Assembly (NCBI GenBank): GCA_900320545.1 | Contig: ONSU01000030.1 | Coordinates: 1-34,338, forward strand | DNA: 34,338 bases | DNA from: an uncultured Bacteroidales bacterium | Lineage (GTDB): Bacteria > Bacteroidota > Bacteroidia > Bacteroidales > UBA932 | Direction: 5' to 3' | In this document: one piece after another, positions 1 through 34,338 of the stretch | Position numbering within the stretch: the first letter of the stretch is position 1 | Layout: every line of letters starts with the position of its first letter | Notes under the pieces: generated by a model | What the model saw: only the letters and a program-made list of their open reading frames with translations | Told to the model about the DNA's origin: nothing | Databases searched by the model: none | Translations under genes and position numbers: made by a program

Positions 1-1135
1 ACCCCGAACCCTAATTCGATCGAAGCTTTCTGATCCTCCGTGTACAGCGTGCTGGGATAGCAGCGTTCGAAAGCGTAATCCCCGATGGAGACAGACTTCT
101 TGATCATGCACAATTCCAGGCTCTTGCATCCGGAGAACGCCCGCTTGCCGATGGTCGTCACGTTGGCCGGGATATCCACCCGGTCCAGCTTGCCGCACTC
201 GCAGAAGGCCCGATTCGGAATCTCTGTCAGCGCCGTTCCGTTGAATGATAATTCCGTCATCCTCTCGCATCCGGCGAAGGCGAAGTCTCCCATCGTCTTC
301 AGATTCTTCGGAAGCGCGACGCCAGCCAGATGGCTGCAGTAGAGGAACGCGCCCTTGCCGATGCTGGTGACGCCGTTTGGCAGATCGCAGACCCGCATCT
401 GTGCGCAGCCGTTGAAAGCGCCATCACCAATGGTCCTGAGAGACCCGGGAAGGGTGACGTCCTTCGCCTGTCCGCAGGCTTCGAAGGCGTAGTCGCCGAT
501 CTCGGATACGCCTCCGGATACTTTCACCTTCTTGATCCATACGTTCCCCCGGAAGCAATTGTCACCGATCCGGCGATAGCGGCACCGCTCCTGGCGGCAA
601 CCACGACACTCCGGGCCTGATCCAGATAGGCGGGCGTCTTGAAGGCGATGACGGAACAAAGGTTCGCAAATGACAGTCCGCCGCTTACCGTTCCGCCGGA
701 AACTTCTCCGCCGGCGAGCGCCAGGGCCGCGCCATTGGCAAAAGAGCCCGGAGTCGCCGTCTGCGAGGAGGGGAGGGTTGTCGTGATGGTCTGTCCGGAT
801 ATGCGGGCGTTTCCGTCGGCGGGATAAATCGCGTAAATGCTTTCCGCCCCTTCGTGCACTTCACCGGAGAAGAAAGAACGGGTGGGATCGTCATCGATCG
901 TGCCGGCAAAGGTGTGGCCGCTGCAGCCACTCAGATTGTCGAACACGGTGATGTCGTCCCCCTCGCACCAGAGAACGGAACTTCCTTCCGTATCGGCGAG
1001 GACCGTCCGGGTCGCGGCCCTGGATGCGGGGATCTCGAGACGGATGAGTTTTTCCTGAGGAATTTCGTTGAATTGCGGCTCTTTCGCGCAGGCGGCCGTC
1101 AGGATGAGTACCGCCGTGAAATACATCTTTTTCAT
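1..1135 (-). pseudogene. BspA-type leucine-rich-repeat lipoprotein, frameshifted and truncated by the window edge
   Basis: Two reading frames on the minus strand appear to belong to one gene. The first, starting at 1135, begins with a lipoprotein signal (Cys at residue 16) and a TRT motif near residues 42-44. A beta-rich domain follows, with motifs such as VLWCEGDDITVF and AIYPADGNA typical of Bacteroidales surface lipoproteins; this frame stops at 524. From about 600 down to position 1 the neighbouring frame encodes at least seven BspA/LRR_5 repeats of about 23 residues (IGDYAF, IGDGAF, IGKGAF, MGDFAF, IGKRAF and similar). The frame switch lies between about 546 and 620; one extra G in the five-G run (plus-strand C at 546-550) would join the frames. 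The 3' end is outside the window. Proteins of this type are usually surface-exposed and bind host or matrix proteins. I chose the start at 1135 rather than 1165 because the signal peptide begins there. Confidence 0.75.
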
Positions 1136-1262
1136 AGCTTTACTCCATTTCTTCGTAATCGTCATTGTAATTGTATCCGTCGGTCGTGCCGGATACGGTA
1201 CAGAAAGATTCTGTTTCCAGAGAGAGGATTTCCCACGTCGGGCGGGAGTACCTTCTAAGGTA

Positions 1263-1359
1263 TTGTAACAATTTCATTTTTTCCAACTTTTACACTACTG
1301 GGGTGCAAAGATAGGAAAAAATTTCATAATTGTTACAAAATTACTACAAAAATGTAACA
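1263..1359. repeat. Three TGTAACA/TGTTACA heptamers around the promoter (possible operator)
   Basis: TGTAACA occurs at 1264-1270 and 1353-1359, and its inverse TGTTACA at 1331-1337. The first and second copies are part of an exact 11-base inverted repeat (1263-1273 and 1328-1338) that flanks the -7 box and overlaps the -33 box. The second and third copies form another inverted pair with a 15-base spacer just after the stop codon of the upstream gene. This may be a regulator-binding array or a weak AT-rich terminator; the sequence alone cannot decide. Confidence 0.35.
1306..1339 (-). promoter_or_regulatory. Bacteroidetes-type promoter for the LRR lipoprotein gene
   Basis: Read leftward, TATCTTTG (plus-strand CAAAGATA at 1306-1313) matches the -7 consensus TAnnTTTG. 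A TTTG (plus CAAA at 1336-1339) lies 22 bases upstream as the -33 element. Transcription would start near 1300, leaving a leader of about 165 bases before the start at 1135. The surrounding 1136-1364 gap otherwise holds only the TGTAACA/TGTTACA repeats described separately. Confidence 0.6.
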
Positions 1360-1364
1360 GTGCC

Positions 1365-4300
1365 CTAGTCCGGAATGTCTCTTACGCACCGGATGCGGTA
1401 GCAGTTGCCGGCGATACCGATGGTGATGCGCTGGTTGTTGCCCTGGACGTCCCAGGAGTGCTTGGTCTTTTCGGTGCTGCTCCCGGTGGAGGCGAAGTCG
1501 TAGCCGTTGCCGTATTTATAGCAGCAGTTGACATAGGAGCTCACCATCGTCTGGGGGCAGTTGGCCCACCAGTTCTTGGACGTGTAGCTGAACATGACGG
1601 CCGCCTCGCGGATATTCGGGACGCGGTAGCCCTCGGGGCAGGGAGAGCGCCCTTCGATGAGCATCTGGTGGAGATAGTCATAGTTGACCGGGCCGTTTTC
1701 CGATCCGGTGTAATCTTTCATCAGGATGTACGGGCCGGTTTCGAAGCGTTTCCAGAGCCGGGAACTCTGGCTGAACTCGTTGTCCGGCTCCAGTTCGAAG
1801 GAGGAGTAGTAACGGAGCGACTTCTCGTTGATGTTGCGGCAGTCGAAGGTATAGACCGTATTGGAGTTGATCGTGCCGGACTGCGGGCTGGCGATTACCA
1901 GCGGTGTAGGAATCGCGTCGACGTCGGCGATGACCGATGCGGCCGTCGCGGGATCGAGCTCGACCTCGTCCCGGCCGAGATTCCGGATGCAGCGGGTCGT
2001 GAAGCGGCCCTGCTTGTGGGAATTGTCCCAGTAAACGTCCATGTGGTAATAGCCGGCACCCATATTCGGACCCTCCTCGCAGCGCAGCATATCGGGAAGA
2101 TTTTTGCCGACGGTCGAGTTCCGGTTGATGGTGCTGGAGATGTAATGGACCCGCCACCGGTCGACATTCGGGAAATACGGATCGTCGGCGGGGAAGCGTC
2201 CGGAGCGGCTGGCCCAGGACTGGGAATAGGTCATCGCCTCTTCCGAGAGACCCTGTCCGCCGAGGAACATATCCATGATCTGCTCACTGGAAGCCATATA
2301 CCAGCGGACTTCCTCGGCGTCGATCATGCCGTTGCCGTTATTGTCGCGGTTGCGCATCATACAGGACCAGCGCATCGTGGCGTCCGACGGATCGTCCGGA
2401 TCGTCTTTGAGGAAGACGTAATTGGCATCGTTCTCGGCCTCATAGTCCAGGTGGTCGGACCACGGGATATTGTTCTGGAAAGTGCCCCCCTGAAGAAGCT
2501 GCCAGTTGGAAACCGTGTTGTAGCGGCCGTTGAATTTGCTGTTGACGGGGAGGGAGATGTAATTGGGAATTTCGTTGGCGAAACTGGTGTAATTGCTTCC
2601 GCGGCGGTATGCATGCTCGTTCTGGCTGTAGAACCAGACGATGCCTTCGGTCTCGTCGATCGTCTCCGTTCCCCAGCCCTCGCTGTTCTCTTCCAGGGAG
2701 CGGGTGAGGTTGTAAGGGGTCTGGATGGACCGCTGGCGGATGGTGATCACCGATCCCGTCGCGGTACTGGCCTGGTCGAGACTGAAGTTGCTGTCGCACA
2801 GGAGGAACATCATCCGGTTGGGCTGGTTGCAGAAGGTCTTCCAGAAGTCCTTGGGCGTGTTGGCCGGATTGATGGGATCGGCCTGATAATAGAATTCGTC
2901 CACGAAGGCCGTTACGTAGATGCGGTGACGGCAGGCATTACCCCTTGCGATGGCATCCTTCTCCTCTGCCGTGAGGTCGGTACGCGAATTGAGTCCGCCG
3001 CCGGTGACGCCGTGCTCCATGTCCGCGTCGATGAACGACCAGTCGTACCACTGCTGGTCATATTCGTCCCGGAAGTCGTTCGGATCCCCGGCCAGGTAGA
3101 GGTTTTTCTGCTCCCGCAGATACTGGGTGAACTGCACGACATTCATCAGGCGGGGAGAGTCGTCGCCGGGGTAGGGGTGATTGTTGTGCCGGTAGGGGTA
3201 TTTCCCGTAGCGGAGAGAGTCGGCCGTCGCGGTATTGTCGATGTTGTTGACCATGAAGTGGACCCACTTGTAGTCGTAGCCGGTGGGAATGTCGGCGTCG
3301 CCCACGCGCGGCGGAATGCCTTCCTTGCCGTAAGGGGTCTTGACATACCAGAAGCAGTGGTCGGGATCGATGTGGTCGGCGTCGAAGTTGAAGACCCGCT
3401 GGCCGTAATGGGAGTCAAAGGTGAAGGTGGATTCCTTGGCGACGTTGACGGATCCCCAGGCGCCGGGATTGAGTTCCTGTACCATCGACGCTCCGTACTG
3501 GGAGCTTTCGACCTCGAGGAGGATCTTGTCTACGCCCTTGACCGTGACGGTGTAGGTGTAGTAGTTGTTGCGGAGGATGTCGTAATTGTTCTGGTCGGAG
3601 CCGAAGTCCCCGAGATGGATAACGTAGGTGACATCGGCGCAGAGCGTCTGGTCCTTGGCCTCGGAGGCGACCAGTACGTCCATGTTCAGCACGCCCTTGA
3701 TGATGACATAGGTCCCCATTTCCGGAGCGTACTGCCACATGTCGCCGGACTTGACCGAATAGGTGCCGTCCGCGTTTTTCTTGCGCATTTCCCGCATCTG
3801 GCAGCGCTCGGCGGCCGTCGAGCCGGGGACGGTGCCGTTCTTGTTGGCGCTCTCGCGGTTCTCCATCATATAGAAGGTGAAGCCATAGACGGGATCGGTC
3901 TCCGCATTCTCGGTGGTCTCGGCCGGGACGGGAATGGAGTCGAAATACCCTTCCGCTTCGGCGGCGTCCGTATCCCTCGCGGCGGAGGCGTCGGCGAAGA
4001 CCGTGCAGCCCTTGGGCATATTGACGACCTGCCAGGATTCGGGCGTGAAGTGCGTCATCTGCCGGTAGGTTTCGTCTCCGTCAAAGGTGGCGTTGCCTTC
4101 GGCCACCTGGATCTTGAACTGAATCTTGGCGTCCATCCGCTCCAGGGGGAGATACCAGTCTTCCGTCCATGCGCTTCCGTCGTACCACTGCACGGCTTCC
4201 TTTCCGCCGACGATCTTGACGGGAGACTTGACGCCGGTCATCGGGAAGTACCCGTTGCGCTGGAGCGTCGGTTGCTGCATGTGGGCTGTCAGTGCCTTGA

Positions 4301-4817
4301 GGGCGGATTCGGTGCGGATGAGGTTGAGACTTTCCGGGGAAATGTTGATCATGTCGCCGTCGATGTTGACGACGGCGTAAATCTTTCCGGTCGCCGAAGG
4401 AGCCTTGATGCGGAGCCCGCCGTGGGTCCATTTGCTGTCGTCCGGATTGTCGACCGTGTAGGCGCCGTATTTGTCGCTGCGGTCGGTCGTATTGGTACGC
4501 CACCAGCCGTCGAACTGCCCGGCGAGAATGTCGGTCTGGCTGCCGAGGTTGCGGTCGTCGAAGAAGTGGGCGTAGAGGCGTTTGCTGCCGTCCTCGCTGA
4601 AGATGAAAAGGAAGAGATTCTTGACGCGGGATTCGCCGATGATGCCCGTGTCGCTCCGGGTCGACAGATCGACGGCACCGAAGGAGGAGGCACCGAAAGG
4701 AATGGTGACCCAGGTGTCCTCTCCGACGGTATACTCGGACGGCTCCTCTTCCCGGGCGCATCCGGAGAGCGTCAGGAGAGAAGAAAGGAGCAATATATAC
4801 AGGAATCTCTTCGTCAT
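1365..4817 (-). CDS. Large DUF4906-like fimbrial lipoprotein (probable tip or accessory adhesin)
   Basis: A 1150-residue exported lipoprotein with a clear signal peptide and lipobox LSGC (Cys20). The mature N-terminus has a beta strand followed by STRS (Arg54), matching the maturation-site pattern of the neighbouring fimbrillins. The middle is rich in Trp, Tyr and Asn. The C-terminal third has repeated MRNRDNN/RCIRN-type segments and a motif CPEGYRVPNIREA near residue 1090, typical of large DUF4906-type proteins in Bacteroidales fimbrial clusters. It is the last gene of the operon, six bases after the 669-aa lipoprotein. Size and terminal position suggest a low-copy tip or adhesive component rather than a stalk subunit; that role is inferred. 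The family name comes from recalled sequence character, not from a search. Confidence 0.72.
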   Translation of the reverse strand: MTKRFLYILLLSSLLTLSGCAREEEPSEYTVGEDTWVTIPFGASSFGAVDLSTRSDTGIIGESRVKNLFLFIFSEDGSKRLYAHFFDDRNLGSQTDILAGQFDGWWRTNTTDRSDKYGAYTVDNPDDSKWTHGGLRIKAPSATGKIYAVVNIDGDMINISPESLNLIRTESALKALTAHMQQPTLQRNGYFPMTGVKSPVKIVGGKEAVQWYDGSAWTEDWYLPLERMDAKIQFKIQVAEGNATFDGDETYRQMTHFTPESWQVVNMPKGCTVFADASAARDTDAAEAEGYFDSIPVPAETTENAETDPVYGFTFYMMENRESANKNGTVPGSTAAERCQMREMRKKNADGTYSVKSGDMWQYAPEMGTYVIIKGVLNMDVLVASEAKDQTLCADVTYVIHLGDFGSDQNNYDILRNNYYTYTVTVKGVDKILLEVESSQYGASMVQELNPGAWGSVNVAKESTFTFDSHYGQRVFNFDADHIDPDHCFWYVKTPYGKEGIPPRVGDADIPTGYDYKWVHFMVNNIDNTATADSLRYGKYPYRHNNHPYPGDDSPRLMNVVQFTQYLREQKNLYLAGDPNDFRDEYDQQWYDWSFIDADMEHGVTGGGLNSRTDLTAEEKDAIARGNACRHRIYVTAFVDEFYYQADPINPANTPKDFWKTFCNQPNRMMFLLCDSNFSLDQASTATGSVITIRQRSIQTPYNLTRSLEENSEGWGTETIDETEGIVWFYSQNEHAYRRGSNYTSFANEIPNYISLPVNSKFNGRYNTVSNWQLLQGGTFQNNIPWSDHLDYEAENDANYVFLKDDPDDPSDATMRWSCMMRNRDNNGNGMIDAEEVRWYMASSEQIMDMFLGGQGLSEEAMTYSQSWASRSGRFPADDPYFPNVDRWRVHYISSTINRNSTVGKNLPDMLRCEEGPNMGAGYYHMDVYWDNSHKQGRFTTRCIRNLGRDEVELDPATAASVIADVDAIPTPLVIASPQSGTINSNTVYTFDCRNINEKSLRYYSSFELEPDNEFSQSSRLWKRFETGPYILMKDYTGSENGPVNYDYLHQMLIEGRSPCPEGYRVPNIREAAVMFSYTSKNWWANCPQTMVSSYVNCCYKYGNGYDFASTGSSTEKTKHSWDVQGNNQRITIGIAGNCYRIRCVRDIPD

Positions 4818-4823
4818 AGTCGT

Positions 4824-6833
4824 TTATTCAAATTCAATCGTTCCTTCCCGGGGTACCCACGGAATGACCTTGAAGGATATGATGCCGCCGTCGCTCTGGA
4901 CGGACGCAAAGATATTCACCTTGATGTAATCGTTGCGGCTCAGTTCCTCCAGATTCTCGGGCTGATGGGTGACGGGATCGATGATCTGTAGGGGAATCAC
5001 CTTCATGGCCGCTGCGGGAGTGCCGCTGTCACAGGCGTAGAGCGCCCACATGTCGTTGGTCGTATTTTTACCGCTGCTGGCGTGCCCGTAGCCGTCGCAA
5101 TAGAGGTAGCAGGGTGCGCCGGAAGATACGCCGTTCTGGAAGGCGACGCCCTTGATGGTGCCGTTGACGAAATTCACGGGCATATAATAGGAGTACCCGA
5201 TCATCGTCGTCGTCAGCTTGACGTTGTTGTCGTTGGTGACGATACTCTTGTCCCAATACTGCCCCGTGGCCTCATTGAGAATAAAATACTGTCCGTCTCC
5301 CGCCCGTTCAAGAGTCCAGATGAAGGGGTCGTAGTCCCCGTCCAGCCGGAGATCGGTCAGCGTCCCGCCGTCCGTGCGGGTCAAAGCCAGCGTGGTAGGG
5401 TCTACGAGAAGGGTGGTCGTACGGGTTCCGCCAAGGATATTCTTGTCCAGCCAGGTCTTGACGCCCCCTTGCTGCATGTAATTTTCGCTCTTGACGAAGC
5501 GGTTGTTCTGGGTCAGGCTCTCGTTCAGCGTGTTGTCATAGAGGAATCCGCGGGAAGAGTTCAGCGATTTGAACAGGTATTTGTAGTGCCCGGCGATCCA
5601 GGAGGATTTGAGGGCCTCCGCGGTAAAGATCGGGGTGCCGTCCGTAAGGGTGATTTCATCGCTGTTGATGCCGGCGTATTCCACATCGACCTTGTACTTG
5701 TACATGTCCTCGCCACGGCGGCTTTCGAGGATGTAGGCGTCGTAGATGACACGGTTCTCCTCCGTGGGGATAAGGAGCCCGTCGCCGGGATAGGCGTGGA
5801 TGGCGGCAGCGGCGTCAAGTTGCGGGGTGCCGATGCCGTCGGCGAAGTCGGTGAAGCGGCTGCCGTCGCCGAAGTCGAACAGGTAAGTCTGCTTCTGGGA
5901 GAATGGCGTCTCGAAGGAGAAAGTATTGAGCGTCAGGTCCTCAATGGGACTCTCGTTGTTGAGCGTCAGGCGGATGCGGGAATAGGTGCGCACCAGTTCG
6001 CCGTCGACATGACAGGTGCCGGAGAGCACGAGGAAATCCTTGACGAGCGAGAGCGGCTGCGGGCGCTGCTCGCAGACATATTGCTCATCGGAAGATCCGC
6101 TGTAAGTGCCGTCCGCCTTGACGGTGCGGATGTCATATTTGAACAGGGGGGCGTAGGCGGGATTGTCGGCCGTGAAGTCCGGAAGCCCCTCCGTCAGGTG
6201 GCTGTTGAATGCGGTGATGACGCCGTCGACGAGGGTGGTGAATGCCGTCCCGTTGTCCTGCAGGCCGGCGTAGGTCCGGACACCGCTTTCGGAAGTGACG
6301 GGGCCCGTGGCGGAATGATTGGCCACGGCGAGGAGACGGTATTCGCCCGAGCGGAGTTTCTCGATGGAGGACGCGGCGTCGCCGTGCTGAGGATAAAGGT
6401 AACTGAAGTGCGCCACGGCCGCTACGGTATATTGCGTATTGGCGGGCAGGAGTGTGCCGTCGGCAGAGCAGAAGCCATTTTCCCTGCCGGTGATGTCGCA
6501 ATAGTCGTTAAGGGTGCCGTTGTCGAGATAGAAGTCGCGGTAGGCCACCATCGTGTTGTCGTGGCTCCGGATCAGGAAGAGGGTCAGCCGGTAGAAGGAC
6601 TGTCCGTCCACCAGCAGTTCCCAGCGTTTCCAGCCGGTCGTGTCGGCAGGGGAGACGGCGCCGTCTGCATAGCCGGCCTTCGTGCCGGCGGTCATCATCG
6701 GGATGCGGACCGAGAAAGTCAGGTCCGCCGGAGCCCCGTCATTCCGGGGCTTGTCCCCGGAATCACCCTTCCCGCAGCCGGCGAACATCACGGCGGCAGC
6801 CCAAATCGTAAGCAGTATGCAGACTTTTCTCAT
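4824..6833 (-). CDS. 669-aa fimbrial accessory lipoprotein
   Basis: The signal peptide ends in the lipobox FAGC (Cys20), followed by a strand (LTFSVRI) and GTKAG (Lys52), the same arrangement as in fimbrillins. The protein then resembles Bacteroidales fimbrial accessory proteins: ELLVDGQSFYRLTLFLI near residue 75 and TQYTVAAVAHF near residue 130 look like the first fimbrillin/Mfa beta-sandwich. The C-terminal half includes a segment with WDKSIV and CYLYCDGYGH that may be a separate binding domain. It starts six bases after the 383-codon fimbrillin gene and ends six bases before the DUF4906-like gene, so it is surely co-transcribed. I do not recognise an exact family. A minor pilus or tip-proximal subunit is the likeliest role. 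Confidence 0.65.
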   Translation of the reverse strand: MRKVCILLTIWAAAVMFAGCGKGDSGDKPRNDGAPADLTFSVRIPMMTAGTKAGYADGAVSPADTTGWKRWELLVDGQSFYRLTLFLIRSHDNTMVAYRDFYLDNGTLNDYCDITGRENGFCSADGTLLPANTQYTVAAVAHFSYLYPQHGDAASSIEKLRSGEYRLLAVANHSATGPVTSESGVRTYAGLQDNGTAFTTLVDGVITAFNSHLTEGLPDFTADNPAYAPLFKYDIRTVKADGTYSGSSDEQYVCEQRPQPLSLVKDFLVLSGTCHVDGELVRTYSRIRLTLNNESPIEDLTLNTFSFETPFSQKQTYLFDFGDGSRFTDFADGIGTPQLDAAAAIHAYPGDGLLIPTEENRVIYDAYILESRRGEDMYKYKVDVEYAGINSDEITLTDGTPIFTAEALKSSWIAGHYKYLFKSLNSSRGFLYDNTLNESLTQNNRFVKSENYMQQGGVKTWLDKNILGGTRTTTLLVDPTTLALTRTDGGTLTDLRLDGDYDPFIWTLERAGDGQYFILNEATGQYWDKSIVTNDNNVKLTTTMIGYSYYMPVNFVNGTIKGVAFQNGVSSGAPCYLYCDGYGHASSGKNTTNDMWALYACDSGTPAAAMKVIPLQIIDPVTHQPENLEELSRNDYIKVNIFASVQSDGGIISFKVIPWVPREGTIEFE

Positions 6834-6839
6834 CGTTCG

Positions 6840-7988
6840 CTAGAAATTAATGGAATAGGAGGACTCCAGTTCGTTCCACGGCTTGATGGTGATGAAGAGT
6901 TCGACGTCCAGTTTGCTGATAATGATATTAAAGGTGTAGCGGTAGCCGGGCTCCAGGACCGTTCCTTCCGGGAGGGCCACCTTGAAGGTGTAGCCGAGAC
7001 TGTTACGGGTCGTGAAGCAGATCGAAGTACCTTCTCCGACGGTCTGCGGGATCATCAGGACGAAGCCGTCGTTGCCCGTGTAGAATTCGCCCGCCGTGAC
7101 CGTGCTCGTGGCGTCGGACGCCTGGTAGGCCACGGCCCGGCTCTCAGGGGTGGAGGAGAATGCCAGTCCGGGAGTGGTGGCCCACTGGTACATCTTCTTG
7201 CCCTCGAGCGGGGCGGAAATGCCATACCACTGGATTCTCTCGACGCCGCTTTCCGTGCCGTCGCCGAAGACCAGCAGGCCGTAATCCACAAATTCGCCCT
7301 CCGCCTCGTTCTCCAGCCAGACGCCCGTCAGGTAATCCGTCGAGGGAAAGTCCTCCTTGAACCGGAAAGTGAATTTGACGGCGGAAAGCATATGCTTCAT
7401 CCTTAACTGGACGTGCTGTTGCAGGTCGGCAAGGGTCGAAAGCGTCATTTTCTGATAGCCGGCCAGCATGTCGTCCTGCTGGGTGCTTGTACGATAATCG
7501 GCGATGAAGGTGCTGGCGCTCGTGTTCTCGCGGAGCTCCACGCCCGCGGGGTAGTAGGCGCGGAAGCGGTAAGTTTCGCCGGGACGCCAATAGACTTCGC
7601 CCGCCCTTTCGCCCTGGTCCTCGACGATGACCGTGTTCCATTTCTGGCGGTCGGATTCCTCGTCCGTGTCCGGGTTGAATTCGTGGCCGCCCTCACGGTC
7701 GAACCAACGGAGCTGGACACCCTGGAACACGTCGTTGGTCGTGCGTCCCGATGCGTCAGTCATGGCGGCCCAGAGGCCGATGGCTTTCCCCAGACCTCCG
7801 TCCGCGACGGGGGTGCAGGCGTGGATCAGGTCGTCATCGCTGCTGATGAGCGCCTTGCTCACGGCGGCCTCCTGCTCCACTTCGAAGCGGATGGGGCGCC
7901 GCACGTCGGCATCCGTGCTCCGCCTGTCGCAGGACAGGCTCAGCAGGGCACAGGCAGCCGCAAGGCAGTATGCTGATACTTTTGTCAT
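6840..7988 (-). CDS. Fimbrillin-family lipoprotein (Mfa-like)
   Basis: A 382-residue lipoprotein with the fimbrillin layout: signal peptide with LSLSC (Cys20), a strand (IRFEVE), then VSKA (Lys45), two beta-sandwich-like regions with YRFRAYYPAG near residue 140 and LRMKHMLSAVKFTF near residue 200, and a C-terminal GYRYTFNIIISKLDVEL strand region. These are hallmarks of Mfa1/FimA-like (PF13149-type) proteins. The ATG at 7988 is preferred over an upstream start at 8099 because it begins the signal peptide and overlaps the previous gene's stop as ATGA, suggesting translational coupling. It is one of two similar-sized fimbrillins after the probable major subunit, so it is more likely an accessory pilin than the stalk. 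Confidence 0.82.
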   Translation of the reverse strand: MTKVSAYCLAAACALLSLSCDRRSTDADVRRPIRFEVEQEAAVSKALISSDDDLIHACTPVADGGLGKAIGLWAAMTDASGRTTNDVFQGVQLRWFDREGGHEFNPDTDEESDRQKWNTVIVEDQGERAGEVYWRPGETYRFRAYYPAGVELRENTSASTFIADYRTSTQQDDMLAGYQKMTLSTLADLQQHVQLRMKHMLSAVKFTFRFKEDFPSTDYLTGVWLENEAEGEFVDYGLLVFGDGTESGVERIQWYGISAPLEGKKMYQWATTPGLAFSSTPESRAVAYQASDATSTVTAGEFYTGNDGFVLMIPQTVGEGTSICFTTRNSLGYTFKVALPEGTVLEPGYRYTFNIIISKLDVELFITIKPWNELESSYSINF

Positions 7989-9139
7989 AGTTCTACATCG
8001 ATGCTTCCGTGATCGAGCCAGGGGTCGACCGAGGGGTCTACGAAAATCTTGAAGAGGTTGATGGTGAACCGGTAAGTGTATCGGTAGCCCATCTTCCACC
8101 GGTCGATGTCGATGTAATTGTCATCGGCATCCTTGTATTGATAATAACTGTCGCCGTTGCCGGTCACGAGGTCGATGGTATCGGTGGACACCGTCGTGCG
8201 TCCGCCCGTCGTGCGGGAGTAACTCACTTCGATCTTGACGTGATTGCCGGTCGTAGCGTGGTCCAGATCCTGCGGAATCAGCAGGAGGGCGTTCGGGGCG
8301 GTGTAGTCCGTCGCCGTCAGCTGGATGCCTGCGGTTGCGGCTCCCGTATTGCGATAGGCATAATAGGAAGTCTCACCCGCGTCCGCATCCGCCGTCCAGC
8401 CGGGCGTGCCTCCGCCGAGGTTCTGCGTGAAGGTCGCTTTGTCCCAGGCCTGCACGACCCGGATGCTCTGCAGCCGGACCGTCTGGAGGGCGTTCTCGTC
8501 CACATTCGCGCGGATCTTGAACACGATCGAGGTGAGAGCGTGGGAGAAATTCAGGTCGACGCCCTGATACGGATTCACCGAGGTGTCGTCGTAAGGAACT
8601 CCCGGTTCGGGAGTATATTGGGCCCGCTGCCGGTCTTTGTGGATGTCGGTCAGGAGCAGGTCGTACTGTGATCCCGCCGTCCGGGGGCGGAATCCCGAGA
8701 AGGTGAATCCGTCCGTCCAGTTGTGGGAAAGGGCGGTCATATCCTCCTGCGCTACCGAAGGTGAATACGCCTGGAACGACAGGTAGGACCGTCCTGCCGA
8801 AGCCGGCAGCCAGTAATAGGGTTCCAGCGGCTTCCAGCCTGCTACCGTCGCATCGTACGCACATTCCAGATTCTGCATGTAATAGCGTTCCTTCATGGCG
8901 GCCGTCAGTTCGCTGAACGGCCTGTCCTGGTCGAGGGCGTACACCGAGAAGTGCTCCCGGGTGTCGTAGTTCTGCCCGATCTCCTGATTGGCCGCACCCG
9001 GATCCGTCCGCGTGGCGGGGGAGACGACGGGAATGTTGAAATACACGGGCTCCCGCCGCTCCTGCTGCGGAGCGGGTACGACTTTGGTGCAGCCCGCGAG
9101 GACCGCCACCAGCGCCATTATGCAGATTCTCCCTTTCAC
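7985..9139 (-). CDS. Fimbrillin-family lipoprotein (Mfa-like)
   Basis: A 384-residue lipoprotein with lipobox LAGC (Cys17), a strand (VYFNIPVV) and ATRT (Arg44), the expected site for trypsin-like maturation of fimbrillins. Later segments LSFQAYSPS and VDLNFSHALTSIVFKI match the conserved centre of the fimbrillin fold, and the C-terminus has YRYTYRFTINLFKIF. The start codon is GTG at 9139, which overlaps the stop of the preceding gene as GTGA; no ATG fits the signal peptide better. Its closest resemblance in the window is to the 413-aa fimbrillin at 10013-11254, sharing the pattern YWLP/YLWP, SPSV and MYTP/QYTP with PYDD, so the two probably arose by duplication. Confidence 0.82.
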   Translation of the reverse strand: MKGRICIMALVAVLAGCTKVVPAPQQERREPVYFNIPVVSPATRTDPGAANQEIGQNYDTREHFSVYALDQDRPFSELTAAMKERYYMQNLECAYDATVAGWKPLEPYYWLPASAGRSYLSFQAYSPSVAQEDMTALSHNWTDGFTFSGFRPRTAGSQYDLLLTDIHKDRQRAQYTPEPGVPYDDTSVNPYQGVDLNFSHALTSIVFKIRANVDENALQTVRLQSIRVVQAWDKATFTQNLGGGTPGWTADADAGETSYYAYRNTGAATAGIQLTATDYTAPNALLLIPQDLDHATTGNHVKIEVSYSRTTGGRTTVSTDTIDLVTGNGDSYYQYKDADDNYIDIDRWKMGYRYTYRFTINLFKIFVDPSVDPWLDHGSIDVEL

Positions 9140-9999
9140 AACGTAGTCAGCGTGCAGGTTTCTACGCTAAACATCAGATCGACATAGTAACTCCTTCCCG
9201 GGATGAAATTCTTTTCCACGGGTTCCGTGGAGACGGTCCAGTGCGAAGGGATTCCGTTGGTGTCCGTATAGTCGATCTCGGCCTCGAAGCGGGTCGAGAT
9301 CCGCTGCGGGATCAGCGGATGATTCCCGCTGATGACCGTCGGCTCTCCTTCCAGCAGGAACGACCCTTCCGCAAGCGTCACGGGACCGGGGTTGCCGGAG
9401 AGTGTCCACTTGGGGGAGGGCAGCGACTGGAAATCGCCCCTTGTCACCAGCGTCAGGGCCCTGAGAGCCTTGACTTCGACTTTTTCCACCGGGAAGGCGT
9501 CGGTGCGCAGGCGGAAATCCACCCGGCACAGCGCCGGGTAAAAGGTCAGAGGAATGACTCCGTCACGCCCCTTGGAGGCATCGGGGACCGGATCGCTGTA
9601 AAGCAGATCCTCCGCGATCGCCTCCGCGTCTATTCCCTCGAACTCGACACCCCGCTCCGGACTGATGGCGGAAGCCGTCCCGTAAGGGGCGTAGGCAAGG
9701 ACGAAGACCTTTCTGTCTCTGGCCGGCCAGAGGAGCGTCTTTTCGGGGAGCCACTTCCCGCCGTCCCGTATGATCCGGGCGTCATCCAGAAGGAGCGTCC
9801 CTTCAGCGGGCCCGCTCCCCTCGGGACAGGCCCAGGCCCGGACACCGAAGGTTTCCAGGTTGCGGCAGGGGTCGAACGTCATTTCGAGATCGGGGTCATA
9901 CAGGTCTCTGCGATCGATGCATCCATACAGGGAGAGTGCCGCCGCAAAAAGCATTGCGGCGCCTCTGCGGCGGACTCCCGGTATGTTGCGTAGCGTCAT
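9136..9999 (-). CDS. Small fimbrial-operon lipoprotein (fimbrillin-like or DUF5119-like)
   Basis: A 287-residue exported lipoprotein with an Arg-rich start and lipobox SLYGC (Cys27). A short DLYDPD segment follows, as seen just after the lipid-bearing cysteine in many small fimbrial anchor lipoproteins. The body is a predicted all-beta protein with FVLAYAPYGTASA near residue 95, VIPLTFYPALCRVDFRL near 150 and FIPGRSYYVDLMFSVE at the C-terminus. Unlike its neighbours it has no clear Thr/Ser-Lys/Arg maturation site after the cysteine, which suggests that it stays membrane-anchored. It lies 13 bases after the probable major fimbrillin and overlaps the next gene by four bases. The exact family is uncertain. 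Confidence 0.7.
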   Translation of the reverse strand: MTLRNIPGVRRRGAAMLFAAALSLYGCIDRRDLYDPDLEMTFDPCRNLETFGVRAWACPEGSGPAEGTLLLDDARIIRDGGKWLPEKTLLWPARDRKVFVLAYAPYGTASAISPERGVEFEGIDAEAIAEDLLYSDPVPDASKGRDGVIPLTFYPALCRVDFRLRTDAFPVEKVEVKALRALTLVTRGDFQSLPSPKWTLSGNPGPVTLAEGSFLLEGEPTVISGNHPLIPQRISTRFEAEIDYTDTNGIPSHWTVSTEPVEKNFIPGRSYYVDLMFSVETCTLTTL

Positions 10000-10012
10000 T
10001 TATGAAAAAGAC

Positions 10013-11254
10013 TTAGTTCTGGTAAGGAAGGTCGATGTTGATGTCGGAAACCTCGACGAAGGCCTCGACCTTGGGATCGAAGATGATCTCGTCCAGCTTG
10101 AAGACCAGGGTGTAGAGGTACTTGTGGTTGATGAGCCAGTAGTTGACATCGTAGTCTTCCGTGGTGCCGTTGTACTTCTTGGCCTGGGCGCCGGCGAGCG
10201 AAACCTGGGTCGTGAGGTCGGTGTAGCTGTGCTCGGTACCGTTCAGGGTGAACTTGTAGTTGTAGGTGACCTTGACGGTAACCTCGTTGGCGCTGTGGGC
10301 GAGGGCCTGCGGCATCGGAAGCATCAGCTTGCCATAGTCTCCGAAGGTCTTGGCGGCAGCGGCGTCGGCGGTGGTGACATCGGTCGAGCCGGTGAAAACG
10401 GTGTAGGTCGTCTCGTCGGCGGCGGGGACCCAGTACGGGGAGGCGGTCACGGCGTTGTCCTTGTTGAAGGTGATGCTGCCGGCGGCGGCGTTCGTATAGT
10501 CGTTGGTGGCGTCGCCCTTGCGGTTCTCATGGAACTCACCCTTGTAATTGGCGTTCAGCACTTCGATCTTGGTGACCGTGAACTCGTGCTTTGCGGTCGC
10601 GGTGGCGGGAGCATAGTCCTCGGCGGTAACGACGCGGAACTGCACGGCGCTCAGAGCGTGACGGAAGGTCAGGTTGACACCTTCGTGGGTGAAGGCGCTG
10701 TCGTCATCGTCGTCATACGGCATCCCGTTGGTCGGCGTGTACATGCTGCGCTGCTGATAGAAGTTGAAGTCGCTGTAGAGGACGTCGACCTGCTGATCCA
10801 TATTCGTCGAGGCGACGAAGTTGGAGATCGTGAGACCCGTGGTCCAGGCGTTCGCGACGGTGCCGGCATACGGAGTCAGCACGGACGGGGAGATGGCGTG
10901 GAACGTAAGGTAACCGGCCTTGGGCCAGAGATAGGCGGTCGTCGGCTTCCAGTAGTCGGCGGGAGCGGTGCCGGCATGCTCGCACTCGACACCGGCTGCG
11001 GGGAAGAAATTCTCGCTCGGGGCCGTCGTCGCGTCCTCGGTGTAGGCGGCGAAAGCGGTGAATTTCTCATAGGTGGAACCCTCACCCGTGTAGGTGGCGT
11101 TCTGCTCGCCGTAGAACTCGGCCTTGGTCGAGGTCCGCTGCGAAATCGGAGCGAAGGAGATGGCGCTGTCGTCGGTGGCGACATGCTTCTCGTTCTTGGT
11201 GCAGCCTGCAAGCGCTACGCAAACAAGGGCTGCCATAATAAGTGTTTTTTTCAT
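10013..11254 (-). CDS. Probable major fimbrillin (Mfa1/FimA-like pilus subunit)
   Basis: A 413-residue lipoprotein precursor with signal peptide MKKTLIMAALVCVALAGC (Cys18), a strand (ISFAPI), then TSTKAEF (Lys44), the position where fimbrillins are trimmed before polymerising by donor-strand exchange. Conserved fimbrillin segments follow: YLTFHAISPS, VNLTFRHALSAVQFRV near residue 195, LMLPMPQAL near 300 and a C-terminal YLYTLVFKLDEIIFDP. The sequence is rich in Ala, Thr and Tyr and low in Arg, as usual for an abundant pilin. A TYTDLTTQVSLAGAQ-like strand region near residue 345 may be the C-terminal donor strand. It follows the Mfa2-like gene after a 33-base AT-rich gap that contains a near-consensus -7 box on the minus strand (TATGTTTA), so it may have an extra promoter. 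Its position and composition make it the best stalk candidate. Confidence 0.8.
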   Translation of the reverse strand: MKKTLIMAALVCVALAGCTKNEKHVATDDSAISFAPISQRTSTKAEFYGEQNATYTGEGSTYEKFTAFAAYTEDATTAPSENFFPAAGVECEHAGTAPADYWKPTTAYLWPKAGYLTFHAISPSVLTPYAGTVANAWTTGLTISNFVASTNMDQQVDVLYSDFNFYQQRSMYTPTNGMPYDDDDDSAFTHEGVNLTFRHALSAVQFRVVTAEDYAPATATAKHEFTVTKIEVLNANYKGEFHENRKGDATNDYTNAAAGSITFNKDNAVTASPYWVPAADETTYTVFTGSTDVTTADAAAAKTFGDYGKLMLPMPQALAHSANEVTVKVTYNYKFTLNGTEHSYTDLTTQVSLAGAQAKKYNGTTEDYDVNYWLINHKYLYTLVFKLDEIIFDPKVEAFVEVSDINIDLPYQN

Positions 11255-11287
11255 AATTGATAAAAACTTGGGTTAAACATATATTTT

Positions 11288-12307
11288 TTAAATAACAATA
11301 TCACTTTCAATGTCACCCCAGTCCTCCACGCCGGGGTCCATGCCGCCTCCGCCCGGAGCCGGCGGCGGTTCGGGAATCTCGATTTCCCGGTCGATGATAA
11401 GCCACTGGTGCTCCAGGGCGTCGGTTGTAAGCCAGATTTCATCCATCGGGATGGTTACTTCAAAACGTTTACCATAGGTCGTGACGACCTCGAAGGAAAC
11501 GCGGAGGTCGCTGGAGGTGCCCTCCAGACGCCCGAAGGTGCCGAAGGTGGCGTAAATGCAGGCGTGGTCTTCCGTGTCCGCGAGCCGGCCGCGCGTCATC
11601 CCGAAAGCGAGGGTCGCCTCTCCCTCTTCTCCGAGGGAGCGGTCGTGAAGACGGACGTCGGCCGCGACGCCGTTCAGGTACGAGGTGGCGGACGACAGCC
11701 ACTGGCTGCCTTTGACGCCGATCTGGAGGTAATAGGATTTGACGACGCTCTCCGCCAGGAGGAACGGGTCGCCGTTTTCGTTGCGGAGCGTATCCACCTT
11801 GTCGTGCCGCTTGATGACGATGTCCCGCCGGTCGGCCACGAAGAGGTGGTCGGCGTCGTAGCGGACGGATTCGTCGCCGCTCCGGTTGCGGGTGTAGATC
11901 TCGCGGGTGGAGGCGTCCGTCTCGAAGAATTTCCTTTCTTTGCTGACGACGGTGGTTTCCGTGCCGAAATTCCAGGCGTAGAGATGATAGGAGCCCGGAT
12001 CGACGATCAGGTAGCCGTCGTAATAGTGTCCGCGTTCGTCGTCGCCCTGATGGCGGAGGTATCGCTCCGTGACAAAGTCCCCGCTTGAGGCGTCATAAAG
12101 CGCGACGCGGAAGATTTCCGGCCTCATGTAGTCGGGATGGCGGAAATCCGGATTGTAATAGCCCTCGGTCACGTTGAGGAGATGCTCGTTGATGTAGATG
12201 CGGACGTAACTCACGTTGTTCATATCCGTGAGCGGACGGAAGTCGCAGCCCGCCGCCACCCATCCGAGCAGCGCCGCCAGAACGATATGCATCACATTCC
12301 GTCTCAT
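11288..12307 (-). CDS. Mfa2/DUF5119-like fimbrial anchor lipoprotein
   Basis: A 339-residue lipoprotein: the signal peptide ends at GWVAAGC (Cys21). A domain beginning YVRIYINEHLL and ending YLIVDPGSYHLYAWN follows, resembling the N-terminal domain of FimB/Mfa2-type regulators and anchors and of DUF5119 proteins. A second beta domain has SYYLQIGVKGSQWLSSATSYL near residue 205 and LRVSFEVVTTYGKRFEV near 270. The tail is an unusual Pro/Gly-rich stretch (EPPPAPGGGG) with an acidic end. The ATG at 12307 overlaps the stop of the DUF3575 gene as ATGA; the upstream in-frame extension has no signal peptide and is rejected. In known systems this protein anchors the pilus base and limits its length. 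It is not clear whether the family is FimB/Mfa2 or DUF5119. Confidence 0.72.
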   Translation of the reverse strand: MRRNVMHIVLAALLGWVAAGCDFRPLTDMNNVSYVRIYINEHLLNVTEGYYNPDFRHPDYMRPEIFRVALYDASSGDFVTERYLRHQGDDERGHYYDGYLIVDPGSYHLYAWNFGTETTVVSKERKFFETDASTREIYTRNRSGDESVRYDADHLFVADRRDIVIKRHDKVDTLRNENGDPFLLAESVVKSYYLQIGVKGSQWLSSATSYLNGVAADVRLHDRSLGEEGEATLAFGMTRGRLADTEDHACIYATFGTFGRLEGTSSDLRVSFEVVTTYGKRFEVTIPMDEIWLTTDALEHQWLIIDREIEIPEPPPAPGGGGMDPGVEDWGDIESDIVI

Positions 12308-13668
12308 TTCTTCCTGTATCTGATGACGATGGGACGGACGAAACTGACGGCCACGTTGGTGGGTCCGAAGTAGTGCAGGACGCCGGTATTTTCCGGATCG
12401 CGCCAGAGGAACTGCCAGTCTTCCGAAGGGATGTAGTGCTGGTAGGGGATCTGCGCGTAACCCGCGCTGATGGAGAATTCCATATTCCAGTGGCGGGTGA
12501 TGGGAAGGCTGTAGCCGTAGGTGAGGCCGACGCTGAAGACGTTGGCGCACTGGTACATCCCGATGGTGCGGAGCACCTGGATGTCGGTCTTGCCCCAGAA
12601 TCCGTAGACGCCGATGAAATGGCCGGTCAGCACGTCCCGGAGCATCCGGTTTTCGCTTTCGGGCCGGGGACGGGGCGCCACCCACCAGCGGAATTCGCCG
12701 CCAAGGGTGAGGTATTGGAGGCAGTATTTGAGTTCCTTTTTGGTGTGCCACCAGGGGAAGTAGTGCTGCCAGGCGATGGAGAAACGCTTCCCGACCGGCA
12801 CCTCGACCGAATAGTTGAAGGCCGTGACGGCATCGTAGAGCGCATTGGTCTTGAGGGCGAAGATGGTCCGTTTAGTCCATTCCGGGTCTTCGGGGAGGGC
12901 GGCGGGAACTTGTTCTTCGGGCTGCTGCTGCGGTTCGGCGATTTCCGGCATCCACGAGGACGCGAGCGAGGCGACCGGCCCGGGTACATCGGATTCGATG
13001 GTCTGCTCCGGGGCCCACCGGATGGTGAAGACAGAGTTGCGGAGCGGCCCCATCAGGGTGTCGATCAGATAGCGGTAGGTCTTGCCGCCGTCCAGATTCT
13101 TGAGGGCGCTCTTGCGCGCCTCGTCGCTCATCTCTCCGGTCAGGATGTCGAGCACCTCTTCCCGGTTGCTCCGGCGGTAGGAGGTCCGGACGGACTGGCG
13201 GAGTCCCGGCCAGTTTTCCTGTTTCTCGACGATATTGATCTGCCCGGGCGCCTGCGTGCAGTGGGCGAGGATGTAGTCGCGGGTGGCCTCCGCCCTTTTG
13301 CGGGAAAGCATGGCGTTAAACCGTGCGGGTCCTTCGGGGGAGGAATAGGCGTAAACGGTAAGGGTGTCGATCCGGACGCCATCCCGTTTGAGGAGGCCGC
13401 GGAGCATCGCGGTTTCGGTCGGGTTCCAGAGGTAGGATTCGTCGACGACGGCCTGATTGCAACGGAAGTAGAAAGTGAATTCGTCGGTCCTTTCGGTCTC
13501 GGTCAGAAGGCTGCGGTGCTCGCCGGTCAGGTTCTGGTTTTCCTCTTCTCCGAACGGAGAATAACTGTATCGGGGCGGTTGGTAATCCATCGTCTGTCCT
13601 GATACAGTGACACTTAGCAGGCAAAGTAGCCAAGTCACCCGAATCCTTCTATCTACTTGCAATCTCAT
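12304..13668 (-). CDS. DUF3575 outer-membrane protein, first gene of the fimbrial operon
   Basis: A 454-residue exported protein with signal peptide and cleavage near SVTVSGQ (residues 20-25). Residues about 60-140 form an OmpA-like segment with YAYSSPEGPARFN (106-118) and LSRKRAEATRDYI (121-133), matching the pattern of peptidoglycan-binding OmpA domains. A Gln/Pro-rich linker follows, then a DUF3575 beta-barrel-like domain from about residue 268 (TKRTIFALKTNALYD) to the end. DUF3575 proteins commonly lead Bacteroidales fimbrial clusters, as here, and are thought to sit in the outer membrane and support assembly. A -7 box ends only seven bases before the ATG, so the transcript may start at or just before the initiation codon. 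Confidence 0.85.
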   Translation of the reverse strand: MRLQVDRRIRVTWLLCLLSVTVSGQTMDYQPPRYSYSPFGEEENQNLTGEHRSLLTETERTDEFTFYFRCNQAVVDESYLWNPTETAMLRGLLKRDGVRIDTLTVYAYSSPEGPARFNAMLSRKRAEATRDYILAHCTQAPGQINIVEKQENWPGLRQSVRTSYRRSNREEVLDILTGEMSDEARKSALKNLDGGKTYRYLIDTLMGPLRNSVFTIRWAPEQTIESDVPGPVASLASSWMPEIAEPQQQPEEQVPAALPEDPEWTKRTIFALKTNALYDAVTAFNYSVEVPVGKRFSIAWQHYFPWWHTKKELKYCLQYLTLGGEFRWWVAPRPRPESENRMLRDVLTGHFIGVYGFWGKTDIQVLRTIGMYQCANVFSVGLTYGYSLPITRHWNMEFSISAGYAQIPYQHYIPSEDWQFLWRDPENTGVLHYFGPTNVAVSFVRPIVIRYRKK

Positions 13669-13939
13669 TAGCCCACAAATTTAGCAAATAATTTTATTAT
13701 TTGCAACTCGGACTTACGAACAGCAAACACTCCCAAGCCCCGCCAGGAGGCACAAATTCTTTTATCCCGTTGAAATGCAAGCGTTTTTGATGAAAAATGT
13801 AATTTGAACATAGAAAATGAGAATACACCCCTCGCGTTAACGCGCCCACAGGCGGTCATGGTTATCACGCGCTACTCGCTTCTCATTAATAAATCAAAGC
13901 ATCGTGCGATCCGCCCCTCAGTGAGTGAAACGGATAATC
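13669..13939. other. Gene-free region between the fimbrial operon and tRNA-Cys
   Basis: I see no convincing gene in this stretch; its short open frames lack family character or a signal peptide. It holds the operon's -7 box at 13676-13683, a perfect 12-base palindrome CGCGTTAACGCG at 13833-13844, and an 8-base inverted repeat AATGAGAA (13816-13823) / TTCTCATT (13880-13887) that encloses the palindrome. These could be regulatory sites of the operon or part of a structured RNA. There is no direct evidence for either. Confidence 0.4.
13676..13683 (-). promoter_or_regulatory. -7 promoter box of the fimbrial operon
   Basis: Read leftward, TAAATTTG matches TAnnTTTG exactly; a partial -33 (GTTG, plus-strand CAAC at 13704-13707) lies 20 bases upstream. 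The box ends seven bases from the ATG at 13668, implying a very short or absent leader. No other matching box is visible up to 13940. Confidence 0.5.
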
Positions 13940-13998
13940 GGCACCTCCAAACATGAAAAAACAGCGATCATCGATCGCTGTTTTCGTTTGGAGGTGCC
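13940..13998 (-). terminator. Nested hairpin terminator downstream of and overlapping the tRNA-Cys 3' end
   Basis: The inner stem is 12 perfect base pairs (13958-13969 with 13973-13984, loop of three). Read leftward it ends in a T run, a classic intrinsic terminator for the tRNA. Around it is a second perfect 13-base inverted repeat (13940-13952 with 13986-13998); its right arm is the 3' acceptor strand, CCA and three following bases of the tRNA itself. The outer pairing would compete with the tRNA acceptor stem. Confidence 0.75.
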
Positions 13999-14062
13999 AA
14001 GCGGAATCGAACCGCTGTCCCAGGTTTTGCAGACCTGTGCCTAACCGCTCGGCCATAGCACC
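13989..14062 (-). tRNA. tRNA-Cys (GCA)
   Basis: A cloverleaf folds on the minus strand. The acceptor starts GGTGCTA and pairs with TGGCACC, with one G-U pair. The anticodon GCA is at 14028-14030, the T arm contains GGTTCGATTCC, and the discriminator base is U, as expected for cysteine. The CCA end is encoded (13989-13991). The body is 71 bases, typical of tRNA-Cys. Confidence 0.95.
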
Positions 14063-14072
14063 ATTGGGAATG

Positions 14073-14104
14073 CAAAGATACGGCGCGCATTCGAAAAATC
14101 CAAA
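14073..14104 (-). promoter_or_regulatory. Promoter of tRNA-Cys
   Basis: Read leftward, TTTG (plus 14101-14104) - 20 bases - TATCTTTG (plus 14073-14080). Both elements match the Bacteroidetes consensus, and the -7 box ends 10 bases before the mature tRNA 5' end. Confidence 0.75.
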
Positions 14105-14184
14105 TATTTCCGTTAAATCGTCATTAAAATCGACTTCTTCCGGAAATATTTGCTAACTTGCAGAAAAATCAGCGCACGGTTATT

Positions 14185-15279
14185 ATGAATGATTATCTGT
14201 CGATCTTAACGCATTTCGCCCTTGAGGGATCAGTAAAGGAAGTGAAGCCGCTCGGGAACGGGCTCATCAACGATACGCTTCTCGTGCGGACGGACGGTCC
14301 GGACGATTATGTGCTTCAGCGGATCAACAATGCGATTTTCCGGGACGTGGAACTTCTGCAGCACAATATCGACTGCGTGACGCGCCACATCCGCGGCAAA
14401 CTTGTCGCGGCGGGGGAGAGCGACATCGACCGAAAAGTGCTTCGCTTCCTGCCGTGCAGGGAGACCGGCAAGTCCTACTGGAGCGACGGAGAGGCATTCT
14501 GGCGGGTCAGCGTCTTTATCCGGGACGCCTTTACCTACGAACTGGTCAATCCGGAGTATTCCCGCTTTGCCGGTCAGGGCTTCGGCCGCTTCGAGGCGAT
14601 GCTCGCCGACATCCCGGACACGCTGGGGGAGACCATTCCCGATTTCCACAATATGGAACTCCGGGCCCGGCAGCTGCGGCTCGCCGTGGCAAGGGACAAG
14701 GTCGGAAGGATGAGCGATCCGGAAGTGCTGTCCATCGTTCGGGAAATGCTTGACAATGAATCGGATATGTGCAAGGCGGAGCAGCTTCATCGCGAAGGGC
14801 GGCTGCCGAAGCGCATCTGCCACTGCGACACCAAGGTCAACAATATGCTCTTCGACGCCGACGGTCGGATTCTCTGCGTCATCGATCTCGACACGGTAAT
14901 GCCGTCCTATGTGTTCTCCGATTTCGGCGATTTCCTCCGGACGGCGGCCAATCCCGTGGCGGAAGATTCCACCGAACTGGAGAAAATCGACTTCCGGATG
15001 GATATTTTCGAGGCCTTCGCCGAGGGGTATCTGGCTGCGACGAAGGATTTCCTTACGGACATCGAACGGGACAATCTGCCCTATGCCGCCTGCCTGTTCC
15101 CCTTTATGCAGGCCGTGCGTTTCCTGACGGATTATATCAACGGGGACACGTATTACAAGATCGGGTATCCCGAACACAATCTCGTTCGCACCCGCAACCA
15201 GATGGCACTGTGGCGGTCGGCGATGGGGAAGAGGGACGCGATGGTCAGTGTGATTTCTCGTAGTCCTTCAGGTCTTTGA
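14185..15279 (+). CDS. Aminoglycoside-phosphotransferase-fold sugar kinase (N-acetylhexosamine 1-kinase-like)
   Basis: A 364-residue soluble protein of the APH/choline-kinase fold. The ATP-binding N-lobe has KPLGNGLINDTLLV (residues 21-34). The catalytic loop HCDTKVNN is at 213-220, with the catalytic Asp at 216, and the metal-binding motif DLDT is at 234-237 (equivalent to DFG). The HCDTKVNN and DLDTVMP motifs are characteristic of the NahK-like branch, which phosphorylates GlcNAc or GalNAc at C1 in hexosamine salvage; the substrate here is inferred. The start at 14185 is preferred over 14158, whose first codons look like untranslated sequence. A partial -7-like TAACTTG lies about 25 bases upstream. 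The 3' end runs 35 bases into the convergent symporter gene. Confidence 0.8.
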   Translation: MNDYLSILTHFALEGSVKEVKPLGNGLINDTLLVRTDGPDDYVLQRINNAIFRDVELLQHNIDCVTRHIRGKLVAAGESDIDRKVLRFLPCRETGKSYWSDGEAFWRVSVFIRDAFTYELVNPEYSRFAGQGFGRFEAMLADIPDTLGETIPDFHNMELRARQLRLAVARDKVGRMSDPEVLSIVREMLDNESDMCKAEQLHREGRLPKRICHCDTKVNNMLFDADGRILCVIDLDTVMPSYVFSDFGDFLRTAANPVAEDSTELEKIDFRMDIFEAFAEGYLAATKDFLTDIERDNLPYAACLFPFMQAVRFLTDYINGDTYYKIGYPEHNLVRTRNQMALWRSAMGKRDAMVSVISRSPSGL

Positions 15280-16657
15280 AGGCGATCGGGCAGAGGAGGA
15301 TGAGGGCGATGACGTTGATCCAGGCCGTAAGGCCGACGCCGATGTCGCCAAGCTGCCAGATGACGTCCGCCTCGCGGAGGGCGCCGAAGATGACGGCCGA
15401 GAGAAGGCCGAACCGGAACAGCCAGAGGACGATGCGCTCTCCTCTGGCTCTTCTTTTGTCGCGCAGGGGATCCGCCGGCGCGCCTTCCTTCTTCCGGAAC
15501 AGGTAGAAGATGCTGGATTCACCGTAGAAATAATACGCCATTACCGTGCTGAACACGAAGAATATCAGTGCGATACTGACAAATGTGCCGCCGAATCCGT
15601 GCAATACGGAATCCACCGCGGCCTGGGTGAAGCCGACGTAATTGGCGCCGAGTTCCGGCGCATTCGCGACGAGAATGTTGCCTTCGCCGTCGAGGATATT
15701 GTAGGTGCCCGAGCAGAGGATCATCAAGGCGGTCGCCGTGCAGACCAGCAGGGTGTCGACATAGACCGAGAAAGCTTGAGCAAGCCCCTGGCGGGCCGGG
15801 TGCGGCACATCGGCGGAGGCCGAGACGATGGCCCCGCCGCCCTGTCCGGCTTCGTTGGAGAAGATGCCCCGCTTGACGCCCATCATAATCGTGCTGCCGA
15901 GGATGCCGCCGCAGACGGGATTGATGCCGAACGCCTGCGTCACGATGGCCTTGAGTACGCCCGGGATGGCGTCTGAGTGGCTCACGAGGACAATGATGGT
16001 AATGATAATGTATCCCGCCGCCATGAACGGGGTGATGACGGATGCGACTTTGGCGATGGATTTGATGCCTCCGATGACGACGAGGGCCAGCAGGCCGGCG
16101 AGGGCGAGTCCCGATACGAGCGGACTGATCCGGAAGGTGTTGGCCATCGCGCTCGACACGCCGTTCGCCTGGACGGTCGTCAGGAACAGGCCGTAGCCGA
16201 TGATCGACAGGATGGCGAACAGGATGCCGAGCCAGCGCTGCCCCTGCGCCTTTTCGATATACATGGCCGGCCCGCCCCGGTAGCCGGTCTCGTGCTTGAA
16301 GCGGTATCGCTGGGCGAGGGTGGATTCGACGAAAGCCGTGGACGCGCCGAAAAAGGCGATCAGCCACATCCAGAAAATGGCGCCGGGGCCGCCGAGTGCG
16401 ATGGCCGTGGCGACCCCGATGATGTTGCCCGTGCCGACCCTCCCGGAGAGGGCGATGCAGAAGGCCTCGAAGGAAGAAATGCCGTTTTTCCTGTCGCCGG
16501 CGCTTTCCGCGAAGAGCGAGCGGACCATCAGGCCCAGGCGTCTCACCTGCACGAAGCGGCTGCGGAAGGAGAAGTAAACGCCGGCAAAAATCAGGAGCAC
16601 CACCAAGGCGGGGCTCCAGATGATATCATTGATGAAGGATACGGCTTTGGAAAGCAT
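15245..16657 (-). CDS. Sodium:alanine symporter family protein (AGCS)
   Basis: A 470-residue inner-membrane protein with about ten to eleven hydrophobic segments. It carries the family signature GTGNIIGVA at residues 75-83, preceded by FCIALSGRV, and later SNEAGQGGG and ADVPHPARQGL. These are hallmarks of the alanine/glycine:cation symporter (AGCS) family, which imports small neutral amino acids with Na+ or H+. The length is typical and the ends look complete. It follows a small exported-protein gene after 12 bases, so the two are probably one transcript. Its stop lies inside the convergent kinase gene (35-base tail overlap). Confidence 0.92.
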   Translation of the reverse strand: MLSKAVSFINDIIWSPALVVLLIFAGVYFSFRSRFVQVRRLGLMVRSLFAESAGDRKNGISSFEAFCIALSGRVGTGNIIGVATAIALGGPGAIFWMWLIAFFGASTAFVESTLAQRYRFKHETGYRGGPAMYIEKAQGQRWLGILFAILSIIGYGLFLTTVQANGVSSAMANTFRISPLVSGLALAGLLALVVIGGIKSIAKVASVITPFMAAGYIIITIIVLVSHSDAIPGVLKAIVTQAFGINPVCGGILGSTIMMGVKRGIFSNEAGQGGGAIVSASADVPHPARQGLAQAFSVYVDTLLVCTATALMILCSGTYNILDGEGNILVANAPELGANYVGFTQAAVDSVLHGFGGTFVSIALIFFVFSTVMAYYFYGESSIFYLFRKKEGAPADPLRDKRRARGERIVLWLFRFGLLSAVIFGALREADVIWQLGDIGVGLTAWINVIALILLCPIAFKDLKDYEKSH

Positions 16658-16669
16658 TGAAGGGCGGTC

Positions 16670-17143
16670 TTACTCGGCGGGCGTGAAAATCTTTTCCAGG
16701 GCGCTACCGAGGGATTGGATGGCGCTGTTGAGTTTGTTGGTGTCGACGAGCGACTTGAGCGACCGGTTGATCTCCTCGGAATTGGCTTCGAGCCCTTCGG
16801 AAAGGCCCTTGATGAAGTCGGGGAGCAGCGTGCTGATTTCCTGGACGCCCATCGAGGACTTGATGATGCCGTTCTTGATGAGGAGGGCGTTGTAGCGGCC
16901 CATCGCGCGGACGACCTGCTCTTTCTCGGCCTGGGTGAATTCTTTCCTGGAGTTTTTGTATTCGTCCAGCAGGGCGCGGTATTCGGAGCGGGATTTCTGC
17001 CAGTCTTCCTTGGAATAGTTCTGGCACTCGCTTTCCGTCTTAGCGACGAATTCGTCGATTTTCTGAGGGGTTCCGGCCAGGGCGGCGCAAGCGGTGAGCA
17101 GGGTCAGGAGGCCGGCAAGAATCGCTTTGGAAACAGTTTTCAT
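16670..17143 (-). CDS. Small exported protein (DUF6565-like)
   Basis: A 157-residue protein with an N-terminal signal sequence. LLTAC at residue 19 could be a lipobox; otherwise cleavage after ALAG is likely. The rest is charged and helical: KTESECQNYSKEDW near residues 35-48, EYRALLDEYKNSRKEF near 54-69, and a C-terminal amphipathic stretch. The pattern recalls small periplasmic DUF6565-type proteins of Bacteroidales, whose function is unknown. It precedes the AGCS symporter by 12 bases and may be co-expressed with it. A near-consensus -7 box (TATCTTTA, plus 17166-17173) sits 22 bases upstream of its ATG, divergent from the psuK promoter. Confidence 0.6.
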   Translation of the reverse strand: MKTVSKAILAGLLTLLTACAALAGTPQKIDEFVAKTESECQNYSKEDWQKSRSEYRALLDEYKNSRKEFTQAEKEQVVRAMGRYNALLIKNGIIKSSMGVQEISTLLPDFIKGLSEGLEANSEEINRSLKSLVDTNKLNSAIQSLGSALEKIFTPAE

Positions 17144-17185
17144 TGCTAATTCAGTTTACAGGGGTTAAAGATACGCAAAAAATGT

Positions 17186-17193
17186 TAAATTTG
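17186..17193 (+). promoter_or_regulatory. -7 promoter box of psuK
   Basis: TAAATTTG is an exact TAnnTTTG match that ends nine bases before the psuK ATG; no clear -33 element is visible. The psuK start codon is well fixed by the conserved N-terminus, so the mRNA leader must be very short if this box is used. Confidence 0.5.
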
Positions 17194-17202
17194 TAGTCAA
17201 CT

Positions 17203-18054
17203 ATGAAAATTTGTGTCATCGGCGGGGCCAATGTGGATATAACCGCCGCCTCTTTTTCAAAATTCGTTCCACACGACTCCAATCCCGGCAGCGTGCGCAT
17301 TTCACTCGGCGGCGTCGCGCGGAATATCGCCCACAATCTAGTCCTTCTCGGAGACGACGTCCGTTTCGTGACGCTGTTCGGCAGCGATGAATTCGGGCGG
17401 ATGGTCTCCGCTGACTGCGCGCGTCTAGGAATGGATCTCTGTCTGAGCGCAACGGCCCTCGGTGCGGCCAATTCCTGCTTCGTCAGCATCAACGACGCCG
17501 ACGGCGAGATGCTCGGCGGGATTGCGGATATGGCTGCCGTAGAGGGGATTACGCCCGCTTTCCTGAAGGATCGGATAAAGAAGGTCAACGAGGCGGACGC
17601 AGTCGTCGCCGACAGTAATCTCAGCATCGAATCCCTCGTCTTCCTGATCGACCATTGCTCCGTTCCGCTCTACCTGGACGCCGTGTCGGGCGCCAAGGCC
17701 GTCCGTCTCCGGGACGCCCTTCTCCTTTCGGAACGGAAGCAGGTGCACGCCCTTAAGTGCAACGCCCTCGAGTCCGCCGTCCTGCACGACGCGCCCGGTG
17801 TAGCCCGCCGCTACATCAGCCGTGGCGCAGAAGGGCTCCGCGTGGTGGAGGGCTCCGTCGTGACCGACTTTCCGGCCCTGCCGTGCAAGGTTGTCAACGT
17901 CACCGGCGGAGGAGATGCCCTCTTCGCCGGCATCATCCACGCCGGGGTGAACGCCTCCGTCGCCGAAGCCGCCCGCCTCGGCCTCCTCTGCGCGAAGTAC
18001 GCCGTAGAAAGTCCCGACGCCGTTAACGAAGCGTGGCCGCCCGTGGCCACGTGA
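17203..18054 (+). CDS. psuK: Pseudouridine kinase (PfkB family)
   Basis: A 283-residue PfkB-family sugar kinase that phosphorylates pseudouridine to pseudouridine 5'-phosphate. Visible motifs are the N-terminal GGANVDI (residues 7-13), the glycine-rich first signature GGVARNIAHNLVLLG (36-50) and the second signature VNVTGGGDALFAGI (231-244), with catalytic Asp238. The call is narrowed from generic PfkB to pseudouridine kinase because the next gene is an unmistakable pseudouridine-5'-phosphate glycosidase; together they make ribose 5-phosphate and uracil from RNA-derived pseudouridine. The start codon gives the canonical N-terminus. It is slightly shorter than some family members, with no missing motif. 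Confidence 0.88.
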   Translation: MKICVIGGANVDITAASFSKFVPHDSNPGSVRISLGGVARNIAHNLVLLGDDVRFVTLFGSDEFGRMVSADCARLGMDLCLSATALGAANSCFVSINDADGEMLGGIADMAAVEGITPAFLKDRIKKVNEADAVVADSNLSIESLVFLIDHCSVPLYLDAVSGAKAVRLRDALLLSERKQVHALKCNALESAVLHDAPGVARRYISRGAEGLRVVEGSVVTDFPALPCKVVNVTGGGDALFAGIIHAGVNASVAEAARLGLLCAKYAVESPDAVNEAWPPVAT

Positions 18055-18148
18055 ACCGGAAGGGCCCATTTATGGGAGGGATGGAGGAGCGAAGTTCCGG
18101 AAGTTTCTGGAACTGATACAACATATTTTGGTGATAAATGTAATTGAA

Positions 18149-19060
18149 ATGAATAAGTATTTAGAAGTATCAAGTGAGGTAAAAGCGGCGCTGGAGGCCG
18201 GAAAGCCGGTCGTGGCGCTGGAGTCTACCATCATTTCGCACGGAATGCCGTATCCGCAGAATGTCGAGACGGCGCTGCTTGTGGAGCGGACGATCCGCGA
18301 CAACGGCGCTGTTCCGGCTACCGTCGCCATCATCGGCGGCCGTCTCAAGGCGGGCCTCTCCGAAGCGGAGATCGAATACCTCGGCAAAAAGGGTCGGGGC
18401 GTCGCCAAGGCCTCCCGCCGTGACCTGCCGGTCCTGGTCGCAAAGGGAATGGACGGCGCTACGACGGTTACCACCACGATGATTATCGCGGCGATGGCCG
18501 GCATCAGGGTCTTCGCGACCGGCGGCATCGGCGGCGTACACCGCGGCGCCGAGACCACGATGGACATCTCCGCCGACCTGGAGGAACTGGCTCAGACGCC
18601 CGTGATGGTCATCTGCGCCGGTGCCAAATCCATCCTGGACCTCGGCCTCACGCTGGAATACCTCGAGACCAAGGGCGTCCCCGTCATCGGATACGGGACC
18701 GAGGAATTGCCGGCGTTCTACACCCGCAGGAGCGGCTTCAAGGTCGACTACCGGCTCGATTCCCCCGAAGAACTCGCCGCCGCTTTCCGCGCCAAACTCG
18801 AGATGGGCCTCAGGGGCGGCATGCTCGTCACCAACCCCATTCCGGAGGAGTACTCGATGGACCCGGAAGTCATCGGCGCGGCCATCGACAAGGCCGTTCG
18901 GGAAGCGAAGGAGCAGGGAATTCACGGCAAGGAGACCACTCCGTTCCTGCTCGCCCGCATCAAAGATATTACCGGCGGTGACAGTCTCGCCTCCAACATC
19001 CAGCTGGTGCTGAACAACGCCCGGCTCGCGGCGAGAACGGCCGCTGCGCTAAGTCGTTAA
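18149..19060 (+). CDS. psuG: Pseudouridine-5'-phosphate glycosidase
   Basis: A 303-residue enzyme that reversibly cleaves the C-C glycosidic bond of pseudouridine 5'-phosphate to uracil and ribose 5-phosphate. Highly conserved blocks are ALESTIISHGMPYPQN (residues 23-38, containing the active-site Glu), TTVTTT (105-110), FATGGIGGVHRG (122-133), the lysine in VICAGAKSILD (Lys160) and GYGTEELPAFY (181-191). It is full length. The ATG at 18149 is chosen over an upstream TTG at 18128. The 94-base gap after psuK contains a small hairpin (AGTTCC...GGAACT) and an imperfect -7-like TATTTTG, so psuG may be co-transcribed with psuK or have its own weak promoter. Confidence 0.95.
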   Translation: MNKYLEVSSEVKAALEAGKPVVALESTIISHGMPYPQNVETALLVERTIRDNGAVPATVAIIGGRLKAGLSEAEIEYLGKKGRGVAKASRRDLPVLVAKGMDGATTVTTTMIIAAMAGIRVFATGGIGGVHRGAETTMDISADLEELAQTPVMVICAGAKSILDLGLTLEYLETKGVPVIGYGTEELPAFYTRRSGFKVDYRLDSPEELAAAFRAKLEMGLRGGMLVTNPIPEEYSMDPEVIGAAIDKAVREAKEQGIHGKETTPFLLARIKDITGGDSLASNIQLVLNNARLAARTAAALSR

Positions 19061-19080
19061 CCCTTAAATCGTTATATATC

Positions 19081-19488
19081 ATGTTGCGAACCAACCGCGG
19101 ACTTGCAAAATTCTTCTTTCTCTCCATCCTCACTTTCGGCATCTACGGACTTGTCGTCCTGTGTCATATATCCGAGGAGATCAACCAGGTCGCTTCCCGG
19201 CGCGACGGGAAACAGACGATGCATTATGCGCTGATTTTTTTCCTGCTCAATGCCGTAACGCTCGGCATCGCCCAGATTGTCTGGTATCATAAACTCTCGA
19301 ACCGGATGGGGGAGGAGTTGATGGCCCGGGGCATCGCTTACAGTTTCGACGCGGGAACCTACTGGGGCTGGAATATTTTCGGCACCCTGATCCTTGTGGG
19401 GCCGTTTATCTATTACTACAAGTTCTTCAAGTCGATGAACCTGATCAACGCCGCCTACAACAAAGAGCACGGCGTGCTGGCCGTTTAG
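19081..19488 (+). CDS. DUF4234 membrane protein
   Basis: A 135-residue small membrane protein with three hydrophobic segments: about residues 8-29 (FFFLSILTFGIYGLVVLC), 48-68 and 95-115. The motif LTFGIYGL near the start, with H-ISEEINQVA after the first helix and the second half repeating the pattern (LNAVTLGIAQIVWYHKL), is typical of DUF4234. Function unknown. It lies 20 bases after psuG and is followed by a strong terminator, so it ends that transcription unit. Confidence 0.8.
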   Translation: MLRTNRGLAKFFFLSILTFGIYGLVVLCHISEEINQVASRRDGKQTMHYALIFFLLNAVTLGIAQIVWYHKLSNRMGEELMARGIAYSFDAGTYWGWNIFGTLILVGPFIYYYKFFKSMNLINAAYNKEHGVLAV

Positions 19489-19518
19489 TGGAATGTATTG
19501 AATTACAGGGTTTTATTG

Positions 19519-19553
19519 AAAAGGCCTTACTCGAAAACGAGTAAGGCCTTTTT
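19519..19553. terminator. Bidirectional intrinsic terminator
   Basis: A perfect 15-base-pair stem if the flanking A/T bases are counted (AAAAGGCCTTACTCG with its complement), with an AAAA loop, flanked by A and T runs. It sits between the converging DUF4234 gene (+) and mutY (-) and can end transcription in both directions. Confidence 0.92.
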
Positions 19554-19584
19554 CGTAAGTGTCTGGTTACAAGATAGTTGTGGT

Positions 19585-20580
19585 TTACGCTTGCTCCAGA
19601 AGGTTATGGATGAGCCGGGGGAGGGCGTAGTCGGAGAGGGCGGATTCCGGGATCCAGATGTATTCCGGCGGGAGATCGGGCCGCACGGCGGTCTCGCAGA
19701 GGTACAGGTCTGCGTAAAGGGTCTGGTGCGTGAGCTGGTGGCGGACGCCGGTGCGGATCGGGGTGATCTTGCCGTCATTCGGGAGTCGATTCGGTGCCCC
19801 TTCGATCAGATACGGCTCCCAGAGGCCCTGCCAGATGTCGCCGGCGCCGCGACGGTGGATGGCGGTCATCCCTTCACATCTGAAATAAATATAAGTGAAT
19901 CGGCGCTCCCGGATCGCGGGGCCGGCTTTTTTCACCGGCAGCGAAGTCACGCGGCCCGCCCGGAGGGCGACGCATTCCCCGGCGAAGGGGCAGTGCGGGC
20001 AGTCGGGATTCTGCGGCGTGCAGGCCGTCGCCCCGAAGTCCATCATCGCCTGGTTGAAATCCCCGGGCCGTTCCGGAGGCAGCAGCGACTGCGCCAGGGC
20101 GGTGAACCGCTTTTTCGCGGCGGTTGTCCCGACGGGCGTATCGATACCGTAAATCCTTGACAGAACGCGATATACATTCCCGTCAACGACGGCGGCGGGG
20201 ATGTCGAAAGCGAAGGATCCGATGGCTGCGGCGGTGTAGTCCCCGACGCCCTTCAGCGCCCGGATTCCCTCCAGCGTCGAAGGGAAAGCGCCGAGCGAGA
20301 CAATCTGCCTTGCTGCGGCGTGCAGGTTGCGTGCACGGCTGTAGTATCCGAGTCCCTGCCAGAGGAGCAGCACCTCGTCTTCGCTGGCGGCGGCCAGGTC
20401 GCCGACGGTCGGGAAGCGCTCCACAAACCGTTCCCAGTAAGCCGTCCCCTGGGCGATGCGCGTCTGCTGGAGGATGATTTCGCTGAGCCAGATCCGGTAC
20501 GGATCCCGCGTCCGCCTCCAGGGAAGATCCCGTCCGGAGGCCGCATACCAGGTCAGCAATTTTTCCGCAAACGGCGTCAT
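19585..20580 (-). CDS. mutY: A/G-specific adenine glycosylase
   Basis: A 331-residue DNA-repair enzyme that removes adenine mispaired with 8-oxoguanine. Motifs: SEIILQQTR (residues 33-41, with catalytic Glu34), GLGYYSRARNLH (76-87), the helix-hairpin-helix GVGDYTAAAI (111-120) and catalytic Asp133 in VDGNVYR. The four cysteines of the 4Fe-4S cluster are C187, C194, C197 and C203 (spacing C-X6-C-X2-C-X5-C). The C-terminal NUDIX-like 8-oxoG-recognition domain follows from about residue 220. The start ATG at 20580 overlaps the stop of the DUF4954 gene as ATGA, so the two are translationally coupled. Confidence 0.95.
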   Translation of the reverse strand: MTPFAEKLLTWYAASGRDLPWRRTRDPYRIWLSEIILQQTRIAQGTAYWERFVERFPTVGDLAAASEDEVLLLWQGLGYYSRARNLHAAARQIVSLGAFPSTLEGIRALKGVGDYTAAAIGSFAFDIPAAVVDGNVYRVLSRIYGIDTPVGTTAAKKRFTALAQSLLPPERPGDFNQAMMDFGATACTPQNPDCPHCPFAGECVALRAGRVTSLPVKKAGPAIRERRFTYIYFRCEGMTAIHRRGAGDIWQGLWEPYLIEGAPNRLPNDGKITPIRTGVRHQLTHQTLYADLYLCETAVRPDLPPEYIWIPESALSDYALPRLIHNLLEQA

Positions 20581-22528
20581 TCTGCCTGCAGGCGTGCGAT
20601 CGCGTCCTCGCCGAGGGCGTTTTTGACCTCGATGTGCGTGAGAACGGCCTTGACAAAGGCGTTGCTTTCGAAATCCCCGCGCACGTTCTCAAAATCTTTC
20701 TCCTTGATTTCGCGGGAGCCGTCGGCGCCGAAGCCGGTCATCGAGGCCAGGGAGAATTCCTTCCGGGCGTCTTCATACAGCATCCGGTCGAGGTCGGTCA
20801 CGGCGGTCTGCCATCTGCGGATGATGTCGACGGCCTCCGACCGGGTCATCCGCGCGGGATCGATTCCGAAGAATTCCGCGAAGCGCTCGTAGGCCCAGGT
20901 CCATTCGTAGGAATAGTAGTGTGCGTGCATTTCGCGGAAAGCGGCGTTCACGGCCTCCGCGGTGGCGACTTCGCCCTTTTCGATGGCGTTCATCAGGGCG
21001 GCGATTTCACTCTTCGGGGCGATCAGTCCGCTGATATCCGCCCAGTCGCCCTTGCCGACGGCAGTGTCCGGAGCGAGCGCGGCCTGCATCTGCGCGTCGG
21101 AGGTGTAGGTCTTCTCTCCGAGCCGGCTGATGAGCGAGTTGCCGAGGAATTTGGTGATGGCCATTTCGTAATATCCGATGCCCTTGACGAGCGAACGGTT
21201 GCGGATCTTCGTGCTGTGATAGGCGTATTCTTCCGAAAGGATGCCCGAGGCGTACTGGAGATTTTTCAGGAGCTTGATCCCCTTGAACATCTTCTGGATG
21301 GTGTAGGGACTCAGCAGGTTGTAGTTGATGAGATCCAGCCGGTCGGGGTCGGTGCGTTTGTCGCGGCGGGGCCACTTCTGGGCGTCACGGATCGTGCCGA
21401 CGCTGCGGAGGTTCACGCCCGGCACCAGATAGGTGGCGTTGTTCTGCTCGATGATGTACGAGAAGGGGAGTGACGTGGTGTCGGAATGGGTGACGTGCCG
21501 TCCCATAACCAGCGAGAAGGCCCCCACGCGGGAAGGCCAGAGGATGTACGAATCGGAAGCCGTCTTGGCGCCCCGCTCGAGGATACCCTGGTGGATGGGG
21601 CCGAGTTTGTACATATGGTTGCTCTGGTTGGAGCCGCTGCCCGCATTCATGAAGGAGAACATACCCGCGATGAGGAGGGTGGACTTGTGGTGCGTCACGG
21701 TGAACGGTCCGGCGAAGATGGCGCAGGCCTCGCCGTTTTCGCCCTGGCAGTTGGAGAAGAAGAGCGAATCGGAGGCCGAATAGCCGTGTCCGAGCCGGCA
21801 GGCCTGTCCGACGAAGCAGCGGGTGAGGGTGGTGTTGTCCTCGACCCGGCTTCCGCTCGAGAGGATGAAGTCCTCGGCCACGACGCCGTATCCGACCAGG
21901 ACCGGGGCCTCCGGCTTGCTGTTGATGCTGCCGTTGTGGAGCCGTCCGGCGCCGTTGATGGTGCAGGCGTCTCCGATCTGGACCGAAGTGATCGCCCCGG
22001 TATTGCGGATGGTGACGCCGTCGCCGATATGGCCGGTGTCGCTCCGGCGGGATTCGGCATAGCCGAGCGCCATTTCACGGAGTTTTTCCGTCAGGACGGG
22101 ACGGTGCCGGTACATCGCCATCATATAGGCCGTCTGGGCGCCGAGGATATCGGTGATCACGACCTCGCGGCCGCCGGTCTCATTGAGGACCGAGACCTCG
22201 ACTCCGTTGCCGAAGGAGGACCCCGGCTCGGTCACGATGACGTCCACGTTCTCGATGAGGGTCCGCCCGCCGATCTCGTATCCGGCGATGTATCCCCGGA
22301 TGTTTTCGATGCAGCAGTCGTCCCCGACCGTGACGTTATGCAGCGTGGCGTCTCCCCGCTGAATCGGCCGAACCGGACTTCGCCGCTGAAACGGACGTTG
22401 TGGATGCGCCCTAGCGAGGCGGGGTCTTCGCCGGTGAAGAAAACTTTGCTCCAGTCTTCGGCTTCGCATCCCTGCGCGAGAAGCAGGGCGATCTCGTCCT
22501 GCGAGAGTGGTCTGTATTCTTTGTCCAT
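20577..22528 (-). pseudogene. DUF4954 family protein, interrupted by a single-base frameshift
   Basis: The N-terminus starts at 22528 (PLSQDEIALLLAQGC) and reads to RFGRFSGE. The rest (GDATLHNVTVGDDCCIENI onward, to 20577) is in the next frame. Adding one G to the four-G run at plus-strand 22354-22357 joins them as FSGGDATLHN and gives about 650 residues, the usual family length. The body has a hexapeptide-repeat left-handed beta-helix (VTIRNTGAITSVQIGD, CTINGAGRLHNG), typical of acyltransferase-like proteins, then conserved HHKSTLLIAGMFSFMNAGSGSN-type sequence (quoted only in part: GMFSFMNAGSGSN) and a helical C-terminal domain. The molecular function is unknown, possibly sugar-nucleotide acyl transfer. 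It is the first gene of an operon with mutY. Either the base is missing from the assembly or the gene is truly broken. Confidence 0.82.
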
Positions 22529-22550
22529 TGTCAGAATTCTTCTTGAAAAC

Positions 22551-22581
22551 TTTGCAAAGATAGCACAAATCGTTATATTTG
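22551..22581 (+). promoter_or_regulatory. Promoter of the alpha/beta-hydrolase gene
   Basis: TTTG at 22551-22554, 19 bases, then TATATTTG at 22574-22581; both elements match the Bacteroidetes consensus. Within the same region CAAAGATA (22555-22562) is the -7 box of the divergent DUF4954-mutY operon, so the two transcription units share a promoter region of about 30 bases. Confidence 0.7.
22555..22562 (-). promoter_or_regulatory. -7 promoter box of the DUF4954-mutY operon
   Basis: Read leftward this is TATCTTTG, 26 bases before the ATG at 22528. No perfect -33 element is visible at the expected distance (around 22583). Confidence 0.6.
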
Positions 22582-22620
22582 TTCAATTTTTTGACAACCA
22601 TATAATATTAACACCACAGA

Positions 22621-23598
22621 ATGAGAAAAATTCTTCGCGCTGCGGCCGTCCTGATGGCCGTCATTTCCCTGAACAGCTGCTTTGTCGGCAAGTATATGTG
22701 CAATTATGCGCTGAAATTCACCCCCCACGGCATCGAGGACATCGAGCGGACGCGCCACAAGGCGGATTCCCTCCTTCCGGGCAGCACCGCCTGGTATGAC
22801 GCTCTCAAGGCCGCGGGGACGCTGAAAGACACCACCATCGTCGGTTACCAGGACGCCAGAATCCACGCCTGCTATGTCCCGGCCGCCGATCCCGCCGCCG
22901 CGCAGGGAACCGCGATCGTCGTACACGGCTACAGCGACAACCATTTCGTCTTCCTTTACCTGGTGCGGATGTACCGGGACGAATTCAACTATAACGTCCT
23001 CTTCCCGGATCTGCAGTATCACGGCTATTCGGAAGGCGATTATTCCCACATGGGCTGGTATGACCGGCTGGATATGCTGAAATGGATCGAGGTCGCCCAC
23101 GGCATCTTCCAGGACGATTTCATGGTGCTCCACGGCGTATCGATGGGCGCAGCCACCGTGATGATGACCAGCGGCGAGACCCTTCCCGAGTATGTCCGCG
23201 CCTTTGTCGAGGACTGCGGCTATTCCTCCGTCTGGGATCAGTTCGCCGCCAACCTCAAGCAGAGTTTCCACATGCCTCCGTTCCCGATTCTCACCAGCGC
23301 CAGCATCGTCTGCAAAAAGCGTTACGGCTGGTCATTCAAGGAGGCCTCCTGCGTCGACCAGCTGGCCAAGTGCGACAGGCCGATGCTCTTTATCCACGGT
23401 GACGCCGACGACTTTGTCCCGTTCTCCCATCTGCAGAAGAATTTCGACGCCAAGAAGAATGGCTACAAGGATATGTGGGTGGCGGAAGGCGCCGTGCACG
23501 CCAATGCATTCGCGAAACATCCCGAGGAGTACAAGCGGAAGGTCGCCGGATTCCTCGAGACGGTACGCAATATCCTCGAAGCGGATAAGTATCTCTAG
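22621..23598 (+). CDS. Alpha/beta-hydrolase lipoprotein
   Basis: A 325-residue probable lipoprotein (lipobox SLNSC, Cys20) with an alpha/beta-hydrolase domain. The oxyanion-side motif HGYSDN is at residues 102-107, the nucleophile elbow GVSMGA at 172-177 (Ser174), an acid in GDADDFVP (Asp263 or Asp264) and the catalytic His in AVHANAF (His293), a complete triad. Proteins of this type (serine aminopeptidase S33-like, related to bacterial FrsA/BAAT-like hydrolases) cleave esters or small amides in the envelope; the substrate is unknown. It is monocistronic and well promoted. Its stop codon shares CTAG with the stop of the converging DUF1846 gene. Confidence 0.85.
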   Translation: MRKILRAAAVLMAVISLNSCFVGKYMCNYALKFTPHGIEDIERTRHKADSLLPGSTAWYDALKAAGTLKDTTIVGYQDARIHACYVPAADPAAAQGTAIVVHGYSDNHFVFLYLVRMYRDEFNYNVLFPDLQYHGYSEGDYSHMGWYDRLDMLKWIEVAHGIFQDDFMVLHGVSMGAATVMMTSGETLPEYVRAFVEDCGYSSVWDQFAANLKQSFHMPPFPILTSASIVCKKRYGWSFKEASCVDQLAKCDRPMLFIHGDADDFVPFSHLQKNFDAKKNGYKDMWVAEGAVHANAFAKHPEEYKRKVAGFLETVRNILEADKYL

Positions 23599-25070
23599 CG
23601 GGCTGTCCGGATTTTCTTGACCGGATCGCAGGTGAGGCCGATGCCGAGCTTGTTGAAGGTCTTACGGTCCACTTCACTGAGCATTACAGTGGAGTGGACT
23701 TGTGCTCCGTGGAGGTTCGGAAGCTGTTCGAGCGCCAGGGCGCAGTTCTCGTCGATGAGACTCATCATCGAGATGGCGACGAGCACTTCGTCGGTGTGCA
23801 GGCGCGGATTGCGGCCGTGGAGGTAGGTGACCTTCGTCTTCTGGATCGGCGCGATCATCGTCTGGGGAATGAGTTTGACGTTATGCGCGATGCCGGCGAG
23901 GTGCTTCAGCGCGTTCAGCAGGAGGGCGGCGCTGGGGCCGAGCAGGGAACTCGTCGCGGCCGTGAGTATGGTGCCGTCGCTGAGTTCGATGGCGGCGGTG
24001 GCGACACCGGACTCGTCGAGCCGCTGCTTGGCGGCGACGGTGGTCTTGCGGTCGGCGGTGGAGATGCGAGCCTTCTTCATCAGCAGGGCGATCTTGTTGA
24101 CTTCGCTCTCGGCGGCCTTGCCTTCGGCCAGATTGCACAGCGCGGTATAATATCGGCGGATGATTTCCTGCAGGGATGCTTCCCGGCATACCTCGTCATC
24201 CGAAATGCAGGACCCGATCATATTGACGCCCATATCGGTGGGGGACTTGTACGGGGAACTGCCGTAGATGTCCTCGAACAGGGCGTTCATCACCGGGAAA
24301 ATCTCGATGTCGCGGTTGTAGTTGACGGCCATCTCGCCGTAGGCGTCCAGATGGAAGGGATCGATCATGTTGACGTCCTCGAGGTCGGCCGTGGCGGCCT
24401 CGTAGGCGATGTTGACGGGATGGCTGAGAGGAAGGTTCCAGACGGGGAAGGTTTCGAATTTGGCGTATCCCGCCTTGATCCCCCGCTTGTTCTCCTGGTA
24501 TAACTGGCTCAGGCAGACGGCCATCTTGCCGCTGCCGGGCCCGGGGGCGGTGACCACCACCAGCGGCCGGGAAGTCTTGACATAGTCGTTCTTGCCGAAT
24601 CCTTCTTCGGAATCGATCAGGGCGACGTTGTTGGGGTAGCCCTCGATGGTGTGGTGATAGTAGACGGTGATGCCCATCTTCTCGAGGCGCTTGCGGTAGG
24701 CGTCGGCGCTGGACTGGCCGTTGTAGTGGGTGACGACCACGCTGTTGACGCTGAATCCGCGGGCGATGAATTCATCCCTCAGGCGCAGGACGTCCACGTC
24801 GTAGGTGATGCCGAGGTCGCTGCGGACCTTATTTTTCTCGATGTCGACGGCGCTGATGACGATGACGATTTCGAGCTCGTCCCTGAGGCAGGTGAGCATC
24901 GAGAATTTGCTGTCCGGCTGGAAACCCGGCAGGACGCGGCTGGCATGGTAGTCGTCGAAAAGTTTACCGCCGAATTCGAGGTAGAGTTTGCCCTCGAACT
25001 GGGAGATCCGCTGCTTGATGCGCTCGGACTGGATCCTGATGTATTTCGCGTTGTCGAACCCGTATTCCAT
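23595..25070 (-). CDS. DUF1846 family protein
   Basis: A 491-residue cytoplasmic protein of the DUF1846 family. It begins GFDNAKYIRIQSERIKQRI, as family members do, and has LYLEFGGKLFDDYHASRVLPGF-type sequence at residues 29-50 (core FGGKLFDDYHA), a nucleotide-binding-like loop APGPGSGK at 175-182 and NAFVPVMNAL-like IFPVMNALFEDI near 260. C-terminal motifs include TYLHGRNPRLHTDEVL. Structures of relatives show two domains, but the reaction is not known to me; a putative ATP-dependent role rests only on the glycine-rich loop. Complete at both ends. The promoter at 25099-25106 is divergent from that of the next operon. Confidence 0.9.
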   Translation of the reverse strand: MEYGFDNAKYIRIQSERIKQRISQFEGKLYLEFGGKLFDDYHASRVLPGFQPDSKFSMLTCLRDELEIVIVISAVDIEKNKVRSDLGITYDVDVLRLRDEFIARGFSVNSVVVTHYNGQSSADAYRKRLEKMGITVYYHHTIEGYPNNVALIDSEEGFGKNDYVKTSRPLVVVTAPGPGSGKMAVCLSQLYQENKRGIKAGYAKFETFPVWNLPLSHPVNIAYEAATADLEDVNMIDPFHLDAYGEMAVNYNRDIEIFPVMNALFEDIYGSSPYKSPTDMGVNMIGSCISDDEVCREASLQEIIRRYYTALCNLAEGKAAESEVNKIALLMKKARISTADRKTTVAAKQRLDESGVATAAIELSDGTILTAATSSLLGPSAALLLNALKHLAGIAHNVKLIPQTMIAPIQKTKVTYLHGRNPRLHTDEVLVAISMMSLIDENCALALEQLPNLHGAQVHSTVMLSEVDRKTFNKLGIGLTCDPVKKIRTAR

Positions 25071-25098
25071 AGAGAAAAAGATTAATAAATACGGGTTA

Positions 25099-25106
25099 CA
25101 AAGTTA
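25099..25106 (-). promoter_or_regulatory. -7 promoter box of the DUF1846 gene
   Basis: Plus-strand CAAAGTTA reads leftward as TAACTTTG, an exact TAnnTTTG match 28 bases before the ATG at 25070. A partial -33 (ATTG, plus-strand CAAT at 25127-25130) lies 20 bases upstream. Confidence 0.55.
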
Positions 25107-25172
25107 ACCAAATTATCTTGAAATCACAATGCCCCTCCGCTTTTCCCTTGCTGAAAAACCGATAAATCTTAT

Positions 25173-25180
25173 TATCTTTG
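25173..25180 (+). promoter_or_regulatory. -7 promoter box of the lipoprotein-exonuclease-methyltransferase-patatin operon
   Basis: TATCTTTG, 16 bases before the ATG at 25197. The -33 element is weak (CTTG ending at 25150). Confidence 0.6.
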
Positions 25181-25196
25181 TAGGTTAATTTGTGCT

Positions 25197-26369
25197 ATGA
25201 AGAATCTTTACCTTATCGTGACGCTCTCCTGCACGGTCCTGCTGCTTTCCTGCGGACCGCGGGAGCACCGGGACTTCGAAACCATCGACTATGTCAGGCA
25301 GATCGTCGCCGATTCAGCGTCGGCCGGTCCCTACCGGCTCATCAGGGCTCTGGACCCTGCTTCCCCAAGCGGTGAAATTGCTGTCCTCGGAGAACCGGAG
25401 GTCGCGGTCTATCTTGCGGAGCAGTTCCTGACTTCGGACCGCTTCGACAACATCACGGGACGTCCCGCCAACGACCGTCTTCCGGATTTTGCCGGAGAAA
25501 GGATCGGGGTTGTCATCGACGAGGTCCACGCCCCCTATCTTCTTCCCGAGGATGAAACTTCCTTCCGGGAGACGGTGGTCCGGCTCGCCCTTTCCGCCGT
25601 GGACACCCTCAGCCGGCTCAATTCGTTCAACGCCGACGCCGTGACTCCGAAATGGCCCGCCAAGGTGCTCGTCCTTTCCTCTCCGATGTATAATGCGTTC
25701 GGCTATGCCGACGTGGACACCCTGTTCAAGATGGCCGGCCGGCGCATTCCAGTCGTGACGCCCGTCGAATCGATGATGGCGAAGGCATTCGAGCATCCCG
25801 CTCCGATTTTCAACGTCGGCGTGTGGTCGGACGAGGCGGTCATCGCCTCCGGGGCCTATCAGAAGGCCTTCGAGCGGAAAGCGGCGGCGGCAAAGGGCTC
25901 CCAATGCACCCTGGCCGCATTCTGTCCCGAAAAGCAGGGCGACGTCGGCAACCGCTTCCTCAGTTATCTTAATCTGTATCTGCACGGCGGCACCTCCTTC
26001 CCGCTGTCGGTGCTGCTACTGGACGATTACGGTGTCGACCTGGCGCGCCTGGAGGAACAGCTCGCCGAAATCCGCCGGATGGAAAGCCCCGAAATGGTCG
26101 AATACTGCAAACTGCTCGCCCCGGATTTCCGCTTCATCGACGTGACCGGAACCGTGACGTCCGAGGTGTACCGCATTCTGCGTTCCCGCAATCTCTTTAC
26201 CCACGATATCGCTTATCCTCGCCTTGACGCTTATCAGACTTTCCCTGTCGGGGATGATTTCGCCGTTATCCAGTCGCGCCGGGAAATCGTCGAACTGGAG
26301 ACGCTCGCTTTTATCGAGGAGAATACGGAAGAGGTGAAAAAATATTATGCAATACAAGGAAAGCATTAG
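25197..26369 (+). CDS. Conserved Bacteroidales-type lipoprotein of unknown function
   Basis: A 390-residue protein with a signal peptide and lipobox LLLSC (Cys19), so probably anchored in the envelope. I do not recognise a characterised family. It has alternating beta/alpha segments: GEIAVLGEPEVAVYLAEQFL at about residues 58-77, RIGVVIDEVHAPYLLPED at about 101-118, AKVLVLSSPMYNAFGYADV near 155, VVTPVESMMAKAFEHP near 185, and LSVLLLDDYGVDLARL near 265. This hints at a Rossmann-like periplasmic fold with acidic and Ser-rich loops, rather than a beta-barrel or fimbrillin. The C-terminus is helical (RREIVELETLAFIEENTEE). It heads a four-gene operon and overlaps the exonuclease gene by 23 bases, so it is strongly linked to RNA-related genes despite its envelope location. 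Confidence 0.7.
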   Translation: MKNLYLIVTLSCTVLLLSCGPREHRDFETIDYVRQIVADSASAGPYRLIRALDPASPSGEIAVLGEPEVAVYLAEQFLTSDRFDNITGRPANDRLPDFAGERIGVVIDEVHAPYLLPEDETSFRETVVRLALSAVDTLSRLNSFNADAVTPKWPAKVLVLSSPMYNAFGYADVDTLFKMAGRRIPVVTPVESMMAKAFEHPAPIFNVGVWSDEAVIASGAYQKAFERKAAAAKGSQCTLAAFCPEKQGDVGNRFLSYLNLYLHGGTSFPLSVLLLDDYGVDLARLEEQLAEIRRMESPEMVEYCKLLAPDFRFIDVTGTVTSEVYRILRSRNLFTHDIAYPRLDAYQTFPVGDDFAVIQSRREIVELETLAFIEENTEEVKKYYAIQGKH

Positions 26370-26928
26370 TCCGGAAGAACTGGAACAGCTGCCGCTGGCG
26401 GCGTTCGGCGGGAAGATTGTCGTCGTCGACGGCGAAGGACCGGCCTTTGACAATGCCATCCGCTATCTGAAACGGCAGCGGGTGATCGGTTTCGACACCG
26501 AGACCCGTCCCTCTTTCGTGGCGCACGTCCATTACGGGACGGCTCTCCTGCAACTTTCCGGCAAGGAACGCGCTTTCCTCTTCCGTGTGGGGAAGATCGG
26601 AATGCCGCGGAAACTCTGCCGGATCCTCTCCTCCGAAAAGATCATCAAGGTCGGGGCCGCCGTCCGGGACGATGTGCGCGGGCTTCAGCGTTACAACTCC
26701 TTCCAGGGCAACGCCTTTGTGGACCTCCAGCAGATGGCCGAGGAATACGGCATTACCGACAAGGCGGTGAAGAAACTCTCCGGCATCATCCTCGGCGTGA
26801 GGATCTCCAAGTCGCAGCAGCTCTCCAACTGGGAGGCCGAGACGCTTGGGGAGGCACAGAAACTCTATGCGGCGACCGATGCGTGGATTTGCCGGGAAAT
26901 GTATATGAAACTGATTCACAATGGATAA
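26347..26928 (+). CDS. RNase D/DEDDy-type 3'-5' exonuclease
   Basis: A 193-residue stand-alone 3'-5' exonuclease domain. The DEDDy catalytic set is visible: ExoI FDTET (Asp50, Glu52), ExoII VRDDVRGL (Asp109) and ExoIII YAATDAW (Tyr174, Asp178), with the family motif QLSNWEAETL at residues 158-167. Such small proteins trim RNA or DNA 3' ends; the substrate is unknown, but co-operonic placement with an rRNA methyltransferase favours RNA. It starts inside the preceding lipoprotein gene (23-base overlap) and overlaps the next gene by 8 bases. No HRDC domain is present, unlike RNase D proper. Confidence 0.88.
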   Translation: MQYKESISPEELEQLPLAAFGGKIVVVDGEGPAFDNAIRYLKRQRVIGFDTETRPSFVAHVHYGTALLQLSGKERAFLFRVGKIGMPRKLCRILSSEKIIKVGAAVRDDVRGLQRYNSFQGNAFVDLQQMAEEYGITDKAVKKLSGIILGVRISKSQQLSNWEAETLGEAQKLYAATDAWICREMYMKLIHNG

Positions 26929-28108
26929 AGTGTATCTGCGTCGCGGAAGGGACGAATCTGTCCGCCGTTTCCACCCCTGGGTGTTCTCCGGAGCGATCGC
27001 CAGCGTAAGCGGCTCGCCCGCGGAGGGAGATATCGTGGCCGTCTACAGTGCCGAGGGCGAACTCCTTGCCTATGGTCACTGGCAGATCGGCTCCATCGCG
27101 GTGCGCATCCTCAGTTACGACGAGGATGTGCTGCAGGAGGACTTCTACGAAAAGATGATCCGCCGCGCCTATGCCGTCCGCGTTGCTGCGAACCTGTCGG
27201 ACCAGACCACCTGCTACCGCCTCGTCCACGGCGAAGGGGACGGCCTTCCCGGCCTCATCATCGACTGGTACGACGGCGTCGCGGTGATGCAGGCGCATTC
27301 GGTGGGAATGTTCCGCGCCAAAAAACAGATTACCGAGGCCCTGAAGGCCTTGTACGGCGATACCCTGAAGGCGGTCTATGACAAGAGTTCCGGCACCGCC
27401 CCGTTCAAGGCGGGGCTCGAACTGGTCGACGGCTATCTTTATAAGGCGGAAGGATTTACCGAAGATTCCGGCGTCGTGCTCGAAAACGGCTGCAAGTTTC
27501 TCGTCGACTGGTCCGGCGGACAGAAGACCGGCTTTTTCCTCGACCAGCGGGACAACCGCGCCCGCGTCGGCGCCCTCGCCTCCGGCCGTAACGTCCTCAA
27601 CCTGTTCTGCTACACCGGCGGATTCTCCATCTATGCGCTGAAGGGCGGCGCCGCGCACGTCGATTCGGTCGACAGTTCGGCCCGCGCGATGGATATGGTC
27701 GGCCGAAATGTGGCCCTGAACGGCTTCGGACCCGACCGGCATACCGGCTACTGCACCGACGCCATCGATTTCGTCAAGGCGGCTCCGCAGGGGAAGTACG
27801 ACCTCATCATCGTCGATCCTCCGGCATTCGCCAAGCATCGCGGGGCTTTGCAGAATGCGCTCCGCGCCTATCGGCGGCTCAATGCCGCCGCCATCCGCGC
27901 CGTCGCTCCCGGAGGGCTCGTATTCACCTTCAGCTGCTCCCAGGTCGTCGACAGGGAGGCCTTCTCCCTGGCTGTCTTCTCCGCCGCCGCGGAAACGGGC
28001 CGCAGCGTCCGCATCCTCGCCCGCCTGGGTCAGGGCGCCGATCACGCCGTCAACATTTATCATCCGGAAGGGGAGTACTTGAAGGGTTTGCTGCTTTATG
28101 TCGAGTAA
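26921..28108 (+). CDS. Class I SAM-dependent rRNA methyltransferase (RlmI-like)
   Basis: A 395-residue enzyme of the RlmI family, which makes 5-methylcytosine at 23S rRNA C1962 in E. coli. The N-terminal PUA-like domain covers about residues 1-75 (RFHPWVFSGAI), then a middle domain with GEGDGLPGLIID (104-115). The catalytic domain has KTGFFLDQR (202-210), SAM motif I LNLFCYTGGFS (226-236), motif IV DPPAFAKH (299-306) and the catalytic FSCS (Cys339). Full length. It overlaps the preceding gene by 8 bases and the patatin gene by 11 bases. Confidence 0.92.
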   Translation: MDKVYLRRGRDESVRRFHPWVFSGAIASVSGSPAEGDIVAVYSAEGELLAYGHWQIGSIAVRILSYDEDVLQEDFYEKMIRRAYAVRVAANLSDQTTCYRLVHGEGDGLPGLIIDWYDGVAVMQAHSVGMFRAKKQITEALKALYGDTLKAVYDKSSGTAPFKAGLELVDGYLYKAEGFTEDSGVVLENGCKFLVDWSGGQKTGFFLDQRDNRARVGALASGRNVLNLFCYTGGFSIYALKGGAAHVDSVDSSARAMDMVGRNVALNGFGPDRHTGYCTDAIDFVKAAPQGKYDLIIVDPPAFAKHRGALQNALRAYRRLNAAAIRAVAPGGLVFTFSCSQVVDREAFSLAVFSAAAETGRSVRILARLGQGADHAVNIYHPEGEYLKGLLLYVE

Positions 28109-28913
28109 GCGTGTTGCACTGGCTCTTTCCAGCGGAGGCCCGAGGGGATTCTCCTATATCGGAGCCATAGAGGAATTGCTCTCCCGCGGCTACGAAATCA
28201 CTTCGGTAGCAGGTACTTCCGTCGGGTCTCTCGTCGGCGGGATCTATGCGGCCGGCGGCCTTTCCGACTTCCGCGACTGGCTCTTTTCCCTCGATCCCTC
28301 GAAGGTGGTCCGCCTGATGGATTTCTCCATCAGCAAGAATTATCTTATGAAAGGCGACCGGGTCATCTCCGCCATCAAGAAGGTGGTCCCGGACCGGAAT
28401 ATCGAGGACCTGAACATCCCGTTCCGCTGCGTGGCCACGGACCTCTATTCCGGCAAAGAAGTGGTTTTCTCCGAAGGCCCGCTTTTCGCCGCCATCCGGG
28501 CTTCGATCTCGATTCCGTCGATGTTCCGCCCTGTCCGCCGGAAGGGGAGGATCCTGGTGGACGGCGGCCTCGTCAACACATTCCCGCTCGACCGTGTGCC
28601 CCGCCATCGGGGCGACATCCTCGTAGGATGCAACGTCAATGCGGCAAGTGAGGAAAGCGGTTCGTCCTCCGGCGCCGACCGCAATTACTACACCATCCTC
28701 GACCGCTCCTTCAGCATCATGAACCAGACCATCGCCCGGATGGCCATCGACGAGTACCGTCCCGACATCCTCGTCGAACTGCCCTTCGACGCCTACACGG
28801 CCATCGCCGACTACGGTCGCGCCCGTGAAATCTCCGACCGCGGCCGCGTCCTTATGGCCGAGGCCCTCGACCGTTACGAAGCCCGCCCCAAAGGCCTCTT
28901 CTCAAAATTTTGA
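28098..28913 (+). CDS. Patatin-like phospholipase
   Basis: A 271-residue acyl hydrolase of the patatin/RssA type. The oxyanion hole SSGGPRGFSY is at residues 11-20, the nucleophile motif GTSVG at 39-43 (Ser41) and the catalytic dyad Asp in LVDGG (Asp155). The length is typical of cytoplasmic single-domain family members; no signal peptide is seen. It probably hydrolyses phospholipids or lysophospholipids. It is the last gene of the four-gene operon and is followed by the promoter of tRNA-Ala. No obvious terminator separates them, so the operon may read into the tRNA. Confidence 0.9.
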   Translation: MSSKRVALALSSGGPRGFSYIGAIEELLSRGYEITSVAGTSVGSLVGGIYAAGGLSDFRDWLFSLDPSKVVRLMDFSISKNYLMKGDRVISAIKKVVPDRNIEDLNIPFRCVATDLYSGKEVVFSEGPLFAAIRASISIPSMFRPVRRKGRILVDGGLVNTFPLDRVPRHRGDILVGCNVNAASEESGSSSGADRNYYTILDRSFSIMNQTIARMAIDEYRPDILVELPFDAYTAIADYGRAREISDRGRVLMAEALDRYEARPKGLFSKF

Positions 28914-28920
28914 AAAAAAA

Positions 28921-28952
28921 TTTGCACATCTCAAAAAAACATCCTACCTTTG
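28921..28952 (+). promoter_or_regulatory. Promoter of tRNA-Ala
   Basis: TTTG at 28921-28924, 20 bases, TACCTTTG at 28945-28952: exact matches to the Bacteroidetes -33/-7 consensus, ending 12 bases before the tRNA. Confidence 0.75.
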
Positions 28953-28964
28953 CAATCCACAAAC

Positions 28965-29037
28965 GGGGTATTAGCTCAGTTGGTAGAGCGTTTGAATGGC
29001 ATTCAAAAGGTCAGGAGTTCGATTCTCCTATGCTCCA
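28965..29037 (+). tRNA. tRNA-Ala (GGC)
   Basis: A 73-base cloverleaf with acceptor GGGGTAT pairing with ATGCTCC, including the G3-U70 pair that identifies alanine tRNA, anticodon GGC at 28998-29000 and discriminator A at 29037. The CCA end is not encoded (next bases are CTC) and must be added by nucleotidyltransferase. Confidence 0.96.
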
Positions 29038-29042
29038 CTCGG

Positions 29043-29080
29043 TCAAGGATTTAAGGTAAAACTTAAGTCCTTGATTTTTT
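29043..29080 (+). terminator. Intrinsic terminator of tRNA-Ala
   Basis: A stem of about 13 pairs (TCAAGGATTTAAG with CTTAAGTCCTTGA, one G-U pair) with a six-base loop, followed by a run of six T. Confidence 0.9.
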
Positions 29081-29120
29081 ATGCCGAAGATTCCGGTATG
29101 GCTTCATAGAAGGCCGAAAA

Positions 29121-29158
29121 TGCGACTTAACCCGTCTTAAAACAATGGTTAAGTCGCA
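29121..29158 (-). terminator. Hairpin downstream of the STAS gene, probable terminator
   Basis: A perfect 12-base inverted repeat (29121-29132 with 29147-29158) around a 14-base loop. Read leftward it is followed by ATTTT, and it lies 42 bases past the stop of the last gene of the minus-strand signalling operon. The large loop and short T run make it weaker than the other terminators here. The 29081-29120 stretch holds nothing else I recognise. Confidence 0.5.
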
Positions 29159-29200
29159 AAAACGCCCCGAAATGCCGCCGAAAACTCCGGTCCGGCCGCC

Positions 29201-29503
29201 TTACTGGATTTCGAACAAATTGAGGAAACCGGTCATCATAAAGATGCCGCGGATGTTGTCGTCGATGTTGCGGACGATGACTTTGCCGCCGGCTGCGGCT
29301 GCGGCTTTCCGCAGGGAAAGGAAAATGCGGAGCCCCGAGCTGGAGATGTAGGTGAGCGCCGAGCAGTCCAGGATGATGGTGCCGCCCGCCTCTTCTTTGA
29401 GGGGTTCCAGTTTCTCAGCCACTTCCTGGGCGACCGGGGTGTCTAGCCGGCCGTCGAGGGAGACGATGATTTCGTCGTTCTGATGCGCAATCGTTACTTC
29501 CAT
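29201..29503 (-). CDS. STAS-domain anti-sigma-factor antagonist-like protein
   Basis: A 100-residue single STAS domain. The conserved DCSALTYISSSGLR at residues 46-59 contains the phosphorylatable serine (Ser55 by alignment with the SSG motif of SpoIIAA/RsbV). In partner switching, a HATPase kinase phosphorylates this serine and a PP2C/SpoIIE phosphatase removes the phosphate. The ATG at 29503 begins two bases after the stop of the SpoIIE-HATPase gene, so the pair is translated together. An Ala/Gly-rich stretch (residues 67-73) replaces a helix turn of typical family members but does not disrupt the fold. Its downstream partner, sigma factor or other target is not in the window. Confidence 0.92.
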   Translation of the reverse strand: MEVTIAHQNDEIIVSLDGRLDTPVAQEVAEKLEPLKEEAGGTIILDCSALTYISSSGLRIFLSLRKAAAAAGGKVIVRNIDDNIRGIFMMTGFLNLFEIQ

Positions 29504-29505
29504 AA

Positions 29506-31653
29506 TTATTTGATGTTTTTTGTCATTGTCAGGATATTCTTGCCGTCCCGGTGCCTGTAGGCGACCGTATCCATAATCTTCCGGACCAGGTGGATGCCCA
29601 GTCCGCCGATGGGACGCTCCGTGGCGGGAGCGTCGATGTCGACTTCTGGAGCGGCGGTGGGGTCGAACGGAGTGCCGTTGTCGGACAGGGTGAAGGTGAC
29701 GGCGGTAGGGGAGAGGTCGGCCGTGAGGATGACCGGCGCGTGCATCCCTTCGGGGTAGGCGTAGAGGATGACGTTGGTTACGGCCTCTTCCAGGGCGAGA
29801 TTGACGTTCATCGTCGTGGGAAGGTCCAGTCCGGCTTCTCCCGCGATGCCTTCCACCCATCCCTCCAGCCGGGAAATCTGCTTGATGTTGTTGCGCAGGA
29901 TGATCCGGTGCGGGTTTTCTTTGCCGAGATAATGGATGAACAGCATCGTGAGGTCGTCGCTCTGGGGCGCCTCTCCGACAAACTCGATCACCCGGTCGGA
30001 GATGTTGCGCAGATGTTCTTCCGCGCATCTCCAGCCGTGCAGCGCGCTTTCGATGCGCGTCTCGCCGAACTGTTCGTGTGCCAGGTTTTCCGCTTCCGTG
30101 AGGCCGTCGGTATAGAGGAATATGGCGCTGTCGGGCCGCAGGGTGATCTCCTGGCCGCTGAACTGGAAGTCCGCGACGACCCCCAGCGGGATGTTCGCAT
30201 CGACCTCGATCGGGTGGATCGTGTCCAACAGGATCATCGGCGGGTTGTGTCCGGCGTTGCAGTAGCGGAGCCGGCCGTTTTCGAGATCCAGCACGCCGCA
30301 GAAGAAGGTGACGAACATACAGTTCTCGTTGCTTTCGCTCAGACTGGCGTTCATCATCGTGACGATGAGCGCGGGATCATCCTGATGGGCGGAGATGTTG
30401 CGGAACGTCGTCCGGGTCACGGCCATCACGAGGGAGGCCGGGATGCCTTTCCCGCTTACGTCGCCGATGCAGAAGAACAGTTTGCCTTCGCGGATGTAGA
30501 AGTCGTACAGGTCGCCGCCCACTTCCTTGGCCGGGATGATGGCGGCCGACATGTCGAGGTCGTTCCGGTCCGGGAACGGCGGGAAGATCTTGGGGATCAT
30601 CGCCATCTGGATGCCGCTCGCGATGTGGAGTTCGTTCTCCATCCGCTCTTTCTTCTCACTGAGGGCCTTGTATTTCGTCTGGCTCCGGTCGTAGGAGCGG
30701 ATGATCAGGACGATCATCGCCAGGCCGAGAATCTGGAGAATCCAGATGAGGCCTCCGATCCGGCGGAGAGTGCCGTAGATGTCGCTCTCGGGGATGACGA
30801 TGGACATCGACCAACCGGTACGCTCCACAGGGGCGAAGTAAACGTAATTCTTGCTGCCTTTATATTTGACCGGCAGATTGCCCGAGGTGCCGCTCCGCAT
30901 CGCCTGGTTGACCAAGCGGATGGAGGCGCTGTCTCCCGAACGGTTTGCAATCTCATCGACCGTGCGGCGCATGACGAGCGTCTCGGCGGGGCATACCATG
31001 ATCTGGCCGGTGCGGCTGACCATCAGGCTGAAAGCGTGGGGATAGACTTTGATGCCGCCGACCATGTCCGACAGCCAGTCCAGGGATATGTCGGCCGTCA
31101 GGATGGCCGCAATCTTCCCGGAAGCGTCCCGGACGGGGGCGGAATAGGTGGTCATCAGGATGTCGCCGCCGCCCTCGTCGAGGTAGGGTTCGGACCAGTA
31201 GCCTTCGCCGCTTTCCAGAGGCTTCGCGAACCACTCTTGCGCCGGATAATCGTACTCTTCCGTGGCGAGGGACCGGATCGTCAGCGCCCCGGATGGATCT
31301 CTGAAAACATAGGGGGCATACAGTGGCAGCGAGCGCAGGTAACCGGGAACCAGGGCGACCGTCGAGCCCATTACGACGGGGTTGTTCTCGATGAGGCGCC
31401 GGCAGACGGCGCTCAGACTGTCGGGATTGTCCAGCGCCCAGCATGCGATCCAGACATTGTTCTTCACGGCGCTTTCGGCCTGGTCGATGACATCCAGAAT
31501 CTCGCACTGGGTGGCCTCCAGCTCGCTTTCAGCGCGCAGGGACGCCTCCGCCTTGATGCCTTTCTGGGAGAAGTACATCTGGATGACGGCCGTCACCTCC
31601 AGGGTGACCGCCGCGACAATGACCAGCAGCAGTCCTGTTCTATACTTTTTCAT
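29506..31653 (-). CDS. Cache-SpoIIE phosphatase-HATPase transmembrane sensor
   Basis: A 715-residue inner-membrane protein. Transmembrane helix at about residues 7-27; extracytoplasmic Cache-like sensor at about 35-295 (EWFAKPLESGEGYWSEPYL near 140-158, then TTYSAPVRD); second transmembrane helix at about 300-319; short coiled linker; SpoIIE/PP2C phosphatase at about 345-575 with metal-binding GGDLYDF (379-385), GDVSGKG (397-403), YTDG (514-517) and DDLT (566-569); C-terminal HATPase (RsbW/SpoIIAB-like) at about 580-712 with NLALEEAVTN, DNGTPFDP and GGLGIHLV. The fusion holds opposing kinase-like and phosphatase domains for one STAS protein. I chose the ATG at 31653 over 31671 because it forms ATGA with the preceding stop and starts a membrane-anchor sequence. 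Confidence 0.92.
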   Translation of the reverse strand: MKKYRTGLLLVIVAAVTLEVTAVIQMYFSQKGIKAEASLRAESELEATQCEILDVIDQAESAVKNNVWIACWALDNPDSLSAVCRRLIENNPVVMGSTVALVPGYLRSLPLYAPYVFRDPSGALTIRSLATEEYDYPAQEWFAKPLESGEGYWSEPYLDEGGGDILMTTYSAPVRDASGKIAAILTADISLDWLSDMVGGIKVYPHAFSLMVSRTGQIMVCPAETLVMRRTVDEIANRSGDSASIRLVNQAMRSGTSGNLPVKYKGSKNYVYFAPVERTGWSMSIVIPESDIYGTLRRIGGLIWILQILGLAMIVLIIRSYDRSQTKYKALSEKKERMENELHIASGIQMAMIPKIFPPFPDRNDLDMSAAIIPAKEVGGDLYDFYIREGKLFFCIGDVSGKGIPASLVMAVTRTTFRNISAHQDDPALIVTMMNASLSESNENCMFVTFFCGVLDLENGRLRYCNAGHNPPMILLDTIHPIEVDANIPLGVVADFQFSGQEITLRPDSAIFLYTDGLTEAENLAHEQFGETRIESALHGWRCAEEHLRNISDRVIEFVGEAPQSDDLTMLFIHYLGKENPHRIILRNNIKQISRLEGWVEGIAGEAGLDLPTTMNVNLALEEAVTNVILYAYPEGMHAPVILTADLSPTAVTFTLSDNGTPFDPTAAPEVDIDAPATERPIGGLGIHLVRKIMDTVAYRHRDGKNILTMTKNIK

Positions 31654-32480
31654 AGGATGGGTTTCAGACATTCACGGAACTCGGGCATCGGGCGTCCGGT
31701 GTCCCGTTCGATGATAAGGGTTTTAAGGCCCGCATAGGGGGCGATCCGCTCTTCGATCTCTCCGAGGGGACGGTCCTTCCCGAAATAGGCCGCGGCGAAA
31801 TGCCGCCAGAATTCGAGGGAAAGCGACTTCGGCATATGGAAAGTCTCCCGGATGAAGTCCTCGTCGCTCAGGGCGCAGCAGAGGTAGACCATCGCGATGT
31901 CGAAGATGTGGTTGCCGTAGCAGAAGTCGCCAAGATCGATGAAATAGCGTTTGTCTCCCGCAAAAATGGCATTGCTGTACTGCAGGTCGCCGTGGATGGC
32001 GGTATCCTCGTCGGGCGTGTCGGCAATGAAGCGGCCGATCCGGTCTTTCTCCTGCGCAGAGAAGAAGGGGTTTTCGGCCAGGAGGCTGTAGTAGCGGTCC
32101 TTTACATTGGAGAACTGTGCGGGATCCACGTGCGTAGCGTGCAGTCGAAGGCACATCTGCGCGAATTCGGCCGCATATTTCCCGACGTTGGCGGGGTCGT
32201 CCGCGGTGGCGCGGGAATAGGATTTCTTGCCCTCGATGCGGCGGAACCGGATCCCGTACCGTCCGTCTTCCGTGACGACATATTCGCCCGGCTCGGGAGT
32301 GGGGATGCCCAGGTCAAAGACCTTCCGGGCCAGCATCATCTCGTCCAGCGGCTGCTGGATCTTGCCGGGAAAATAGAGTTTCAGCATGACCGAAGGGTCG
32401 GTCCTGTGGTCGAAACTCTCGCCGTTGGCGCCGCCGCCGGAGAGGATATAGTCGTCGAGCGAGATTTTAATCGGTTCCAT
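31650..32480 (-). CDS. APH-fold phosphotransferase (TIGR02172-like)
   Basis: A 276-residue cytoplasmic kinase-like protein. The N-lobe has a glycine-rich SGGGANGESF (residues 14-23) and a Lys in VMLKLYFPGK, and the catalytic loop HGDLQYSN is at 163-170 with Asp165. The metal-binding DLGD is at 182-185. This is the pattern of the choline/aminoglycoside kinase fold and of the TIGR02172 paralogous family; the substrate is unknown. Position in the operon between an alarmone hydrolase and a partner-switching sensor makes a role in that signalling plausible, but an unrelated sugar or nucleoside kinase cannot be excluded. It overlaps the hydrolase gene by 14 bases and the sensor gene by four (ATGA). 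Confidence 0.8.
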   Translation of the reverse strand: MEPIKISLDDYILSGGGANGESFDHRTDPSVMLKLYFPGKIQQPLDEMMLARKVFDLGIPTPEPGEYVVTEDGRYGIRFRRIEGKKSYSRATADDPANVGKYAAEFAQMCLRLHATHVDPAQFSNVKDRYYSLLAENPFFSAQEKDRIGRFIADTPDEDTAIHGDLQYSNAIFAGDKRYFIDLGDFCYGNHIFDIAMVYLCCALSDEDFIRETFHMPKSLSLEFWRHFAAAYFGKDRPLGEIEERIAPYAGLKTLIIERDTGRPMPEFRECLKPIL

Positions 32481-33051
32481 GGAATACCTGATTGATGAGT
32501 TGTTCGAATTCGCGGAAGGCGCAGGTGTCGGAGAGTTCCCGGAGGGAATCGGCGAGGCCGCGGTAGTGCCACTCGTGCTCGCTGCGGTCTTTGACGTGGA
32601 AGAGATTCCAGAACGATTCGCCCTGTTCGGCGTAATCCCGGGCGATGGCCCGCATGTTGGACAGTTTGTCGCCGAGCGCCACCATCTTGGCGTCTCTGGA
32701 GGCTTTCCGGAGCCGGTCGATGGCTTCCTGCTTGCGGGAGTGCCAGCTTTCTTCCTCCGGTACGCCGGCTTCGAAACTGTCGCTCTCCTCGGCGACCAGC
32801 GAGGCGATGCGGTCCCCGAACGCCTCGCGGAGATCCTCCACCGTCACGTCCGTGTCCTCCACCGTGTCGTGGAGGGCGGCGGCGGCGAGGAGTTCCTGGT
32901 CGGCGGTCATCGTGGCGACGATCGTGACGGCCTCCATCGGATGGACGATATAGGGGAAACCCTTCCCGCGGCGCTCCGTCCCTGCGTGGGCGCGGACCGC
33001 GAATTGAATGGCCCGGTCGAGCAGCCGGGTGTCGAGGGGGTTGTTCGCCAT
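32467..33051 (-). CDS. MESH1-like small alarmone hydrolase (HD domain)
   Basis: A 194-residue HD-domain protein resembling the hydrolase half of RelA/SpoT enzymes and stand-alone MESH1. Visible residues of the Mn-binding HD site: His37 (PYIVHP), His61-Asp62 (ALHDTVEDT, residues 59-67) and Asp128 (GDKLSNMR, 127-134), plus the neighbouring Arg/Lys-rich HAGTERRGKG loop (22-31). These match the MESH1 motif set closely, so hydrolysis of the 3'-pyrophosphate of (p)ppGpp or a related nucleotide, or of pyrophosphorylated RNA, is likely. It begins three bases after the synthetase gene and overlaps the kinase gene by 14 bases. Confidence 0.88.
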   Translation of the reverse strand: MANNPLDTRLLDRAIQFAVRAHAGTERRGKGFPYIVHPMEAVTIVATMTADQELLAAAALHDTVEDTDVTVEDLREAFGDRIASLVAEESDSFEAGVPEEESWHSRKQEAIDRLRKASRDAKMVALGDKLSNMRAIARDYAEQGESFWNLFHVKDRSEHEWHYRGLADSLRELSDTCAFREFEQLINQVFHGTD

Positions 33052-33054
33052 ATG

Positions 33055-34131
33055 CTAAAGATTCATAAAAGGAAGGTCTTTGGTCTGTTCGACAAGGAAA
33101 CCGGCGAGGGCGTCATTGCCTTCGGACGGACCGTTGAGCGTGTCGAGCATCCTGCGGAGCCCGGCTTTGCCGCCGCCGTTCTTGAGGATGTATGCCGTGC
33201 AGAGATTCTGCGGCGCGACGGAAGAGGAGAGGATGTCGATGTCGGTCAGGCCGATCTGGAAGCAGGCGATCTGGTAGGCCGCCTCGAAGAATTCCTTGAT
33301 GAGGGCGTCGATGTCGCCGAGGGTCTGGAATCCCATATCCTTGAACTGGGCGAGGAAAGGGGAGAGGTCGACTTCCTCGATTTCGGCCTGGTTGATGGAG
33401 GCGATCCGGCGGGTAAGTCTGTCGAAGGGACCGATGGAGAGGTAGCTCCGGAACGAATCGCCGTCAAGCTGCACGTCGGCAAGGTTGCCGGAGGCGACGA
33501 GACTCTGCACCTGGCGGCGGTAGTCGGCGAGTTCTCTCCGGATGCGGCTGAATTCGTCGTCCACCAGTTCCAGCATTCCCGCGAGGCGGCTCATGTTCCT
33601 CAGATACACCTTCGGGATTTCGATCCCGCTCTTGTAGCCGGTGTCGTGGTTCATGTTGGCCCAGGCGTGCTGGAGGACCGTCCGCATCTGCACCTCGAAG
33701 GCGATCCGGGCGTCCTGCTCCGGCATCCGGCAGATGTAGTGCAGGGAGAGGTAGCCGAAACTGTCGATTTCGTGGAGTTTCCGCTTGTCGACGGAATGCT
33801 CCCAGTCGATCTCGAAGAGGTGCTCCAGGGCGGATGCGACCTTGTCGACCTCGTCGATGTAGAAAGTGATGACACGGAGGCCGATGATGTCGGTGATATC
33901 GAAGATGTCGCGGTATTTGCTCCCCTTGAGGCGAAGTTTGCCCGCAAGGGACGCTTCGGTTTTGATCCGCTGCTCGATACTGGCGACGACGATCCCCGCC
34001 TCGGCGAAGAATTGCTGCATCCGCCGGTGGATCGTTTCGCCCATTTTCCTGTATGTGGGGAGGAGTTCGCGGTACTGCCTGAGGAGTTCCTGCGAATGCG
34101 GATCGGTCGGGTATGTCTTGTCGGTATGCAT
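33055..34131 (-). CDS. RelA/SpoT-type alarmone synthetase, stand-alone
   Basis: A 358-residue protein with a synthetase domain at about residues 40-170: RIKTEASLAGK (55-65), DITDIIGLRV (78-87), GYLSLHYI (126-133), FEVQMRT (145-151) and HDTGYK (162-167) are the RSH synthetase core. The remaining 190 residues have no TGS or ACT domain and look mostly helical, so this is a small alarmone synthetase with an unassigned C-terminal extension. It should transfer pyrophosphate from ATP to GTP/GDP, or, in toxic relatives, to tRNA ends. The ATG at 34131 is preferred: the alternative TTG at 34143 lies in the -7 box. First gene of the five-gene operon. Confidence 0.88.
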   Translation of the reverse strand: MHTDKTYPTDPHSQELLRQYRELLPTYRKMGETIHRRMQQFFAEAGIVVASIEQRIKTEASLAGKLRLKGSKYRDIFDITDIIGLRVITFYIDEVDKVASALEHLFEIDWEHSVDKRKLHEIDSFGYLSLHYICRMPEQDARIAFEVQMRTVLQHAWANMNHDTGYKSGIEIPKVYLRNMSRLAGMLELVDDEFSRIRRELADYRRQVQSLVASGNLADVQLDGDSFRSYLSIGPFDRLTRRIASINQAEIEEVDLSPFLAQFKDMGFQTLGDIDALIKEFFEAAYQIACFQIGLTDIDILSSSVAPQNLCTAYILKNGGGKAGLRRMLDTLNGPSEGNDALAGFLVEQTKDLPFMNL

Positions 34132-34140
34132 AGATTGTGT

Positions 34141-34148
34141 CAAAGATA
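34141..34148 (-). promoter_or_regulatory. -7 promoter box of the alarmone/partner-switching operon
   Basis: Plus-strand CAAAGATA reads leftward as TATCTTTG and ends nine bases before the ATG at 34131. A weak -33 (plus-strand CAA at 34168-34170) is about 19 bases upstream. The leader would be only a few bases long. Confidence 0.6.
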
Positions 34149-34158
34149 AGAATAATTC

Positions 34159-34187
34159 TTTGAATTCAACATTTTTCTTTATCTTTG
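34159..34187 (+). promoter_or_regulatory. Promoter of the lipid A acyltransferase gene
   Basis: TTTG at 34159-34162, 17 bases, TATCTTTG at 34180-34187, which ends six bases before the ATG at 34194. It is divergent from the alarmone operon promoter within about 45 bases. Confidence 0.6.
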
Positions 34188-34193
34188 TACGAT

Positions 34194-34338
34194 ATGACCG
34201 ACAAACGACGCGGATTTGGCGTGTGGCTGGCCGAGGTCCTGCTGAGGCCCTGGTCGCTTCTGCCGCTGGGATTCCATTATGCGATGGGACGGGTGCTCGC
34301 CTGGCTCCTCGAGCGCGTGATGCACTACCGCAGCCGCA
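34194..34338 (+). CDS. Lipid A acyltransferase (LpxL/HtrB-like), 5' part only
   Basis: The open frame from ATG 34194 runs off the window edge after 48 codons. It encodes GVWLAEVLLRPWSLLPLGF, AMGRVLAWLLERVMHYR, the N-terminal membrane-anchor pattern (LLPL...L...L..L....YR) of Bacteroidota lysophospholipid/lipid A acyltransferases, which add secondary acyl chains to lipid A at the inner membrane. Too short to show the catalytic HX4D motif, so the assignment rests on the N-terminal pattern and promoter position. Confidence 0.65.
   Translation, partial: MTDKRRGFGVWLAEVLLRPWSLLPLGFHYAMGRVLAWLLERVMHYRSR

Follow-up and report, generated by a model that had tools for sequence, protein, structure and literature searches.

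Five adjacent minus-strand genes in the analysed stretch of DNA (34,338 nt, hereafter the window) join a pair of enzymes that probably make and destroy ppGpp, a signal of starvation, to a SpoIIE-HATPase-STAS partner switch. That these genes form one unit is well supported by comparison with related loci, and the reading towards which we lean, with modest confidence, is that the operon is a self-contained partner switch with alarmone turnover as its output. Partner switches steer sigma factors and c-di-GMP synthases; one acting on (p)ppGpp is not known to us, nor is a described target of the SpoIIE-STAS switches of Bacteroidota. If the proposed reading is correct, some gut and rumen bacteria would adjust their alarmone level to an outside ligand via protein phosphorylation, the Bacteroidota switches would gain a first target, and ppGpp would be set in a way for which no description was found; five purified proteins would suffice to address the question directly. 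The initial annotation knew of no described system with this gene set, and the open-licence literature, covered at the level of titles and abstract openings and including few subscription papers, likewise yielded no description of it.

The features of the locus, in the direction of transcription, are as follows.

34141..34169, minus strand: promoter-like site TTG-N18-TATCTTTG, found by pattern scan nine bases upstream of the synthetase ATG
33055..34131, minus strand: SYN, small alarmone synthetase with a RelA_SpoT domain at residues 54-169 (Pfam PF04607, E 3.8e-18)
32467..33051, minus strand: HD, small alarmone hydrolase of the RelH/MixSpo type (HD_4, PF13328, E 1.5e-24)
31650..32480, minus strand: APH, predicted APH-fold kinase near TIGR02172 (PF01636, E 3.1e-13)
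29506..31671, minus strand: sensor with dCache (88-291, PF22673/dCache), SpoIIE/PP2C phosphatase (395-580, PF07228, E 1.2e-47) and RsbW-like HATPase (595-718, HATPase_c_2, PF13581, E 9.2e-26) domains
29201..29503, minus strand: STAS, phospho-carrier of the SpoIIAA/RsbV type (PF01740, E 3.7e-18)
29121..29158, minus strand: hairpin followed by TTTT past the last gene, a probable terminator (fold of 29105-29165, -21.4 kcal/mol)

All five reading frames were found intact between 29201 and 34131 in an ORF check of the window and, together with the Pfam and NCBIfam matches, confirm the five-gene operon as first described. Its genes are closely packed, with a gap of 3 bases between SYN and HD, an overlap of 14 between HD and APH, and a gap of 2 between the sensor and STAS genes. 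The APH and sensor genes overlap by 22 bases if the first ATG of the latter (31671) is used and by 4 from the next one (31653), so the upper limit of 14 bases initially given for all gaps and overlaps holds at this junction only with the second start, and at the three others without qualification. The promoter-like site follows what we take to be the Bacteroidetes-type consensus. Allowing a spacer of 17-21, the window contains 8 matches to this pattern, all of them outside the operon, whereas 50 single-base shuffles gave 0.58 on average.

The sensor and STAS proteins carry the conserved residues of a partner switch. The metal ligands expected of a PP2C/SpoIIE phosphatase are kept, as aligned, in nearly all relatives (D390 in 111/111, D404 in 105/111, D522 in 103/109 and D573 in 104/111), few relatives being without one of them in this alignment. 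The HATPase likewise has the residues of an RsbW-like kinase, with N633 present in 106/106 relatives and D664 and G666 in 105/105. The STAS protein aligns with SpoIIAA chains, and its S55, invariant in 106/106 relatives, is the predicted phosphoserine. Because the sensor has a dCache domain, the signal it perceives presumably lies outside the cytoplasm. Family searches of the 93% complete genome found STAS, SpoIIE and above-cutoff HATPase_c_2 domains in this operon alone; no second partner switch was found by these searches, and no sigma factor is present among the five genes.

A candidate for the output is the synthetase. PF04607 is the sole above-cutoff domain of SYN, which has no HD, TGS or ACT domain and therefore has the domain content of a small alarmone synthetase; with no GGDEF match in Pfam, this output candidate is not a diguanylate cyclase. 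Twelve residues that are presumably catalytic (R55, K57, S61, K65, D81, R86, Y127, H131, E146, Q148, R150 and H162) are invariant in 121/121 relatives. The closest solved chains are YjbM/RelQ, YwaC and further small synthetases, whose synthetase domains have matching residues. However, SYN scores 54.3 bits against the YjbM family model (cut-off 320), which places it outside the YjbM/RelQ subgroup, and the matched RelQ/YjbM and RelP/YwaC chains have 209-255 residues and align to about residue 205 of SYN only. The fold of the C-terminal region beyond (about 205-358) was not recognised, a profile of this region having matched none of the solved chains at E values up to 5. To our knowledge, neither RelQ/YjbM nor RelP/YwaC is linked to a partner switch. 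SYN frames of more than 450 residues in three loci (L107, L176 and L179) were considered as fusions and rejected, since Pfam finds RelA_SpoT alone in them.

The second enzyme was initially annotated as a MESH1-like hydrolase; its assignment as a hydrolase stands, and the MESH1 label was replaced by RelH/MixSpo, to which it is nearer by sequence, with 87.8 bits to Lmo0812 (4yf1, E 6.8e-24) and 78.9 bits to 7qoe vs 60.5 bits to the MESH1-type chain 3nr1. The H, HD, ED and D motifs of small alarmone hydrolases (H37, H61, D62, E65, D66, D128 and N132) are invariant in 112/112 relatives. The HD domain, its motifs and the nearest solved chains are thus shared with the RelH/MixSpo proteins, including Lmo0812 and RelH of Corynebacterium and Leptospira (family names as in PMC10434055), whereas the HD protein described here stands in an operon with a synthetase and a switch. 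It is also fused to the APH kinase in a single protein in six of the 73 well-flanked loci. The kinase itself scores 220.1 bits against TIGR02172, slightly below the cut-off of 228.2, and its H163, D165, N170 and D182 are invariant in 106/106 relatives.

Conservation of the gene set was assessed in 118 distinct close relatives picked by the synthetase, 73 of which are testable, having at least 6 kb on both sides. The hydrolase is present in 71 of these 73 loci, the phosphatase and the kinase in 69 each, STAS in 68 and APH in 63, and all parts together in 61. The complete sets fall into 10 arrangements, which imply at least 9 arrangement changes on the synthetase tree, or 8 without counting fusions and splits; this is a quick tree, in which support is below 80 for 40 of 112 inner branches and the 20 far rows include long branches, and it was used for changes inside the 95-row clade. 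Broader counts gave 21 changes with far rows and part losses and 20 for close rows. The synteny on which the initial annotation had staked its proposal thus holds among close relatives through several reorderings. Kinase and STAS can also stay with the synthetase in reduced sets: L181 has SYN-HD-kinase-STAS, and L184, close to the end of a contig, has SYN-STAS. On the operon strand of L022, L063 and L088, three of the 73 loci, there is no switch part, L182 is without STAS, and no SYN-STAS or SYN-kinase fusion occurs in the fetched loci.

Such a neighbourhood could have been retained by descent alone, without a common function: the loci come mostly from related rumen and gut genomes, of at least 567 loci the 80 closest were examined for flanking genes, and many of their flanks are cut (5 kb upstream is present in 56 and downstream in 64), which lowers the counts of flanking genes. 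In these 80 loci, however, the five families occur in 66-80, followed by a K+/H+ antiporter in 25 and the next family in 11; other flanking genes were not retained to a similar degree, and the complete set survives the 8-9 or more rearrangements counted above. For both reasons descent alone was disfavoured, and we consider it very improbable.

The operon is patchily distributed among many gut and rumen Bacteroidales. It was found in 43 of 199 genomes of its own family and in 6 of 247 across the order, and among the close matches in 296 genomes of the phylum only that of the window itself was seen, so the set is rare beyond some families. The synthetase tends to occur with SpoIIE: in the same 199 family genomes, SpoIIE is present in 42/43 with a synthetase match vs 58/156 without, and within the genus a strong SpoIIE match was found in 4/4 genomes with the synthetase vs 0/15 without it, so that the two were gained and lost together. 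Because the set is kept in 61 of 73 loci through reorderings and SYN and SpoIIE show this joint gain and loss, the part of the initial annotation that treated the five genes as one unit is well supported; the coupling of signal, alarmone level and STAS into one circuit, which it had also put forward, is still a proposal.

Mere co-transcription would leave the real target of the switch elsewhere in the genome, as a transcription or sigma factor. A sigma factor is the classical output of partner switches, and SpoIIE modules of the same kind without a nearby synthetase exist elsewhere in the family, with STAS beside SpoIIE in 12 of 20 fetched loci. Against this, among non-core families the antiporter alone exceeds 11 of 80 loci, and the co-loss within the genus and the repeated reassembly of the same neighbours are hard to explain via co-expression alone; we therefore regard this explanation as unlikely. 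About equally unlikely, in our estimate, is an arrangement in which the alarmone is an input, a local nucleotide controlled by SYN and HD being read by the sensor kinase or APH and the output lying outside the five genes, for example in the antiporter, a lipid kinase or nucleotide kinases. Accessory genes of this sort do lie in or beside the block in the 73 loci (antiporter in 20, a cytidylate kinase-like protein in 10, an NMT1-like binding protein in 8), and both long HATPase frames scanned (n=2) also encode a DAGK/YegS-like lipid kinase as a fusion partner of the HATPase. Yet every accessory is present in a minority of loci, whereas the synthetase and hydrolase are constant (71/73, in loci chosen by the synthetase).

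The favoured reading, a switch acting on alarmone turnover, builds on the genes present, their conserved active sites, their genetic unity, the single switch found in the genome and the HD~APH fusions. Binding of a ligand by dCache would decide which of two activities of one membrane protein prevails, that of the SpoIIE phosphatase or that of the HATPase kinase, and would thereby determine whether STAS is phosphorylated on S55. In one form STAS would bind the kinase; in the other it would bind and set either the synthetase or the hydrolase and its partner kinase. Consequently, (p)ppGpp or a close relative would rise or fall with the outside signal, independently of starved ribosomes, and the APH kinase may work with the hydrolase, probably as an additional phosphorylation step. 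The ligand, the direction of the switch, the product and the STAS-synthetase contact, through which STAS would control the synthetase directly, are what we infer from this basis. A bolder version is a ligand-gated stringent response, in which an extracytoplasmic small molecule, through STAS phosphorylation, would directly switch a dedicated synthetase-hydrolase pair, gut Bacteroidales would thus change their alarmone level without ribosome starvation, and local accessory proteins, among them the K+/H+ antiporter and the kinases for lipids and nucleotides, would read it directly; it is plausible, and we hold it only tentatively. Co-variation of STAS with its partners (88/92 paired loci, Neff 77) gave maximal z values of 7.0 for HD, 5.6 for Cache, 5.5 and 5.4 for SYN, 5.4 for the phosphatase and 5.1 for APH; the STAS-kinase pair, the positive control, had the lowest value (4.3), and since this expected coupling was not recovered, the analysis was discarded.

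The operon may be read as doing for ppGpp what HsbR/HsbA/HsbD and SiaABCD do for c-di-GMP. In the former, from Pseudomonas aeruginosa, a single protein with PP2C phosphatase and kinase domains determines the phosphorylation state of a STAS-type protein that binds a second-messenger synthase (PMC6482189), and all three proteins have a likely counterpart here. HsbD, however, is a diguanylate cyclase and not a synthetase of alarmones, the control of HsbR itself comes from phosphorylation within the HptB pathway instead of from a dCache domain, HsbA also acts on FlgM, and the accessible part of the source names neither a hydrolase nor an APH kinase in the Hsb set (PMC6482189). SiaABCD of P. aeruginosa and BgrSTUWV/BgrR of Sinorhizobium meliloti are likewise partner switches over a nucleotide second-messenger synthase, and SiaC controls SiaD through a direct contact blocked by phosphorylation (PMC8457831). 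Their product, in contrast, is c-di-GMP, the kinase SiaB is a protein of its own, SiaC belongs to DUF1987 and is structurally related to STAS, and no degrading enzyme is named for these sets in the text available (PMC8457831).

A different role, in a toxSAS-like toxin-antitoxin or phage defence system, would make the synthetase a toxin, the hydrolase its antitoxin and the switch a trigger. The FaRel-ATfaRel module resembles the operon in that the synthetase is flanked by a small alarmone hydrolase acting as antitoxin; it differs in that FaRel is toxic, synthesises (p)ppApp and also has a second, specific antitoxin, and the accessible part of the source names no phospho-switch for the module (PMC11782079). 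The patchy occurrence among species (43/199) would suit a defence role, as would the matches of SYN to the PADLOC defence candidate PDC-S33 (E 4e-15) and to the phage family phrog_9640 (E 5.1e-57) and the far relatives of SYN on mobile DNA (12 phage and 31 plasmid records). Nevertheless, the SYN family profile scores 59-63 bits on small synthetases (RelQ/RelP chains) vs 22.6 bits on 9erv/7ztb, two RelA/SpoT chains that we take to be CapRel, and for the other four operon proteins PADLOC gives nothing better than E 0.015. We also know of no toxSAS system to which a membrane sensor with a phospho-switch belongs, and we judge a defence role distinctly unlikely. Part of the C-terminal region of SYN is also present in far relatives without an adjacent switch, which argues that it is not a dedicated STAS-binding part.

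The initial annotation had described a five-gene minus-strand operon joining alarmone synthesis and hydrolysis to a partner-switching module, and all five genes proved to be intact and in the same direction, with their families confirmed by Pfam and NCBIfam. Nine bases separate the synthetase ATG from the end of an upstream Bacteroidetes-type promoter site, and the STAS gene is followed by a hairpin and a short run of Ts. The source assembly, of which the window is contig C18 (34,338 bases), comprises 2.55 Mb in 58 contigs and is 93.3 percent complete.

Features of the operon region (protein families from Pfam/NCBIfam)
34131-33055, minus, small alarmone synthetase (SYN)
33051-32467, minus, small alarmone hydrolase (HD)
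32480-31650, minus, APH-fold kinase (APH)
31671-29506, minus, dCache-SpoIIE-HATPase sensor protein
29503-29201, minus, STAS protein
28965-29038, plus (opposite to the operon), tRNA-Ala gene, beyond the hairpin

Neighboring genes of the operon overlap or are separated by gaps of 2-3 bases; the overlap between the SpoIIE and APH genes is 22 bases, or 4 if the next ATG is the start. A second Bacteroidetes-type promoter site (34160-34187, plus strand) faces away from the operon and points into an open frame interrupted by the contig end, the first 48 residues of which (from 34194) matched no Pfam family.

Residue conservation was scored by aligning the window proteins with their relatives encoded at the retrieved loci. 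The SYN residues matching the RelA/SpoT site were identical in all 121 sequences and the HD motif residues in all 112, while H163, D165, N170 and D182 of the APH kinase and S54, S55, G57, L58 and R59 of the STAS protein were each kept in 106 of 106. The phosphatase has exceptions (D404 kept in 105/111, D522 in 103/109 and D573 in 104/111), and every sequence with letters at these positions retains the GGLGI box and HATPase residues E629, N633, D664 and G666. The functional roles of these aligned residues are presumably those known in their families. Because S55 aligns with the phosphoserine position of SpoIIAA, and a DASGL chain in that alignment is, we assume, a serine-to-alanine mutant, S55 is predicted to be the counterpart of the SpoIIAA phosphoserine.

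When named genomes were scanned with an alignment of six sequences, at least 567 loci encoding a SYN relative were found, of which the best 80 were kept for neighborhood analysis; the sample is thus biased toward close relatives. Judged by title, these loci come from bins of Bacteroidales or Bacteroidia, many of them of rumen origin. SYN was found in 80, HD in 75, APH in 72, SpoIIE in 67 and STAS in 66 of these best 80 loci, followed by a K+/H+ antiporter in 25, another family in 11 and the remaining listed families in at most 8; 5 kb of flank was available upstream in 56 loci and downstream in 64, and since flanks were often cut, flank-gene counts are somewhat lowered. With five order-search loci, 20 of the 42 other family-search hits and 20 of 25 new hits from a second family added, 118 distinct close SYN loci were obtained (distinct meaning that the last 340 residues are not identical), 45 of which were excluded for a contig or stretch end within 6 kb. 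In the remaining 73 loci, with parts counted on the SYN strand within 7 kb, HD was present in 71, the phosphatase in 69, the kinase in 69, STAS in 68 and APH in 63. The synteny proposed as a check on the operon was borne out, as all parts occur together in 61 of these 73 close loci. The loci show 21 arrangements when reduced sets are counted, and 10 are seen among the 61 complete sets, most often that of the window (33 loci). A quick tree built from 115 synthetases places the 95 close ones in a single clade (support 99), on which the complete sets require at least nine arrangement changes (eight without fusions and splits), or 20 when losses of parts are counted. In L106 and L189, a second SpoIIE-STAS module adjoins the operon, divergently in L189.

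An order-wide sample of 247 genomes contains close SYN relatives in 6, including the window's own (12 at E 1e-5). SYN was matched in 43 of 199 genomes of the window's family (two far matches, one fragment) and 26 of 200 in the second family (two far matches); phylum-wide, 11 of 296 genomes have a match at 1e-20, the best besides the window's own being a far relative (2.6e-58). Far relatives with part of the SYN C-terminal region are encoded on a Bacteroides finegoldii plasmid carrying phage head genes (L249) and in a filamentous Vibrio phage (L251), and SYN matches phrog_9640 at E 5.1e-57.

Searches of the 93.3 percent complete assembly gave a single match each for STAS, SpoIIE and above-cut-off HATPase_c_2, and the operon holds all three, although further copies may lie in the missing part of the genome; one more HATPase match, below the cut-off, falls in a frame of 1381 residues on contig C30. 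RelA_SpoT domains also occur in two other frames, one of 668 residues on C54 and one of 711 on C13, which are presumably the usual long enzymes; the operon synthetase is therefore extra to the normal set. C15 has a partial sub-cutoff match. The SYN and SpoIIE match lists of the 199 family genomes were compared by hand for genome presence, not adjacency. SpoIIE was matched in 100 genomes, namely in 42 of the 43 with a SYN match (the exception, G560, has a far match) and in 58 of the 156 without one. Within the window's genus, all four genomes with SYN have a strong SpoIIE match, and the 15 listed genomes without SYN include 13 with no SpoIIE and two with weak matches (8e-5 and 7.6e-4). At 20 chosen family SpoIIE loci away from SYN, STAS adjoins in 12 and an NMT1-like binding protein in 13. 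This co-occurrence, together with the SpoIIE-STAS loci away from SYN, argues that the switch is a module wired to the synthetase. NMT1-like binding proteins neighbor many SpoIIE sensors, whether or not SYN is present (L089:4814-5782, L229-L234, L236, L238-L240, L242, L243, L245), and could present a ligand to the dCache domain.

Judging from its architecture, the operon most likely works as a ligand-sensing partner switch acting on the alarmone enzymes: the dCache domain would sense an extracytoplasmic ligand, the phosphatase (PP2C) and kinase (HATPase) parts of that protein would set STAS phosphorylation, and one STAS form would act on the alarmone enzymes. Co-variation analysis for a STAS contact did not recover its own positive control (STAS-kinase). 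Against solved chains, the SYN profile scored 59-63 bits for the RelQ/RelP group and 22.6 bits for two other chains, which we take to be CapRel. The logic of this proposed switch is also described, in the parts of the sources consulted, for HsbR-HsbA-HsbD, where HsbR combines phosphatase and kinase in one protein and the STAS-type HsbA binds the diguanylate cyclase HsbD (PMC6482189), and for SiaC-SiaD and BgrV-BgrR (PMC8457831); as described there, these are not alarmone systems. The Bacteroidia row (8 genomes) of a 2011 RSH survey names Rel and RshB, plus one further mark in an unread column (PMC3153485). Treponema denticola has a small synthetase, TDE1711, and a small hydrolase, TDE1690, and the portion of text consulted on this pair has no mention of "operon" (PMC10434055). 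In the open-licence literature, judged by titles and abstract openings, searches for the gene set or its parts found no description of the set, and the most direct of them gave no hits. We read the operon as a partner switch, a known kind of system, with a probable alarmone output.

Several loci depart from the window's layout. HD and APH are fused into one protein in 6 of 73 (L020, L021, L176, L179, L180, L183), and a subgroup encodes the SpoIIE and HATPase parts in separate genes. In the two loci scanned (L176:10813-12114 and L179:11246-12616), the HATPase and a diacylglycerol-kinase-like enzyme are joined in one protein; this RsbW-like HATPase and DAGK/YegS-type lipid kinase form an unusual kinase pair. 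L181 combines SYN and HD with STAS and a kinase encoded on its own, and a POT-family transporter follows; in L184, SYN and STAS precede an MFS transporter, after which the contig ends, so further parts may lie beyond; both genomes have SpoIIE genes elsewhere. In L063, a lone SYN lies downstream of an ABC transporter; thus, SYN can exist without the switch. The K+/H+ antiporter (Na_H_Exchanger and TrkA_C) lies in or adjoins the operon in 25/80 and 20/73 loci (L079:8124-9650, L038, L056, L077, L097, L188, L194 and others) and might read the signal directly. In 10 of 73 loci, including L061, L064, L071, L083, L191, L195, L206, L211 and L212, a gene resembling cytidylate kinase (PF13189 in L064) is found within the operon or next to it.
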